Shown here one piece after another: positions 1 through 64,000 of a stretch of 64,000 bases of DNA; positions within the stretch are counted from its first letter, which is position 1; every line of letters starts with the position of its first letter. Source of the stretch: Armatimonadota bacterium (lineage in GTDB: Bacteria > Armatimonadota > UBA5829 > DTLH01); contig JAKPFN010000007.1 of NCBI GenBank assembly GCA_029551395.1, positions 1 to 64,000 of the forward strand, in the 5' to 3' direction. The notes beneath the pieces are model-generated. The model saw only the letters and a list, made by a program, of their open reading frames with translations. It ran no database searches and was not told the origin of the DNA. The translations under genes were made by a program, and so were the position numbers.

Positions 1-84
1 TCCCATACCGAACACGGAAGTTAAGCCCTCCAGGGCCGACGATACTTGAGAGGCAACTCTCCGGGAAAATAGGTCGTTGCCAGG
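1..84 (+). rRNA. rrf: 5S ribosomal RNA (3' part, incomplete)
   Basis: The sequence contains the conserved 5S core CCGAACACGGAAGTTAAG followed by the GGGCCGA and CTCCGGGAAA segments and the 3' strand ending in GGTCGTTGCCAGG. About 84 of the usual 115-120 nt are present; the 5' end lies outside the window. It presumably closes an rRNA operon, because a terminator follows ten bases later. Confidence 0.93.
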
Positions 85-93
85 ATTATATAC

Positions 94-125
94 AAAGGCC
101 CCAGCTAAATACTGGGGCCTTTTCT
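94..125 (+). terminator. Intrinsic terminator of the rRNA operon
   Basis: AAAGGCCCCAG and CTGGGGCCTTT form an 11-bp perfect stem around a 7-nt loop and end in a T run. It starts just after the 5S rRNA and should end the rRNA transcript. Confidence 0.9.
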
Positions 126-171
126 GCTTTGTCCCCTACCCTACTTGTCACACATACATAATTGGAGATAT

Positions 172-1110
172 TTAACCCATATCTCGCTGTAGAATACCAG
201 TCATGCAGTGGACCGAGCCGCCGCCTTTCATCAGCTCAGATACTTCTACCTCATGGCATTCAACATCGTGTTCCTCAAGCGCACGGCGCATTTTGGTGTT
301 TCCTGCAGGCATCAGCACACAGCTCGGAGCCAGCGGTACCATATTGATTGCCATAGTGGTTTCGGCTTCGTTCATATCCGGAAGGTCTATGATGGTAAAA
401 CCTCTATCTTTGAGTATGGAATAAGCCATGTACGACAACCTGGTTGGATATACAACAGCCTTCTTGCGGTCTATTATGCTCAGAACACCGTCTATATGCC
501 CACATCCGTAGGTAGTCTGAAAAATTACGGTATCTATGCCCATATCTTTCAGTGTTGTGGCTACCTGACGAGCTCCTGACTCGTTTGTGCGGATTCCAAT
601 GCCGATAAACACCAGCGATTCGTCTACGAACTCCAAATCTGCGCCTTCGAATATTCCATCAGAGTGGACACTCATTACCAGAGGTATGCCGAGATTAGCC
701 AGAGTCCGTGCTGCAAACTTTTCTTCACCAGCACGCGCGGCTGATGCCAAACGTGTCAATATAGCTCCTTCAGGAGTCATAACGAACAGGTCGCGCACGA
801 AGTAAAGATTGGGCGGCGCGTTCTCAGTGTTCTGCAGATAGTTGACTTCTATACCAAAGTCCCGGTACTTCTGTGCTAAACCCTCGTGTTGTTCCCTTGC
901 AAGCTTTGGATCTGGTAAAGCGTTCCAGAGAACAGGTTCCGGTCTATCGATGCCCTCTATTTCCGGTCCGGGCTTATGAAGCAGCACACGTCTTAGAGTC
1001 TTGTACTCCGAGTCGGCGCCACATTGTGTCCAGATAGTTCCAATTTCCTGTCTGCCCGTATCAGTACGCGCTTTCCAGAAATCACCGCCATGTGCTGAAT
1101 TAGGTTTCAT
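172..1110 (-). CDS. Amidinotransferase / arginine deiminase superfamily protein (DDAH-like)
   Basis: A 312-residue protein of the guanidine-modifying pentein superfamily (arginine deiminase, dimethylarginine dimethylaminohydrolase, amidinotransferases). Family landmarks are visible: NLYFVRD with Asp107, the FEGAD segment near residue 154, the catalytic His205 in GCGHIDG, and the nucleophilic Cys302 in GGGSVHCMTG near the C terminus. It therefore probably hydrolyses or transfers the amidino group of arginine or a methylated arginine; the exact substrate cannot be told from sequence. The ATG start is preceded by an AGGAGG ribosome site 4 nt upstream. It is transcribed toward the 5S rRNA, alone, from the promoter at 1158-1186. 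No ornithine carbamoyltransferase or carbamate kinase gene is beside it, so it is not a standard arc operon. Confidence 0.85.
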   Translation of the reverse strand: MKPNSAHGGDFWKARTDTGRQEIGTIWTQCGADSEYKTLRRVLLHKPGPEIEGIDRPEPVLWNALPDPKLAREQHEGLAQKYRDFGIEVNYLQNTENAPPNLYFVRDLFVMTPEGAILTRLASAARAGEEKFAARTLANLGIPLVMSVHSDGIFEGADLEFVDESLVFIGIGIRTNESGARQVATTLKDMGIDTVIFQTTYGCGHIDGVLSIIDRKKAVVYPTRLSYMAYSILKDRGFTIIDLPDMNEAETTMAINMVPLAPSCVLMPAGNTKMRRALEEHDVECHEVEVSELMKGGGSVHCMTGILQRDMG

Positions 1111-1157
1111 TTCGCCTCCTGTTATGTCGTTAATGGCCGGTTAATCAGCTCATCTGT

Positions 1158-1186
1158 ATTATATGCTACTACTCGATCACATTCAA
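1158..1186 (-). promoter_or_regulatory. Sigma70-type promoter for the amidinotransferase gene
   Basis: On the minus strand TTGAAT and TATAAT are separated by exactly 17 bp, about 50 bp upstream of the start codon at 1110. No other gene lies on this strand between them. Confidence 0.75.
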
Positions 1187-1298
1187 CACGATAAGTACCA
1201 AGTGGTGTAAAATCTACTTAAGAATGAGAAGCCAAGCAGGGATTTTAAGGTGATATTGACAGGTCACAGACTTAAACAGAATGATGTATAATAAATTT

Positions 1299-1333
1299 GG
1301 GGAGTCCAGGATGGTCAACGTGCCGGACTCCCC
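1299..1333 (-). terminator. Hairpin downstream of the Spy-like gene
   Basis: GGGGAGTCC and GGACTCCCC form a 9-bp stem 50 bp beyond the stop codon of the minus-strand gene at 1385-1939. On the minus strand it is followed by AAATTTATT rather than a clean T run, so termination strength is uncertain. Confidence 0.5.
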
Positions 1334-1384
1334 GGTTCGGGGCTCGCTTGTGTCAGCGATACTGATACATTTGTGTCGGGCCCC

Positions 1385-1939
1385 TTACTTTACTATCTTG
1401 ATGTCAGGAATCAGACACTCAGGCTCCTTTTCCATAAGCTCACGCAGTTTGGCCAACTGCTCTGGAGTCAGGATGGATCTGACCTGCATCCACTTGTCGA
1501 TTTCAGCGTTGATTACCGCCGCCTCGGCTTGCTCTGCATACATGACCTGAGTCTGGATCTGCTTCGGTGTCACCTGGTCAGCCAAAAGCACCTGTCTAAG
1601 GCGTTTTGACTCCTGTATTGCCTGTTCTTGAAGCTGCTGCGCAACCTCATCAGACTTAGACATAACATCGAGTATCTGCATCAACTGATCTTGAGTCAAC
1701 TCAAGCTCACCCATGCCAGTAAGAACAGGCATGTACTGAAGCTGAATGGCAGTAGCCGGACATGTTGAATCCGGTGCAAATAAAAACGCGCGCATCGAAG
1801 GCATCTTTCCATCGCTGCTGACAAATGCACCAGTCGTAACCACTGTCTGCCCTGTTGATACCGATTTCTGACTCCAAACTGCAGCCACTGTAACCAGCAT
1901 AGTGGATATTACTGCAAAAGCAATGATAACTCTCTTCAA
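1385..1939 (-). CDS. Secreted LTXXQ/Spy-like periplasmic protein
   Basis: A 184-residue protein with an N-terminal signal peptide (basic MKR, hydrophobic core to about residue 20, possible cleavage near VWSQ). The rest is predicted helical with glutamine-rich segments and two LT-x-x-Q motifs, LTQDQ and LTPEQLAKL, that mark the Spy/CpxP-type periplasmic chaperone-like proteins. Such proteins bind unfolded envelope proteins or sense metals; the role here is inferred only from this. The start is a TTG preceded by AAGGAGG 8 nt upstream. It is monocistronic. There is one Cys in the mid region and one near the C terminus, which could form a disulfide after export. Confidence 0.65.
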   Translation of the reverse strand: MKRVIIAFAVISTMLVTVAAVWSQKSVSTGQTVVTTGAFVSSDGKMPSMRAFLFAPDSTCPATAIQLQYMPVLTGMGELELTQDQLMQILDVMSKSDEVAQQLQEQAIQESKRLRQVLLADQVTPKQIQTQVMYAEQAEAAVINAEIDKWMQVRSILTPEQLAKLRELMEKEPECLIPDIKIVK

Positions 1940-2096
1940 TACTTTTACCTCCTTTCATCTCAAAATTCCGATTGCAGGAAAATTTGGTTACATTCTTTTC
2001 CTGTTACAATTCTTGGACAGAAAAGGAGTGCGATGTGTTAACGCGTAAAACCGGAAAGAATGATTCTTTCTGATGCGGGTTAAAATTGATAACGAG

Positions 2097-2125
2097 GCGT
2101 CGGCGCAAAAGGCGTGCGCCGACGC
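2097..2125. repeat. Dispersed hairpin repeat, copy 1
   Basis: GCGTCGGCGC and GCGCCGACGC form a perfect 10-bp stem around a 9-nt loop. The same arms occur at 38845-38873 and 41868-41894, so this is a dispersed intergenic element. It directly abuts the 16-bp tandem array that follows. Confidence 0.8.
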
Positions 2126-2220
2126 ATATAATGGCCAACGCATATAGTAGCCAATGCATATAATAGTCGATGTATATAATAGCCGACGCTATGATATAAG
2201 CTGGCGCATATAAGAATCAT
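2123..2220. repeat. Degenerate 16-bp tandem repeat array
   Basis: Six units: four of 16 bp starting at 2123, 2139, 2155 and 2171, one of 18 bp at 2187, and one of 16 bp at 2205. The unit is close to YGYATATAATRGYCRA. Several units contain TATAAT, the -10 hexamer. The array fills the non-coding stretch 1940-2394 between two divergent genes; the rest of that stretch shows no gene. Confidence 0.75.
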
Positions 2221-2394
2221 ACTGAATCTCTTTTCCTGTTTTCTCTATTTCAAATTTTCCGCGTCTCTTCTATCCTGATGAAAATTGCCCTATGCAACCC
2301 CTTCGTCTGCTTCGTTGACACCAGATTACACCAATGCTATCCTAAGACCGGCAGTAACAATCGGCCATTATCGATACAATCCTTATCTCTAGAA

Positions 2395-3573
2395 ATGGCA
2401 CGGATGTCGAACAAAAAAAATAGGATATTAGCTAAATACTGTCAAATACTGTTTATCAGCGGGCTGTTTTTAATGCTCAGTTTTGAGACTGATGGCCCAA
2501 TAACACGGACTGCGGCTGTCAGACCGGCAGGAGCAGCAGAGCAGCCTAAGATAGAACTCCTGTGGAAACGGACTATTGGTATTCCAGTATCATTGTCCGG
2601 TTCCACTGACGGACGGTTTATCGTTACAGTTGGTGAACAGGGAGTTGTCCGTTGTTTTGGAGAAGATGGAAAGGTCGTCTGGAAAGTAGAAATCCCATCT
2701 GTTGACCGAGCAGTAGTAGCTTCGGATGGTTCAGCCCTTCTCTATTCATTCCTGAACCCACTATACACTACCGTATATTTTATAGCGCCTGATGGAACTG
2801 TATTATGGAAGCACGAGGTGGAAGGAGCTGTCTGGATTGCAGCAGCCTCCACAGAAACCGGTCAGTTTGCCGTTGGAACCGGCGAGGCTTACTGCTACAT
2901 CTACACTGTAACAAAGGATAAGCACCGTTACAAACGATGGAAAATCCCCGGCGCGCCTTGTTCCATGCGGTTTTTAACTGCCGATTCGCTTTTGATAGGA
3001 ACATGGCAGGAATCGGGAACTGGAAGATTTCAGATTAATGGCAAAAAGATTGCCTGGCATAACGGCAAAGGTGACAGGCTGTACTCAGTAGACCTGTCTG
3101 CAACCAATAGCCACAGCCTGATATTAGCACGACCTAATCGCCGCGCACCTGAAGGAACAGTCTATGTTCAAACAGCAAGACTGGAGCCTGTTTGGGAGAA
3201 GGAATTCCCTGTCTACAACCTCACTGCTGATGTCTCGCCATCCGGTGAATATGTCGCTGTAGGATACCAACGGATGCTTACCCGAAAAGATGAGGAAATC
3301 CTGGAAAACCGGATAGCGCTTTACGATAAAAAAGGTAAACAGCTTTGGGAAAAAGGCGGAATGTTTGCTGATTGGGATCTCCTGCAAATGTGCTCATCTG
3401 GCCGAGTGCTAGTCCACGATTCAGCCCATATTTACTGCCTTGACCAGTATGGAAAAGTGCTTCTGCGAAAAAAACTTCCAGCCACAGTCCGCAAATTCGC
3501 CCGAATCCACACAAGAGACAGAATAGCAATCTCGTGTGGAGATGGACAGTTGTGCGTGTTTTCCATAAAATAA
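2395..3573 (+). CDS. Membrane-anchored or secreted PQQ-like beta-propeller protein
   Basis: About 392 residues from the ATG at 2395 (an in-frame ATG follows at 2404). The longer reading from 2278 adds a stretch without signal character and is less likely. No good ribosome site is visible at any of these starts. A hydrophobic segment at about residues 11-27 acts as a signal peptide or anchor. The rest consists of beta-propeller blades with the repeated pattern of a hydrophobic strand, then G-x-V/L plus DGK-x-x-W: CFGEDGKVVWKVE, APDGTVLWKHE, YDKKGKQLWEK and CLDQYGKVLLRK. This resembles PQQ-like/WD40-like repeat proteins that act as scaffolds; no catalytic residues are recognisable. Function unknown. 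Confidence 0.7.
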   Translation: MARMSNKKNRILAKYCQILFISGLFLMLSFETDGPITRTAAVRPAGAAEQPKIELLWKRTIGIPVSLSGSTDGRFIVTVGEQGVVRCFGEDGKVVWKVEIPSVDRAVVASDGSALLYSFLNPLYTTVYFIAPDGTVLWKHEVEGAVWIAAASTETGQFAVGTGEAYCYIYTVTKDKHRYKRWKIPGAPCSMRFLTADSLLIGTWQESGTGRFQINGKKIAWHNGKGDRLYSVDLSATNSHSLILARPNRRAPEGTVYVQTARLEPVWEKEFPVYNLTADVSPSGEYVAVGYQRMLTRKDEEILENRIALYDKKGKQLWEKGGMFADWDLLQMCSSGRVLVHDSAHIYCLDQYGKVLLRKKLPATVRKFARIHTRDRIAISCGDGQLCVFSIK

Positions 3574-3669
3574 CCTCTTACACCTCAACCAGCCTCCAGC
3601 TAACTGCATACTCCGCCAATAATCTAATACAGCTTTCTTATCTCAATCTGTACAGGCGTGATATAATCT

Positions 3670-4581
3670 ATGCAGCCAATAATCTCCATAACGAATTTAA
3701 CAAAAGTCTACAAGCTAAAACGAGGCGGCAGAAAAACTGCAGTCGATTCACTGACATTTGAAGTCAGACCAGGAGAAATCTTTGGGTTCCTTGGTCCAAA
3801 TGGCGCTGGTAAGACTACCACCATTAAGATGCTCCTGGGATTCATCCAGCCAACTGCAGGAAGTGCAGAGATTTCCGGTATTTCTGTTGAAAACCCTCAA
3901 GCCCGAATTAATGTCGGCTATCTTCCCGAACAGCCCTATTTTTATAAGTTCATGACTCCAAGAGAGATTGTCGCAATGCATTCAAGCCTGGCAGGAGTGC
4001 CCAGGCAAGACCGCAGAACACAGATAGAGCAGGTCATCGAACTTGTGGGGCTTGGAGAACTGGCTTCTACACCAATATCAAAGCTATCGAAAGGGCAAGT
4101 CCAGCGTGTCGGACTGGCACAGTCTCTTGTCGGCAATCCCCAGGTGTTGATACTTGATGAACCTGCTTCAGGGCTTGATCCGCTGGGCCGAAGGCAAATT
4201 CGAGACTTATTAATCAGCCAACGAGAGACTGGTAAGACGATTTTCCTCAGCTCTCATCTTCTGTCTGAAATAGAGACCGTCTGCGACCGCGTGGCAGTGC
4301 TTGCTAAAGGCAAATTGATGGCAATTGGGACTCCTGAAGAGATAAAACAGGGAGGTACCAGAACAACGGTTACTACCACTGAACTGACACCTGAGATAAT
4401 GTCAGAAATCAAAGCAGCAGGCGGGACTACGCACCGTATTGAAGGTGAGACTGTAATAACAATCAATACAGATGAAGTATTCACCGTTATAGATTCCCTA
4501 AGAAAAGCCGGACTTCCGCTTCTCGCGGTTACTCCTGAGCAAGAGAGCCTGGAAGAAGCATTTTTAAGGCTTGCAGCGTAA
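3670..4581 (+). CDS. ABC transporter ATP-binding protein
   Basis: A 303-residue ATPase of the ABC-2 (DrrA/CcmA-like) export type. Walker A is GPNGAGKTT (residues 42-50), the signature is LSKGQ (139-143), Walker B is VLILDEP (159-165), and an H-loop histidine lies in LSSHLLSE. The C-terminal 80 residues form the small accessory domain typical of these exporters. It is the first gene of a four-gene operon with the permease at 4600, a small membrane protein at 5366 and a TPR protein at 5560. The substrate is unknown. No ribosome site is seen, and a TGATATAAT extended -10 element ends two bases before the ATG, so the message may be nearly leaderless. Confidence 0.9.
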   Translation: MQPIISITNLTKVYKLKRGGRKTAVDSLTFEVRPGEIFGFLGPNGAGKTTTIKMLLGFIQPTAGSAEISGISVENPQARINVGYLPEQPYFYKFMTPREIVAMHSSLAGVPRQDRRTQIEQVIELVGLGELASTPISKLSKGQVQRVGLAQSLVGNPQVLILDEPASGLDPLGRRQIRDLLISQRETGKTIFLSSHLLSEIETVCDRVAVLAKGKLMAIGTPEEIKQGGTRTTVTTTELTPEIMSEIKAAGGTTHRIEGETVITINTDEVFTVIDSLRKAGLPLLAVTPEQESLEEAFLRLAA

Positions 4582-4599
4582 TGTGCAGGTGGAGTTGAT

Positions 4600-5364
4600 A
4601 TGTCAAGCGTTCTGATTATTGCAAAAACTACGATGCTGGAAAATGCCCGGAAGCAGGTGTTCCATGTGGTGACTCTGCTGACCCTAACAGTAGTATGCGC
4701 TTCCGTGCTTTTATCCGTATTTACGCTTGGAGTGCAGGTAAAAATCCTGAAAGACCTTTGTATGACGAGCATCCTGTTTTGCGGCGGCATATTGGCTGTT
4801 GCGCTTGCATCAACAGCGCTTCCGAGTGAGATTGAAACCAGGACATGCTACCCGGTGCTGGCAAGGCCAATAACTCGCACGCAGCATATTCTTGGAAAGT
4901 ATCTGGGGACTATCTCTACTGTCTATCTAGGTCTGGCAGTGATTGGGATAGCATTCGCAGTGCTGCTTGCTGCAAGAAGTGCGCTCGATGGATTGTTGAT
5001 TCTAGCGCTTGTATACGCACTGCTCGAAGTAGCGCTAGTTGCGGCTGTTGCGTTCTGCTTGTCCGTGTTTTCTACCCCTGCTGTGGCTGTGATGATATCA
5101 CTGCTTGTATTCATTGCAGGTTCAGTTAAAATCGGCTATTTCAGCCACCTGGTCAATGGGATAAGCAATCCGGTTATAAAGGGTGCAGGACTGTTTATAT
5201 ACCATCTAATCCCCAATCTGGAATCGTTCAACTTCAAGGATGCGCTTGTCCATCAACTGCCAGTGCCTGAAGCATATCTGGCACAGGTAGCTATCTATGG
5301 GGTTTGCTACACTGCATTTATGCTTACCGTAGCGACGGCTGCATTTGCAAAGAAGGAGTTGTAG
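4600..5364 (+). CDS. ABC-2 type transporter permease
   Basis: A 254-residue integral membrane protein with about six hydrophobic segments: residues 20-45, 52-68, 103-125, 130-150, 155-175 and 225-248. It begins with a short cytoplasmic helix (AKTTMLENARKQ), as in ABC-2/NatB-type permeases. It lies 18 bp behind the ATPase gene and must be its membrane partner. The stretch LPSEIETRTCYPVLARPITR between the second and third segments is typical of these permeases, where a cytoplasmic coupling segment meets the ATPase. Confidence 0.82.
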   Translation: MSSVLIIAKTTMLENARKQVFHVVTLLTLTVVCASVLLSVFTLGVQVKILKDLCMTSILFCGGILAVALASTALPSEIETRTCYPVLARPITRTQHILGKYLGTISTVYLGLAVIGIAFAVLLAARSALDGLLILALVYALLEVALVAAVAFCLSVFSTPAVAVMISLLVFIAGSVKIGYFSHLVNGISNPVIKGAGLFIYHLIPNLESFNFKDALVHQLPVPEAYLAQVAIYGVCYTAFMLTVATAAFAKKEL

Positions 5365-5365
5365 C

Positions 5366-5569
5366 ATGCGGAGGATGGTTTGGCTGTGGCTGGCGTTCTG
5401 TACATCGCCGGTTGTGGCTCATTCTGAAGAGATTCTGGGGCATCATTGGGCTTCACGGCAGTACTGGTCTGAAATGCTGCTGCAGCAGATACTTATTCTG
5501 GTTGCTGTAACAACCGCAGTTGTCATCGATGTAGTTCTCAGGCTTCGGAGGGCACGTAGATGCGGATAA
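5366..5569 (+). CDS. Small membrane protein of the ABC operon
   Basis: A 67-residue protein starting at an ATG with AAGGAG 7 nt upstream, one base after the permease stop codon. It has a signal-like N terminus (VWLWLAFC) and a transmembrane segment at about residues 40-61 followed by the basic tail RLRRARRCG. Its end overlaps the next start within ATGCGGATAA, which shows translational coupling. No family recognised; it probably helps the transporter. Confidence 0.6.
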   Translation: MRRMVWLWLAFCTSPVVAHSEEILGHHWASRQYWSEMLLQQILILVAVTTAVVIDVVLRLRRARRCG

Positions 5570-6156
5570 TTACAATCATCCTTATGGTCATCCTGTTTGC
5601 AGGAATGGGGCTACTGGATTCATCCATCAAGCAGAATAAACCAGCTTCAAACGTGAAAAACTCCGCTCTGGCTGCTCTTGGTGGAGAGTTCCGCACGGTA
5701 TTTGCTAACCTTCTCTGGATTAAAGCAGAAAAATACCATCATGAGTATATAGTCAATAATGGTGATTGGACACAGAATACCGATGTTCTCGGGCTTGATA
5801 AGTTAATCACCAAACTTGACCCTCATTTTGTGGAAGCCTATGCAGCCGGAGCACGTATGCTGATAGGAATGAACAAGCCGGATGAAGCTCGAGACTACCT
5901 GAAAGAGGGCATTACGAACAATCCCAATTCAATGATGCTCCACGACGAACTCGGCACTATGGCTGCAAGGCATCTGAGGGACTACAAATGCTCGCTCTTT
6001 CACCTGAAACGAGCTTATATTCTAGCTGATGACAATTGGGATAAAAGACGGCTGCGAAAGTTGATCAATACAGTAGAGGAGATGGCCAGGGAAGAATCTG
6101 GCGAATCAAAAAGCGCTGAAGCTAAACCTGAAGATTCTTCCATCGCCCCAATTTGA
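5560..6156 (+). CDS. Membrane-anchored TPR-like protein
   Basis: A 198-residue protein with an N-terminal hydrophobic segment (residues 3-20), then helical repeats in which FVEAYAAGARMLIGMNKPD and LHDELGTMAA fit the tetratricopeptide pattern. It closes the ABC transporter operon with an overlapping start. The last 35 bp overlap the 3' end of the convergent MATE gene. Probably a periplasmic or membrane-side scaffold for the transporter; no catalytic motif is seen. Confidence 0.6.
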   Translation: MRIITIILMVILFAGMGLLDSSIKQNKPASNVKNSALAALGGEFRTVFANLLWIKAEKYHHEYIVNNGDWTQNTDVLGLDKLITKLDPHFVEAYAAGARMLIGMNKPDEARDYLKEGITNNPNSMMLHDELGTMAARHLRDYKCSLFHLKRAYILADDNWDKRRLRKLINTVEEMAREESGESKSAEAKPEDSSIAPI

Positions 6157-7567
6157 ACCATCCGGCAATCAGAACTCCATAAAGGAACGTTGTAAACGCC
6201 ATTGCAATCCAAGCGCCGGTTGTTCCCATTGCCAGATGTATTGCCAAAAACCATGCTAAAGGCAGCCGCATGACCCAACTGGTAAGAAACTCGACAACTG
6301 TGGGCATACGGGTATCGCCTGCGCCTTGCAGTGCCCCAGTAAGCACCATAGCAACCGCCAGGAAAGGCTCAAAAACACCGTTTATCCTCAGGTAGCTGGC
6401 AATCTGTCCGATGACTGATTCATTAGTCGAGAACATCATTGCAAGCTGCCTTGGGATTACAAGAAAAGCAATTGCCACAACCGACATTATGGCAACAGCC
6501 TGCCACATCGCCATCCAGGCAGCATGCTCTGCTCTTTTTGGTTTACCTGCACCCAAATTCTGACCAACAAGAGGAGCAGCGGCTATGCTGTAAGCTGTAC
6601 CAGGCATAAACGCTGTAGACTCGATAGCAATCCCCACTGTAAGCGCGGCCTGTGCATCCGCAGCATTCGGAAGCAGAGACAGCACCTTGATATACGCTGC
6701 GAATCCTGTTGACCACATCAAGTTCTGCAGAACAGCAGGCCAACCGATGTTCATTATCCTTGCAAACCACCCGAAATGCGGCTTCAAATGTGCAATAGAG
6801 TTCCTCAAGACAGACTTCTTGAGGAATATGAGTATCACCAGGAAGGCGCAGAGATGAGAAACTCCGGTAGCAATAGCTGCGCCAAGTATGCCGATTGCTG
6901 GAATACGAGGCATAACCTGGTGTCCCCACACATAAACAGGGTCGTGTCCGAAAATTAGCAGCCAGTCCAGAAGAATATTCACTGAAACAAGCACAGCTCC
7001 AGTGTAAAGCGGGCTTTTTGCATCTCCTGCGCTCCTGAGTGCCGTTTGAATCGTCATGCGAAGAAACATAATCGGCGAGAACATCGCAAGAACTTTTAGA
7101 TAGATAGCTGCATACGGCACTACATCCTTGTTTGCGCCTGCAAAAGCAACAATAGTGTCTGTAAAGAGTATGAGTGGTATAGCTGTCAGGATGGCGGCAG
7201 CTACGGATAACACAAGAGACTGTCCGGTAGCTTCATCGGCATCATTGTTCTCTTCTGCACCGAGAAATCTGGAGACAAGAGCAGCAGTACCGGCCGTAAC
7301 CCCGAACATAACCGACTGCTGGGTCATCATTATGACTCCACCGACACCAACTGCTGCAAGTGCCGGAGCAGCATCCTCTATCCTTCCCAGGAACGCGCGG
7401 TTTATCAAGTTGTAAGCAGTGAAGAATAATGTATTGATAATCGTCGGCCATGCTAAAAACCACACGGCCTTAGATATCCTGCCTGAAACTATCAGTTCGC
7501 TGGCTGGATCGCGGTGTTTCTGTTCTTGTTTATCGATATTTACTTCTTCGCAGGCAGGAGTGTCCAT
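6122..7567 (-). CDS. MATE family efflux transporter (third gene of triplet)
   Basis: A 481-residue protein with twelve hydrophobic segments in two similar halves, as in the multidrug and toxin extrusion (MATE) family, NorM/DinF type. These export cationic drugs or metabolites using Na+ or H+ gradients. The family pattern is clear in AWPTIINTLFFTAYNLINR near the start, LVSRFLGAEE, and GALQGAGDTRMPT in the second half. It lies 24 bp after the preceding MATE gene and is transcribed from the leader at 10.4-10.5 kb. Its C terminus (WFKLGRWKNLQV) matches the ends of the other two copies, so the 35-bp overlap with the convergent TPR gene is genuine. Confidence 0.92.
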   Translation of the reverse strand: MDTPACEEVNIDKQEQKHRDPASELIVSGRISKAVWFLAWPTIINTLFFTAYNLINRAFLGRIEDAAPALAAVGVGGVIMMTQQSVMFGVTAGTAALVSRFLGAEENNDADEATGQSLVLSVAAAILTAIPLILFTDTIVAFAGANKDVVPYAAIYLKVLAMFSPIMFLRMTIQTALRSAGDAKSPLYTGAVLVSVNILLDWLLIFGHDPVYVWGHQVMPRIPAIGILGAAIATGVSHLCAFLVILIFLKKSVLRNSIAHLKPHFGWFARIMNIGWPAVLQNLMWSTGFAAYIKVLSLLPNAADAQAALTVGIAIESTAFMPGTAYSIAAAPLVGQNLGAGKPKRAEHAAWMAMWQAVAIMSVVAIAFLVIPRQLAMMFSTNESVIGQIASYLRINGVFEPFLAVAMVLTGALQGAGDTRMPTVVEFLTSWVMRLPLAWFLAIHLAMGTTGAWIAMAFTTFLYGVLIAGWFKLGRWKNLQV

Positions 7568-7591
7568 AGAAATAATATTTTACCAAATGCG

Positions 7592-8986
7592 CTAATGCAG
7601 TTGTATATATTTCCATCTTCCTTTCATGAACCACAGAGTAAGAAGAATACCATACAACACATTCGATATACACATTGCGGACCAAGCGCCGCTGGCATGC
7701 CAGCCAAAAACAATCGCTAAAAGCCATGTGAGCGGCAATCTGATTATATAGAACGTAGCAAATTCTATCCAAGTCGGCATCCGGGTATCTCCTGCACCCA
7801 AAAGCGCTCCGCTCATGACCATTCCGATGGCTAAGAACGGCTGGCATACAGCATTAATCCTCAGATAAGAGACTATCAACCTGACTACAGACTCATCCTG
7901 AGTGAAAATACGTGCAAGGTACTCCGGTATGGCAAGAAATACTATTGCTACTACAGACATAATTATTACAGCGTGTCGGGCAGCATACCAGGCACAGCGT
8001 TCCGCTCGCTTGGGCTGACCTGCGCCCAGATTCTGACCTACAAGCGGGGTTGCAGCTATATTATAAGCTGCACCAGGCATAAAGGAAGTGGATTCTATCG
8101 CCAATCCGATGGTCAGCGCAGCTTGAATGGCCGTAGCTCCATCCAACATACCAATCAACAGCATGTAAACACTATAGGAAATTGAGAACTGCAACTGCTG
8201 AATGATTGCAGGCCAGCCGATACCAAGCAGCTTCCAAAACCAGTTAATGTGAATCCTGAGCCGATTAAGCGACCTTCTCAGCACCGACTTGCGAAGGAAC
8301 CATAAAATCAGAACCATACCGAAAACGTAAGATATCGCCGTTGCAAGCGCTGCTCCGTATATTCCCATCTCGGGAAATGGGCCGATTCCGAAAATGAGAA
8401 GCCAGTCGAAGATAACGTTGCAGAGGACTACGGTTCCACCGGTGTAAAGCGGAGTCTTGACATCTCCGGCAGCCCTAAGTGCAGAGGTTCCGATAACCAT
8501 TATACATAAGGGGATTGAAGCGGCTCCGAATATTGCAGTGTAACCTGCCGCGTATTCGATTACTTTTCCTTCCGCGCCAAGCAGTCTGACGAACGGCTGC
8601 GCTGCAACCACAAGCAATACCGTGCTTAAAATTCCTGCGAATACAGCAAATATCAATGATTGCCGGGTCGATTCTTCAGCGTTTTCCTGTTCTTCAGCCC
8701 CCAGGTAGCGAGACACCAGTGCTGATGTGCCAGCCGATATGCCATACACCATAGCAAACTGTATCATGGGAGCCATCGAACCAAGCCCTAGTGCCGCTTG
8801 TGCTGCCCTACTCGATTCCAGTTCTCCGAGAAAGATGCGGTTGATGATACCGTGGGCTGTCTGAAATACGGTATTTATGATGGTAGGCCAAGCCAGGAAC
8901 CAGACTGCGCTTGAGATGCGCCCGGTCTTAATCAGCTCGCTTGCCTGATCTTTGACAACTGGTCTTTTCAATTCTACAGTGCTCAT
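7592..8986 (-). CDS. MATE family efflux transporter (second gene of triplet)
   Basis: A 464-residue paralogue of its two neighbours, with twelve hydrophobic segments. It shares AWPTIINTVFQTAHGIINR, LVSRYLGAEE, LVGQNLGAGQPKRAE and GALLGAGDTRMPT with them. The similar N terminus (KDQASELIKTGRISSAVWF) shows that the three genes arose by tandem duplication. Only 9 bp separate it from the first copy. Substrate unknown. Confidence 0.92.
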   Translation of the reverse strand: MSTVELKRPVVKDQASELIKTGRISSAVWFLAWPTIINTVFQTAHGIINRIFLGELESSRAAQAALGLGSMAPMIQFAMVYGISAGTSALVSRYLGAEEQENAEESTRQSLIFAVFAGILSTVLLVVAAQPFVRLLGAEGKVIEYAAGYTAIFGAASIPLCIMVIGTSALRAAGDVKTPLYTGGTVVLCNVIFDWLLIFGIGPFPEMGIYGAALATAISYVFGMVLILWFLRKSVLRRSLNRLRIHINWFWKLLGIGWPAIIQQLQFSISYSVYMLLIGMLDGATAIQAALTIGLAIESTSFMPGAAYNIAATPLVGQNLGAGQPKRAERCAWYAARHAVIIMSVVAIVFLAIPEYLARIFTQDESVVRLIVSYLRINAVCQPFLAIGMVMSGALLGAGDTRMPTWIEFATFYIIRLPLTWLLAIVFGWHASGAWSAMCISNVLYGILLTLWFMKGRWKYIQLH

Positions 8987-8995
8987 ATACTGGCC

Positions 8996-10387
8996 CTAAA
9001 CCTCTAACGTACGCCAGGTTCCCCATTTGAACCATATAGCACTGAGAACACCGTTAAGCGAAGCCGATATCGACATAGCAATCCATGCTCCCATAGCGCC
9101 TAAATCCAGCGTTATTGCGAACAGATAAGCTAATGGGAGTCGGATTATCCAGTTAGCAATCAAAGATATCAGCATCGGTATGCGGGTATCGCCTGCTCCC
9201 TGCAGTGCCCCTTTCAATACGAATCCGATGCCTTGTGTAGGTTGTGCAATCGCATTGATTTGAAGATATAGCACAACAAGCGGTATAACGCTGATATCTG
9301 ATGTAAATGCCCTCGCCAGGTATTCAGGAATAATCAGGAAGAAGATAGCAACTGAGCTTATAACAGCAACAGCCTGCCATGTAGCAATCCATGCGCTGTG
9401 TTCGGCGCGGTCTATCCGTCCGGCTCCAATATTCTGACCAACAAGCGGGGTAGCTGCCATGCTATAGGCAATTCCAGGCATGTATGCAAGTGATTCAATA
9501 GCCAGCCCGATTGTGAGCGCAGCCTGTGCGTCGGTAGCGTTCGGTAAGCGTCCCAAAATCCACCAGAAACTGATAGAAGAAGTAGCCCAGATAAGGTTCT
9601 GAAGAGACGCAGGCCAACCAATGTTTGCAATTCTAATAAACCAACTGGTGTGCGCCTTTAGGCAGGTAAGCGCATCGCCCAAGACTGAACGTTTGAAGAA
9701 CCACAGGATAACCACCATGCCCACTAAGCGGGATATTCCTGTCGCCAGCGCTGCCCCGATAATGCCAAGCATCGGGAATGGGCCTACTCCAAAAATTAGC
9801 AGCCAGTCCAGTAGGATATTCAACCCGATGATAATCGCACCTGCATATAAAGGGCTGCGGACATCCCCTGCACTACGCAGCGCAGCAGTGATGATTATCG
9901 TCAGAAACATGGGAACGGAAAAATATGCAATGACTACAGTATACTGAGTAGCCAAAGGCACAACTTCGGACGGTGTGCCAATCAACTTGACGAATGGATT
10001 TGCAAATAAGATTATCGGGATCATTGTGATAATCCCGCCTAACGTCGAAAGGATTATAGACTGTCTGGCAGCCTCTTCAGCATCGTCATAGTTCTCTGCG
10101 CCAAGAAAACGCGCAACGAGCGCAGATGTGCCAACAGAGACACCCAGCATCATCACATACTGGACCAGAAGCACACGCTCTCCAGCACCTGCAGCCGCCA
10201 ACGATGGCGCGGCTTGTTCACCCAATCGGCCCAGGAACATCCTGTTGATGATTCCATAAGCCATTTGGATAAGCGTGTTGACAATCGTCGGCCAGGCAAG
10301 AAACCATACAGCCGAGGATATTTTTCCTGAAGTTATAATTGCGCTTGCTTCATCTTTACGCATTGTGGTTGAACCACGGTTGTCCAT
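8996..10387 (-). CDS. MATE family efflux transporter (first gene of triplet)
   Basis: About 463 residues from the ATG at 10387. Longer and shorter readings are possible (GTG at 10408, ATG at 10363), but the GTG lies inside the terminator hairpin of the leader, and the chosen start gives a length equal to the second copy. Twelve hydrophobic segments and the shared motifs AWPTIVNTLIQMAYGIINR, LVARFLGAEN and GALQGAGDTRIPM place it in the MATE family. It is the promoter-proximal gene, so the leader terminator would control all three copies. No good ribosome site is seen at any candidate start. Confidence 0.88.
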   Translation of the reverse strand: MDNRGSTTMRKDEASAIITSGKISSAVWFLAWPTIVNTLIQMAYGIINRMFLGRLGEQAAPSLAAAGAGERVLLVQYVMMLGVSVGTSALVARFLGAENYDDAEEAARQSIILSTLGGIITMIPIILFANPFVKLIGTPSEVVPLATQYTVVIAYFSVPMFLTIIITAALRSAGDVRSPLYAGAIIIGLNILLDWLLIFGVGPFPMLGIIGAALATGISRLVGMVVILWFFKRSVLGDALTCLKAHTSWFIRIANIGWPASLQNLIWATSSISFWWILGRLPNATDAQAALTIGLAIESLAYMPGIAYSMAATPLVGQNIGAGRIDRAEHSAWIATWQAVAVISSVAIFFLIIPEYLARAFTSDISVIPLVVLYLQINAIAQPTQGIGFVLKGALQGAGDTRIPMLISLIANWIIRLPLAYLFAITLDLGAMGAWIAMSISASLNGVLSAIWFKWGTWRTLEV

Positions 10388-10394
10388 AGGCCAG

Positions 10395-10423
10395 AAAAAA
10401 GGATACACCGGTTAGGCGTATCC
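10395..10423 (-). terminator. Intrinsic terminator in the MATE leader (attenuator candidate)
   Basis: On the minus strand GGATACGCC and GGTGTATCC form a 9-bp stem (one G-U pair) with loop TAACC, followed by six Ts. It lies between the promoter and the first MATE start, with no gene upstream on this strand, so it must act within the leader of the operon. Confidence 0.8.
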
Positions 10424-10472
10424 TCGGAGCGCTCTCCTTATCTTCCTGCAGCAGCAGGATTGTCAACTTCTG
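10424..10472 (-). promoter_or_regulatory. Structured 5' leader of the MATE operon
   Basis: Upstream of the terminator the predicted transcript contains two more hairpins: CCTGCTGCTGCAGG (10445-10458) and GGAGAGCGCTCC (10426-10437), the second of which buries an AAGGAG-like ribosome site. No known riboswitch consensus was recognised. It could be a ligand-sensing RNA or a protein-binding attenuator. Confidence 0.5.
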
Positions 10473-10477
10473 AAGCT

Positions 10478-10506
10478 ATTCTATCCTTTTCTGCAGACCT
10501 CGTCAA
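10478..10506 (-). promoter_or_regulatory. Sigma70-type promoter of the MATE operon
   Basis: On the minus strand TTGACG and TAGAAT are separated by exactly 17 bp. The predicted start near 10471 gives a leader of about 85 nt before the first MATE gene. Confidence 0.75.
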
Positions 10507-10747
10507 ATAAACTTGCAAGATTTTTTTCGCTGAACTATGGGTCTGTCACACTTTACCCAACTCAGTATATATCCATCTCTGTAAATAATATTCATGCAAC
10601 TAATCCATAACCAGACACTCTCATCTGTTTAGCAGACTGGTCACTTGGGTAGATTTCTGAAGATAACGCTGGCGACCGGCAATCGGCACCAGTAACAGAG
10701 GTGAAACAATCCCTCGATTCTGCCTTACTTATGGGAGGTCGAACCAC

Positions 10748-11902
10748 ATGTCCACAAGATTCCTCTTATTGCTTGGTATGTTTGTCTTACTGGTTTTACC
10801 AGTTCTTTCAGGAGCCGCTGAACCAGTAGATCAAAGCACTATCAGCCCCGGTGACACATTGAGAATCACCGTGCTGGGAGAGCCTGAGCATTCAAAAGAT
10901 GTGGTAGTAGGAGATGACGGACGGATCTCGTTGCCGTTGGCTAAAGACATAGAAGTAGCTGGTCTGACTACATCAGCCGCGGCTGAGGCCATCGCCAATT
11001 CTCTTGGCAAATACCTCAAAAATCCTAATGTGACAGTGGAAGTCACTCAAAAAGCAAGAAAACTGGTCACTGTGACAGGACAGGTGCGCACTCCGGGTGT
11101 GTATCCGATAGAACTGGAAACGACGCTGATGGAAGTCATAGGACTTGCCGGAGGGTTTACCGAAATGGCTGATACAGCCAATGTAACAGTGACCCGACGC
11201 GAGTCACTGGAACCTATCAGTTGTAACCTTCAGAGTTTCCTCATTGGCACAGATGAGACCGCTAATGTAAGACTCCAGGATGGGGACGTCATTCTGGTAC
11301 CGGAAAAAAGCCCGACTTTAGGGATTGTTTTTGTTTATGGTGCCGTAAACCAGCCTGGACAGCCGATACAACTGCGTGAAGGAATGAGGATTAGCCAGGC
11401 TATCTCCGCTGCCGGAGGAATCTTGCCTGCACAGGCAGAATTGACTCGCGCCACACTGAAACGGCAGGGCGAACCGGAACCAATTCCCATAGACCTGGCA
11501 AAAGCGCTTGCCGGAGACTTGTCTGCTGATCTTGTATTGAATTCCGGTGACACAATAACTGTACCAACAATCGAACAGACGGGCACATATACCATTTATG
11601 GAGCCGTAGCCAACTCCGGCGAGTTCCCATTGAAAAGTAATATGACAATCTCAAAGGTTGTAGCATTGGCTGGAACGACCGGAAACGCCAATATGTCTGA
11701 TTTGAGAATCACCAGAAGCAGTGAAGGCGGCACACTTCAGGCAATAAAGGTCGATTTGAAAAAAATCAGCGCGGGTAAGGCAGAAGATGTTGCTATCCAA
11801 CCTGGAGATACCATCTACGTAACGGAACGAGCTGAAAGACGCGATTTGACTCGATGGCTGGCGTTGGGATTAACCTTAATTGGAATTCTTATCAGGAATT
11901 GA
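10748..11902 (+). CDS. Polysaccharide export protein with SLBB repeats (Wza-like)
   Basis: A 384-residue exported protein with a signal peptide cleaved near SGAAEP (about residue 25). A Poly_export domain (ISPGDTLRITVLG, about residues 31-105) is followed by three SLBB-type segments beginning VTGQVRTPGVYPIE, YGAVNQPGQPIQL and YGAVANSGEFPLK. The C-terminal hydrophobic helix (WLALGLTLIGILI) is where Wza-type proteins insert in the outer membrane. It should form the outer-membrane or periplasmic channel for a surface polysaccharide. The next gene, a Wzz/BY-kinase, is its usual inner-membrane partner. The start ATG has GGGAGG about 11 nt upstream. The leader contains a short hairpin at 10669-10692 but no riboswitch that I recognise. 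Confidence 0.87.
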   Translation: MSTRFLLLLGMFVLLVLPVLSGAAEPVDQSTISPGDTLRITVLGEPEHSKDVVVGDDGRISLPLAKDIEVAGLTTSAAAEAIANSLGKYLKNPNVTVEVTQKARKLVTVTGQVRTPGVYPIELETTLMEVIGLAGGFTEMADTANVTVTRRESLEPISCNLQSFLIGTDETANVRLQDGDVILVPEKSPTLGIVFVYGAVNQPGQPIQLREGMRISQAISAAGGILPAQAELTRATLKRQGEPEPIPIDLAKALAGDLSADLVLNSGDTITVPTIEQTGTYTIYGAVANSGEFPLKSNMTISKVVALAGTTGNANMSDLRITRSSEGGTLQAIKVDLKKISAGKAEDVAIQPGDTIYVTERAERRDLTRWLALGLTLIGILIRN

Positions 11903-11959
11903 TGCTGCTTGCTTCAGATAACCTTACTGAAGTTCAAGCCCATAGAGAGGTGACTGGAT

Positions 11960-14131
11960 TTGAAGTTCTGGGAGTTCTATAGAATCATCTGGAAGAGAAG
12001 AGCGATGATAGCCGGGCTGGTTGCTGCAACACTGGCAGTGATACTGGTGGCAACAGCTAACAGGCCGTTGAAATACGAGGCAGTTGCGCAGATAATGCCT
12101 TCCGATGCCGTCCTGCAGCGGCCAATCCTTTGGAGCGTGAGTGCTAATGGCGGCGCCGAACAGCGTGTAGAACACAGGGACAGAGATGCCCAACTGGCAA
12201 ACCTTATGAGTCTCATCATAAGCCGGACTGTCGCCAAACGGGCTATCGAAGTGTTGGATGTCGACCTAAGCCCTGAATCGCTACAAAAGCAAATTACAGT
12301 AAATACAGCACAAAATCCGGCTTCCAATGAACGAGGAGCCTCCAGAACAGATATAATAGATATCCGCGTAAATGACAGTGACCCTGACCGAGCCGTAAGT
12401 CTTGCCAATGCTGTTGCGCTTGTATTTACCAATTATTATCAGGAGATAAGCCACCAAAACGCCGTAAACAGCATCAGATTCCTTGAGGAAGAAGTGTCAA
12501 AAGCACAAGCCAATCTCGACCGGGCTGAGGAACAATTAAGGACATATAAGAAATCCAAGGGTATTGCAGCTATGCCGGAAGGCGCTCAGGCCTCGCTGGC
12601 AAATCTCAACGAGATGCAGCACCAGCGAGACGCAGCAGCAGCCCAACTCGCAGAAGCCCAGCAGAGGTTGGGCAGTATAAGGCAGCAATTAGCCAGGGAA
12701 AAACCAAACCGTGTAGTGGAAGAAGGCACCACAGACTCCCCGACAGTCCGACAATTGGAAACTCAAGTGGCCACGCTCAAAGGGAGGCTCGTAGAAGCTC
12801 AATCCAAATACTACGATGTTCATCCGACGGTTGTAGACATTAAGCAACAGCTCCAGGATGCTCAAGACAAGCTGGATGCAGAACGCAAGAAGTTCCGGAT
12901 GCATCAAAATGTAGTTGCAAACCCGGTATACCAGAACCTGTTAACACAGAAATCTCAACTCGAGGCAGATGTAAAGGGGTATTCAGCGAGACTCGGTCAA
13001 TTGGACGCTGCCCTGGCACGGGCTAAGGGAAGCATATCTACCGGAGAAGATGTCAGACTGGCCAGGCTGCAACAGGAATTCCTTGATGCTCAGGCTGCTG
13101 CATCGGCTGTAAAGGAACGACTGCATCAGGCAAGGTTGAGTGAAAAAGATACTACCGAAACAGGCGCAATCCGGTTGGTAGATAGAGCTATCAAGGCCTA
13201 TGGGCCTATTGGCCGAAGTACGGCAAGCTACTTATTTATGGGTTTGATTCTCAGTCTGTTGGTTGGTGTTGGCACTGCGTTGACATTAGAGACCCTGGAC
13301 AACAGAATCAGGTCGAATATGGATGTCGAGCAGCTTCTTTCACTGCCGGTGAATGCGCTGATTCCCAGCATGACAGGAAGAAATGCCCCTGCTCTGCCTA
13401 AGATTACTTACCTTGACCCTCTTTCACCGCTTGCAGAGGCTTACAGGTTCCTGCGGACCGACCTGCTCTTGTCAGCGGCTGAAAGCGGATGCCAGACAGT
13501 TATGATAGCAACCGCAAAACCGGGCCAGGGCGGAACGACAACGGTCGCAAATCTTGCTATATCTCTGGCGATGGATGGTAAGCGGGTAGTGCTCGTAGAC
13601 GCAGACATGCGCAGACCTACACTGCACAGGATATTCAAGTCAAAGAACGATTTTGGCTTGAGCAGCGTACTCACTGGCGACAAGAACCTTGAAGAAGTAC
13701 TGGTGAGTACGGAAATAGAGAACCTGCTGCTTCTGCCTGCCGGACCGACTCCGACAAATCCATCGGAACTCCTCGGTTCGCAGAAAATGGGAGACTTGAT
13801 TGCCCAGTTAAAGCATGGCGCAGACTTTGTGCTGCTGGATACACCTTCAGCCATAGCGTTTACTGACACTATCGTGGTTTCCAGATGGATAGACGGAGTG
13901 CTTCTTGTTGTAAGAGCCAATCAGGTCCCACGAGGAGCTGAGCTGCAGGTTAGAAAGCTGTTCAACAAGGCAAATGTTAAAATACTGGGTGTAGTGCTGA
14001 ATGATGTTCAGCCTACAAGCGTGGACAGCTACTACTACCACTCCCATTACTACCCTAGCACTGGTCCAACAACTCTTGCCCTTTCTGGAGGCAAAGGCGG
14101 ATCATTAGACGAGGAACAGGAAGAAAGTTAA
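11960..14131 (+). CDS. Wzz/GumC-type chain length determinant fused to BY-kinase domain
   Basis: A 723-residue inner-membrane protein: transmembrane helix at about 16-36, long coiled-coil periplasmic part rich in Q, A and E (about 150-400), second helix near 420-445, then a cytoplasmic bacterial tyrosine kinase domain. Walker A' is VVLVDADMRRP and Walker B FVLLDTPSA. The C terminus carries the tyrosine cluster YYYHSHYY that these kinases autophosphorylate. The Walker A loop reads AKPGQGGTT: the canonical lysine of GK[S/T] is a glycine at residue 525, while a lysine sits at residue 520, the place of the signature lysine in MinD-type loops. Start is TTG, with GAGAGGTG 7 nt upstream. It pairs with the SLBB exporter. 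Confidence 0.88.
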   Translation: MKFWEFYRIIWKRRAMIAGLVAATLAVILVATANRPLKYEAVAQIMPSDAVLQRPILWSVSANGGAEQRVEHRDRDAQLANLMSLIISRTVAKRAIEVLDVDLSPESLQKQITVNTAQNPASNERGASRTDIIDIRVNDSDPDRAVSLANAVALVFTNYYQEISHQNAVNSIRFLEEEVSKAQANLDRAEEQLRTYKKSKGIAAMPEGAQASLANLNEMQHQRDAAAAQLAEAQQRLGSIRQQLAREKPNRVVEEGTTDSPTVRQLETQVATLKGRLVEAQSKYYDVHPTVVDIKQQLQDAQDKLDAERKKFRMHQNVVANPVYQNLLTQKSQLEADVKGYSARLGQLDAALARAKGSISTGEDVRLARLQQEFLDAQAAASAVKERLHQARLSEKDTTETGAIRLVDRAIKAYGPIGRSTASYLFMGLILSLLVGVGTALTLETLDNRIRSNMDVEQLLSLPVNALIPSMTGRNAPALPKITYLDPLSPLAEAYRFLRTDLLLSAAESGCQTVMIATAKPGQGGTTTVANLAISLAMDGKRVVLVDADMRRPTLHRIFKSKNDFGLSSVLTGDKNLEEVLVSTEIENLLLLPAGPTPTNPSELLGSQKMGDLIAQLKHGADFVLLDTPSAIAFTDTIVVSRWIDGVLLVVRANQVPRGAELQVRKLFNKANVKILGVVLNDVQPTSVDSYYYHSHYYPSTGPTTLALSGGKGGSLDEEQEES

Positions 14132-14138
14132 TTAAAGC

Positions 14139-14192
14139 GGAAAGTGCAAAGTACAGACGATTCGAAGCACACGAGTTTGCTTTGCACTTTCC
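14139..14192. terminator. Long inverted repeat between convergent genes
   Basis: GGAAAGTGCAAAG and CTTTGCACTTTCC form a perfect 13-bp stem enclosing 28 nt. It lies between the stop of the BY-kinase gene and the stop of the convergent gene at 14204, and could act as a terminator for both, although no long T run follows. Confidence 0.55.
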
Positions 14193-14203
14193 ACACTAAA
14201 AAC

Positions 14204-14707
14204 TTACGGAGTGCAGGTAGAAACGCGGAATTTTTGAAGGTCTGAACCGAGCTTTGCAAGCATTTTAAGGTTCTCTATTTCTTTGTCCATATCGATATCT
14301 TCTATAGACCTGTTATCGAGGGCATTGATTATCCTCTCGGCAACACGGATAGCCCCAAGTACCAGGACTTCATTCTCGTAATCGACATAGACATGGAAAC
14401 GGCCTTTGGGATCAACTCTCCAGTTCCATTGAGTCTCACCTTTGAGTATACCTGAAGGTTGAGCACGTGCTTGTAACTCGATGATTAGATGCTCAAACAA
14501 GTGAGGAATCTCTGTGGACTGACATTCTTTTTTGAAAGAATAGCCGCCATCATTCTCGCACCTGTGTCTGGCAAGCTGAGGAAGCAGCTTGAACAGCAGG
14601 CCGGGGATATGCGGCGAGTGGCGAGTGGAGTACTTGTTAGGGTCCGGCATCTCCACTACCAGCTTAACACGATGGCTGTTATAGAACAGGATCTCAACTA
14701 CTTTCAC
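14204..14707 (-). CDS. Stand-alone protein like the N-terminal domain of cyanophycin synthetase
   Basis: A 167-residue protein. The central segment IPGLLFKLLPQLARHRC, a gap, then HLFEHLIIELQ closely follows the pattern of the N-terminal domain of cyanophycin synthetase CphA (LPGL..LLP.L..HRC, then H..EH..LELQ). The ATP-grasp and Mur-ligase-like parts of CphA are absent, and no other part of CphA is nearby. In CphA this domain helps bind the growing polymer; here it would work alone or with an unlinked enzyme. The C terminus is a helical tail. The start is GTG, with GAGGTG about 10 nt upstream. Function beyond this domain match is unknown. Confidence 0.6.
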   Translation of the reverse strand: MKVVEILFYNSHRVKLVVEMPDPNKYSTRHSPHIPGLLFKLLPQLARHRCENDGGYSFKKECQSTEIPHLFEHLIIELQARAQPSGILKGETQWNWRVDPKGRFHVYVDYENEVLVLGAIRVAERIINALDNRSIEDIDMDKEIENLKMLAKLGSDLQKFRVSTCTP

Positions 14708-14791
14708 GCTGTCACTACACCTCTAATGCTTCAGGCTTCCAGAAAATATACTGCCTGAAGACCTGATAACGTTTCAGGCTGATTCATTAGA

Positions 14792-14863
14792 CCAGTCAGG
14801 GTGTGAATTAATGAGTCCAGAATAGTGCGCAAGCGCTCTCAATACCTTCAAAAACCTGACTGG
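14792..14863. other. Inverted repeat in intergenic region 14708-15093
   Basis: CCAGTCAGG at 14792-14800 is matched exactly by CCTGACTGG at 14855-14863, enclosing 54 nt that contain a smaller GCGC-AA-GCGC palindrome. The spacing and the closing helix look like a structured RNA or a binding site upstream of the minus-strand gene at 14204-14707. Nothing else is seen in this 386-bp gap. Confidence 0.4.
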
Positions 14864-15093
14864 ACAACAGGAGGAACTGGCTGGAACCGAGAAAGCATCC
14901 CTACTCCGGGGTCAGACATCCTCAATGCCAATTGTACCACACGATACGAGGCGTGTAAAGCAAATTGTGCATGATTTGGGACAACCAGTGATTTATAGCA
15001 GGCAAACGTGTTAGAATGGTAGCACTCTACAGCATTCTGTCGATGGATTATCTATAACAACCTCAGCAATACATATTGCTTTGCCTATAGGAC

Positions 15094-15462
15094 TTAGCCG
15101 GTAGCAATTGCCTGCAGAGCATCATCTACACTGTCATGAAGCGGAATATGACCATCCAGCTTGGTAAGCCGAATTATCCGGTCGAAAATGCCATGCGCCC
15201 CGACTACCCGAAGCTGCCGCTTACTCTGGGCTAGACTTTCCTGTGCTGAGGCAATTGCGGATATCCCCGTGCTGTCGATATAAGTCAACAAGTGAACATC
15301 CAGAACCACATGTTTCTTTTCATCAAGCGCTTTGCGAAGCTCTTGAGTCAACACAGGAACAGTCCCGATGTCGCATTCCCCCACCAGGTACATCACTACG
15401 GAATCGCCGGATTCGACAGAGTCTACAGTCATTAAATTGGAGTAATCGTTTCCAAATACCAT
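15094..15462 (-). CDS. STAS domain protein, anti-anti-sigma factor (SpoIIAA/RsbV-like)
   Basis: A STAS-domain protein of about 122 residues. The conserved phosphorylation loop YIDSTG with its serine is present, followed by the helix ISAIASA, and the C-terminal part is typical of anti-sigma factor antagonists. In such systems a kinase/anti-sigma factor phosphorylates this serine; no partner kinase lies nearby. The start is uncertain: ATGs at 15462 and 15432 and a TTG at 15531 are all in frame, without a clear ribosome site; 15462 is a compromise. Confidence 0.75.
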   Translation of the reverse strand: MVFGNDYSNLMTVDSVESGDSVVMYLVGECDIGTVPVLTQELRKALDEKKHVVLDVHLLTYIDSTGISAIASAQESLAQSKRQLRVVGAHGIFDRIIRLTKLDGHIPLHDSVDDALQAIATG

Positions 15463-15610
15463 AGCTACCCACGTTGACGAAATACCCAGAGAGGCACTTA
15501 ACAAAACGCACGGCCCGAGTTTAATAATCAATGGCAGGAAGGCTCATTCAACCATTCCTGCTTCAGGTTTCTCTACAGTATTTTGATGTATGCCTGGTTG
15601 AGCAACTGCA

Positions 15611-15799
15611 TTACTCGATAATTTCAATAACCACTACCGGACAGGCATCTGCTGCCTCACGAGCTCTTTCTTCAGCTTCAGGCGGGACTTCATCGACTAT
15701 AACATGAGCCAGTCCATCATCACCTATTTCGAACACCTCAGGGCAAGTGTCCGCGCAGATACCATCTCCTATGCATCCGTCATTGACAATAGCCTTCAT
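15611..15799 (-). CDS. Ferredoxin, single [4Fe-4S] cluster with Asp ligand
   Basis: A 62-residue acidic ferredoxin. The cluster motif is Cys9-x2-Asp12-x2-Cys15-x3-Cys19-Pro and the closing ligand Cys53 lies in ADACPV. Asp12 takes the place of the second cysteine, as in the Pyrococcus furiosus ferredoxin, where the aspartate makes one iron exchangeable between [3Fe-4S] and [4Fe-4S]. It is a soluble low-potential electron carrier with no dedicated partner in the neighbourhood. The ATG is preceded by AAGGAGG 7 nt upstream. Confidence 0.9.
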   Translation of the reverse strand: MKAIVNDGCIGDGICADTCPEVFEIGDDGLAHVIVDEVPPEAEERAREAADACPVVVIEIIE

Positions 15800-16026
15800 T
15801 ATTTATCCTCCTTATCCTTTCCATTTGTGCCGATTAAGCTGGCAGATACACTTACTATTACCCCATTAAGTCAGCAATTACAACCGTTCAGATGAAGAAA
15901 TTACCATTGGATTTTTATTTACCTCCATTTAGCAGGCCAACGAAAAGTAAGATTACCGGAACAGGCTGGGAATAATGGCAATACGGCTTTATTCAACCGG
16001 ATGATTACAGAAGGAGGCAGTATAAA

Positions 16027-17199
16027 GTGGCAGAGACAATGCGGGCTACGGTTTACCGTGGCAAGAATGATATAAGGTTGGAAGAAGTGCCCATGCCAAA
16101 GGCTGGATTCGGCGAGGCGGTAGTGAAAGTGACTTTGACAACAATCTGCGGCACGGATGTGCATATCGCCCGCAACGAATATCCTGTGGCTGAAGGTCGG
16201 ATTATAGGTCATGAGCCAGTTGGAGTGATACATGAACTCGGTGAAGGCGTAGTGGGTTACAACGTTGGAGATAGAGTCCTGGTAGGCGCTGTAACACCCT
16301 GCGGAACGTGTTTTTACTGCCAGAACAACCAGTGGGCACAGTGTGCAGGCTACGATAATGAGTGGAAAATGATTGGTGGTTGGCGGCTTGGAAATTCTAT
16401 GGATGGAGTGCAGGCCGATTATTTCAAAGTTCCCTATGCCCAGGCTAATATGGCAAAAATCCCGGATGACTTGACGGATGAAGATGCCGTTCTTTGTGCC
16501 GATATTGCTTCAACTGGTATTTCTGGTGCAGAATCGGCAAATGTGAGGATCGGAGATGTAGTCGTTGTATACGCACAGGGGCCTATAGGGCTATGCGCGA
16601 CAGCCGGGGCTAAGTTGATGGGCGCTTCACTTGTTATTGGAGTAGATTCCATTCCTGAAAGGCTTGAAATGGCTAAGCGAATGGGAGCGGATGTTGTCAT
16701 CAACTACAAAGAACAGGACCCAATAGCAGAAGTTATGAGGCTTACCGGCAAGCGCGGCGCTGATGTGGCAATAGAAGCACTGGGAACCCAACAGACATTC
16801 GAGAACTGTCTGCGCTCCGTAAGACCGGGAGGTACTGTATCGAGCCTTGGAGTCTATGCAGGTAAGGTGGAAATGCCTGTTGAACCTTATATCTATGGGA
16901 TTGGTGATATAAAGGTGGTATCAACGCTGTGTCCCGGTGGAAAAGAGCGGATGCGAAGACTTATGGAAATGGTTAGACGGGATAAACTTCCACTGAGGCA
17001 GCTTCTAACGCATAGATTCACACTGGACAATATTATCGAGGCATACGATTTGTTCTCACACCAAAGAGATGGAGTGTTGAAAGTAGCAATCAGCACTCAG
17101 GAAGTAAAACCAGAGCGAGAACGCACTGAACAGGTCGAAACTGAAGAGCCTGAGGATGTTGGCTTGTTAGGAATCAGAATGACTGAATCTGAGGATTAG
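16027..17199 (+). CDS. Zinc-dependent alcohol dehydrogenase (MDR family)
   Basis: A 390-residue medium-chain dehydrogenase/reductase. Catalytic zinc ligands are visible as TICGTDVH (Cys) and GHEPVG (His-Glu), and Asp in the CADIASTG segment. The structural-zinc lobe has the four cysteines of PCGTCFYCQNNQWAQC. The nucleotide fold follows (YAQGPIGLCATAGAKLMGA, then the acidic VDS that favours NAD(H)). It resembles secondary alcohol or formaldehyde-type dehydrogenases, and the substrate is unknown. An acidic tail of about 30 residues (from VKPERERTEQ) extends beyond the usual family end. GTG start, with AAGGAGG 8 nt upstream. Confidence 0.88.
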   Translation: MAETMRATVYRGKNDIRLEEVPMPKAGFGEAVVKVTLTTICGTDVHIARNEYPVAEGRIIGHEPVGVIHELGEGVVGYNVGDRVLVGAVTPCGTCFYCQNNQWAQCAGYDNEWKMIGGWRLGNSMDGVQADYFKVPYAQANMAKIPDDLTDEDAVLCADIASTGISGAESANVRIGDVVVVYAQGPIGLCATAGAKLMGASLVIGVDSIPERLEMAKRMGADVVINYKEQDPIAEVMRLTGKRGADVAIEALGTQQTFENCLRSVRPGGTVSSLGVYAGKVEMPVEPYIYGIGDIKVVSTLCPGGKERMRRLMEMVRRDKLPLRQLLTHRFTLDNIIEAYDLFSHQRDGVLKVAISTQEVKPERERTEQVETEEPEDVGLLGIRMTESED

Positions 17200-17334
17200 C
17201 TCGGATTCTTGGAGTTAATGCAACATCAGCTTTGAAGTGGTGCTTTTTCCCTTCGCTTGACCCGTTTTGATAGGGTAACACAAGGGTAACCCTATAGTGG
17301 ACCTCCATAATACTGGAAAAGGAGGGTTATCCTT

Positions 17335-17586
17335 ATGAGAGATGCACTTCGTGTAATGGACGAGGAAGCGAAGGTTCTGACAGGTCGGACGGATGTCGAT
17401 GAATTCCCGATGCCGGTGGCAGAAGACTGGGATGAGCAGGTTGAGAAGGCTAACAAGGTTGCGGAGGTCATTGATAAGCACCTGGACTTTGAGGAAGGAT
17501 TCCAGGGTATCGAGATGCGGCCGCTCAGGCTTTGCCCAGAGCAAAGGGTAAGTTTAGTTACCGACCTTTCAGTTGTGACTAAGTAA
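17335..17586 (+). CDS. Small acidic protein of unknown function
   Basis: An 83-residue protein, ATG with AAGGAGG 8 nt upstream, followed by a strong terminator, which makes it a real independent gene. It is acidic and helical (about 7-20 and 35-55). No family, signal peptide or metal motif was recognised. Confidence 0.65.
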   Translation: MRDALRVMDEEAKVLTGRTDVDEFPMPVAEDWDEQVEKANKVAEVIDKHLDFEEGFQGIEMRPLRLCPEQRVSLVTDLSVVTK

Positions 17587-17596
17587 TTTAACTACC

Positions 17597-17630
17597 GAGG
17601 ACCAGCAGCTATACGATTGCTGGTCCTCTT
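17597..17630. terminator. Intrinsic terminator
   Basis: GAGGACCAGCA and TGCTGGTCCTC form an 11-bp stem with a 10-nt loop, 10 bp after the stop of the small acidic protein. Only a short T stretch follows, so it is moderately strong. Confidence 0.75.
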
Positions 17631-17692
17631 GGTATGCAAACTGTTAAAGGACCTGCTGTGGGCAGGTCTTTAATACTTTGGGGTTGATGAAA

Positions 17693-17938
17693 ATGCGAGT
17701 TGAATGCAACGTGGGTGGAACTGACAGGACTACGCGGATAGGAATTGGTGCTGCGCTGCTTGGTTTAGGTCTGCTGGCGTCAATGAGCAAGCCATTAAAA
17801 ATCGCATCGAGCGTAATTGGAGCAGTAGGATTAACAACAGGATTAGCACGGTATTGCCCGGTAAGCAAAGCGCTTCATATCAACACCTGCCGGACAATCA
17901 GCAGGCCATCAGACGTAACAATGCCTCTGACCGATTAG
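17693..17938 (+). CDS. DUF2892 family membrane protein (YgaP transmembrane-like)
   Basis: About 81 residues from the ATG at 17693, which has GGGG 9 nt upstream; ATG 17687 and TTG 17678 are alternatives. The NVGGTDRTTRI opening, two hydrophobic helices (about 17-33 and 38-52) and the closing YCPVSKALHINTC are the marks of DUF2892. In other proteins this segment anchors rhodanese domains in the membrane; here it stands alone. A small hairpin at 17647-17671 precedes it. Confidence 0.78.
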   Translation: MRVECNVGGTDRTTRIGIGAALLGLGLLASMSKPLKIASSVIGAVGLTTGLARYCPVSKALHINTCRTISRPSDVTMPLTD

Positions 17939-17950
17939 ATTCTAACTCTC

Positions 17951-18080
17951 GGGAGGGATTGCAATCCCTCCCAGACATATTGCTGAGGAATCTGTGATTC
18001 CGGAAGATTATTTAAAACCCAAAGAACGGGATTGCAAATCCCTTAGCTATCTCTTCGGGCTAAATTGCAAATTTAGCCCG
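17951..18080. repeat. Cluster of palindromes centred on TTGCAA
   Basis: Three palindromes share a TTGCAA core: 17951-17972 (perfect, GGGAGGGATTG then its complement), 18028-18042 (GGGATT-GCA-AATCCC) and 18056-18080 (CGGGCTAAATT-GCA-AATTTAGCCCG). A fourth smaller one is GAATC-TGT-GATTC near 17991. They occupy the gap after the DUF2892 gene and reach into the end of a truncated epimerase gene. A related palindrome lies at 29858-29886. Confidence 0.75.
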
Positions 18081-18350
18081 AGGGTAAAAAACCTCTATGG
18101 CATCCTCGATATCATCAGGCCCGTAACCTATCTGGTCGAACACAATATCGAAAGATTTACCCCCAAAAGTCTCCTGCATACTTTCAAGACTCCTGCGGTC
18201 AAAATTAACACGAGCAATTCTATCTCCAAAAGGGTCCTGAACCCGGCCGCGAGTTGCAACAGTCACATTACAACCTGCCACCAGCAGATCAGCCACCAAC
18301 CGCTTGCCAAAAAACGATGTCCCACCCATCACAAGAACGTCTTGCGCCAT
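18060..18350 (-). pseudogene. Truncated NAD-dependent epimerase/dehydratase (N-terminal part only)
   Basis: A 96-residue reading frame that starts as an extended short-chain dehydrogenase: LVMGGTSFFGKRLVADLL is the Rossmann nucleotide-binding loop (GGTxFFG), followed by VTVATRG and a DIVFDQIGYGPDDIEDAI segment. The family needs about 300 residues; the active-site Tyr-x3-Lys and substrate domain are missing. The frame ends inside the palindrome at 18056-18080, whose bases supply the last codons and the stop. The gene therefore looks cut by an insertion or deletion at that repeat. It may still make a short peptide but not an enzyme. Confidence 0.75.
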
Positions 18351-18410
18351 TGCTTGCCTCCAGTATGCAATACAATCTACTATATTTAGTGCAGAATATC
18401 TATATTCATC

Positions 18411-19223
18411 TCAGACAATCTTAAAACCGTTAGTAATGAATAAGTCAAGAATCCAGAGATTAATACTCCATAATAAGAGCAACAGCAAGGGGATACCAAT
18501 TACAATTAAAAGAATACGTAATAAACGCTTTTTGACTGGAACACGATTATTCTTGTCTCTAGGTGTCAAGGTAGAAAGAAGGGCGCACCATCCAGTAATT
18601 GGTAGAGATAGTGTAAGATACAAGAAACCTTCAATTAATGGGAGTCCGATAATCCCAATTATCCAGAAACTCGGACGAAAAATAATCTGCCATTCAATAA
18701 AAAATAGATTAATTAAAAAGCGAACAGAACCAGCAATAAAGAACAAGAATATGAGTAGTGGAAAACAAAGCCAGAGCCAATGCCAGCGTACACCTACTGG
18801 TATTAGAGGAATATAATCACTTTCGCCAGTTTCTTCAGTATATTGATTTGAAATAAAATGCCCTGATAGCATTGCTGGCACAAGACCGACAACTAACCAT
18901 AACCATGCATTAGGAGAAAAAATGGCAGGAGCATTTTGGCTAAAATTCATAAACCCTATTGCAAAAACTACCACTCCGGGCAAGATATGAGCTGCTCCTC
19001 CTATTATCCAGCCCTTTTGCTTAAAGATCAATCCAGCAAATCCACCACATAACAACCCAATAAAAACTGCATACAAAAAATTAGGTAGATTGAACTTCCA
19101 TTCACCTCCAGTTACTGATCTACCATAACTTGCATCAATTCCTGCTGCAGCAACCAGCGCTAAAAGATTACCAAGTATTGACCCTCCAATAATAGCTGTG
19201 AGAATTAAAACTATTTTCCTCAT
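18411..19223 (-). CDS. Polytopic membrane protein of unknown function
   Basis: A 270-residue protein with six to eight hydrophobic segments, among them 5-27, 49-68, 74-93, 105-123, 150-172, 185-210 and 238-260. The loop NQYTEETGESDYIPLIP is the main soluble part. No conserved catalytic motif seen. The gene is clearly richer in A+T than its neighbours (many Ile, Leu, Phe and Asn codons), which suggests recent transfer. ATG start with AGGTGG 6 nt upstream. Confidence 0.6.
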   Translation of the reverse strand: MRKIVLILTAIIGGSILGNLLALVAAAGIDASYGRSVTGGEWKFNLPNFLYAVFIGLLCGGFAGLIFKQKGWIIGGAAHILPGVVVFAIGFMNFSQNAPAIFSPNAWLWLVVGLVPAMLSGHFISNQYTEETGESDYIPLIPVGVRWHWLWLCFPLLIFLFFIAGSVRFLINLFFIEWQIIFRPSFWIIGIIGLPLIEGFLYLTLSLPITGWCALLSTLTPRDKNNRVPVKKRLLRILLIVIGIPLLLLLLWSINLWILDLFITNGFKIV

Positions 19224-19413
19224 AATTCCACCTTTATAACCTCTTCACTTATAACATAATTGAATACATAAGATTATGCGTTGTGGTAGCGTGCTAATGA
19301 TCTCAGTGATGTTTCTACTTATTATGTCTATAAGGTTGACTGCATGTCAAACAGCCCATACAATAAGATTAATCCATAACGGTTTATATACGTCAAAAGC
19401 ACATAAAAACCTA

Positions 19414-19442
19414 TTGACACTGCTGACCTTGGCTGGTATAAT
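19414..19442 (+). promoter_or_regulatory. Consensus sigma70 promoter of the pyr operon
   Basis: TTGACA and TATAAT are both perfect and separated by exactly 17 bp. The predicted start near 19449 gives a leader of about 125 nt before pyrR, containing the attenuator described next. Confidence 0.92.
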
Positions 19443-19455
19443 ACCGAAAATCGAA

Positions 19456-21064
<1,609 letters not shown>

Positions 21065-21081
<17 letters not shown>

Positions 21082-22387
21082 AGGCGGACACGTAATCGAT
21101 CCCGCTCAGGGGATAGACAAAGCCGCTGATGTTCTGATTCGCGATGGCAGAATTGCTGAAATAGGCAAGATTGACGTTCAATCGCTCAACAGCGACCCCG
21201 GAGAGGTCTATGACATTGCCGGAAAGGTCGTTACTCCTGGGCTGATAGATGTGCATGTGCATCTTCGCGAGCCTGGAGAGGAACATAAAGAAACAATAGC
21301 CACCGGAGCAGCCGCGGCAGCAGCCGGAGGATTCACTTCCATCCTTGCCATGCCCAACACTAAGACCGCACCCGATAACAGGGCTGTTGTAGAGTATGTT
21401 CTGTCCCAGGGCAAGCGCACTCCTATAAATGTGCTGGCCTGCTGCGCCATGACCAAGGGCATGGAAGGCAAGGAGATGGCGGAACTCGGCGATATGTTCG
21501 ATGCCGGTGCGGTTGCGGTTTCTGATGACGGCTACCCTGTCCAGAATGCGCTCGTTATGCGCCGAGTGATGGAATACGCTTCTATGCTTGGCATCCCGGC
21601 ACTCGTTCACTGCGAAGACAAGCTCCTTTCTGCTGACGGGATTATGAATGAAGGTATCACCTCTACCATAGTCGGATTGAGAGGAATACCTGCGGCTGCT
21701 GAAGTGAGTATGGTCGAGCGGAACATCATGCTTGGAGAGCTTACCGGCTGCCATGTTCATATCCAGCACGTATCATGTGCCGGTTCAGTGGATGCAATGC
21801 GCCGCGCAAAGGCCCGCGGGCTTAAAGTGACCTGCGAGACCTGCCCGCAGTACTTCACGCTGACTGATGAAGCATTGGTGGATTATGACACCAACACAAA
21901 GGTCAATCCGCCGCTGAGGACCAGTGCAGATGTGGAAGCCGTAAAAGCAGGTTTGGCCGACGGCACGATAGATATCATCGCAACTGACCACGCTCCGCAT
22001 TCCGCTGAAGATAAAGAAGTGGAAATGACCATAGCCTCGTTCGGAATGGTAGGTTTGGAGACAGCACTTCCGCTGGTTATCACTAAATTGGTGAATGAAG
22101 GAACCCTTACGCTCAGCCAAGCGATAGAAAAGCTGACGATTGCTCCTGCAAAACTGCTCGGACTGAACGCAGGAACGCTGACTGAAGGCGCTCCGGCTGA
22201 TATTACCATACTGGACCCGGGGGCAGAAGTCATTGTCGATTCGTCCAGCTTCAAGTCGATGGGCAGGAACACTCCATTTAACGGTTGGAAATTGAAAGGT
22301 GCTGTAGCCGCTACCATAGTTGGCGGCACATTTGCCTACGGCCAGCTCAGCCCAGTAGGCGAAAAGTGCGAGGTGCTGAGCAGATAG
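21065..22387 (+). CDS. pyrC: Dihydroorotase (type I)
   Basis: A 440-residue zinc amidohydrolase that cyclises carbamoyl aspartate. Metal ligands lie in [10 protein letters not shown] and DHAPHS, and the HCEDK and QHVSC histidines are present. The ATG at 21065 has GGAGGTGG 6 nt upstream inside the end of pyrB. An upstream in-frame start at 21011 would add 18 residues that lack conservation-like features and is rejected. Confidence 0.97.
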
Positions 22388-22396
22388 GAGCACGCG

Positions 22397-22618
22397 ATGG
22401 AAACAATTGAAATTCTGCTGGCGCTTTTGATTGGGCTGCTCTTTTTGATGTGGATTACTGTTGTAGTTGTGACGTTGGTTATCTTCTGGAGAATCAGAAA
22501 AGTAGTCCTTGGTCTGATGATAGCTCTTCGGGGCATTTCTGAGCTTACGAAACAGATTAGCGACCTCTCCAAGAGTATTGGTGAGGCAAAGAAAAGGTTC
22601 GAAAGAAAGGCAGGTTAA
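22397..22618 (+). CDS. Small membrane protein within the pyr operon
   Basis: A 73-residue protein with one long hydrophobic helix (about 5-38) and a positively charged coiled-coil-like tail (TKQISDLSKSIGEAKKRFERKAG). It lies between pyrC and pyrE, with a TAGGAG ribosome site 7 nt upstream, and ends one base before pyrE. No function known; its conserved place could tie pyrimidine enzymes to the membrane, but that is a guess. Confidence 0.65.
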   Translation: METIEILLALLIGLLFLMWITVVVVTLVIFWRIRKVVLGLMIALRGISELTKQISDLSKSIGEAKKRFERKAG

Positions 22619-22619
22619 G

Positions 22620-23216
22620 TTGGACGAGCTTTATAGCCGGCTTTTTAGCGCCGGGTGTATCAAATTCGGCCAGTTCAAGCTGAAAAGCGGGATTATGTCG
22701 CCGGTATATGTAGACTTCAGGGTATTGGTGAGTGAACCTGAGCTTCTAAAGCTGGTGGCAAAGCATCTGGCAAAGAAACTCGATGGCGTAGAGTTCGACC
22801 GTATCGCTGCACTGCCTTATGCTGGACTGCCTATAGGTGTTGCTGTCTCGATGGAAACCGGCAAACCGATGATTTATCCTCGCAAGGAAGCAAAGGACTA
22901 CGGAACTGCCAGGCTGATTGAAGGCAGGTTCCAGCCGGGAGAGAAAGCGCTGATCATAGATGACGTAATCACCGATGGCGGCGCAAAGCTGGAAGCTGTC
23001 AAACCACTTGAAGAGGCAGGTCTGGTAGTAAAGGATGTAGTTATCATTCTAGACCGAGAGCAGGGAGGCAGAAAGATTCTTGCAGACGCAGGATACACGC
23101 TGCATTCTGTTATGACTCTCACAGAAGCATTGGACGCGCTCGTAAGGCTCGGCAAGGTTTCTCCCGATATTCGCAGCCAGACTATGGAGTTTATCAAAGC
23201 TAACCAGTTTGTATAA
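22620..23216 (+). CDS. pyrE: Orotate phosphoribosyltransferase
   Basis: A 198-residue enzyme that makes OMP from orotate and PRPP. The PRPP motif is LIIDDVITDGGAKLEA, and the orotate-side KSGIMSPVYVDFR and PRKEAKDYG segments are intact. The start is read as TTG 22620, directly after the previous stop, with AGGCAGG upstream. An ATG at 22578 would overlap the preceding gene by 41 bp. Confidence 0.95.
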   Translation: MDELYSRLFSAGCIKFGQFKLKSGIMSPVYVDFRVLVSEPELLKLVAKHLAKKLDGVEFDRIAALPYAGLPIGVAVSMETGKPMIYPRKEAKDYGTARLIEGRFQPGEKALIIDDVITDGGAKLEAVKPLEEAGLVVKDVVIILDREQGGRKILADAGYTLHSVMTLTEALDALVRLGKVSPDIRSQTMEFIKANQFV

Positions 23217-23262
23217 TCTGATTTTTTGAATGTCTCGCGCAATTTGGAAGCGGAGGAAATAA

Positions 23263-24390
23263 TTGAAGGCGATTCTAACACTTGAAGACGGCACTACGTA
23301 TCACGGTGAGTCCATCGGAATCCCCGGGACTACCTTTGGTGAGGCCGTTTTCTCTACATCGATGACCGGTTACCAGGAGATGTTGACCGACCCGAGCTTC
23401 GGAGGTCAGCTTTTAACGCTCACATACCCGCTTATCGGCAATTATGGAGTCAATGACGCTGATTTTGAGTCAAACAAGGTGCAGGTGGCAGGTTTTATCA
23501 TCAGGCAGATGTGCGACAAACCTTCCAACTGGCGAAGCACCGGCACATTACAGGATTTTCTTGCGCAACACAGCGTAGTCGGCATACAGGGAGTAGATAC
23601 TCGCTCATTGACACGTCATTTGAGAGTCCATGGCGTTATGATGGGTGCTATTTCGACTGAATACACACCAGACCAGCTTCTGGAGCAGATAAGAAACCAG
23701 CCGAATTACGCAACAATAGACTTCGTTAAGCGAGTGACAACCAGCAAGCCCTACGAATGGAATGGCGATGCTGAGGTAGAGGCTAATAGAGGGAACGCAC
23801 TGCCCGGATGCCCCTTACCAAAACCGGATGGCCCCCGGATTGCGCTCATAGACTGCGGAGTAAAGCGCAACATTATGAGAAACCTTACATCTCTAGGCTG
23901 CCGCGTTACTGTCTTCCCGTGCTATACCAAGGCTGAGGATATTCTGTCAATCAATCCGGCAGGAATAGTCATCTCCCCAGGCCCCGGAGACCCGAATAAT
24001 CTCAGATATATGGTTGATGAAGTTAAAGTATTGATTGGCAAAAAGCCGATTTTAGGCATCTGCCTTGGTCATCAACTGCTTGCATATGCCTTTGGAGGCA
24101 AAACGTTCAAGTTGAAGTTCGGGCACAGGGGAGGAAACCATCCGGTAAAAGACCTTACTACAGGCCGGGTATACATTACATCGCAAAACCACGGCTACGC
24201 AGTTGATGCTGACTCTCTTGCAGGAAAAGCCATAGAAGTAGCTATGATTAATCTGAATGACAACACAGTCGAAGGACTTATCCACCGGGATTTTCCAATC
24301 TACTCTATGCAGTACCACCCAGAGGCTTTGCCCGGACCCAGAGACAGCGCATACTTGTTCAAAAAATATGTGGAAACAGTGATTTCATAA
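23263..24390 (+). CDS. carA: Carbamoyl-phosphate synthase small subunit
   Basis: A 375-residue glutaminase subunit. The class I amidotransferase nucleophile elbow is [10 protein letters not shown] (Cys), with HPEALPGP carrying the His and Glu of the triad. The N-terminal [20 protein letters not shown] segment is typical. It feeds ammonia to carB for carbamoyl phosphate. TTG start with GGAGG 7 nt upstream, 46 bp after pyrE. Confidence 0.97.
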
Positions 24391-24418
24391 ATCCATTGAA
24401 ATAAAAATAGGAGTACCA

Positions 24419-27400
24419 ATGCCTAAACGCAGCGATATCAAGAAAGTTATGGTCATAGGCTCAGGGCCGATTGTCATCGGTCAGGCTGCTGAGTTTGATT
24501 ACGCCGGTACACAAGCCTGTACAGCGCTAAAGGAAGAAGGGATTGAAGTAGTCCTGCTCAATTCTAATCCGGCTACTATCATGACCGATACAGAAATAGC
24601 GGACAAGGTATATATCGAGCCGCTGAATATGGAGTTTGCCACAAAAATCATCGAGAAGGAAAGACCTGATGGCCTGCTTCCGACTCTTGGAGGCCAGACA
24701 GGGCTGAATTTGGCTGCTCAACTTGCTACCCAGGGCGTGCTGGAGAAATTCGATGTGCAGTTGCTCGGCACCCCGCTTTCAGCTATTCAAAAGGCTGAAG
24801 ATAGAGAGCTTTTCCGCAAACTCATGCACGATATCGACGAACCGGTTCCAGAAAGCTGGATTGTCGAAAGTGTACAGGAACTCCATGATATCGCTGCCAT
24901 GGATCCACCGTATCCACTTATCGTACGTCCTGCCTATACACTTGGAGGCACCGGAGGAGGCATTGCTCATAACTCTGAGGAACTTGTTGAGATTGGAAGC
25001 CGAGGGCTGAAGCTTTCAATGCGCAGCCAGGTCATGATAGAAAGGTCCCTGATTGGCTGGAAGGAAATCGAATACGAAGTAATGCGCGATGGCACAGACA
25101 ACTGCATAACCGTATGTAATATGGAAAACTTCGACCCAATGGGCGTGCATACGGGCGATTCCATAGTCGTCGCGCCTTCTCAGACACTTTCAGATAAAGA
25201 GTATCAGATGCTCCGCACGGCCTCGCTCAAGATTATACGCGCGTTGGGCATCGAAGGAGGCTGCAACGTCCAACTTGCGCTAAACCCACACAGCTACGAA
25301 TACTGCGTAATTGAGGTCAACCCGAGGGTAAGCCGGTCTTCCGCGCTTGCATCCAAGGCTACAGGCTACCCAATCGCTCGAGTTGCTGCAAAGATAGCAG
25401 TAGGGCTGACGCTGGACGAGATTCCTAACGCAGTCACAAAGAAAACTCTGTCATGTTTCGAACCGACACTGGATTATGTAGTAGTCAAAATCCCTCGCTG
25501 GCCGTTTGATAAGTTCTCCCATGCCGACAGGACTATCAGCACCCAGATGAAAGCAACCGGTGAGGTTATGTCCATCGACCGCACCTTTGAGGCAGCGCTC
25601 TTAAAAGCCGTCCGGTCTCTTGAGATCGGCTGTTACGCTCTCAAGCTCAAAAATGCGCATCTCTTGAGCGATATGGAAATCGAAGAAGGGCTGAAAACAC
25701 CTACTGATGAGCGGTTGTTCATCATCGCAGAAGCCTTCCGGCGGGGAATGATGGTAGATGAGGTTGCGGATCTTTCCAGTATCGATCCCTGGTTTTTGAA
25801 CAAGATCAAGGAAATAGTCGACCTCGAAGTAGAGCTGAAAGAAAATGCTGAAAGTATCAAGGCAATAGGCGCAGGCCAGTCAGACAGTAAGGCTATCGAG
25901 CTTCTCAGACGAGCAAAGCAGGTTCGCTTCCCGGACAAGCTCATAAGCGACCTTACAGGTATTGGCGACAGGCATTTACGGTGGCTTGCTAGAAAACTGC
26001 ACCTTCGCCCAACATACAAGATGGTAGACACCTGCGCCGCAGAGTTCGAAGCTGCAACGCCGTATTTCTACTCGTGCCTTGAAGATGAGGATGAAGCCTC
26101 TATCGAAGCGTATGAAGGTTCACCGGCTAAAGCTGCTAATTCACTGGCGCGGAAGGCTATCGTTATCGGCTCAGGCCCAATCCGCATCGGCCAGGGGATA
26201 GAGTTCGATTACTGCAGCGTGCACTGCGTGTGGGCGCTCAGAGAAGCTGGTTACCAGTCCATCATCATCAATAATAACCCTGAGACGGTTTCCACTGACT
26301 TCGATACATCAGACAGACTCTATTTTGAGCCGCTAACTGCAGAAGATGTGCTAAATATAGTGGAAGAGGAACGGCCGGATGGAGTTATAGTCCAGTTCGG
26401 AGGTCAGACTGCTATCAACCTGGCAGGTCCGCTTCATCAGGCTGGTGTGCCGATATTCGGGTCCAGCTACGAGTCCATCGAGCTTGCTGAAGACAGAGAC
26501 AAGTTCGAGCGAATCTTAAACGAACTGAGCATTCCGAAGCCTCCGGGCAGAGCGGTAACGAGCGTCGATGCTGCGGTGCAGGTTGCTGAGGAGATTGGCT
26601 ATCCTGTGCTTGTCAGGCCAAGCTGGGTGCTCGGCGGCCGCGCGATGGAAATCATTTACAACAGGCTTGAGCTGCTCTCTTACATGGCTTATGTAGTTGA
26701 GGTCTCACCTGATGCCCCGATTCTTATCGACAAGTATGTTGTTGGCAAGGAAGTAGAGGTGGATGTCATCTCGGACGGCATTGATTGCCTGATTCCGGGG
26801 ATTATGGAGCATATAGAGCGTGCCGGAGTCCATTCCGGAGACTCGATGGCCGTATGTCCCCCGCAGACACTTTCTCAGGATGTAATAGACCAGATTGTGT
26901 CGCACTCCATCAAACTTGCCGGTGCTCTGGAAGTCAAAGGGCTGATGAACATCCAGTATGTTGTTGACGGCGAAGAAGTCCAGGTAATTGAAGTCAATCC
27001 AAGAGCAAGCCGGACGGTTCCTTATCTTTCCAAGATTACCGGTGTCCCGATGATTAAGGTCGCGACGAACGTAATCCTCGGTCAGAGTCTCGCAAAACAA
27101 GGTTACGGAACGGGGCTTTATAAGAAGCAGCCCAGTCTTGCAGTAAAGGCTCCTGTATTCTCATTCCAGAAGCTTACGGAAGTGGATGTATCCCTTGGCC
27201 CAGAGATGAAGTCTACCGGAGAGATAATGGGCATAGACACAGACTACTCCCGCGCACTTTATAAGGCAATGGTAGCCGCTGGCGTGGATGTGCCTGTAAA
27301 GGGCAGCATGATTGCAACAATCGCAGACCAGAATAAAGAAGAGGCACTGCCTATTATCAAACAGTTCTCAGAGCTGGGATTCAAGATATACGCAACAGAA

Positions 27401-27769
27401 GGAACTGCAGCCTTCCTGAACTCAAATGGCATTGAGGCAACCAAGGTATTTAAGATTAGCGATGCTGAGTCTCCTAACTTGCTCGACTTGATTAGGGGAG
27501 GTAAAGTTGACCTTCTGGTAAATACAATGTCCAAGGACAAGCGGATAGAAATGGAGGCAGCCGTTATCCGCAAAGCAAGCGTTCAGCATGGGATACCGTG
27601 CCTGACTTCGCTCGATACGGCGCAGGCTCTGCTTTACGCACTCTCCTGTAGAAGGAATGGCGACAGGTTCGAGTGTCTGACTATCGACAACTACCTGTCT
27701 AACGGAAAAGAAGCAGCAACGCCTTTAGCTGCAGGAGCGGACGAAAAAACCACTTCTACCAGTAACTAA
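24419..27769 (+). CDS. carB: Carbamoyl-phosphate synthase large subunit
   Basis: A 1116-residue enzyme with two ATP-grasp halves. Each half opens with the same motif ([20 protein letters not shown], then [17 protein letters not shown]), and the C-terminal MGS-like allosteric domain ([20 protein letters not shown]) is present. It is slightly longer than the usual 1060-1080 residues, with an AT-rich-looking C-terminal tail ([13 protein letters not shown]). It makes carbamoyl phosphate for pyrB and arginine synthesis. Confidence 0.98.
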
Positions 27770-27809
27770 AAAAGAAGTATAATGCCTCCGGTAGAAAGGG
27801 GGAAATCAG

Positions 27810-29279
27810 ATGAGACTTGTACCAGTGATTTTGGGCTTGTTTCTTCTTTTGTCAGCTTGTGGAGCGTCAGCCCAACTGCCGGAGGGAAAATCAGTGGTTG
27901 GCGTCGTGTTTAATGATGCCAACCACAATGGTGTACGCGACCTGGATGAAAAAGGTATTGCAGGTGTCAGGGTATCAAACGGTATCGATGTAGTTAAAAC
28001 AGACAAGAACGGCCATTATGAACTGCCTTTATCGGACACAGGATTCGTTTTTGTCATCAAGCCAAGAGGTTGGATGACTCCGGTAGATGAGGATAATCTG
28101 CCTGTTTTCTACTACAGGATTGGAAGACATACGCCAACAGCACCGGACTTCCCGCTTCACCCGCAAAAGGAACCGGACCAGTTCAAAATCATCCTCACAT
28201 CAGATACTCAGGTCACTTCAACAGAAGATGTAAATTTCCTGGCTCATGACATTGCTGAAGAGCTTATCGGAACAGATGCGGTCTTTGGCGTGACACTTGG
28301 GGATATTGTCTTCGATAAACCGCACCTGTTCGAACCGCTTGCCAAGGTTATGGGCACCATAGGTATCCCCTGGTACTACGTGCAGGGCAACCATGACCAG
28401 GGAGAACCAACTTTTGAAAGCGTATTCGGACCTGCATACTATGCCTTTGATTATGGCCCGGTGCATTTTATAGTGCTGAGGAACTTTCAACCATTGAAAT
28501 CTGACTCCCAGCTCTATGGCAGGCAGCTTGAGTTCCTGAAAAACGATTTGGATACGGCCTCGAAGAACCAGTTGGTCGTGCTTATGACGCATGTACCATC
28601 GACTGAGATGACGAACCGGGAGGAATTGTTCCGGCTGATAGAGTCTTATCCCAACATCCTGGCGTTAGCCGGCCATTCGCACACCCAGGAGCATAAATTT
28701 CTCACAGAAGCTGATGGTTGGAACGGTCAGAAACCGCTTCATCAGCTCTTGTGCGGTACAGCAAGCGGTGTCTGGTGGACAGGAGCGCCTGATGAACTGG
28801 GAATACCTCACTCAACTATGTGGGACGGCACTCCGAACGGCTACATGGTCGTCAGTTTCAATGGAATCAAGTATTCCATGAGATATAAAGTAGCCCGCAG
28901 ACCTGATGATTTCCAGATGCACATCTACTGCCCTGACGAGATTAACGCCGCCGATGCAGAAAAGACAGAAGTCACGGTGAACGTATTCGCAGGGTCTGAA
29001 CGGAGCAAAGTAGAGATGCGTATCGATGGCGGAACCTGGACTCCAATGGAAAAGTTCAAAGGCAAGGATCCTTACTATGTGTTGATGTGTAAGGCTCAGG
29101 ATAGCCCAAACCCACCGAGCGGTAAGAAGCTGTATGGTGCAGCAAATTGTGTTCATCTGTGGAAAAGCAGCCTGCCAAGAAGTCTGACGGCAGGCACTCA
29201 TGTCATCCATGTGCGGACGACCGACATGTTCGGGCAAACATACACAGACTGCCGGATTATTAGAGTTGTAAGCCAGTAG
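27810..29279 (+). CDS. Calcineurin-like metallophosphoesterase lipoprotein
   Basis: A 489-residue exported protein: signal with lipobox LSAC (cysteine 17), an SdrD_B-like or Ca-binding N-terminal repeat (NDANHNGVRDLDEKG), then a metallophosphoesterase domain with TSDTQ, GDIVFD, GNHDQ and GHSHTQ blocks, and a C-terminal calcineurin-like C domain. The first block reads DTQ where many members have DxH. Two-metal hydrolysis of a phosphoester outside the cytoplasm is expected. It sits between carB and the pyrK part of the operon, 41 bp behind carB; it is not a known pyrimidine gene. Confidence 0.82.
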   Translation: MRLVPVILGLFLLLSACGASAQLPEGKSVVGVVFNDANHNGVRDLDEKGIAGVRVSNGIDVVKTDKNGHYELPLSDTGFVFVIKPRGWMTPVDEDNLPVFYYRIGRHTPTAPDFPLHPQKEPDQFKIILTSDTQVTSTEDVNFLAHDIAEELIGTDAVFGVTLGDIVFDKPHLFEPLAKVMGTIGIPWYYVQGNHDQGEPTFESVFGPAYYAFDYGPVHFIVLRNFQPLKSDSQLYGRQLEFLKNDLDTASKNQLVVLMTHVPSTEMTNREELFRLIESYPNILALAGHSHTQEHKFLTEADGWNGQKPLHQLLCGTASGVWWTGAPDELGIPHSTMWDGTPNGYMVVSFNGIKYSMRYKVARRPDDFQMHIYCPDEINAADAEKTEVTVNVFAGSERSKVEMRIDGGTWTPMEKFKGKDPYYVLMCKAQDSPNPPSGKKLYGAANCVHLWKSSLPRSLTAGTHVIHVRTTDMFGQTYTDCRIIRVVSQ

Positions 29280-29326
29280 TATGACCGAATAACCCAATAT
29301 GGCTATTCAGGAAAGGATGGTCAATT

Positions 29327-29761
29327 ATGCAAAAATGGGTTGCAGTAACACTGCTCATTTTGCTGGCAATCACAGCAATGGTATTCGGCTTGTTGTTTGC
29401 AGAGACTGCTATAACTATAATCCTGGCCAACGTTGTATTTGGATTTGCAGTTACTGGAATTTTTAATCTGACATCAGGATTAACTCGAATCAGTTTCGAA
29501 CACGCTTGGAACAGGGCTATTAGAGAAAATCCTGATTTGAGAGCAATGACAGCCGAAGAGCAAGCTGTATGGAAACAGAAGATGAACCGAATCTTGTTCC
29601 GTAAAGGGATACTGCTAAAATTCGGATCTGCACTGGTAACTTCAGTAATCATCGCTCTGCTATGGTGGATAGCAATGCCGGAACTGACATGGATATCATG
29701 GGGTTTCCTTGGGCTAGTCATTGGCTCATTAGGCTGGTACCTACTGCCAGTTCGCCAGTAA
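29327..29761 (+). CDS. Small integral membrane protein
   Basis: A 144-residue protein with hydrophobic helices at about 6-24, 29-46, 100-116 and 120-138 and a charged middle (TAEEQAVWKQKMNRILFRK). It has no recognised family. Its last 24 bases and stop codon belong to the direct repeat 29738-29813, of which a degraded second copy lies at 31102-31178, so its end has been duplicated. GGAAAGG lies about 10 nt before the start. Confidence 0.6.
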   Translation: MQKWVAVTLLILLAITAMVFGLLFAETAITIILANVVFGFAVTGIFNLTSGLTRISFEHAWNRAIRENPDLRAMTAEEQAVWKQKMNRILFRKGILLKFGSALVTSVIIALLWWIAMPELTWISWGFLGLVIGSLGWYLLPVRQ

Positions 29762-29813
29762 TACAGTCTAATTTACATTGACCATCTGCGGTGAGTGAGG
29801 GTAAACTATACCA
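29738..29813 (+). repeat. Direct repeat, left copy
   Basis: About 76 bp that recur at 31102-31178 with roughly 80% identity. Shared blocks include TTACATTGACCATCTGC and AGGGTAAACTATACCA. The left copy begins inside the membrane-protein gene and ends before the palindrome at 29858. The two copies bracket the AAA ATPase gene. Confidence 0.85.
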
Positions 29814-29857
29814 TCTAACCTGAAGCTGGAAGTAACTTGCAACAGGCTGCTTGCTGT

Positions 29858-29886
29858 ACTAAATGCAAACCGGCTTTGCATTTAGT
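29858..29886. repeat. Palindrome upstream of the AAA ATPase gene
   Basis: ACTAAATGCAAA and TTTGCATTTAGT form a perfect 12-bp stem with loop CCGGC. It lies between the left direct repeat and the ATPase gene and resembles the palindromes at 17951-18080 in composition. Confidence 0.75.
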
Positions 29887-29912
29887 GCTACTATATGATA
29901 ATATGTTGGCAT

Positions 29913-31052
29913 ATGGTACACCGAACTTACTGGCAAAATGTAATAGAGAATGCATGGAGTAAACGTTCCGTTTTATGGTTATCAGGTATTCGCCGGATTG
30001 GAAAGACTTGCCTGTGCCAAAGTCTGCCCGATATAGAATACTTCGATTGCGAATTACCACGGATACGTAGATTGATGGAAGATCCAGAAGGGTTTCTGCG
30101 CGATCTCAAAGGCAAAAGGGTAGTAATTGATGAAGTACACCGGCTGGACAATCCTTCAGAATTGTTAAAAGTCGCCGCAGATCACTTTCCAAACATAAAA
30201 GTTCTCGCAACTGGTTCTTCTACGCTTGGGGCATCTTCGAAATTCAAAGATACGCTCACAGGCCGAAAAACTGAGATCAGACTGACTCCGATGATATACC
30301 AAGATCTGCTAGACTTTGGTAACTCGGATTTTAAGCATCGCTTGCTGCACGGTGGATTACCACCGTTTTTTATGTCTCAAGAATTACCTGAGCATGATTT
30401 TCAAGAATGGATGGACTCATACTGGGCAAAAGATATTCAGGAACTATTTCGCTTGGAACGGCGGCACTCGTTTTATAAATTTGCTGAGCTACTGATGATG
30501 CAGAGTGGAGGAATATTCGAAGCAACTCGTTTTGCTACTAGATGTGAAGCCAGTAGAGGTACAATTAGCAACTACTTAGGTGTAATGGAAATGACACATC
30601 TTGTTTTAGTCATTCGACCTTTCAGCACACACCGTCCTACAGAAATAGTTGCGATGCCAAAAGTCTATTCATCTGATACTGGATTTATATGTTATCAAAA
30701 TGGTTGGCAGGAATTAAGGAGTGAGAATTTAGGACTGCTTTGGGAGCATTTTGTTCTTACCGAGTTGGTCGCTCGCTTGCAGTCACAAGCCCCAATTCAC
30801 TTTTGGCGAGATAAACGGAGGCATGAAGTCGATTTTGTTATCCTCAAACGGGGTACATACCCAATTGCTGTTGAGTGTAAATGGTCTGTAGATAGCTTCG
30901 ATCCTACAAATATAAAGGCTTTCAGGCGGCAGTATCCAGATGGAGATAATTTCGTTGTGTGTCAAGACGTAGATCGTAGTTTTCAGCGCACTTACGAGAA
31001 TACTAATATTAATTTCATCAGTTTAGAAAGCATACCAGAGTTTTTGGCTTAA
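29913..31052 (+). CDS. AAA ATPase with DUF4143 C-terminal domain
   Basis: About 379 residues from the ATG at 29913 (29895 is also in frame). Walker A is GIRRIGKT (25-32) and Walker B VVIDEVHR (70-77). The TGSSTLG sensor follows. The C-terminal DUF4143 part ends with HEVDFVILK and IAVECKW, which resembles a PD-(D/E)xK nuclease-like core. Such ATPases are widespread, often horizontally transferred, and of unsettled function. The gene is AT-richer than its surroundings, lacks a visible ribosome site, and is bracketed by the direct repeats, which indicates that it was inserted into the pyr operon. Confidence 0.82.
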   Translation: MVHRTYWQNVIENAWSKRSVLWLSGIRRIGKTCLCQSLPDIEYFDCELPRIRRLMEDPEGFLRDLKGKRVVIDEVHRLDNPSELLKVAADHFPNIKVLATGSSTLGASSKFKDTLTGRKTEIRLTPMIYQDLLDFGNSDFKHRLLHGGLPPFFMSQELPEHDFQEWMDSYWAKDIQELFRLERRHSFYKFAELLMMQSGGIFEATRFATRCEASRGTISNYLGVMEMTHLVLVIRPFSTHRPTEIVAMPKVYSSDTGFICYQNGWQELRSENLGLLWEHFVLTELVARLQSQAPIHFWRDKRRHEVDFVILKRGTYPIAVECKWSVDSFDPTNIKAFRRQYPDGDNFVVCQDVDRSFQRTYENTNINFISLESIPEFLA

Positions 31053-31101
31053 TCTAAATTTTACAATAAACCTGAAGAATATCTGATTGCATTCAATCCT
31101 G

Positions 31102-31178
31102 TACTTACTGCCAATCCGCCAGTAGCACAGTTTGAGTTTACATTGACCATCTGCTGTAAGTAAGGGTAAACTATACCA
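31102..31178 (+). repeat. Direct repeat, right copy
   Basis: Degraded copy of 29738-29813: it reads TACTTACTGCCAATCCGCCA against TACCTACTGCCAGTTCGCCA, then TTACATTGACCATCTGC and AGGGTAAACTATACCA. It carries no intact open frame of the membrane protein. Confidence 0.85.
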
Positions 31179-31221
31179 ACCGAAGGTTAATACTCAATAT
31201 AGCCTGAAGATAGGAGCAGAT

Positions 31222-31461
31222 ATGACTCGTATTAGGTGGCAAGAACGGATTACTATAGATCAAGATATACATCATGGTGAGCCTTGTGTAAAAGGGACAC
31301 GGATTTCTGTGGCTATGATTATGGGGAGCCTTGCTGATGGGATGTCTGTGGATGAGATATTGGCAGAGTACCCTCAGCTAACTTCAGATGATATCAAAGC
31401 TGCCTTAGCTTACGCTGCCGAAGTTATGCGGCAAGAAATTATCTTGCCAATGAGCGCATGA
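31222..31461 (+). CDS. DUF433 domain protein (antitoxin-like)
   Basis: A 79-residue protein with the DUF433 pattern GEPCVKGTRISVAMIMGSLADG and DEILAEYPQLTSDDIKAALAYA, a helix-turn-helix-like fold. DUF433 genes are often paired with a PIN-like DUF5615 toxin; no such partner follows here (the next gene is pyrK), so it is solitary. A TAGGAG ribosome site lies 6 nt upstream. Confidence 0.85.
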   Translation: MTRIRWQERITIDQDIHHGEPCVKGTRISVAMIMGSLADGMSVDEILAEYPQLTSDDIKAALAYAAEVMRQEIILPMSA

Positions 31462-31522
31462 AATGAGTAACGAGTCAAATCCACTCATACCTCATACCTT
31501 GTTTTATACGAAAGGCTAAATA

Positions 31523-32374
31523 TTGAGAGACGAAATTTCACGAGTAGTTGCTGACTGCGAGATAATCGAGCAGGTTGAGGTCGCTCCGCATGTGTTTCGG
31601 AGCGTTTTGGTCGAACCGACCATCGCCCGGACCTCCAAACCCGGACAATTTGTCAATGTGCGGGTGTGCGAATGCTACGATCCACTGCTCAGGCGGCCTT
31701 TTTCTGTCCATGCTGTCGACCCTGAAAAGGGAACGTTCTCTTTGCTCTACGATGTCATCGGACGGGGCACAAAACTGCTTATGGAAATGCATGTAGGAGA
31801 AAAGGTAAGCGTCGTTGGGCCGCTCGGAAGCTCGTTTGATGTCGGTGAAGATCCATCAGCCCGGCACATACTGGTGGCAGGCGGATGTGGCGCAGCTCCT
31901 ATCCACTTTCTCTCAGACTGGATATGCAAAAAACACGGATGTGATAAAGTCACAGTGCTTGTGGGCGCAAAAACAGGAACAGCGCTGCTCTGTCAGGCAG
32001 AGTTCGTCGCTCACGGCGTTGAAGTCAAACTTGCCACAGAAGACGGTTCATTCGGGTTCAAAGGATTCGTGACTGAACTGCTTGCTTCTCATATCGAAGA
32101 GTCTAAGGTCAAGAATCCTGACTCAGCTATCAGAATCTATGCCTGCGGGCCAATGCCTATGATGCGCGAAGTTGCCCGAGTCTGCGGTGAGCAAGGTATA
32201 AAGTCCTGCCAGCTTTCTCTTGAGCGGACTATGGCATGCGGAATCGGAGTGTGTATGGGCTGTGTGACCAAAGCTCAGGATGGCTGCTGCAGCCACCATC
32301 CAGACGAATGGCACTACAGCCGAGTATGCACAGACGGCCCGGTATACGATGCAAAGGAGCTGATATGGGAATGA
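31523..32374 (+). CDS. pyrK: Dihydroorotate dehydrogenase B electron transfer subunit
   Basis: A 283-residue iron-sulfur flavoprotein that passes electrons from PyrD to NAD+. The FAD motif is RRPFSVH, the NAD-binding loop [18 protein letters not shown] follows, and the [2Fe-2S] cysteines lie in [11 protein letters not shown] plus the later [11 protein letters not shown] start; the ribosome site is weak (GAAAGG about 10 nt upstream). The stop overlaps the pyrD start region. Confidence 0.95.
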
Positions 32375-33282
32375 ACCTGTCGGTTGAGATTGGCAAAATC
32401 AGGATGAAAAACCCGGTAACTACCGGCTCCGGCACATTCGGTTCAGGTCAGGAACTATCGGACTTTGTTGACTTGAACATGGTTGGAGCCATTACGGTCA
32501 AAGGTGTATCGCTTGAGCCATGGAAAGGCAACCCTTATCCCCGCACTGTAGAAACACCTGCAGGCATGCTTAATGCCATCGGCTTGCAAAACGATGGAGT
32601 AGATAACTTCATCTCACAAAAGCTGCCGTTTTTGCGTCAGTTCGACACTCCTGTTATTGTAAACGTAGTCGGACAGTCGGTTGAGGAATACGCCGAAGTC
32701 GCACGAAGGCTCGATAAAGCAGAAGGTGTCTCCGGAATCGAATTAAACGTCTCATGCCCCAATGTAAAGCAGGGATGTATGGTCTTTGGGACGTCTGTTG
32801 AAGGCATTACAGAAGTAGTGCAGGCAGTCCGGCAAGCTACATCGCTTACGCTGATAACCAAGCTATCCCCAAATGTTACGGACATAACAGCAATGGCACG
32901 AGCGGCTGTAGATGCAGGCACAGATGCACTTTCGCTTATCAACACTCTGCTTGGAACTGCCATCGATCCTTGGACGCAGACGTTCAGGCTTGCGAACATC
33001 ACCGGAGGGCTTTCCGGGCCTGCCATCAAACCAGTTGCGCTGAGGATGGTCTGGCAGGTAGCGCAGGCTGTTGATGTGCCGATAATAGGCATGGGAGGCA
33101 TTGTAACCGGTACAGACGCGGTCGAATTCCTGCTTGCAGGCGCAGATGCCGTCGCAGTAGGCACAGGCACGTTTATAAACCCCAAAGCTGCTGTAGATGT
33201 AGCGGAGGGAATTGCATCCTATATGGAGAAGATGAAAATCGACGATGTCAGAGAACTCGTCGGCAGTGTTAAAACGTTATGA
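32365..33282 (+). CDS. pyrD: Dihydroorotate dehydrogenase B catalytic subunit
   Basis: About 305 residues of the class 1B family. FMN-barrel landmarks include TGSGTFGSG, the active-site cysteine in [19 protein letters not shown], and GMGGIVTG with [12 protein letters not shown] 32365 has AAAGGAG 5 nt upstream; ATG 32371, which overlaps the pyrK stop, is equally possible. An upstream start at 32236 is an out-of-family extension and is rejected. Confidence 0.96.
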
Positions 33283-33347
33283 TAGACACGGATTATCGAT
33301 ATTCATGCTGGTCCGTGGTTTATATACCAATCAATACGGAGGACTAA

Positions 33348-34070
33348 GTGAGTAAGGACAAAATAATCGTAGCACTGGATGTAGACAGCGAAGAAAAGGC
33401 ATTGGAGCTTGTTCGGGAGCTTGCCGGCGAAGTTGGGGCATTCAAAGCAGGGTTGGAACTGTTAAATGTTGCCGGACCTCAGATTTTTGGCAAGCTGAAA
33501 GATGCAGGAGCAGACCGGGTATTCTATGACGCTAAGTTCCACGACATCCCGAACACAGTCGCCGGAGCCGTGCGTGCCGCAGTCCGGCAGGGAGTCTGGA
33601 TGGTGAATGTCCACGCATCAGGCGGCAGTGCTATGATGAAAGCAGCCGTCGAAGCTGCCCAGGACGAAGCCTCTAAGCTGGGTATCGAGCCGCCAAAGCT
33701 TATTGCCGTGACTGTTCTTACCAGTATAGACACTATGACGCTCACTGATGAACTCCGCATAGCATCCGGCTTGGTAAGCCAGGTCGTGCATCTGGCAAAA
33801 CTCGCAAAATCCTCCGGTATGGACGGTGTTGTTGCTTCTCCGAATGAAGCTCAGTATATACGTGAAGCAGTTGGGCCGGATTTCCTTATTGTAACTCCTG
33901 GGGTAAGACCTGCCGGAGCCGATATTGCCGACCAGAAGCGGGTCACTACTCCAGCAAAGGCCATAGCAGCCGGAGCAAACTACCTGGTCATCGGCAGGCC
34001 GATAACCCGCGCAGAGAATCCAGTGGAAGCAGCACGAGCCATCGCAGCAGAGATAGAAACAAAGAGTTAA
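33348..34070 (+). CDS. pyrF: Orotidine 5'-phosphate decarboxylase
   Basis: A 240-residue TIM-barrel enzyme that makes UMP. The catalytic DAKFHDIPNTV block (Lys and Asp), the opening IIVALDV and the phosphate-binding VTPGVRP and VIGRPIT segments are intact. GTG start with GGAGG 5 nt upstream. Last gene of the operon, followed by a hairpin. Confidence 0.97.
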   Translation: MSKDKIIVALDVDSEEKALELVRELAGEVGAFKAGLELLNVAGPQIFGKLKDAGADRVFYDAKFHDIPNTVAGAVRAAVRQGVWMVNVHASGGSAMMKAAVEAAQDEASKLGIEPPKLIAVTVLTSIDTMTLTDELRIASGLVSQVVHLAKLAKSSGMDGVVASPNEAQYIREAVGPDFLIVTPGVRPAGADIADQKRVTTPAKAIAAGANYLVIGRPITRAENPVEAARAIAAEIETKS

Positions 34071-34093
34071 AGACTATCAGGCTGATAAAACAA

Positions 34094-34119
34094 TGTGGAG
34101 GCCAGTAACGGCCTCCACA
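34094..34119. terminator. Hairpin at the end of the pyr operon
   Basis: TGTGGAGGCC and GGCCTCCACA form a perfect 10-bp stem with loop AGTAAC, 24 bp after pyrF. No T run follows, but the position and strength suggest a terminator. Confidence 0.7.
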
Positions 34120-34220
34120 GAATCATCTCACTTATCACTGCTGTGCAGATACAGATGAAAACTGCACTGCAAGCATTATATGAACCGGAACTGCATCATT
34201 TAGCAGGACCCAATAGGCAT

Positions 34221-34751
34221 CTAGCCGGAGCCAATATCGGCTATCTTCCACTTCCTATTTTCCAGCACCAGCTTGACGCGCTCTCTTAGTTCCTCACCAT
34301 TTTTACCTTTGAATATCACCAGCACAGACGCAGACTCTTTACTTTCGTACTCTGGTTTAGAAATGGTATAATCCGCCTCGTTGTTATATATGAAAAGCTG
34401 GTATTCATCAGCTTTCCTGGAGCTGACGGATTGGTCCCAGTATGAGTCCTCATAAGCTGGCAAAGTGTATTCTCTCGCACGTTCCAGATTCCGGCTTGTG
34501 GTTGCTTGAAGCCACTTTTCTGTTACTTGATGCGGTGGGACAATCCTGAAGTGCATCACAAGCACAATAACTATTATGATTACAAGCAAACCGCCGCCAA
34601 TGGCAGCAGCCAGCTTTGGTGAAACCGGAAATGCGGGCTTCTCTTCTTCTTCTGCAACCCTACCTGGCCAGCGGTCGGTCTGTGTCCCACAGGCGAGACA
34701 AACCTTCTGCTCTGGATGCAGACTCTCTCCGCAATTCTTACATTTAGGCAT
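34221..34751 (-). CDS. Zinc-ribbon membrane protein
   Basis: A 176-residue protein: N-terminal zinc ribbon CKNCGESLHPEQKVCLACG (four cysteines), an acidic linker, a transmembrane helix at about 51-70, and a C-terminal extracytoplasmic domain that looks like a DUF4878/NTF2-like fold (TEKWLQATTSRNLERAREY). Proteins of this layout are common and of unknown role. The upstream region 34752-34862 contains no further gene. Confidence 0.7.
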   Translation of the reverse strand: MPKCKNCGESLHPEQKVCLACGTQTDRWPGRVAEEEEKPAFPVSPKLAAAIGGGLLVIIIVIVLVMHFRIVPPHQVTEKWLQATTSRNLERAREYTLPAYEDSYWDQSVSSRKADEYQLFIYNNEADYTISKPEYESKESASVLVIFKGKNGEELRERVKLVLENRKWKIADIGSG

Positions 34752-34862
34752 TTATTAGACTCTCCTGACTTCTCCTGCCTGCGACCTTTTCAAATCATAA
34801 ATATCGAGTTATGAATGCTCGTGTTCTGATTTAAAGCTGCATTCATTACTCAACACTCTTAT

Positions 34863-36029
34863 TTATACTATGACTCCGGCGCCATTTTCGGCCGTACATA
34901 CGTAGATCTTCGGCTCGATTCCGGTCTTTTCCCTATATTTCTCTGCCGTTACCTTCATGAAATCATCTATGCTGTCTTCACGGACAAGAGATACCGTCGC
35001 TCCACCGAACCCAGCGCCGCACAACCTGCCGCAAAGTGACCCCGGAGCATTTCGAGAGGCTTCTACCATCGCTTCAAGCTCGAAGCAGCTTACTTCGTAA
35101 TAATCCCGAGCTGAATCGTGCCCCTGGTTCATATAAACAGCAAGGTCTTCAATCCTGCCATTAATAAGCGCTTCCCGGCTGGCAAGAACTCTGGCATTTT
35201 CAGAGATTACATGTTTCGCCCGCTTCCTTACATCCTCAGGCAGCCTGTCTGCATATTTCTCGAAGTCCTCCGGTGTTACATCCCTCAGAGCTTTGATTCC
35301 AGGCAGCCACTGAGAAAGAAGCTCTACAGCCTTTTCACACTGAGAACGGCGGGTGTTGTATTCTGAATCCACCAGTCCTCGGCGCTTCATTGTATCACAG
35401 ATAACGATTTTTACCGCACCGGTATCGAGTGGCAAGAGTTCGTAATCCAACGTCCGGCAATCAAGGAACAGCGCGTGGTCTTTCTTTCCAAGACGGGAAA
35501 TGAACTGGTCCATAATCCCCGAGTTGACTCCAACGAACTTGTTTTCAGCTTTCTGTCCAATAAGCGCAAGCTCCGGACCAGACATCTCGAAGCCCAGCAT
35601 AGCCTGGAAAAGCGTTCCTGTAGCCATTTCTATGGCAGCAGATGAAGAAAGACTCGCACCAACAGGCACATTACCTTCAACTGCAATGTCCGCGCCTCTT
35701 AACTCAACTCCGGCTTCCTTCAAGAATACGAGCATTCCCCGCAGGTAGTTGCTCCAGGTATCAACTTTATCAAAAATAAGGTCATCCAGAGAGAATTCAA
35801 CAAGGCTTTTGAGGTTCTCAGAGTAAGCTCGGATGATATTGTCATCCCTCAACCTACCGGCTGCAAGCACTTCGAAGCTGATAGCCACCGGGAGAACAAA
35901 ACCTTCGTTATAGTCGGTGTGGATTCCCATCAGGTCCACTCTACCTGGACCCTTTGTGATAGTTTGCGGCTCAGTGCCGTATAGCTCCCTGAACTTATCC
36001 CTAAGGGCAGCAATCCTGCCAGTCATCAA
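34863..36029 (-). CDS. galK: Galactokinase-like GHMP kinase
   Basis: A 388-residue GHMP kinase. The ATP loop is PVGASLSSSAAIE, the catalytic aspartate segment is GIMDQFISRLG, and the third motif is CGAGFGGATV. The galactokinase signature, usually GRxNLIGEHxDY, reads GRVDLMGIHTDY: the Glu that contacts the sugar is Ile and Asn is Asp. It is still most like galactokinase and is in one cluster with galT, but sugar specificity may differ. Its start overlaps the preceding gene's stop by 4 bp. Confidence 0.82.
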   Translation of the reverse strand: MMTGRIAALRDKFRELYGTEPQTITKGPGRVDLMGIHTDYNEGFVLPVAISFEVLAAGRLRDDNIIRAYSENLKSLVEFSLDDLIFDKVDTWSNYLRGMLVFLKEAGVELRGADIAVEGNVPVGASLSSSAAIEMATGTLFQAMLGFEMSGPELALIGQKAENKFVGVNSGIMDQFISRLGKKDHALFLDCRTLDYELLPLDTGAVKIVICDTMKRRGLVDSEYNTRRSQCEKAVELLSQWLPGIKALRDVTPEDFEKYADRLPEDVRKRAKHVISENARVLASREALINGRIEDLAVYMNQGHDSARDYYEVSCFELEAMVEASRNAPGSLCGRLCGAGFGGATVSLVREDSIDDFMKVTAEKYREKTGIEPKIYVCTAENGAGVIV

Positions 36030-37513
36030 TCAAGACCCTCCGTAGTTGGAAATCTGGGGTGAGTAATATCTCTAGCCCCATCCTTTATACTTCGTATTTT
36101 ATCAGCAAAATCCTTGTTTGCCGATTCAAATCTGTTTATCAATATATGTCCGCAGGCTCTATAGAACCATCTATGCATCTTCATGCGGGCATGAGATGTT
36201 GCCTTATGCCACCTGCCGATTAACAGATTAGCTATAAACTCCAGAAACTCCGCATTTATCAGCATCTTGCCGCACTGGAACAGGCTGTAGAACCGTTTTG
36301 TAGCAAGAATCAACGCTTTTTGCATTTCGTAAGGAGTCATACCTTTAGGCTGATAGACTACATGATGCCCATCGTAAAGCGACCAGTCTCTTGTAATTAA
36401 CCGTTCATCCTGCTCCATATTAGTAAATACCGGTGTCCCAGGCAGCGGTGTCAATGCCATCAACTGCACTGTATCTATCTTGTGCCTCAGAGCAAAATCG
36501 ACAGTCTCGCGGAACGTCTGAGCTTTATCGCTGTCAGCTCCGAGAACAAACATCCCATGAATCATAATCCCATTTTCATGGAACAGGCGTATGGACTCGG
36601 TGATTTCTTCCAACTGCTGCCGCTTATTGAACTCCCTCAGCGTATCGGGGTTGACCGACTCAAAACCTACATAAACATAATAGCAGTTGCTGCGCTTCAT
36701 CAGCTTGAGTAGTTCTTTGTCTTTTGAAACATCTGCTCTGACCTGCGCGGTCCACTTTGGCGTAAGCCCTGTCGAAAGCATTCGTTCCAGCAGTTCTTTA
36801 GTATGATTACGGTTAGCGGCGAAGTTATCGTCATAGAAGAAGACTTTTTGCGCGTTAAGGCATCTCAGTTCCTCTATTACATTCTCAACGCTTCTGAACC
36901 GGTATTCCCGGCCAAACATACGGATTACCGAGCAGAAATTGCATCCGTACGGACACCCTCTTGATGTGGCAACAGGCGTTATGGACATCTTTTCGACACC
37001 GCGTATCAGGTTAAGGTCAGGAAACGGAAGCGAATCCAGGTCACAGATAAGACCTCGGTCTGGATTGTGGATAATCTCGTCACCGCGCTTGTAGGACAGT
37101 CCTCTAATACCTTCCGGCTCGGAACCAGACTCCAGAGCATCCAGTAGTTCGACTATCGTCTCTTCACCTTCACCGCGAACGCAATAATCTCCATGCTGCA
37201 GAGCCTCATCAGCCATAAAACTCACATGGCTTCCGCCAAGGATTACTGGAATACCTGTTGAGCTGATTCTATCGGCTATACGGTATGCTTCTGGGGCAGT
37301 TGAAGTAGTTGTAGAAATGCCGACAATGTCAGTTTCCTTGACTTCGTCCATGTTAAACCCGGATAGTCCCTGATTGTAGACAACAACTTCCCGACCTTGT
37401 TGTTTGAGGATTGAACCGAGAAGAGGAAGCCCTAACCTTGGCAGAATGATTCTGCTGTAGACGTGATAACCTGGTGCTTTAGGCTCGATTAGCGCGATTT
37501 TCCCGTACTTCAT
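36026..37513 (-). CDS. B12-binding radical SAM protein
   Basis: A 495-residue protein with a cobalamin-binding N-terminal domain (SILKQQGREVVVYNQG, GGSHVSFMADEAL) and a radical SAM core with the cluster motif CPYGCNFC. The C-terminal half resembles the DUF4070-type families. The iron-sulfur cluster cleaves S-adenosylmethionine; with the B12 domain it likely methylates or rearranges an unactivated carbon. The substrate is unknown. It lies in a galT-(this)-galK minus-strand operon, unusual for a Leloir cluster. Confidence 0.88.
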   Translation of the reverse strand: MKYGKIALIEPKAPGYHVYSRIILPRLGLPLLGSILKQQGREVVVYNQGLSGFNMDEVKETDIVGISTTTSTAPEAYRIADRISSTGIPVILGGSHVSFMADEALQHGDYCVRGEGEETIVELLDALESGSEPEGIRGLSYKRGDEIIHNPDRGLICDLDSLPFPDLNLIRGVEKMSITPVATSRGCPYGCNFCSVIRMFGREYRFRSVENVIEELRCLNAQKVFFYDDNFAANRNHTKELLERMLSTGLTPKWTAQVRADVSKDKELLKLMKRSNCYYVYVGFESVNPDTLREFNKRQQLEEITESIRLFHENGIMIHGMFVLGADSDKAQTFRETVDFALRHKIDTVQLMALTPLPGTPVFTNMEQDERLITRDWSLYDGHHVVYQPKGMTPYEMQKALILATKRFYSLFQCGKMLINAEFLEFIANLLIGRWHKATSHARMKMHRWFYRACGHILINRFESANKDFADKIRSIKDGARDITHPRFPTTEGLD

Positions 37514-37618
37514 ATATGTCTCCCGTTCTTAATGAAGGTAGAAGGGAACAGGAGAACGGGACAATAGGACTATTGATGTCATCCGGAATCCTATTACCTG
37601 TTCCCTTGCACCTCATTT

Positions 37619-38593
37619 TTATTTTGGTTCTGCTTCCCTGAGTTCGGCGGCCTTTTCTTCAGCCAGTGTATCGTTTATGAATACACCCGCGCCGGATTCG
37701 GACCCAGCCAGATACTTCAGTTTCTGAGGTGTCCGGTACGGCGGATAGAACTCTATATGGAAGTGATAGTAATCATGATTTTCCCCATCTGTGGGAGTTT
37801 GATGCAGCACCATCATATACGGGAGCGACATATTCCAAAGATTATCGTATTTAGCGAGCATTATTTTGAGGATGTTCGCCAAATCAGACTTTTCTTTCTC
37901 CGAAAAATCGGTCAGGCAGCCCATGTGTCCCTTCGAGAAGATGTGAACCTCATACGGGTAGCGGGCATAGAACGGGATAGCTGCCATGAATGAATCGTTC
38001 TCGATGACAATGCGCCTGCCGTCTTTCTTTTCTTCTTCGATGATATCGCAAATCAGGCACCGGCCTGTTTTTTCTTTATGCTCGCGTGAAGCGTCAAGCT
38101 CTCGCTGAATCATCGGCGGGATGAACGGATAAGCGTAGATTTGACCATGCGGATGGGTAATCGTAACGCCAATCTCTTTGCCTTTGTTTTCGAAAATAAA
38201 GACATAATCTATGTAGTCTTTGGCGCCAAGTTCTTCATACCTGTCTGTCCAGACCTCTATCAAATTGCGTATATCTTCTTCGCTCTCCTGAGCAAGCGAA
38301 CCTTCATGGTTTGACGAATATAGAACGACCTCGCAGACGCCATTTGCAGGTCTGACCTTGTAAAGCTCTGTAGGCTCGACTGCCTCCGGCGGGGCCGGAT
38401 ATTGAAGCGACGGGAACTTGTTTTGGAAAACTACTATTTCGTAGTCTTCGGACGGGACCTCGGTAGGAAACGCTCCCGGTTTGGTAGGGCAGAGAGGACA
38501 GTAATCCTTTGGGGGCATAAAGGTGCGGTCCTGCCGATGAGTTGCTGTTATAACCCACTCTCTCAAAAGCGGATGCCATCTAAGTTCGGACAT
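37619..38593 (-). CDS. galT: Galactose-1-phosphate uridylyltransferase
   Basis: A 324-residue enzyme with the active site HPHGQIYAYPF (catalytic His), the N-terminal zinc cysteines CPLCPTKPGAFP and the C-terminal HFHIEFYPP histidines. It swaps UMP between UDP-glucose and galactose-1-phosphate. GGGGAG lies 8 nt before the ATG. Followed by the radical SAM gene after 105 bp, which contains AGGGAACAGGAGAACGGGA-like purine repeats. Confidence 0.95.
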   Translation of the reverse strand: MSELRWHPLLREWVITATHRQDRTFMPPKDYCPLCPTKPGAFPTEVPSEDYEIVVFQNKFPSLQYPAPPEAVEPTELYKVRPANGVCEVVLYSSNHEGSLAQESEEDIRNLIEVWTDRYEELGAKDYIDYVFIFENKGKEIGVTITHPHGQIYAYPFIPPMIQRELDASREHKEKTGRCLICDIIEEEKKDGRRIVIENDSFMAAIPFYARYPYEVHIFSKGHMGCLTDFSEKEKSDLANILKIMLAKYDNLWNMSLPYMMVLHQTPTDGENHDYYHFHIEFYPPYRTPQKLKYLAGSESGAGVFINDTLAEEKAAELREAEPK

Positions 38594-38695
38594 TTACTTT
38601 TTCTCCCCGGATTTCTTGCAATTGCACTTATTGAAGCTGTAGTAGATCAGAGTCCTTCCCCCGGAGATCTCTATCTTTTCCTTCTTCATCTCCAT
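38594..38695 (-). CDS. Small conserved-looking ORF directly upstream of galT
   Basis: A 33-codon frame (ATG 38695; ATG 38689 is also in frame) that ends exactly where galT begins, with GGAGG about 14 nt upstream. It contains IEISGGRTLIYYSF, which resembles short proteins with a GGR-x-LIYY-x-F core seen beside other genes in diverse bacteria, and two cysteines (CNC). Probably co-translated with galT. Confidence 0.4.
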   Translation of the reverse strand: MEMKKEKIEISGGRTLIYYSFNKCNCKKSGEKK

Positions 38696-38844
38696 AATAA
38701 ATTGATAAAACCTCCATGCAGCGAAAAACGAGCCTATCTCCCGGCCCGCCTGTGCTTGTTTACATGTTACTACCTCACAGGGAAGGATAGCAAGAGGCAG
38801 AAAGGGAAAGCAGAAAGAGTAAAGTGAAAAGTGGAAAGTTATAT

Positions 38845-38892
38845 GCGTCGGCGCGCGCTTTTTGCGCCTACGCCCAGTTATGAGTCTCAATC
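38845..38892. repeat. Dispersed hairpin repeat, copy 2 (with tail)
   Basis: GCGTCGGCGC and GCGCCTACGC pair with one mismatch around a 9-nt loop (38845-38873), followed by CAGTTATGAGTCTCAATC, which also follows copy 3 at 41868-41913. The purine-rich tract upstream (38795-38840) resembles GAAAGTGGAAAGT. The rest of the 38696-39307 gap holds the small RNA described next. Confidence 0.75.
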
Positions 38893-39045
38893 ATCACTCA
38901 TCCTGGAAATCCGTCTATTATCAACTCGTCCGGGTAATCTATTCAGCTATCTACTCCCTCAGTAAAGCAGATTCAATTGGCAACTGCCTTCAATGTTTGC
39001 AGTGGGTTCTTTTCTGCTATTTTTGGCATGAAGTAGAAGAAGTAC

Positions 39046-39150
39046 AAAAAAAAATGCCCGTCCAGTTCTGCTAGACGGGTTTGCGAAGGTTTTAGCCTTC
39101 TCAAATTGCCACAACACATTAGGAAGGAGAAAAAGATGTTTTTTCTCTAT
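39046..39150 (-). ncRNA. Candidate sigma54-dependent small RNA
   Basis: About 105 nt on the minus strand. Three hairpins: GAGAAAAA/TTTTTCTC at the 5' end (39126-39148), GAAGGC-TAAAA-CCTTC in the middle (39084-39100), and CCCGTC...GACGGG (39057-39079) followed by nine Ts, an intrinsic terminator. There is no open frame on this strand. Its start is predicted 12 bases after a perfect sigma54 promoter. The opposite strand reads as AAGGAG plus a 10-codon frame (39136-39168), so a leader-peptide reading is the alternative. Confidence 0.6.
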
Positions 39151-39160
39151 AAAAGATATA

Positions 39161-39176
39161 TGCAATAATCGTGCCA
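39161..39176 (-). promoter_or_regulatory. Perfect sigma54 (-24/-12) promoter
   Basis: On the minus strand TGGCACGATTATTGCA matches the consensus TGGCACG-N4-TTGC at every conserved position, with GG and GC 12 bases apart as required. The predicted transcript is the small RNA at 39046-39150. Confidence 0.7.
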
Positions 39177-39307
39177 ATTGCCCGTACTTTTACCAGAGGT
39201 GAAATAAAATTATTTTTTAAATCCTGCACTGTACTAATTATTTGCCTGGTTGATTGCAGAGCAGGATTTGCGGGTACATTTTTAATGTCAGAGTTCAGGA
39301 GATGGGC

Positions 39308-40015
39308 ATGAAAAAACATGTCATGGGTCTGGTAGACCGGCAACTGGGACAATCGCGAGCGCTTCAACGGGCAGCACTCAATACAACAGGGCTTGGAGAG
39401 CCGCCTCCAGAGCCAGGGCCTGTCATTACAATCTCCAGGCAGCTTGGTTCAGGCAGCCGTCAGGTTGCGCAAAGGCTGGTTGAACGGCTGGGATGGAGTC
39501 TGTGGGACAAGGACTTGGTCGATGCCATAGCCAAAGATGCAGATGTCGACCGATGGATAGTCGAGACATTCGACGAAAAAACCATCTCAGAAATAGATGT
39601 CCTGGCACGTACTCTGACGGGCCAGTATGAATTCGGCGGGTTTATGTATGGTCAACATCTGGCCAAGGTGCTGCTTGCGGTTGCAAGGCATGGTTATGCA
39701 ATCATCCTGGGCAGAGGAGCGAACTTTCTTCTGACAGGTGCTCTCAATATCCGTCTGGTTGCAAGCGAAGAGGTTCGTATCACTAACTTGATGGATTACG
39801 GTGAACTCTCGCGTGAAGAAGCGCTCGACCGGATTCGGCAGACTGACAAGGAACGCGCTGATTTTATCCGCAAGGTCTACCTGAAGGATATCGAAGACCC
39901 TCTTGCTTACGATGTCGTAATCACTGTTGACAACTTCGGAATAGAAGGTGCGGTTGAGATTATTCTTACGGCCTACCAGGCGAAGTATGAGAAGAAGGAG
40001 AAGAAAGAGGAGTAA
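39308..40015 (+). CDS. Cytidylate kinase-like protein (AAA/Cytidylate_kin2 type)
   Basis: About 235 residues from ATG 39308 with AGGAG 6 nt upstream (ATG 39302 would leave a 1-nt spacing and 39254 is too far). PGPVITISRQLGSGSRQVAQ is a P-loop of the cytidylate-kinase-like family, then WDKDLVDAIA, and IILGRGANFLL. These proteins have the fold of CMP kinase but unsettled substrates. The C terminus is a lysine and glutamate tail. Alone in its transcription unit. Confidence 0.8.
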   Translation: MKKHVMGLVDRQLGQSRALQRAALNTTGLGEPPPEPGPVITISRQLGSGSRQVAQRLVERLGWSLWDKDLVDAIAKDADVDRWIVETFDEKTISEIDVLARTLTGQYEFGGFMYGQHLAKVLLAVARHGYAIILGRGANFLLTGALNIRLVASEEVRITNLMDYGELSREEALDRIRQTDKERADFIRKVYLKDIEDPLAYDVVITVDNFGIEGAVEIILTAYQAKYEKKEKKEE

Positions 40016-40021
40016 TTCAGG

Positions 40022-40696
40022 CTATCTCGGCGCGCCAGTCTCTATCCACTGCCTGATAATATCCTTACTTTCCTCCCAAGCATCTCCTCCGGTGTGCTTT
40101 GTAAGTGCAGCGCCTATTGTGAAGTAAGGGCTGTTCAATGGTTGGTCTGGTATGACCCAGGATTCAGCGATAATCCTGTCATAGTCAATCATAGGACCTT
40201 GATGGCAGCCGCTGCATCGCACAAGGGCTATCGGATAGATATCGTCAGTGAAGGTCAGAAGGCTGCCTGCAAAGTTTTCACCTACGGTGTTGAAACTGAG
40301 TACATAAGGGCTGGACAGCGGGACTTCGAATATTGATTCTGCGCTTGTGGTTATCTCTATCTTATAGGTGGTTCCAGGTTCAAATCCGCTTGGGAACGTT
40401 ACTTCCAAAGTCTGATTGTTTTGCCAGTTGAACTGAGGCGGACCTTCTACTTCAGGAGTTATTCTGAATGAGTCTTCGACGCTCGACCTCAGCATAGGCT
40501 GGTCGAAGCTGATTCTGACAACTGCAGGACTGACATCAATCTCCGAAGCGTTTTGTGCCGGAGTAGTTCGGGTTACGGTTGGAGCTGAGTGCGTGCATCC
40601 GCCGATTATGGTCATAACAGCAAGCACTATCATCGCAAAGGTAGCTGCAGCATGAGTATGAACTCGACTACCAGCCAATTGATGGTCTCCTTTCAC
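40022..40696 (-). CDS. Lipoprotein with Ig-like (Big_5) domain and heme-binding motif
   Basis: A 224-residue lipoprotein: a signal with a lipobox near IIGGC (about residue 34), an Ig-like Big_5 domain with DVSPAVVRISFDQPML, and a C-terminal part with VRCSGCHQG, a CxxCH c-type heme site. It should be an extracytoplasmic cytochrome-like electron carrier or sensor. Its 3' end lies 7 bp from the end of the convergent gene at 40015. Confidence 0.72.
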   Translation of the reverse strand: MKGDHQLAGSRVHTHAAATFAMIVLAVMTIIGGCTHSAPTVTRTTPAQNASEIDVSPAVVRISFDQPMLRSSVEDSFRITPEVEGPPQFNWQNNQTLEVTFPSGFEPGTTYKIEITTSAESIFEVPLSSPYVLSFNTVGENFAGSLLTFTDDIYPIALVRCSGCHQGPMIDYDRIIAESWVIPDQPLNSPYFTIGAALTKHTGGDAWEESKDIIRQWIETGAPR

Positions 40697-40776
40697 TGCC
40701 TGTCGGAATAGTCAGCGCCTTTGGCTAAGTACCCTGTTGCAGTGAGGGTAAAACATCTGCACGCGGCTATGTGAGT

Positions 40777-41751
40777 CTATTCAGCCCACGAATTTCTGAA
40801 ATATGAGATGAGCCAGACAGTAAGTATGACTGCTGCCGCGCCAGCACCGATGAAGAACCACAAGTGAGAGGAATTGCGAGGTTTTTGAGGTGTCATTTCA
40901 ATACCCAGGACTTTTCTGGCATCTACATCGCCGGTCTCAACAGCGTTTTTTACATAACTAAACAGCTTTTCCTGGCCTACTTTTTCCTCGATATACTTGA
41001 ACGAGTAGAATTTCCGCTTATACTCCTCTGGAATGACCATTTTGACCATATTAGGGTCGCCAGTCTTGCCGTAGAGCTTGGATGCCTTGCCTGTTGAGAA
41101 ATATACGGCTGCAGCTTCCTGGAACCAGATTGGGAGGGCTTTCGGGCAGGCCAGAGTGATGTAAGCATGAACCATTTCATGTGCCAGATTGTCTTCCAGT
41201 TCGTCATGGTATTCGGATTCGAGCAGAGCAATGTATCTTCCCTGAAGTGTTACGCCCCGCACGGTTGATTCTGTGGACTGGTCGAGCGTTTCCCATGAAG
41301 CAGTGACCTCAGACGGCATAGCATCAGTAGATGGATATTTTCTGACATAAACAAACCCCGGCGGAGGAGCGATTTTGACCTCATCCCTAAGTTGTACGAC
41401 GGACTTGATGCTGCTCGTGGATAGAAGGTAGCAGTCTCCTTTGAGGAATTCAGCAGCTAAAGCAGCCTGATGCCGTATTGCAAGGTGGTGCGGGTTGAGA
41501 TGCCCTGCAGCATCCAACTCGTTTACGATTTTTGCACATTCATCTGCGAATGCTCTGGCGGATTTTTGGTCGGAAAAGTTGGGATTTCGCAGGTGGTCAG
41601 CCCGGTTTTCAGCGATGAGGCGAGCCAGCGTAGGACAGCGGGCCAACACAGGGTCAACACCCTGGTGAGTTTCGTTGCCAGGAATCAATACCTGTGCCCG
41701 GATAGGTTGAGCTATTACAAAGATGAATAAAACCGCTGCCAGTTTCAGCAC
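40777..41751 (-). CDS. Putative secreted zinc metallopeptidase (HExxH)
   Basis: A 324-residue protein with a signal peptide (residues 1-19), the zinc motif LAHEMVHAY (HExxH), and WFQEAAAVYFS about 20 residues later, whose Glu can be the third ligand, as in gluzincin-type enzymes. A C-terminal hydrophobic helix (about 300-318) anchors it. It lies 80 bp upstream of the heme lipoprotein gene on the same strand, so the two may work together at the envelope. Confidence 0.72.
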   Translation of the reverse strand: MLKLAAVLFIFVIAQPIRAQVLIPGNETHQGVDPVLARCPTLARLIAENRADHLRNPNFSDQKSARAFADECAKIVNELDAAGHLNPHHLAIRHQAALAAEFLKGDCYLLSTSSIKSVVQLRDEVKIAPPPGFVYVRKYPSTDAMPSEVTASWETLDQSTESTVRGVTLQGRYIALLESEYHDELEDNLAHEMVHAYITLACPKALPIWFQEAAAVYFSTGKASKLYGKTGDPNMVKMVIPEEYKRKFYSFKYIEEKVGQEKLFSYVKNAVETGDVDARKVLGIEMTPQKPRNSSHLWFFIGAGAAAVILTVWLISYFRNSWAE

Positions 41752-41812
41752 GAATCAGTCCTCCAGTTCATCTTACGCAGCCTGCCAGTCAGAAGTTCCG
41801 CAAGTGCGGAAC

Positions 41813-41864
41813 GCGGAATGCGGAGTGCGGAATGAAGGGAAAGTAACGAGTTTCGAGTGATGAG
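41813..41864. repeat. Purine-rich dispersed repeat, copy A
   Basis: GCGGAATGCGGAGTGCGGAA followed by TGAAGGGAAAGTAACGAG and TTTCGAGTGATGAG. Almost the same 51 bp recur at 44695-44745 on the other side of the GH116 gene. Confidence 0.75.
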
Positions 41865-41867
41865 TAT

Positions 41868-41913
41868 GCGTCGGCGCGGTTTTTGCGCCGACGCTCAGTT
41901 ATGAGTCTCAATC
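41868..41913. repeat. Dispersed hairpin repeat, copy 3 (with tail)
   Basis: GCGTCGGCGC and GCGCCGACGC form a perfect 10-bp stem (loop GGTTTTT), followed by TCAGTTATGAGTCTCAATC. It is directly behind copy A of the purine-rich repeat. Confidence 0.8.
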
Positions 41914-42003
41914 CGCATCTGCAAAAAAACCATCTTTTCCTGTCTTCTCTTATTTAGAGTTTTCCTCGTTTCCCCTAGTTCCGCGTTATATAATCTGTTC
42001 TTC

Positions 42004-44628
42004 TTAGTTGACTTTGATGGTTAGCTGCTGATTGGTTTGGATTGTTATTGGGATTTTGAATGTTATATTGATGTTTTCGGCTTCATAGTCCCAGTTGACA
42101 TCTGCTGGTTTGCCGTCGATTTTGACCTCTACTGCATTTGGACGCTTGTTTTTATGAAAAGTGAAGTTGAACTGGTTTATCTGCAGACTTCCCCAGGCCA
42201 GCGTAAGCGTCTCAATCTGAGAATCTGATGCCCTTTGTTCAGAGAATGTTCCCCAACCGCCGGATGTTATAAAGAATGCCTTAAATCCGTTGCCGTAGAG
42301 CTTCGGAGATACTGTTATGGCAGCCTGGGAGGCATCGTAGTGCCATCCTGAGATGGATTCCAGCAGGTACCAACTGGACATCGGTCTTGCGTAGTGGTCT
42401 CCGCATTCTACCTCGTTCCACGGGTTGCGCTCTGTGCCGTCATAACGGTCTCTGGCAGCTTTGACTATCTGCAATCCTTCGTCTACCAGACCTTCGTGTA
42501 TCATGAGACCAGCTACTTCGTATTCAACTCCCGTCCATACTTCATCTGCGTAGTCGATGGCCTTTTTAGCTGGACGCCCGCCTTTGGGCCAGGTGCAGTT
42601 CAGGAGGCCCATATCGTGCGGGCTTGCATAAATACGCTGCTGCTCGAAACCTTTGAAATCGTGCCGGAAGTTGTTTTGGTAGATGCTCCTCAACGTGGAT
42701 TTGACATGCTCCGGCGGCAGAATGTAACCAAGCCCCAGTATGTGCGCCCACCACTGGCCTATGAACTGGTCTGAAAGGCATCCTCGGCCGTACTGCATCT
42801 CCTGGTGCTCGTTTTCATCGTAGATTTGGATGTAGTAGTCGCCATCGAAAGTCTCATCATCCAAATTGCGCTTTCCTGCCTCAAAACGGTTATGATACTG
42901 CTGCACAAGCTCAGGTTCATCCATGATAAGCGCCATTTTTTCGGCAGCCAGAAGCGCAGCGAGGTAAAGCCCCGTGATGAAGCTGTTTCGGCCGTAAACG
43001 TTACAGTCGTAGGTGTTCCACTGGGCGCCGTCCATAACGCCGTCTTCATCGCTGTCCCATCTGGTCATGGCGTAGGCCATCGCTCGCTTGACTCTGGGCC
43101 AAAGACCTGCCAGGAAGTCCTTATCTCCGGAAAGAAGGTATTCCCGACAGGTTTTGAGCACGGTTCCACACTGACCATCAGCAGCGACGCCTTCTTTCCA
43201 TCTGGGAAGGTAAGTCGGCAGCACAGTGCGGTGAGGGATTTCACCGTCATCGAGCAGTTGGGCTACCAGGTCGGTCTCGCGCATCGTCCTTTCCAGGTCA
43301 GGGAACAGGCGGGAAAGCGTCATCTCGTAGTTCCAGACGTGAGTGCAGTTGAGCGGGCAGCATCCTCCGGTCCTTTGCCATGATGTGCTTGCCCCGTGGC
43401 AGCCTTCAAAAGCATGAAACTTTCCGTCTTCGTTCCAGAGGCATGTGGGGCTGCGGATTGTCGATATCTGGCTTGAAATGCAGTCCAAAAACCAGTAGGG
43501 CAGCGTGCTATCGTAGAAAGTGCTGCGGAAAAGGAGTGTTTCATCTACCAGCCTGTCGAAATTGTAGATAACATAGTCTACGACTTCTCTGGCGTTTCCG
43601 AACCAACCGCAGTAAGCGTTGCCAATCCAGAACAGGCTCTTTTTGTCTGCTACACCAAGCCAGTCCTGCTTCCAGTTTACATAATGGTTAGGGAAATGCC
43701 AGGTGTAGATGAATGTGATTTGTCTGGTCTCGCCAGGGGCAAGTTCTACAGGCACTGCAAGTGCTGAGTTGAAAGTTTTCCCTCTTGGGCTGGGTTTGGA
43801 AGTCTCTATGTTAGCCAAAACACCGTCTGAAGCGAAATCTGTCCAGAATGCCTGAAGGTCATCCCAGGCTGCAAGCGCTGTTGCATCATCTGACAGTGTT
43901 CCGAGGACCATCGTTCCGGCAGTTGGGCTGTATTCCGGCAGGTCAGGGTTATCCATGACAATCAAGGTGCAGCCGTTGTCTCTGATTACCTCGTTTCTAT
44001 TGCCTCCGTAGCCTGAGAAGCTGGTCCCATGGATGTCTCCCAGGCCATCATAGCCTGCAGCGTTCTGCAACGCGGCTGCGATGGAGGCTTTCAACAGCAC
44101 ATTGCACGGGTTATGCAGCGAAAATCTGAAGATAATTGCAGGCAGGCCGGAGTCTTTGGAGTTCAACGGGACAAACGGGGAGAATGCCTGTAGGCTGACC
44201 TCTACCGGAAGGCTGTCATCTTTATATGCTACTTCAGCTATGGGGTATTCTCCGACGAACTCCGTTGCCTCAACTCCAGGAAGCTCTTTCAGAAGCCGTT
44301 TTGACTCCTCTGGTACGATATAATCATTGACTGAAGGCACAGGCGGGAACTCTTCATCATACAATGCACTGGACTGGAGGACTCTTGCGACTGGTTCAGC
44401 ATCACCAGCCTTAGCCCAGACGGCGAAAAAGCTGTCAGGAACCATTGCAAGGTGGTTTGCGACGTTGAAAATCTGCCACTGACGAAGCGACCCGTCGCCT
44501 GCAAGTGCAATAGTGCCTGCGCCTATACCGCCAAGCGGCATTGCGACGGACCTCAACCTCTCGTTTCGATACACTCGCTCTCTGCCACCTGTCATCAGTT
44601 CCTGTTTCCACTGTTCGAAATCCCGCAT
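42004..44628 (-). CDS. GH116 family glycosidase (bile-acid beta-glucosidase / GBA2-like)
   Basis: About 874 residues, the length of bacterial GH116 enzymes. PLGGIGAGTI opens the N-terminal domain, the catalytic (alpha/alpha)6 domain carries HVWNYE (nucleophile Glu) and VECGDHY (acid/base Asp), and the aspartate-rich WDSDEDGVMD segment is present. GH116 members cleave beta-glucosides or beta-xylosides including glucosylceramide. No signal peptide is seen, so it is probably cytoplasmic. ATG 44628 has GGAGG 8 nt upstream; a TTG at 44643 is less likely. Confidence 0.9.
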   Translation of the reverse strand: MRDFEQWKQELMTGGRERVYRNERLRSVAMPLGGIGAGTIALAGDGSLRQWQIFNVANHLAMVPDSFFAVWAKAGDAEPVARVLQSSALYDEEFPPVPSVNDYIVPEESKRLLKELPGVEATEFVGEYPIAEVAYKDDSLPVEVSLQAFSPFVPLNSKDSGLPAIIFRFSLHNPCNVLLKASIAAALQNAAGYDGLGDIHGTSFSGYGGNRNEVIRDNGCTLIVMDNPDLPEYSPTAGTMVLGTLSDDATALAAWDDLQAFWTDFASDGVLANIETSKPSPRGKTFNSALAVPVELAPGETRQITFIYTWHFPNHYVNWKQDWLGVADKKSLFWIGNAYCGWFGNAREVVDYVIYNFDRLVDETLLFRSTFYDSTLPYWFLDCISSQISTIRSPTCLWNEDGKFHAFEGCHGASTSWQRTGGCCPLNCTHVWNYEMTLSRLFPDLERTMRETDLVAQLLDDGEIPHRTVLPTYLPRWKEGVAADGQCGTVLKTCREYLLSGDKDFLAGLWPRVKRAMAYAMTRWDSDEDGVMDGAQWNTYDCNVYGRNSFITGLYLAALLAAEKMALIMDEPELVQQYHNRFEAGKRNLDDETFDGDYYIQIYDENEHQEMQYGRGCLSDQFIGQWWAHILGLGYILPPEHVKSTLRSIYQNNFRHDFKGFEQQRIYASPHDMGLLNCTWPKGGRPAKKAIDYADEVWTGVEYEVAGLMIHEGLVDEGLQIVKAARDRYDGTERNPWNEVECGDHYARPMSSWYLLESISGWHYDASQAAITVSPKLYGNGFKAFFITSGGWGTFSEQRASDSQIETLTLAWGSLQINQFNFTFHKNKRPNAVEVKIDGKPADVNWDYEAENINITFKIPITIQTNQQLTIKVN

Positions 44629-44694
44629 CTTCGTTACCTCCAATCCTCCAATGAATGGTTTGACTTTTAGGAGCAGATATCCTACCGATGAAAT

Positions 44695-44745
44695 GCGGAA
44701 TGCGGAGTGCGGAATGAAGGGAAGTGATGAGTTTCGAGTGATGAG
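44695..44745. repeat. Purine-rich dispersed repeat, copy B
   Basis: GCGGAATGCGGAGTGCGGAA, TGAAGGGAAGTGATGAG and TTTCGAGTGATGAG; the near-identical partner of 41813-41864. It lies in the promoter region of the GH116 gene, 14 bp before the left end of the insertion sequence. Confidence 0.75.
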
Positions 44746-44758
44746 GAACTACCCTCGA

Positions 44759-46465
44759 GGCTGTCTCAAAAGTACTGTCTTTTTTCATGGTAAATGGCGT
44801 CAAGAAGTAATATACTTTATGTATGGTAGCTAAGAAGAGATGTGAACCTGTATTCAAGACCTACAACCAGGATCAGTTGATGTTGTTGCCGCCTTCATTG
44901 GACGAGCTTATTGAGCCGAATCATCCGGTACAGGTTGTTAGCAGGGTGATAGACCAGATAAGCCTTGCTCCTATTCTGGAAAAGTATAAAGGAGGAGGCA
45001 CCTCAAGTTACGATCCACGGATGCTTTTGAAGGTATTGGTGTATAGTTATTTTTGCAACATTTTCAGCAGTCGCAAGATAGAAGCATCACTTAAAGAGAA
45101 CATCCACTTTATGTGGATAAGCGGCATGAGCCGGCCTGACCACAACACGATTAACCGGTTTCGCTCACAACGGCTGGCTGAGGCATTGAAGGAGATATTT
45201 TCTCAAGTTGTTCTGCTTTTGGTGGAGTCGGGTCTTGTCAGTCTCAAAGAGGTCTATGTTGATGGTACCAAGATAGAGGCGAATGTCAACCGCTACAGTT
45301 TTGTGTGGGGCAAAGCAATAAGCTGCAATGAGAAGAGGATATGTAAGCAGCTTAAGGAGTTGTGGGAGTATACACAGAAGGTCGCAGCCGAGGAGCTTAA
45401 GGATGATCCCGATCCTGATTTTGATCCGATAGATCCTGAAAAAGTAAAAAGACAATTGAACGGATCGAAACAGCATTAGCAAACAAGCCAGTGGACAAGA
45501 AGGTCAAAGCAAAGCTCAGCCGATCTAAGAAGAACTGGCACCAGATCTTGCAGAGATACAAGGAGTACAAAGCTATCCTGGACGGGAGGAACTCATTTAG
45601 TAAAACCGATCATGATGCAACGTTTATGCGAATGAAAGGGGATCATATGAGCAACAGTCAGCTCAAGGCTGGCTACAATGTCCAGTTAAGCACGCACAAT
45701 CAGTTTATTGTCAACTACTCCCAGCATTCTGACCCGGCTGACACGAAGACTCTGATAGCTCACCTCAAAGAGTTTGAGTGGCTCTACAAGAAGATGCTCG
45801 ATGTAGTGGTGGCTGATGCTGGATATGGAAGTGAAGAGAACTATTTGGCGTTGGAGGCTGCAGGGGTAGAAGCCTACATCAAATACAACTCATTTGACAG
45901 GCAAGCAAAGACCAGGAAGCCAAATCTTTTCATTTATGATGAAGATAATGACAGTTATCGCTGTGCTGGTGGAAGAGTTCTGAAGATGGCATATAAATAC
46001 CAGAAGAAGACCTCCAGTGGGTTTATCAAGGATTATGTGCGTTATGAAGCAGATGATTGCTGCGACTGCCAGTTAAGAGAAGAGTGTTGTCGAGGAATGG
46101 GTAACAGAAACCTTGATGTCAATTACCGACTGGAGAGGATAAAGGCAAAAGTACATCAAAGGCTTACCAGCGACAAAGGAAAATACTATCGGAAAAGACG
46201 TGGGATTGAAGTGGAATCAGTCTTTGGCAACATCAAGCAAAACAAGGGGTTCAGGCGATTTATGCTAAGGGGTATGTCCAAGACTCAAATTGAGATTGGA
46301 CTCATTGCAATAGCCCACAATATCATCAAAATAGCGGCATAATCTGTCCTGTTCTTGCTTTTCACAACCAGCTTCCTCACCACTATTCGCTCAGCTAATT
46401 TTTCCGCCACAGAAATCAAAACCTAAAAGAATAAATGACTGCCTCAATCTGCTATTGAGACAGCC
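44759..46465 (+). mobile_element. IS1182-family insertion sequence
   Basis: About 1.7 kb with inverted ends GGCTGTCTCAA (44759-44769) and TTGAGACAGCC (46455-46465), 11 bp exact and similar further in. It carries one transposase gene. The target duplication is not clean (CTCGAG on the left, CCCGAG on the right). It sits 130 bp upstream of the GH116 start. Confidence 0.85.
44823..46342 (+). pseudogene. IS1182-type DDE transposase, frameshifted
   Basis: Two frames together give a complete transposase. The first (44823-45479) has the N-terminal DUF772-like domain (TYNQDQLMLLPPSLDEL, SRPDHNTINRFRS) and the first Asp in VYVDGTKIEA. The second continues in the -1 frame (from about 45446) and carries the second Asp (VVVADAGYGSEEN) and Glu (VESVFGNIKQNKG). 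The shift falls in a run of five As (45446-45450): one more A would restore the frame. This may be a real mutation, a base-calling artefact, or frameshifting; IS1182 members usually have a single frame. Confidence 0.85.
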
Positions 46466-46501
46466 CCGAGTGTGGATGTGGTAGCCCAAGTGTAGTGTAG
46501 G

Positions 46502-46537
46502 AGGCAGGCTGGACGTATACCAGCCTGCCTTTTATTT
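46502..46537 (+). terminator. Orphan intrinsic terminator right of the IS
   Basis: AGGCAGGCTGG and CCAGCCTGCCT form an 11-bp stem followed by TTTATTT. No plus-strand gene other than the transposase precedes it, so it either serves the IS or is the tail of a transcript that the IS cut. Confidence 0.8.
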
Positions 46538-46651
46538 ACATCTTCAGCTTATACTCCTATTTACCGATAATTCTTATTGTCAGGAGTCTCACTATATTAC
46601 CTTCAACGCTACAGTAGAGATATCCAAACACGCGGAAAGGAAAAAACTTTC

Positions 46652-47077
46652 ATGCATAGCCCGGAACTGTCTATTTCTATAACAACATGCAATGGCTTCC
46701 CGTTTATATCCGTAAGAGGCACTGTAAGCGCTTGGCATGGCAGATTGATTGAGGATGTTGTCATGAACTACCTGTTAGAAGGCACCCGGGCAATTATGAT
46801 AGACCTGTCCAACGCTGTTATCTCTGACCCTGAGACTATGTCGCTGTTGATAAGGACCCTCAGAGCAGGCGGCACACAGATGCAGATGACCGTTGCAGCA
46901 AACGGGCGCATCATTCCACTACTCAGGATGGCAGGGCTTGATCCCAGCATAAAGATATGCGGAAGCGTAGACGAAGCAGTTGATGTTGTAAAATCAGCTA
47001 ATGTTCCACAGGATTTTTTAAGCTCCCGGTGGATACCACAAGCAGCGGAAGATGAAGACCTTCCGCTTGCTGCGTAA
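46652..47077 (+). CDS. STAS-domain protein, variant phosphosite
   Basis: About 141 residues from ATG 46652 with AAAGGA 11 nt upstream. IMIDLSNAVISDPETMSLL occupies the place of the STAS helix-loop, where anti-sigma factor antagonists have D-S-T/S-G; here Asp59 stands in the phosphoserine position. This would mimic a permanently phosphorylated state or remove control. The C-terminal 25 residues are a tail outside the domain. The partner is unknown. Confidence 0.65.
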   Translation: MHSPELSISITTCNGFPFISVRGTVSAWHGRLIEDVVMNYLLEGTRAIMIDLSNAVISDPETMSLLIRTLRAGGTQMQMTVAANGRIIPLLRMAGLDPSIKICGSVDEAVDVVKSANVPQDFLSSRWIPQAAEDEDLPLAA

Positions 47078-47101
47078 CTTATTTATCTTCTTTATATTCT
47101 T

Positions 47102-47818
47102 TTATAAGTGCGGGAATACAGCTTCCACTACCAGGGCTACCGGTACATTTTGCCATATCTCGAGTTCAGGTTTAGTGATATCCCATTCCTCGGCTGAAGG
47201 CTCCATAATCCTTCGTACGGTGAACCCACGAGCCGCAACAGCATTGATGTAGGTAGCAAGAGTGCGGTGCCGGACTATACCAGAAAATCCAGGCCGCAAT
47301 TCCTCGTTGAAGTAGTTGTGAGTGTTGTTGCTTGAATTACCATGATAGGCTTTAATTAGCTGTGGTTCAAAGCAAGGGTGGCCCACTGAGAAGATAAACC
47401 TGCCTCCGAGGCAGATAATGCGCGCAACTTCGGCAATAACAGCGCTTAGACTTTCGAATTTATCTAAAGACATATGGCAGATGACATCATCGAAGGCGCT
47501 GTCATCCAACATATACAGGTCCTCAGCCTCACCTACATGATAAATAATTCCGCGCGGGTCGCGTGACTCTTTCCTGCGAGCTGATTCTATAGCCTCTACT
47601 GATTTATCGACACCGGTTACTTGTGCTCCATGCACAGCAAGCCATCTGGACAAGCGGCCATCTCCGCAGGAAAAATCTAATACATTTCGCCCACTGACAG
47701 GGCCTATCAAATGTTCTAATGCACGCAAGGCAACAAGGTCTGAAAGCGTTTCCGCTGTTACCTCATGCCCTGCAGGATGTATTAACTGGTCTGGGTAGTC
47801 CGCCAAAGTTTTCTCCAC
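47102..47818 (-). CDS. Class I SAM-dependent methyltransferase
   Basis: A 238-residue protein. VLDFSCGDGRLSRWLA is the SAM-binding motif I, VTGVDKSVEAIESA motif II with its acidic residue, and FDDVICHMSLDKFES motif post-I/IV. The substrate is unknown; it looks like the small-molecule (UbiE/biotin-like) type. Convergent with the STAS gene, whose stop lies 25 bp away. Confidence 0.85.
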   Translation of the reverse strand: MEKTLADYPDQLIHPAGHEVTAETLSDLVALRALEHLIGPVSGRNVLDFSCGDGRLSRWLAVHGAQVTGVDKSVEAIESARRKESRDPRGIIYHVGEAEDLYMLDDSAFDDVICHMSLDKFESLSAVIAEVARIICLGGRFIFSVGHPCFEPQLIKAYHGNSSNNTHNYFNEELRPGFSGIVRHRTLATYINAVAARGFTVRRIMEPSAEEWDITKPELEIWQNVPVALVVEAVFPHL

Positions 47819-47908
47819 TTATTGTCTTTCTACTTTCTTAATGTTTGGCTGTGAGGAAGCATGTCCTTAGTGTGGGAATATTTACCCTCTGCCTCATTGA
47901 CGATTGAA

Positions 47909-48028
47909 AGCCCTGTGATGTTCCGAAATGTCATCAAAAAGGGCTGATGATAGCAGGTTAAGGACTGCTCAACACCTCTGCCAGATATTAAATCGGGACG
48001 CCTGAGCACTCACGTCAGCAAGCGTCCC
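47909..48028. other. Two structured hairpins in the gap 47819-48240
   Basis: AGCCCT-GTGATG...CATCA-AGGGCT (47909-47945) and GGGACGC-CTGA...TCAG-CAA-GCGTCCC (47995-48028) are nested stems in a stretch without a convincing gene. They may belong to a non-coding RNA or an upstream control region of the methyltransferase gene. Confidence 0.35.
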
Positions 48029-48240
48029 ATATACTAATTCGACATCATTCTACCAGTATCCTACCCAATCGTGCTGCAACAATTATCACTTGCAAGGCAA
48101 GATGATTGCATCATGATAGAAAGTCTTGTTTCAGAAAATGGATATTTTAATCAGGCTGCTGATTCTGAAGAGCCTGAATTGACGTTTGGCTGCCAATTTT
48201 ATGCAGGATAGACTAAGCCGCAAGTGAAGCAACTCATCCA

Positions 48241-48390
48241 ATGAGGTGCAACTGCCTGTCATACAATCTTAACAAGCCCTGGCATGGGAGGAAGAATAAT
48301 TACTTGTATTGCGATGGGCACTTTCGCTCTTTTGTGCCGCACAAGTTCCCATGCGGCTACTGCGAGACTGCAACAATAAATGGTTTGTAG
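48241..48390 (+). CDS. Short Cys-rich open reading frame
   Basis: A 49-codon frame beginning MRCNC and containing CDGHF, PHKF and PCGYC: cysteines at 3, 5, 24, 38 and 41 with several histidines, like a small zinc-ribbon. The ribosome site is weak. Too short for a confident call; it could be a zinc-binding regulatory peptide. Confidence 0.3.
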   Translation: MRCNCLSYNLNKPWHGRKNNYLYCDGHFRSFVPHKFPCGYCETATINGL

Positions 48391-48439
48391 AAAAAAACAG
48401 GCAATCAGGCAGGTCTTCCCAGTAAGAAGCTCTGCCTGA
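48391..48439 (-). terminator. Terminator of the ABC-2 operon
   Basis: On the minus strand TCAGGCAG and CTGCCTGA pair, with a further TTCTT...GAAGA pairing inside, and TTGCCTG followed by seven Ts lies just beyond. It is located 18 bp after the permease stop at 48457. Confidence 0.75.
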
Positions 48440-48456
48440 CCACCTGTAGATGCTGA

Positions 48457-49284
48457 TTAGCCGCTGCGTTTGAGCAGTCCGACCTTTTTACAATAGATTT
48501 CCATTCTGCGAAAGATTATCAATCCCAAAGGAATTAGAACAATCCCAAGTATAGCCAGCGGAAGGATTTCATTCCACAATGCTGTGATGCCGTCGCCATC
48601 GAGCAGCGCCCGTCGCATGCCTCTCAGTGCATAAGTAGCAGGTGAGAGTTTGGATATCAGCTGCATCCAGCCTGGAAGGACTGAGATGTCATAGTATACA
48701 CCAGACACCAAAAGTAGGATTCCCTCCACAATCCCGGTCATCTGCGCACCTTTTTCTGGTGAAACCAGAGGAAGGATAGCCACTAGCGTGCCTAAGCCGA
48801 TGAATGAAAGGTTCGCCACCGCAAGCACTGCCAAAGCCCCGACAAAGTTCGATTTTGACAGGTCGAGATGGAAGACCAGCGCGACAATAATCAACATAAC
48901 AATAGCCCGCATCAGGCTGTAGAATATTGTCCATGTGCACATACCAAGAATATGTACAGACCTCGAAACCGGAGCCATGAATGTATACTCAATCGTTCCT
49001 TCCCATCTTTCCCAGGTTATCATATTCGAGATATCCCAAAATATGACAGCCAGGTATCCCCAAAGCAGCGAACCAGTCAGAAGATACAGTATCAACCGGC
49101 TGATATCCACTCCGGGACCAGCAACGCTTTGAACACCAGCACCTAAAAACCCTATTGCCAGTGTTGTGGCAAGTGAGTATACCATGAACACTACTTCCCA
49201 CATCCAGTAACGCTTGGTCAGTGTAATCTGTCTATATGTAAATGCGTAGCCTACCAACGCACGCCGAAAGAACGGTAGCATCAA
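48457..49284 (-). CDS. ABC-2 type transporter permease
   Basis: A 275-residue integral membrane protein with about six hydrophobic helices (about 22-48, 58-80, 103-130, 138-162, 170-192, 228-252). MITWERWEGTIEYTFMAPVSR is the cytoplasmic segment typical of the DrrB/NodJ-like permeases. Its start overlaps the ATPase stop by 4 bp, so the two are made together. It exports an unknown substrate. Confidence 0.82.
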   Translation of the reverse strand: MMLPFFRRALVGYAFTYRQITLTKRYWMWEVVFMVYSLATTLAIGFLGAGVQSVAGPGVDISRLILYLLTGSLLWGYLAVIFWDISNMITWERWEGTIEYTFMAPVSRSVHILGMCTWTIFYSLMRAIVMLIIVALVFHLDLSKSNFVGALAVLAVANLSFIGLGTLVAILPLVSPEKGAQMTGIVEGILLLVSGVYYDISVLPGWMQLISKLSPATYALRGMRRALLDGDGITALWNEILPLAILGIVLIPLGLIIFRRMEIYCKKVGLLKRSG

Positions 49285-50174
49285 TCTTCCTCCTCTGCCT
49301 CATCAATGCTCTTCCCGGCCAACTTGATGAAAACCGTTTCAAGCGATGGAGAATCGCCACAGGTGTTACATCCTGCCTTTATTTCATTGGCTGTTCCCAT
49401 AGCCACAATCTTTCCGCTGTTCAAAATGGCGATTCTGTCACACAGTGTTTCAGCTTCTTCCATATCGTGCGTCGTGAGAAGGACAGTACCTCCATGCTCA
49501 TTACGTATCTCTCTGACGAAGCTCTGGACCTTGCGTTTCGATTTAGGGTCAAGTCCGGTCGTAGGTTCATCGAGCAGTAGAAGCGCCGGATATGTCATAA
49601 AAGCTCTGGTAATGGCGATTTTCTGCTGCATTCCACGAGAAAGCTCACTCATTTGTATCGTCAGCTTATCCATCGGCATATCTAGCCTTCGAAGCAGTGC
49701 CGTCATTCTGCTGCGAGCTTCTTTGGCAGGAATACCATACAGTCTGGCAGAGTAAGTCAGGTTTTCAATGGCAGACATGCTCCTGAAAAAGGCAGCATCT
49801 GCAGAAACCCGGCTAATCATATTTCGTACTATATCCGGTTCTTTGGTAACATCGTGTCCAAAAACCCGTGCTATACCTTCATCTGGGAGTAAAAGAGTCG
49901 ATATGATACGAATCAATGTTGATTTACCTGATCCGTTTGGCCCAAGCACCCCGAATATCTCGCCCTGGTTTACTGCAAACGAGACAGAATCCACAACACG
50001 AGTAATGGTCTTCCGTCTAGCCAGAAGTCTCATTATGCCTTTTCGGTCTTGACTGCCCCTGCCGTCTTTGCGAAAGCTCTTTGTCAGGTTCACTATTTCC
50101 AAAGCAACTGTATTCATCTTGTTATTCTCAGCATTGTTTGAACCTACAATACTGGTATATGTACACTGCGACAT
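49281..50174 (-). CDS. ABC transporter ATP-binding protein (DrrA-like)
   Basis: A 297-residue ATPase. Walker A is GPNGSGKSTLI, the signature is MSELSRGMQQK, and Walker B LLLLDEPTTGLD with TTHDMEEAE behind. The ATG at 50174 has AGGAG 7 nt upstream; a shorter start at 50117 is possible. It pairs with the permease by a 4-bp overlap. Confidence 0.9.
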   Translation of the reverse strand: MSQCTYTSIVGSNNAENNKMNTVALEIVNLTKSFRKDGRGSQDRKGIMRLLARRKTITRVVDSVSFAVNQGEIFGVLGPNGSGKSTLIRIISTLLLPDEGIARVFGHDVTKEPDIVRNMISRVSADAAFFRSMSAIENLTYSARLYGIPAKEARSRMTALLRRLDMPMDKLTIQMSELSRGMQQKIAITRAFMTYPALLLLDEPTTGLDPKSKRKVQSFVREIRNEHGGTVLLTTHDMEEAETLCDRIAILNSGKIVAMGTANEIKAGCNTCGDSPSLETVFIKLAGKSIDEAEEED

Positions 50175-50207
50175 TACTAGACTCCTGGTCCATCAATCGG
50201 AACTACC

Positions 50208-50265
50208 GTCATTCTGAACTTGTTTCAGAATCTAAAATCAGATGCCAAATCAAGTTCGGCATGAC
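50208..50265. repeat. Imperfect palindromic dispersed repeat
   Basis: GTCATTCTGAACTTG is matched by CAAGTTCGGCATGAC with TTTCAGAATCT and AGATGCCA inside. This resembles the common GTCATGCTGAACTTG...CAAGTTCAGCATGAC repeat found scattered in many bacteria, here with decayed arms. It lies in a 278-bp gap between the ABC ATPase and the regulator gene, which shows nothing else certain. Confidence 0.7.
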
Positions 50266-50452
50266 TGGATAAACGTCACCCTACTCTGACCTTATGCGCC
50301 ATCATCTGGGACGCATCTTAATCTATATAGCCTGTAATGCCACCGGTGATAAGTATTATAAGTACGCATTTATCAGGTTACCCATTGGTGTAATGATTGC
50401 TGGTAGTAAAGAGTGCAGAAGTTAGAGAGAGGCTATCTACTCTCAGATGAGT

Positions 50453-51790
50453 CTATTCGTTTGTCGGAGGTATGAATCCGAATTCTCGAATTTTACTGCG
50501 AAGCGTTTTTCGGTCGATTTCAAGAATATTCGCAGCGGCTGACCGGTTCCAATCACAATAAGTCAGAACACGTTTAATATGGTCGCGTTCGACATCTCGC
50601 AGAGATTTGACTGCACTTGCAGATTTTCTCTTTGCTTGAGGTTTGATTCCGTTAATGATGAGATGGCCGGGTTGAATACAATTGCTGTCACATACCATAA
50701 CACATCTTTCTATGCAGTTTTCCAGTTCGCTTATGTTGCCCAGCCATTCGCAGTCGATTATCTGCTCAAGCGCAGCGCTGGAAATAGATGACACCTGTCT
50801 GCCTGTCTCAGCAGCATATTTCTTTATGAAGTGGTCTACAAAGGTAGGAATATCCTCACGTCTTTCTCTTAACGGAGGCAGCGTTACTACAGATTTACTA
50901 AGCAGTTTATACAGGTCTGCATTGAAGTTGCCGGATTCCACTGATAAAGCCAAATCCTGGTCTGTTGCAGCAACCAGCCGAACGTCAGCCGATACTGCAC
51001 CATCAGGCCTTACAAACCGCTTTTCTTTCAATACCTGGACCAGTGCAGCCTGCATTTCTGCGCTAAGGTAGGCAATTTCAGTAAAGAAGATTGTTCCTCC
51101 GTGCGCCAGCTCAAGCCACGGAACCTTATTGGGACTATTATTTGAAGACAGACCAAAAAGTTTATCTTCAAGCTCGGTTTCCGAAAGCCCCGAACAACGG
51201 ACTTTCACAAACTGACCGTTAGCACGCTTGCTTTGGTAATGGATAGCTCGTGCAAGATACTCTTTTCCAGTTCCCGGTTCGCCGCAAATGAGCACTGGTG
51301 TATTGGAAGGAGCCACCTGAGAAGCAATTGATCTGGCTTCTGTGACTGGCTGGCCTTTGCCAATAGGCATATCCAGTCCGTAACGTCTAAGCAGCTCAGA
51401 TTGAAGATACCTGTTCTGACTTATCAGCCGCAGGCGCTCCAAAATTCTATCTACCTTGAGGCTGATTTCTTCGGTGTTCAGCGGTTTAAGGATATAATCC
51501 CATGCGCCCAGCTTCAATGAATCCACTGCGGCACTTGCGGTATCTACACTGGTCATAACCAGTATAGCGAGGTCAGGGCATTCCTCTTTTATGGCTTTGA
51601 TGGCCCTGCGTCCGTATACTTTTGGCAGACCTAAATCCAGGATAACCAGGTCATACGGTAATGAGCAGGCGTTAGAGGCGGCTTTTCTACCGTCTTGGAC
51701 TTCAACAACAATATGTCCCATACCTGTCAGCAGGTCATTGATTAAAGTCCTGCAACTGGGATCTTCATCTACTAAGAGTATCCTGGCCAT
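50453..51790 (-). CDS. NtrC-type response regulator with a degenerate AAA+ domain
   Basis: About 445 residues. A receiver domain (phospho-Asp52, Lys102), an AAA+ domain with an intact Walker A GEPGTGKE (170-177), and a C-terminal Fis-type helix-turn-helix (NRSAAANILEIDRKTLRS). Three parts needed for sigma54 activation are altered: the GAFTGA loop is replaced by SSNNSPNKV (residues 215-223), the Walker B Asp is Thr237 (FFTEI), and the two arginine fingers of the FREDLYYRL pattern are Asn290 and Leu296 (FNADLYKLL). It probably binds DNA and ATP but cannot remodel sigma54. The start ATG is preceded by weak GGAAAAATT. Confidence 0.88.
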   Translation of the reverse strand: MARILLVDEDPSCRTLINDLLTGMGHIVVEVQDGRKAASNACSLPYDLVILDLGLPKVYGRRAIKAIKEECPDLAILVMTSVDTASAAVDSLKLGAWDYILKPLNTEEISLKVDRILERLRLISQNRYLQSELLRRYGLDMPIGKGQPVTEARSIASQVAPSNTPVLICGEPGTGKEYLARAIHYQSKRANGQFVKVRCSGLSETELEDKLFGLSSNNSPNKVPWLELAHGGTIFFTEIAYLSAEMQAALVQVLKEKRFVRPDGAVSADVRLVAATDQDLALSVESGNFNADLYKLLSKSVVTLPPLRERREDIPTFVDHFIKKYAAETGRQVSSISSAALEQIIDCEWLGNISELENCIERCVMVCDSNCIQPGHLIINGIKPQAKRKSASAVKSLRDVERDHIKRVLTYCDWNRSAAANILEIDRKTLRSKIREFGFIPPTNE

Positions 51791-52053
51791 AAATTTTTCC
51801 AGGCACAGCACTTACTGGCGGTGGGCATACAATAAGTAACCGTGTCCGCTTGCTTGGAGATTTTTTGAAAGATGGCTGTTAACTTGCCAACCTGACAGAT
51901 TATAACCGCCGACCGGCTGCTTTGGCAAGGTCTATAATAATGAAAGCTAATACAGCAATGTGCCGTAATTCCTGCAGATTGAGGCATTGAGGTTTAAATT
52001 TCTTAACGAGATTAGAGTGGCAGAAATTATTAGGTGAAATAGTTCATAGCCTC

Positions 52054-52082
52054 TTGACATACAGGCGTAATCCCAGTAATAA
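52054..52082 (+). promoter_or_regulatory. Sigma70-type promoter of the second small RNA
   Basis: TTGACA (perfect) and TAATAA separated by exactly 17 bp. The predicted start is near 52089. Confidence 0.65.
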
Positions 52083-52088
52083 TACTAG

Positions 52089-52161
52089 TGCTTCTTTTTT
52101 CTCCTTTCACTACCTCAGTTGGGCTTGGCTGGCCGCCCAACGGCCAAGTCTTCCTTTTTTT
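52089..52161 (+). ncRNA. Candidate small RNA with a CU-rich loop
   Basis: About 73 nt from the promoter at 52054 to a T run at 52155-52161. The 5' hairpin TAGTG/CACTA (52086-52112) exposes a 17-nt loop made almost only of C and T and containing TTTTTCTCCTT, the complement of AAGGAG Shine-Dalgarno sequence. The 3' part folds as GTTGGGC...GCCCAAC, or as CTTGGC...GCCAAG, before seven Ts. No open frame is present. The same 11 nt TTTTTCTCCTT occur in the other candidate RNA at 39046-39150. Confidence 0.55.
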
Positions 52162-52186
52162 CAACGTAGTAGAGTCCCTCTGACTC

Positions 52187-52224
52187 AAAAAATTTTTTGG
52201 GCCGCAGTATCACTACCGCGACCC
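52187..52224 (-). terminator. Terminator of the aminotransferase gene
   Basis: On the minus strand GGGTCGCGGTA and TACTGCGGCCC form an 11-bp stem (two G-U pairs) with loop GTGA, followed by AAAAAATTTTTT. It lies 15 bp after the stop at 52239. A second small hairpin GAGTC/GACTC is at 52172-52186. Confidence 0.85.
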
Positions 52225-52238
52225 AGGGTTATTGCATT

Positions 52239-53504
52239 TTAGCTGATTCCTGCAATCAACTGTGCGGTTTCGGACACGGATTCGTCTATAATGCTGATTG
52301 CCCGGTCAAGTTCTTCCTCTGAAATAATGAGAGGCGGCTCTATACGGATAACTTTAGGGTTATTCAGACTGTAAGCCACCAAAAGACCTTTCTTACCACA
52401 TACGGTGATTACCAGCGCAGCAAAATCGTCCACACTGAACTCGATTCCAGCCAACAGACCTTTTCCGCGAACCTCTTTGATGTATTCAGGGTGCTTCACC
52501 GCTATCTCTTGCAATTTTTGGAGCATCTTTCCGCCTAAAGTGGCTGAACGGTTGACCAAATCCTCATCGATTGTAGTCTGTATTGCGGCTAATGCTGCAG
52601 CGCAAGCGAGCGGGTTGCCGCCAAATGTCGAAGAATGCAGATAAGGGTTCTTATCGAAGAGAGAATGCCACACTGGTGCGGTAGCGCTGAAAGCCCCAAC
52701 TGGCATTACGCCGCCTCCGAGCGCCTTTGCCATAGTAACGATATCTGGCACCACTCCATAATGCTCGCTTGCGAACATAGCTCCCGTCCGGCCGAACCCT
52801 GTGCGGACCTCATCCAGAATCAATAGTGCGCCCTGCTGGTCACAGATATTCCTGACTTCCTGCAGATAACCATCAGGCGGAAGAATAACGCCGCCTTCAC
52901 CCTGGATGACTTCGAGTATTACTGCAGCGGTAGTATTATCCACTGCTTCGGCCATAGCCTGTGTATCACCAAAGGGAACGTTCTTTACATTCGGCAGAAG
53001 CGGATAGAAGGCCTGTTTGTAGACTTCTCTTCCTGAAACTGACAACCCGCCAAAAGTTTTCCCGTGGAACCCGTTCTGTGCGCTTACAAAACCAGGCCGT
53101 CCGGTGTGAACCCGCGCTGCTTTTAATGCTCCTTCAACGGCTTCCGTTCCTGAATTGCAGATAAACGAATATTGAAGATTACCAGGTGTGACTTTTGCCA
53201 GGAGTTCGCAAAGGTCGGCAAGCTCCGTAGACATAAAATAATGGCTTTTCAGGGCTTCTTTGGTAAGCTGGTCCTTTACAGCCTGGACTACTCGCGGGTG
53301 CAGATGACCGAGGCTGAATGCGCCGTAACCACCAACACAGTCCAGATACTCATTGCCGGCAATATCGCGAATATAGACGCCATAAGCATCTTTCTCCGGC
53401 ACAGCAAATCCACCGAATTTAAGCAGGTTTGCCATAGATGGGTTTACATACTCCCGGTATTTATCCAGGGTTTCTTCTGAGATTTTCTCAGGGTCAAAGC
53501 TCAT
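52239..53504 (-). CDS. Class III aminotransferase (putrescine/ornithine-type)
   Basis: About 421 residues. The PLP lysine lies in TMAKALGGGVMPVG, the Asp that holds the pyridine nitrogen in ILDEVRTGFGRTG, and the NSGTEAVEGALKAARVHTG block is typical. Best resembles PatA/YgjG-like putrescine or ornithine aminotransferases. ATG 53504 has GGAGG 10 nt upstream; a longer start at 53636 has no supporting site. No polyamine genes are nearby. Confidence 0.88.
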   Translation of the reverse strand: MSFDPEKISEETLDKYREYVNPSMANLLKFGGFAVPEKDAYGVYIRDIAGNEYLDCVGGYGAFSLGHLHPRVVQAVKDQLTKEALKSHYFMSTELADLCELLAKVTPGNLQYSFICNSGTEAVEGALKAARVHTGRPGFVSAQNGFHGKTFGGLSVSGREVYKQAFYPLLPNVKNVPFGDTQAMAEAVDNTTAAVILEVIQGEGGVILPPDGYLQEVRNICDQQGALLILDEVRTGFGRTGAMFASEHYGVVPDIVTMAKALGGGVMPVGAFSATAPVWHSLFDKNPYLHSSTFGGNPLACAAALAAIQTTIDEDLVNRSATLGGKMLQKLQEIAVKHPEYIKEVRGKGLLAGIEFSVDDFAALVITVCGKKGLLVAYSLNNPKVIRIEPPLIISEEELDRAISIIDESVSETAQLIAGIS

Positions 53505-53758
53505 ATTCTCACAACCTCCAGTAAGCTGACGACACCAGATACATATAAAACAGACAATTCCAATAAAGATTATAACATCTCTAAATCCCGATATCTGATG
53601 GTCAGAAAAGGCAACTCCTGCCGATGCTTGCATCAACAGGCTGCCTCATGGTATTAATCATAGCAGTTTTGTCTACTGTTATACATTCGAGGGCGCAGCA
53701 CGTGTCCCCTGCAAAGTGGGTAATAAAAAAAGCCGACAGTGTAAGTTAGGAGTAATTA

Positions 53759-54094
53759 ATGAGTGTAAGCACAAGAGCAGGAATAATGATGTTCAGCCGA
53801 GAGATGCGAAGGCGCGTCTCGCAAGCACAAAGAGAAGGCCGAGGATTTCAGACTCCCGGACCTGGCAGACCACGCGCATGCGGCACCTGCTGTCTTGTCA
53901 TACTCATCTTACTGACCGTCGTAGTTATATACGCATTCGTTGAAGGCTTTTTTAGAAGTCCTCAAGAAAGAAGAGATGAATCTTCATGCAGCCCGGTTAA
54001 AGCAGTTGTCCTGGTGGATAACTGCGGCTGTTGCGAACTGCCGCATTACTCTAACGCAAACCACTGCAATCAAGTATCTGGCAGCCTGACTTAG
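53759..54094 (+). CDS. Small membrane protein with a Cys-rich tail
   Basis: A 111-residue protein: basic N-terminal half, one transmembrane helix (about 43-62), and a Cys-rich C-terminal part with CGCC and CNQ (seven Cys in all, two near the helix). The ATG has AGGAG 5 nt upstream. It is 124 bp ahead of the GlmL-like gene on the same strand. No family recognised. Confidence 0.5.
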   Translation: MSVSTRAGIMMFSREMRRRVSQAQREGRGFQTPGPGRPRACGTCCLVILILLTVVVIYAFVEGFFRSPQERRDESSCSPVKAVVLVDNCGCCELPHYSNANHCNQVSGSLT

Positions 54095-54218
54095 TCCCCC
54101 AGGTGGAATTAATAAACAATCTCAGCATATTTGCCACATTACCGGGCGGCGTGATAAAATTAGATAATCACAGGCCTGAAATTATACTACCGGCAGGCCG
54201 ACTGGACGGGAACGCAAA

Positions 54219-56009
54219 TTGGCTAATGAAATAAAATCTATTCTTGCGACCGACTGTGGTAGTACCACAACAAAAGCTATTCTCATTGAGAAATTGGATG
54301 GAGAGTATAGACTCTCCGTACGTGGCGAGGCGCCGACCACGGTCGAGGCGCCATTTGACGACGTTACAGCAGGCGTTATCAACGCAGTCCGTGAGGTAGA
54401 AGACCTCTCTGGACGTAAGATTATCGGAGACGATGGATTGATTTTACGTCCATCGACAGACGATAAGACTGGAGTAGACCTGTATCTCTCCACATCCAGC
54501 GCCGGAGGCGGACTACAGATGACAGTCGCCGGTGTTGTTAAGGCAATGAGCGCAGAAAGCGCAGAGCGTGCTGCTCTTGGCGCCGGCGCTATCATCATCG
54601 ATGTAATTGCCGTGGATGATGGACGGAAGGATTATGAAAAGGTCAAGCGAATCAGAGAGCTTCGCCCGGATATGATCCTTACATCAGGCGGTACGGACGG
54701 CGGAACAGTCAAGCATCTGGTGGAAATCGCCGAAATGCTGCTTGCTGCCGACCCTAAACCAAGATTGGGAATCGGACTGAAGCTGCCAGTTATCTTTGCG
54801 GGTAACAAAGACGCCCGTGATGCCGTTATGGAGACTCTGCAGGACAAAGTCGATCTGAAAGTGGTCGAAAACCTTCGCCCAACGCTGGAAAGAGAAAATC
54901 TAGGCCCAGCTCGAGAAGCAATCCACGAACTCTTCCTCCAGCACGTCATGCAGCAAGCCCCAGGCTACGGAAAACTCTCCGGTTGGACGGATTCCGGGAT
55001 TATGTCCACCCCTAACGCCGTCGGTAAGATTATTCAGACCATTGCCGAGCAGCTTAATATCAACGTTCTGGCTGTAGACATCGGCGGGGCTACAACCGAC
55101 GTCTTTTCAGTCTTTGGCGGAACGTTCAACAGAACAGTCAGCGCTAACCTTGGAATGAGCTACTCTATCTGTAATGTTCTTACGGAAGCAGGTGTACCTA
55201 GCATCCAGCGGTGGATTCCGTTTGACATACAGGAAGCAGACCTGAGGAACAGGCTCAGGAACAAGATGATCCGGCCAACAACAATTCCACATCAATTGGA
55301 AGACCTGAGGATAGAACAGGCTGTTGCTCGTGAAGCGCTGCGGTTGGCGTTTGAGCACCATAAATCTCTTGCTAGAAGCCTTAAAGGTGTCCAGACTGTA
55401 AGATCGGTTGGCGACCTTCTGACTCAGGAAGCTACAGGCCAGACACTCGTCAAGATGATGGACCTGGATATGATTGTTGGAAGCGGCGGTGTTCTCTCTC
55501 ACGCTCCGAGGAACGCCGAATCAGCGTATATGATGCTCGATGCCTACCAGCCGGAAGGCATCACGATGCTTGCCAAGGACTCCATCTTTATGATGCCGCA
55601 GCTAGGAGTGCTTTCCACTGTTCATCCAGAGGCTGCTGCTCAGGTATTCGACAGAGACTGTCTTATCAAATTTGGTCACTGTATTGCTCCGGTTGGCAAC
55701 GGCAAGCCTGGAGATACCGCATGTACAATCTCGATTGACGGAAAAGACAGGGCATTTGCCTATGGAACCATGACATTGATCCCACTGGGACTGGGTGAGA
55801 AGAAGGAAGTCACAATCAAGCCATCTAGAAACTTTGATGTAGGCGCAGGCCGTGGAAAGGCTCTAACTACAACAGTAGAGGGCGGCACTGTAGGACTAAT
55901 TATCGATACGCGCGGAAGACCACTTAATCTTCCGGCGGACAAAAAGCAGAGAATCCCGAAGCTGCAGGAATGGCATGCTGCACTCGGCCTGCAGGCTACG
56001 GAGGAATAG
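54219..56009 (+). CDS. GlmL/MutL-like ASKHA ATPase (glutamate mutase reactivator-like family)
   Basis: A 596-residue protein with an ASKHA fold: ATDCGSTTTKAILIE at the start (phosphate 1 loop) and NVLAVDIGGATTDVFSVFG in the middle, the two nucleotide-binding loops of the GlmL/MutL family. GlmL proteins stabilise or reactivate B12-dependent glutamate mutase; no mutase subunit gene is present here. TTG start at 54219. It is followed after 3 bp by the gene at 56013, so the two form a cassette. Confidence 0.82.
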   Translation: MANEIKSILATDCGSTTTKAILIEKLDGEYRLSVRGEAPTTVEAPFDDVTAGVINAVREVEDLSGRKIIGDDGLILRPSTDDKTGVDLYLSTSSAGGGLQMTVAGVVKAMSAESAERAALGAGAIIIDVIAVDDGRKDYEKVKRIRELRPDMILTSGGTDGGTVKHLVEIAEMLLAADPKPRLGIGLKLPVIFAGNKDARDAVMETLQDKVDLKVVENLRPTLERENLGPAREAIHELFLQHVMQQAPGYGKLSGWTDSGIMSTPNAVGKIIQTIAEQLNINVLAVDIGGATTDVFSVFGGTFNRTVSANLGMSYSICNVLTEAGVPSIQRWIPFDIQEADLRNRLRNKMIRPTTIPHQLEDLRIEQAVAREALRLAFEHHKSLARSLKGVQTVRSVGDLLTQEATGQTLVKMMDLDMIVGSGGVLSHAPRNAESAYMMLDAYQPEGITMLAKDSIFMMPQLGVLSTVHPEAAAQVFDRDCLIKFGHCIAPVGNGKPGDTACTISIDGKDRAFAYGTMTLIPLGLGEKKEVTIKPSRNFDVGAGRGKALTTTVEGGTVGLIIDTRGRPLNLPADKKQRIPKLQEWHAALGLQATEE

Positions 56010-56012
56010 CAG

Positions 56013-57134
56013 ATGGGAACAGCGTATACACCAGGGCTTAAAGTTAGCCCCAGAACTATTGTAAGGAAGACCCGCCGACTCCCATTAAAGGGACAGGTTA
56101 TGGTATCCGAAGGTCAGCAGGTATCTCCTGATACCGTCGTTGCCCGAACTGAAATTCCTGGCATTATGCAGACAGTCAGAGCTGGTGAACAGCTTGGACT
56201 GGAACCAGCTGAGCTTAAAGCAGCGTTGAGGGTTCAAGTAGGCGACAAGGTAGAGCGCAATCAGGTGCTTGCCGAGACCAGGTCGTTCTTTGGATTGTTC
56301 AAATCTGAAGTTCGGACTCCTGTAGCAGGTACTGTAGAGCTTATCTCCGAGCGTTCCGGACATATTGGAGTTCGTCTTCCTGCCACTCCCATCGAGGTAA
56401 CGGCCTATATTCACGGTAAAGTTGCCGAAATCATTCCTGAAGAAGGTGTAGTTGTCGAAACACTGGCAGCTATGGTACAGGGGATTTTCGGAGTTGGTGG
56501 TGAGCGCACTGGCGAGATCCATATGATTGCCAAAAGCCCCGATGATCCGCTTACCGAAGATATGATCACCCCGGATATGGCAGGTAAGGTAATAGTTGGA
56601 GGTGCCAATGTATCAGGGACAGCACTTAAGAAAGCAGCCGAAGTCGGCTGTGCAGGCGTGGTTGTCGGTGCGATAATCGACAAAGACCTGATAGATTTCC
56701 TCGGCTACGACATCGGTGTTGCTATTACCGGTCAGGAAGATATCAACACTACACTGATAACCACCGAAGGTTTTGGCTCCATCAGAATGGCAGACCGCAC
56801 GTTCAAGCTGCTCTCATCACTACAGGGCCAGCTTGCATCCGTCAACGGAGCTACCCAAATCCGCGCTGGTGTTATCAGACCTGAGGTTATCGTGCCTAGA
56901 GTTGATATTGGTGTCGAGGATGAGCCTCAGGACTTCGGTCAGATTCTGGATATTGGCTCCCACATCCGCGTAATCAGAGAGCCATATTTTGGCATACTCG
57001 GCACTGTGACAAAGCTTCCTCCAGAGCCGGTATTGATACCTTCCGGTGCAACGGTAAGAGTTCTTGAGGCGGAGCTTTCCGATGGCCGCCATGTAACAGT
57101 GCCAAGAGCAAACGTAGAGATAATCGAAGAATAA
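56013..57134 (+). CDS. Unknown protein with biotinyl/lipoyl-like segments, partner of the GlmL-like protein
   Basis: A 373-residue protein with no clear family known to me. Two segments look like barrel-sandwich hybrid (biotinyl/lipoyl-like) swivelling domains: VGDKVERNQVLAE with PVAGTVELIS, and IHGKVAEIIPEEGVVVE. The rest includes GGERTGEIHMIAKSPDDPLT, GGANVSGTALKKAAEVGC and a C-terminal strand-rich part (RVIREPYFGILGTVTKLPPE) like a KOW/SH3-type barrel. The ATG has CGGAGG 8 nt upstream. Always read with its 3-bp-distant neighbour at 54219; the pair could be a new chaperone or carrier system. Confidence 0.65.
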   Translation: MGTAYTPGLKVSPRTIVRKTRRLPLKGQVMVSEGQQVSPDTVVARTEIPGIMQTVRAGEQLGLEPAELKAALRVQVGDKVERNQVLAETRSFFGLFKSEVRTPVAGTVELISERSGHIGVRLPATPIEVTAYIHGKVAEIIPEEGVVVETLAAMVQGIFGVGGERTGEIHMIAKSPDDPLTEDMITPDMAGKVIVGGANVSGTALKKAAEVGCAGVVVGAIIDKDLIDFLGYDIGVAITGQEDINTTLITTEGFGSIRMADRTFKLLSSLQGQLASVNGATQIRAGVIRPEVIVPRVDIGVEDEPQDFGQILDIGSHIRVIREPYFGILGTVTKLPPEPVLIPSGATVRVLEAELSDGRHVTVPRANVEIIEE

Positions 57135-57187
57135 CAAGCGGCGAGCTTAAAGCCGCAGATACGTCTTCTCTATATAGAAGTATCCAA

Positions 57188-57218
57188 ATGGTCCGGGATT
57201 TTTCTGGTCTCGGACCAT
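57188..57218 (+). terminator. Hairpin after the GlmL cassette
   Basis: ATGGTCCGGGA and TCTCGGACCAT form an 11-bp stem (one G-U pair) with loop TTTTTCTGG, 54 bp after the stop codon. No T run follows it. Confidence 0.6.
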
Positions 57219-57260
57219 ATTCATACTAGGCAAAACCTAAAGCAGCATACAGGAAGTGTT

Positions 57261-58958
57261 ATGGCATCAAAATCACTCATCTCCCACAATAAATATCCGA
57301 TAATTGCGCTACTACTTGTTATAGTTTCCATCCTGCCATCGGCTGGCGCCAGGTATGAGAAAGAATTGGCAGATGGCGTCAGGCTAATTCAGGATGTCAA
57401 TACTGACCCATCTGCTGCAAATGTAGTTACAGTGCTTTGCATTGACCCTAAGAAACCTGGAGTCAAGCTGGTATCTACTCTTGCCGGTGATAACGTGATG
57501 GATGTTGATGCCACCAAAGGCCGGGAGACTATAAGCAAGCTGGTCGCAAGAAAAGGAGCGCTAGCAGGGATTAATGCAGACTTTTTCCCGTTTACTGGAG
57601 ACCCGCTTGGACTTGCAATAACCGGCGGAGTGCTGGTAAGTGAGCCAATGAACCGCGCTGCCGTAGGGATTACAGATAAAGGCCAGGTAGTCTTTGACCG
57701 CTTGAGTTATACCGGGACACTGACAACCGCATCAAATGTTGTATGGCCGCTTCGTGGGATTAATAGACCTCGAGGGCAGAACGAGCTTGTGCTTCTTACT
57801 CCCATTTACGGAAAGACTACCGGCGGACAGGCTGGGGCAGAAGCCGTAGTCAAAATCGAAGGTGAAATCAAAGCAAATACGGATATTGTGGCTACAGTCG
57901 TCTCAGACCCAGCGCCTGCTGCTGATATCCCGATTCCAGCCGACGGAGCAGTAATCTCCACTCATGGACGTTCTGCGGACTTCCTTATGCAGAATATCCG
58001 CGCTGGAGACAAGCTTACTCTTAGATTCAACATCACTACGGCATTCAACAGCGATTGGAGCAGTGTCATGGAAGCTGTTGGCGGCGGGCCTTGGCTTGTA
58101 CGCAACGGACAAGTGTTTATTGATGCTACAGACGAAGGTTTCGATTCCAGTTTTACACGGGGACGTCATCCAAGGACGGCAATAGGGGTCAATTCATCAG
58201 GTGAAATCCTGCTTGTGGCAGTGGATGGAAGACAGTCTATCAGCCGTGGAATGTCGCTTGAAGAGATGGCAGGATTGATGAAGAGCCTTGGAGCAGTCAA
58301 TGCAATAAACCTTGATGGAGGCGGATCAACTGCACTTTCTATCAAAGGAGTGGTAAGCAACAGCCCATCCGAAGGTATCGAGCGCCCTGTAGCCAATGCG
58401 CTGCTGGTTTATGCCAATCCTCGTCCGACGCCTGCAATAAAGGTGAAGTTTTCCGACGATGGACCACTTACGGCAGCATCAGGTGAAGGACGGCTCCTAC
58501 AGCTAGTCGATGAGTCCACTGGTCAGCCTGTCGATGAACAAACAAAACGCTCTATTGTCTGGGGCACGACCGGCGGGATAGGCTTTGTTAATCAGGAAGG
58601 CTGGTTTGTGCCTATCAAAGCTCGAAATGGAGCTGTTACTGCAATTATAGGCGATCAAAAAGTCCAGCTTTCGGTTAAAGTGGTCCCAGGAAAGCCTACT
58701 AAACTCACTGCAAAGATGGTTACCGATCCTGCCCCTGTTCAAGGCACTGCCCAGATAGAGGTAAAACTGACTGATTCTAATGGAAATGTGATTCCTGACG
58801 CAGTAGTAACTATATCGGTAGCAAAGGGAACGCCGGATTGTGCCAGCAAGACCACGAACGATAAAGGAATTGCTTTATTCGATATTATCTGGGACTCAGT
58901 GGATGAAAAAGGCAGTGTGAAAGTTACCTCAGGCAGCTTATCGGCAGAAGTAAAGTAG
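57261..58958 (+). CDS. Secreted phosphodiester glycosidase (NAGPA domain) with Ig-like domain
   Basis: A 565-residue protein: signal peptide (about 1-29), NAGPA/DUF2233-type glycosidase domain with AGINADFFPFTGDPLG, VAVDGRQ and AINLDGGGSTAL (catalytic-site signature), and a C-terminal Ig-like (Big_1/invasin-type) domain with DSNGNVIPDAVVTISVAKG. Such enzymes remove sugar phosphodiester caps. Exported by its signal. Confidence 0.87.
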   Translation: MASKSLISHNKYPIIALLLVIVSILPSAGARYEKELADGVRLIQDVNTDPSAANVVTVLCIDPKKPGVKLVSTLAGDNVMDVDATKGRETISKLVARKGALAGINADFFPFTGDPLGLAITGGVLVSEPMNRAAVGITDKGQVVFDRLSYTGTLTTASNVVWPLRGINRPRGQNELVLLTPIYGKTTGGQAGAEAVVKIEGEIKANTDIVATVVSDPAPAADIPIPADGAVISTHGRSADFLMQNIRAGDKLTLRFNITTAFNSDWSSVMEAVGGGPWLVRNGQVFIDATDEGFDSSFTRGRHPRTAIGVNSSGEILLVAVDGRQSISRGMSLEEMAGLMKSLGAVNAINLDGGGSTALSIKGVVSNSPSEGIERPVANALLVYANPRPTPAIKVKFSDDGPLTAASGEGRLLQLVDESTGQPVDEQTKRSIVWGTTGGIGFVNQEGWFVPIKARNGAVTAIIGDQKVQLSVKVVPGKPTKLTAKMVTDPAPVQGTAQIEVKLTDSNGNVIPDAVVTISVAKGTPDCASKTTNDKGIALFDIIWDSVDEKGSVKVTSGSLSAEVK

Positions 58959-59075
58959 TGAGAGCTTATCTCTAAATTGCCAGATGGTATGGTTCTTCTT
59001 GTTGAATCATTGCGGAATTCGTGTCATAGAGGATGCTGTTGAAATAGGTCAATTTGCAGTTATCAGTACCTATGC

Positions 59076-59104
59076 TTGACTTGATGCAAGGATTACTGTA
59101 ATTT
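59076..59104 (+). promoter_or_regulatory. Sigma70-type promoter upstream of the GH42-like gene
   Basis: TTGACT and TAATTT separated by exactly 17 bp, 61 bp before the ATG at 59166. Confidence 0.6.
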
Positions 59105-59165
59105 GAATCAAACTGAACGTTTTTTCGTAGTGTAGATGCAATAAGCCAAGGAAGGTATTTCCCCT

Positions 59166-60659
59166 ATGCGGATAAGTCACTTAATTGTCCTCGGAATAGC
59201 GCTTCTAATTATAACGACATCGACTTTTGCTGGTTCAAGCGAGCAACTGGCTCACAGATACTACACGAGCACAGTATACTCATGGTGGCCCATTTATAAG
59301 GACATTGCTTTGTTCCAGAAGTTCGTAGATGAGAGCAAACAGAAGGGAATGAACTCGATATGCATAGATATTCCCTGGACTATTCAAAAGGATAACGGCA
59401 ATTACGACTTTACAGAATCCGATAAGAGAATCGACTACATAGTGGCGCGTAATATGACCGTCTTTCTCAGGGCAAACACTACGACGCTCGGCGGGCAGAT
59501 ACCAAAGTGGCTGACAGATGAGATGCTTCAACAGACCCCGGATGGAAAGATTTACCGTAGAGAAACCGATGGCGGAACACTTCCATCACTTGCGCATCCA
59601 ACGGTTCGAGCCAAAATAATCGAGTTTTGCGAACAGATAGCAGCGCATTACGGAAAGCGCTATAAGAGCAAGACTGCAGGCGAATATCCAGTAATTGCGA
59701 TAATTCCTGCATTCAACCTCTACATGGACACTGAGTATTTTCGGGAAGCTGATGTAGACTACTCGCCGTCTGCTCAGGCTGATTTTTCTATCTGGGCCAA
59801 GTCTCATTACCGCACACTGGCTAATCTTAATGACTTGTGGGGCAAGGAATATAAATCCTGGAACGAGGTCAGCCTCAAAGACGCTCACGATACTGCCAAA
59901 TACCTCTATTTCGAGTTCACTCTACAGAGGATATTGGATAAAATAGGTGATTCCGTTCGCCGTGCAGGGTCAATCCCGGTTGGATTATCAAGCGGGAGCA
60001 TTGCGGACAACCCGCATCGGCGGACGATGAATATTACCGCCTTGATGCAGAAACTGGACTGGCTTTTAGTAACGGATGAACCAGAGGATAATCATGCATT
60101 CTCTGCAGACTATGCCCGGTGCTCTGTTCCTGGGAAAAAGATTGCCAGCGGTATAGATGCTGCCACACATGCTGCAGCAACTAATGGCCGTTATTTCAAT
60201 CAGGGAGTTAGAGCGTTCGAACACGGTGCCAACGCTGTTCATGTCGTAAACTGGGATTTAGCCAGTTTGAGCGATAACAAAAAATGGCCGTTTTTACACT
60301 TCATTGGCAAGTTGACAAGGTATCCTAAGGCAAATCCGAAGCCAACAAAGGCAATCTATGTATCGACCTGGGACTTAATCAACAGAGCTGCAAGTCTTGG
60401 CCAGTATACTTCTGCCTATGAATCACTTTCAGAAGGCGGTAAGAAGCCTGTAGACATCCTCCCTGACTATGTAATAGCCTCAAATCCCGATTGTCTGGCC
60501 CAATATTCGGAGATTTATCTTCCTGCAAACTGGACTATTCCGACGGCTGTGAGAAAAGTCCTGTTGAAGTCAGAAGATAAGCTCAAAGTATCGAAACCGC
60601 TGGTTGCAGGAACTTTGGACGAATACGGCAGACCTGCCGAACCGCTCATCAAGCACTAA
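59166..60659 (+). CDS. Secreted GH42-like (glycosidase clan A) protein
   Basis: A 497-residue protein with a signal peptide (about 1-22). The (beta/alpha)8 fold of GH42-type beta-galactosidases is suggested by GMNSICIDIPW, LYMDTEYF (Asp-Thr-Glu-Tyr in place of the usual DNEY/NEY, the Glu being the likely acid/base), and LNDLWGKEYKSWNEV. The nucleophile cannot be assigned with confidence. GGAAGG about 10 nt upstream of the ATG. Substrate unknown. Confidence 0.72.
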   Translation: MRISHLIVLGIALLIITTSTFAGSSEQLAHRYYTSTVYSWWPIYKDIALFQKFVDESKQKGMNSICIDIPWTIQKDNGNYDFTESDKRIDYIVARNMTVFLRANTTTLGGQIPKWLTDEMLQQTPDGKIYRRETDGGTLPSLAHPTVRAKIIEFCEQIAAHYGKRYKSKTAGEYPVIAIIPAFNLYMDTEYFREADVDYSPSAQADFSIWAKSHYRTLANLNDLWGKEYKSWNEVSLKDAHDTAKYLYFEFTLQRILDKIGDSVRRAGSIPVGLSSGSIADNPHRRTMNITALMQKLDWLLVTDEPEDNHAFSADYARCSVPGKKIASGIDAATHAAATNGRYFNQGVRAFEHGANAVHVVNWDLASLSDNKKWPFLHFIGKLTRYPKANPKPTKAIYVSTWDLINRAASLGQYTSAYESLSEGGKKPVDILPDYVIASNPDCLAQYSEIYLPANWTIPTAVRKVLLKSEDKLKVSKPLVAGTLDEYGRPAEPLIKH

Positions 60660-60795
60660 AAACTACCTGACTGGCGGCAGGCAGGCAACTTAGGCACATT
60701 TTATAAAGAATTTGCATAAGTTTTTGCTTAAACCCTTGACAGGCAGGCTTAGTACGTGCAATCATGCGTACCTAGCCTATAGCGGGTAGACGGAA

Positions 60796-61473
60796 TTGGC
60801 AAGAATAGCCGAAAACTTAGCGGAGGTAAAGGGTCGGATCGCCCAGGCAGCACGGCGATCGGGACGAACACCGGAAGATGTCACTCTTGTTGTAGTGACA
60901 AAGAAGGTGGAAGTCTCAAGAATCCTGGAAGCAATCTCCGCAGGAGCGACGGAACTGGGCGAGAACTACGTTCAGGAGGCCGTAGCCAAATGGCAGGCCA
61001 TTGGCTCTGCTGGCGTGCGGTGGCACTTCATAGGCCATCTTCAGAAAAACAAGGTCAAGCAGGCGGTGAAGGTGTTCGACCTCATTCAGAGTGTGGACAG
61101 CCTCCCGCTGGCTCAGGAAATCGGGAAGCGCGCGCTGGACCAGGGCCGGATAATGGATGTTCTCATCGAAGTCCGGATTTCCGGAGAAGAAACAAAGCAT
61201 GGCGTATCGCCGGAGGATGCGCTGGCATTTGCTCAAGAAGTCGCTCAAGTAGAAGGCATAAAGCTGCAGGGATTTATGGGGATGGCCCCGTTTGTAGTAA
61301 ATCCCGAAGAAGCCAGACCGTTTTTTGCCCGTCTCAAGCAGCTCTGGGATAAACTGCCTTTAGAGCAGCGGCAATGGCTTTCGATGGGAATGAGCCATGA
61401 TTTCGAAGTGGCAATCGAAGAAGGTTCGAACATGGTTCGTATTGGCACTGCCATACTTGGCCCACGAAGCTAA
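60796..61473 (+). CDS. yggS: Pyridoxal phosphate homeostasis protein (YggS/PLPBP)
   Basis: A 225-residue PLP-binding protein with the lysine in LVVVTKKVE, GENYVQEA, HFIGHLQKNK and SMGMSHDFEVAIEEGS, GTAILG at the end. It keeps PLP and amino-acid pools balanced and has no catalytic activity of its own. TTG start. First gene of the yggS-sepF-proC-yggT cluster. Confidence 0.93.
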   Translation: MARIAENLAEVKGRIAQAARRSGRTPEDVTLVVVTKKVEVSRILEAISAGATELGENYVQEAVAKWQAIGSAGVRWHFIGHLQKNKVKQAVKVFDLIQSVDSLPLAQEIGKRALDQGRIMDVLIEVRISGEETKHGVSPEDALAFAQEVAQVEGIKLQGFMGMAPFVVNPEEARPFFARLKQLWDKLPLEQRQWLSMGMSHDFEVAIEEGSNMVRIGTAILGPRS

Positions 61474-61583
61474 AGCAGCCCGGAGGACCAAAAGCAACTT
61501 AACAGTGCTTGAAGTCAGGCAAGGAGTGGCCGCCCAACACCCAACCCATGACCGGCACACACCAGAAATGGGAGGGTAAAAGC

Positions 61584-62039
61584 GTGCAGACTGCACCACT
61601 AGATGATTTTGAAGAGCAACCAAGAGGGTTCTGGGACAAACTGAAGGAACGAGTCGGACTTGGAGGTTACGATGAGTTCGATGATATGCTGGATGAAACT
61701 GGCGGAAGTCGTCGGCCAGTGACCCTTAGAATCCATCCATCAAAAGTTCACCACATCTCTGTCTGGAAGTCTATCTCGTCGCTTGAAAATGCTCAGGAGG
61801 CGGCAGATGGACTAAAAGCAGGGCATCAGCAGATCGTAAACCTTGAGAAAGCAAGCCCGGAAATCTGCGGAAGGGTAATTGACTTTCTGAACGGGGTTAC
61901 GTATGCGCTCGATGGATACGTATCTAAAATAGGAGACCGCGTTTTCCTGTTCACACCTGCCAACTATCAGATTGATGTGGAAAATGGCGGAGAAACTGCT
62001 GCTAAGAGTCGGCTTATTGCTGAACAGGAAAGATACTAA
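61584..62039 (+). CDS. sepF: Cell division protein SepF
   Basis: About 151 residues from GTG 61584 with GGGAGG 9 nt upstream. An acidic, disordered N-terminal part is followed by the SepF core (RPVTLRIHPSKVHHISVW... RVIDFLNGVTYALDGYVSKIG). SepF binds FtsZ and anchors the ring to the membrane. Longer readings from ATG 61548 or 61509 lack a ribosome site. Confidence 0.9.
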   Translation: MQTAPLDDFEEQPRGFWDKLKERVGLGGYDEFDDMLDETGGSRRPVTLRIHPSKVHHISVWKSISSLENAQEAADGLKAGHQQIVNLEKASPEICGRVIDFLNGVTYALDGYVSKIGDRVFLFTPANYQIDVENGGETAAKSRLIAEQERY

Positions 62040-62127
62040 GGCCAATTTTCCTGGTCTTTGTCCATGAATAACTACGTGTAGCTGGTCCGATAGTCTCAAA
62101 GACCTTCGGACAGTTGCTCGTGTACGG

Positions 62128-62964
62128 ATGGTTGATAGAAAAATGCCGGAACGAACAAGAAGACTTTTAGTCATAGGCGCTGGAGCAATGGGGCAGGCGC
62201 TTGTTAGAGGTCTAATTGCTGCTGATGTCTATGCGCCTGGAGATATTGGAGTAGCAGACATCGCAAAAGAAAGGCTTTCCGTTTTCAGCGAAGAAACCGG
62301 TGTTATGCAGGTAGGCAACGTTGAAGGCGCATCGCATTCGGGCATAATCCTGATTGCGGTGAAACCTGCAGCAGTAAATGGGGTGCTTGATGAGATCTCA
62401 GGATATGTAGGCTCGGATCAGACTGTGATTTCTATTGCAGCAGGAGTAACTCTGCAGCAGATTGGGTCAAAACTAAGGTCGGGAGTGCCCATTATAAGAG
62501 CAATGCCAAATACTCCAAGTATGGTTGGAGCCGGAGCAACAGCTATCAGCAGGGGTAAAATGGCAACTGATATAGATGTAGAACGGGCAAAGAACATATT
62601 CGGAGCTGTGGGCAAGGTAATAGAAGTCCCGGAGAAGCTTATGGATGCCGTTACGGGACTTTCCGGCAGTGGTCCAGCTTACGTTTACACAATGATCGAA
62701 ACACTTGCTGATGCTGGGGTCAACGCTGGCCTGCCAAGAGATCAGGCAGCGCTTTTGGCAGCGCAGACGGTTTTCGGCGCGGCAAAGATGGTTATAGAAA
62801 CAGGTGAGCATCCTGCAAAGCTTAGAGATGCAGTGACAAGCCCTGGTGGAACCACTATTGCCGGGATTGCGGCACTTGAGCGAGGCGCGTTCAGAGCAAC
62901 TGTACACGAAGCAGTCGAAGCGGCTGTTGATAGGTCTCGCGATATGTCGAGAAACGCCGAATAA
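62128..62964 (+). CDS. proC: Pyrroline-5-carboxylate reductase
   Basis: A 278-residue enzyme for the last step of proline synthesis. Nucleotide motif LLVIGAGAMGQALVRGL, RAMPNTPSMVGAGATAI and TGLSGSGPAYVYTMIETLAD are intact. ATG 62128 chosen; ATG 62143 is also possible. Confidence 0.95.
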   Translation: MVDRKMPERTRRLLVIGAGAMGQALVRGLIAADVYAPGDIGVADIAKERLSVFSEETGVMQVGNVEGASHSGIILIAVKPAAVNGVLDEISGYVGSDQTVISIAAGVTLQQIGSKLRSGVPIIRAMPNTPSMVGAGATAISRGKMATDIDVERAKNIFGAVGKVIEVPEKLMDAVTGLSGSGPAYVYTMIETLADAGVNAGLPRDQAALLAAQTVFGAAKMVIETGEHPAKLRDAVTSPGGTTIAGIAALERGAFRATVHEAVEAAVDRSRDMSRNAE

Positions 62965-62995
62965 TCGGTTCGAATAGGAGCCTTAATCTAAACCA

Positions 62996-63247
62996 ATGCA
63001 TATACTCTGGTGGGTTGATAGAGCACTGTGGCTGCTTAGTTGGCTGATCTTTATAGATGTAATTCTGACATGGATTCCATCGGTGTCGATGTATCATCCG
63101 GCTGTAGTTCTGCTCAGGAAGGTCACAAGCCCGGTGCTGGATATATTCAGAAAAATCCTTCCACCTCAAAGAGTAGGTAGAGGATATATGGACTTTTCAC
63201 CTATTTTAGCAATGGTCACCATCTTTATCATACGAGCAATAATCTGA
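62996..63247 (+). CDS. yggT: YggT family membrane protein
   Basis: An 83-residue protein with two transmembrane helices (about 8-27, 66-82) and the family pattern DVILTWIPS, then VTSPVLDIFRKILPP and DFSPILAMVTI. Genes of this family follow proC in many Terrabacteria and take part in envelope organisation. AGGAG about 15 nt upstream. Confidence 0.9.
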   Translation: MHILWWVDRALWLLSWLIFIDVILTWIPSVSMYHPAVVLLRKVTSPVLDIFRKILPPQRVGRGYMDFSPILAMVTIFIIRAII

Positions 63248-63275
63248 AAGGTTGTGTAGAGACCATCAACAAGAT

Positions 63276-63313
63276 GCAGTAGGCTGTGGGAGTAACCGCA
63301 CCTGCTGCTTTTC
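63276..63313 (+). terminator. Intrinsic terminator after yggT
   Basis: GCAG-AGG-TGTGG and CCGCA-CCT-CTGC form a stem interrupted by small bulges around the GAGTAA loop, followed by TTTT. It lies 28 bp after the yggT stop, so it may partly separate the next gene from the cluster. Confidence 0.65.
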
Positions 63314-63327
63314 TGTATGTGAGCTAT

Positions 63328-64000
63328 ATGACAATGGAAGAGAACATAAATATACAAGAACCTCAGAGGGCGCCCTGGTGGCAGTATGCGCTCATTGCGC
63401 TGGCACTTATCATCGTGATGTTTCTGTTATCAGTAATCAGAACACGCGATGGAGAGCCGATGAGACAGACGCAATCAGATCTATCATACATATATGAGGG
63501 AGACCTGCAGGTAAAGCTCCACTTGCTTCAGCAGTTTGCAGAAGAACGCGGGGTACAGAACGCAGCAAGCCAGCCGGGAGAACAGCCTATTAAGCAGGCT
63601 AAGAATCTGTATCAACAGGCTGCAAAACGTCCGAATCCATCTGCTATTCGTCGAGCCGGAGTACTGACTTATGAGCTAAAAGGCAAAAATGCTGTGCAGA
63701 TACTCAGCAGGCTGGATGACCCACAGGTATTGAACGGCCTGCCGGAACGAGACCAGGAAGAACTGCGGGCTGAGGCGCGTATGTGGCAGGATATCTATGC
63801 CGGAGAGGTTACTCCTGAAGAGGTTGAGGCTTATCGAGAACGTATTGAACGCCTAAGCATGGGACCAGTACGGGCTTTTGCACTGGAACATCTTTATCAG
63901 TCTGTTGGACGTGAGCAAGAGGCGAATGAGGTTCTGCGAAGCGCCGGTGTGAACGCAGCGATATCGATAATCGGCCTGGGGCTGTTGTTTCTGGGGCTGT
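63328..64000 (+). CDS. Membrane protein, incomplete (runs off the window)
   Basis: An open frame from ATG 63328 to the last base, at least 224 residues. It has one transmembrane helix at about 20-38, a long glutamine- and glutamate-rich soluble part with repeat-like helices (YQSVGREQEANEVLR resembles a TPR helix), and a hydrophobic stretch at the end (ISIIGLGLLFLGL), so at least one more membrane segment follows. No family can be given from this fragment. Confidence 0.6.
   Translation, partial: MTMEENINIQEPQRAPWWQYALIALALIIVMFLLSVIRTRDGEPMRQTQSDLSYIYEGDLQVKLHLLQQFAEERGVQNAASQPGEQPIKQAKNLYQQAAKRPNPSAIRRAGVLTYELKGKNAVQILSRLDDPQVLNGLPERDQEELRAEARMWQDIYAGEVTPEEVEAYRERIERLSMGPVRAFALEHLYQSVGREQEANEVLRSAGVNAAISIIGLGLLFLGL

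Follow-up and report, generated by a model that had tools for sequence, protein, structure and literature searches.

We analyzed a 64 kb stretch of an Armatimonadota genome (hereafter the window) and found on its minus strand, at 39177-39047, a locus best read as belonging to a multicopy, class-specific family of small RNAs (sRNAs) that would depend on sigma54, act in trans, and block the translation of PEP-CTERM mRNAs; we put the probability of this reading at roughly two in three. The features behind it can be read directly from the genomes: a promoter and a terminator, their conservation, loss together with rpoN, complementarity to PEP-CTERM leaders, and sigma54 promoters upstream of some PEP-CTERM genes themselves. 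The open-licence literature that we searched describes no sRNA for Armatimonadota and ties none to PEP-CTERM proteins or exosortase substrates. As far as that literature shows, this would be the first well-supported sRNA family for a phylum with few cultured members; its promoter can be read, its antisense core can be tested, and its targets form a coherent class. Regulation of the exosortase/PEP-CTERM system, previously known only at the sigma54 promoter, would also gain a post-transcriptional layer.

A preliminary description of this DNA had proposed a perfect sigma54 promoter and, behind it, a short structured RNA, and both proposals held up. The promoter, TTGGCACGATTATTGC at 39177-39162 on the minus strand, matches the -24/-12 consensus TGGCACG-N4-TTGC with 0 mismatches and is the only such match in the window, against an expectation of ~0.03 from base count. 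Consensus sites with up to two mismatches are about as frequent as chance predicts (22 versus 18.8), and therefore only the perfect site is informative. Counting C39162 as position -12 places the predicted start at 39150, from which the RNA would extend ~104 nt to 39047, in keeping with the ~105 nt first estimated. It closes with the strong terminator CCCGTCTAGCAGAACTGGACGGG, whose stem (39079-39057, minus strand) is followed by the nine T residues originally noted, at 39055-39047. The predicted RNA folds into three hairpins with an energy of -30.7 kcal/mol (z -3.1 relative to shuffled sequences). The interval had also been called free of open frames; a 72-aa frame with a TTG start (38959-39177) does run through it mechanically, but its start lies within the promoter and relatives conserve no counterpart of it. 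The neighbors are galT (37619-38593, minus strand) and a divergent cytidylate-kinase-like gene on the plus strand, with its start at 39254-39305. The sRNA region matched no Rfam family at gathering or relaxed thresholds, nor did eight loci from relatives at gathering score. With promoter, hairpin, and terminator conserved on the minus strand in relatives, a sigma54-controlled short structured RNA at this locus is strongly supported, and the locus and its relatives probably constitute a previously undescribed, sigma54-driven sRNA family of one Armatimonadota class.

Searching 61 relatives with the sRNA region by blastn yielded matches in 13 genomes, including tandem copies in three (G014, G020, and G026), each with its own promoter and terminator. 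A sequence profile built from the promoter and the antisense core (matches counted at E 3e-6 or better) detected both parts in 21 of 28 class genomes. In 291 genomes of the phylum, the only matches beyond the class came from four genomes, through the promoter part alone. Taken together, these comparisons place the element far beyond chance. Exact pattern matches in Betaproteobacteria (L025, L029) have neither hairpin nor terminator and were set aside as chance. Genes flanking the sRNA differ among relatives. The genome from which the window derives holds five copies, two of them with a sigma54 promoter (the window locus and C32:29005). The other three (C105:64986-65090, C35:3750, and C151:14720) retain core and terminator, lack a clear sigma54 promoter, and possibly use another sigma factor or are decaying; the first of these sits ~1 kb past the end of the window.

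Presence of the RNA tracks rpoN. The window's own genome, for which the presence of rpoN had been proposed as a check, encodes two copies of the gene. Within the class, 22 genomes have an rpoN that scores above cut-off, and 20 of them contain the sRNA; the remaining two (G007 and G012) have rpoN and PEP-CTERM genes, with no recognizable sigma54-type copy of the sRNA. Among the six genomes without rpoN, the sRNA occurs only in G025, which is 69% complete, so that every well-covered genome of the class without rpoN is also without the sRNA (Fisher p 0.001 for co-occurrence, the genomes not being independent). At least three lineages, represented by G013, genus g6, and G024, have lost rpoN, and we detected no full-length sigma54 activator in G013, G006, G008, G016, or G024. 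This phyletic co-occurrence is what would be expected if the sRNA needs rpoN. In G008, a genome without PEP-CTERM genes and without the sRNA, what is left of rpoN (C43:31741-31884) is degraded and interrupted by two stop codons.

Comparison of the homologues resolved the RNA into conserved and variable parts. The promoter 16-mer is near-invariant in 22 aligned homologues, and across the family the stretches TTGGCAC-N5-TTGC and CUCCUUC are nearly fixed. The antisense core, CAUCUUUUUCUCCUUCC (39122-39138, minus strand, as are all parts that follow), is the most conserved block of the RNA in all families and is perfectly complementary to an ideal Shine-Dalgarno (SD) sequence, spacer, and AUG, GGAAGGAGAAAAAGAUG (as DNA complement, GGAAGGAGAAAAAGATG). 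In the main order of the class a second block, UUAAAGUGUUGUGG, lies 3' of the core; its unpaired counterpart in the window, GUGUUGUGG at 39109-39117, is invariant or nearly so in its own family and order. Hairpin 1, GAGAAAAA/UUUUUCUC (39127-39147), forms between the 5' leader and half of the core. Hairpin 2 (39080-39105) consists of GAAGG-CUAAAA-CCUUC with flanking UUUG/CAAA and has a variable counterpart in relatives. The intrinsic terminator, CCCGUCUAGCAGAACUGGACGGG plus its U-run (39047-39079), varies freely in sequence; nonetheless, 35 of 36 copies have a terminator, located 60-126 nt past the inferred start, versus 8 of 36 shuffled controls.

The three hairpins first described are thus correct for the window copy, but of these parts the class as a whole shares only the antisense core and the terminator. 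Compensatory changes had been anticipated in all three. In a plain MAFFT alignment, covariation was limited to the terminator (double changes in 5 of 9 pairs) because the columns of hairpins 1 and 2 are misaligned. Hairpin 1, which joins leader to core in most families, does occur in compensated variants (GAGAAAA/UUUUCUC; GGGAAAG/CUUUCCC in L012; AGAAAG/CUUUCU in L054), but it is weak or absent in family f4.

A search of the class for complements of the core, using GAAGGAGAAAAAGATG with up to one mismatch, returned the sRNA genes themselves and a few protein genes, five of which encode a signal peptide and end in a PEP-CTERM signal: L034 in the window's own genome, L100 (G027), L101 (G026), L119 (G021), and L107 (G012). 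The L107 leader additionally holds CCACAACACTTTA, the complement of the second conserved block. The exact target CCACAACACTTT was found almost only in sRNA genes, plus one PEP-CTERM leader and intragenic matches. For a broader test, we collected PEP-CTERM genes by protein family (PF07589), excluded the five found by pattern to avoid circularity, and computed duplex energies over positions -60 to +15, taking as controls ATG genes from those genomes with matched SDs. The 56 PEP-CTERM genes paired at -25.0 kcal/mol and the 165 controls at -19.5 (p 1.5e-10), the p-values for pairing being optimistic because the PEP-CTERM genes are partly homologous, the start codons were chosen by script, and the control sample comprises 20 stretches. 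The advantage also holds against secreted controls without a PEP-CTERM signal. It amounts on average to a few kcal/mol, and near-perfect pairing is confined to few genes (L107, L119, L100/L101, and L034). In family f4 (G019), PEP-CTERM leaders paired no better than controls, in a sample of 2 genes only.

Complementarity of the core to SDs is generic, and the SDs of PEP-CTERM genes are stronger than average. The sRNA could therefore be a broad, sigma54-dependent anti-SD regulator with many unrelated targets, among which PEP-CTERM genes would merely be those with strong purine-rich leaders; some control genes, too, pair at about -30 kcal/mol. We regard this alternative as unlikely. The PEP-CTERM difference survives SD matching, and the second block, which is independent of the SD, is specific to PEP-CTERM leaders. 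When this block alone was shuffled in genomes of order f2 (family f2), 33 PEP-CTERM genes lost 3.1 kcal/mol of pairing (0 of 300 shuffles equalled the intact block), whereas 80 control genes lost 0.6 kcal/mol (19 of 300). Paired by itself with the leader upstream of the SD, the block scored -9.2 in PEP-CTERM genes versus -7.1 when shuffled (1 of 300), with no difference in controls. This second-block complementarity vanishes where the sRNA has been lost. G013, a member of family f2 without rpoN and sRNA, has kept its PEP-CTERM genes, and their leaders show no complementarity; there the second block scores -5.7 versus -9.2 (p 3e-5), worse than most shuffles. At the level of sequence, the complementarity is specific to PEP-CTERM leaders. 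Because this sister genome has lost the RNA, rpoN, and the target complementarity together, the mechanism lends itself to direct testing.

A rival in which the sigma54-dependent RNA titrates a protein (Hfq, or some other RNA-binding protein) and does not pair with mRNAs appears improbable. The RNAs are multicopy, short, and U-rich, the genome encodes Hfq, and CrcZ offers a precedent as an RNA that titrates Hfq; titration, however, would leave the exact SD-spacer-AUG complement and the conservation of the second block unexplained, and we saw no repeated protein-binding motif within one RNA. The preliminary description had also pointed out that the region lies upstream of the galT cluster. The strand is indeed the same, as a sigma54-transcribed leader or attenuator of these neighbors would require, but the position carries no functional weight: the sRNA unit is closed by a terminator of its own, and relatives have other genes around it. 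With nearly every copy closed by a strong terminator, each tandem copy equipped with promoter and terminator, and the downstream genes differing between genomes, we consider a galT leader very improbable. Least credible is a plus-strand leader peptide at 39136 (MFFLYKRYMQ), for which GGAAGGAGAAAAAGATG would read as a perfect RBS and start, since no such peptide is conserved: relatives have no such frame, have one without a start codon, or show unrelated frames of 3-88 codons, while the minus-strand promoter and terminator persist.

Under the favored reading, a sigma54-dependent antisense RNA directed at PEP-CTERM mRNAs, an NtrC-type activator would open the sRNA promoter and transcription would stop at the RNA's own terminator. 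Hairpin 1 would mask part of the antisense core. The core CAUCUUUUUCUCCUUCC and, in its own order, GUGUUGUGG would then pair with the SD/start region and the leader of mRNAs for PEP-CTERM (exosortase-sorted) proteins. With SD and AUG covered by pairing, translation would be expected to be repressed, possibly with help from the Hfq protein encoded in the window's own genome (hfq).

The activator is probably a receiver-AAA+ protein phosphorylated by a neighboring histidine kinase with GAF domains. In G019, G020, G021, and G023, the only sigma54 activator we saw is a conserved protein of ~400 aa with receiver and AAA+ domains, carrying a GSFTGA or GAFTGA motif where read; Pfam shows no DNA-binding domain in the G020 protein. 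The gene adjoins a histidine kinase with several GAF domains in G020 and in the window's own genome. By elimination, this protein without a DNA-binding domain, partnered with the GAF-domain kinase, is the likely activator of the sRNA, in a search that could have missed more divergent sigma54 activators. We rejected one other candidate and set a second aside. The window itself encodes an NtrC-type regulator with receiver, AAA+, and Fis domains (50453-51811, minus strand), which has a related gene in G001; it has no GAFTGA motif and is therefore probably unable to act on sigma54. Elsewhere in the genome (C102; L271 7709-11747), rpoN2, a histidine kinase, and an NtrC-type regulator lie inside a flagellar gene cluster. 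We set this pair aside given its flagellar setting and the four sRNA-bearing genomes that have one rpoN and no such activator.

PEP-CTERM genes can have sigma54 promoters of their own. Scored with a matrix derived from the sRNA promoters (calls at 14 or above), such promoters precede 9 of 79 PEP-CTERM genes and none of the 309 control genes (p 4e-7). Of the four loci outside the class that matched the promoter part of the profile, three precede a protein gene, PEP-CTERM-like in two cases: L070 and L071 (G227 and G030, from another family of the phylum) have the same sigma54 promoter directly before these genes, which suggests that the sigma54/PEP-CTERM link is old in the phylum. In Proteobacteria, sigma54 likewise controls PEP-CTERM genes, with PrsR as activator (Haft 2006, PMC1569441), and pepA, a PEP-CTERM gene, is RpoN-dependent (PMC9850573). 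That PEP-CTERM/EpsH regulon with PrsK/PrsR shares with the Armatimonadota system sigma54 promoters before PEP-CTERM genes and a two-component activator; the portions available of the two papers mention no sRNA for it (PMC1569441, PMC9850573). None of the 28 class genomes has a PrsR (TIGR02915) above cut-off: the best candidates fall below it, and the favored one, unlike PrsR, lacks a Fis-type DNA-binding domain. With sigma54 promoters on both PEP-CTERM genes and the sRNA, the sRNA appears to extend a conserved sigma54/PEP-CTERM regulon with a post-transcriptional arm. We advance tentatively, at rather less than even odds, the fuller model in which an activator without a DNA-binding domain acts from solution and switches on a few PEP-CTERM genes while the two-block antisense RNAs silence the rest, so swapping the surface-protein repertoire.

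Several known sRNAs invite comparison. The Qrr RNAs are multicopy in several vibrios and depend on Hfq, and their covariance model is in Rfam; their activator, LuxO, combines a DNA-binding domain with enhancer sites upstream. In Vibrio they operate with sigma54 and the NtrC-type regulator LuxO (PMC10162802), and the likeness extends to a TGGCA-N7-TGC promoter, an NtrC-type two-component activator, and a short RNA that represses post-transcriptionally. The Armatimonadota sRNA differs in belonging to another phylum and matching neither Qrr nor any other Rfam family, in a candidate activator that apparently lacks a DNA-binding domain such as that of LuxO, and in its predicted targets, PEP-CTERM surface proteins. 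By analogy, the Qrr RNAs would be its closest functional counterpart, but an unrelated one. GlmY/GlmZ of Enterobacteria are also sigma54-dependent, and CrcZ/CrcY and GlmY/GlmZ work by protein titration or by activating glmS. CrcZ/CrcY of Pseudomonas depend on sigma54 as well (PMC6292655). Both pairs differ from the Armatimonadota sRNA in sequence and structure. Pxr of Myxococcus is sigma54-linked. It too is described as having three stem loops and paralogous copies, but it governs fruiting-body development in myxobacteria (PMC5684412, PMC5568312). The Rfam search showed no sequence relation to LhrC of Listeria or NgncR_162/163 of Neisseria. To our knowledge, these siblings are not driven by sigma54. 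These CU-rich RNAs resemble the present family in being multicopy siblings that carry stretches complementary to the SD (PMC5880928, PMC9973317).

The class also harbors a second anti-SD sRNA-like element, CACAAACAACCATCTTTTCCTCCTTCC(CTCCGGGCTTCGC) followed by a terminator, at L106, L108, L111, L115, and L118 (G018, G007, G011, G004, and G002), with further matches in G014 and G015. In place of a sigma54 promoter, this element has TATAAT-like -10 boxes.
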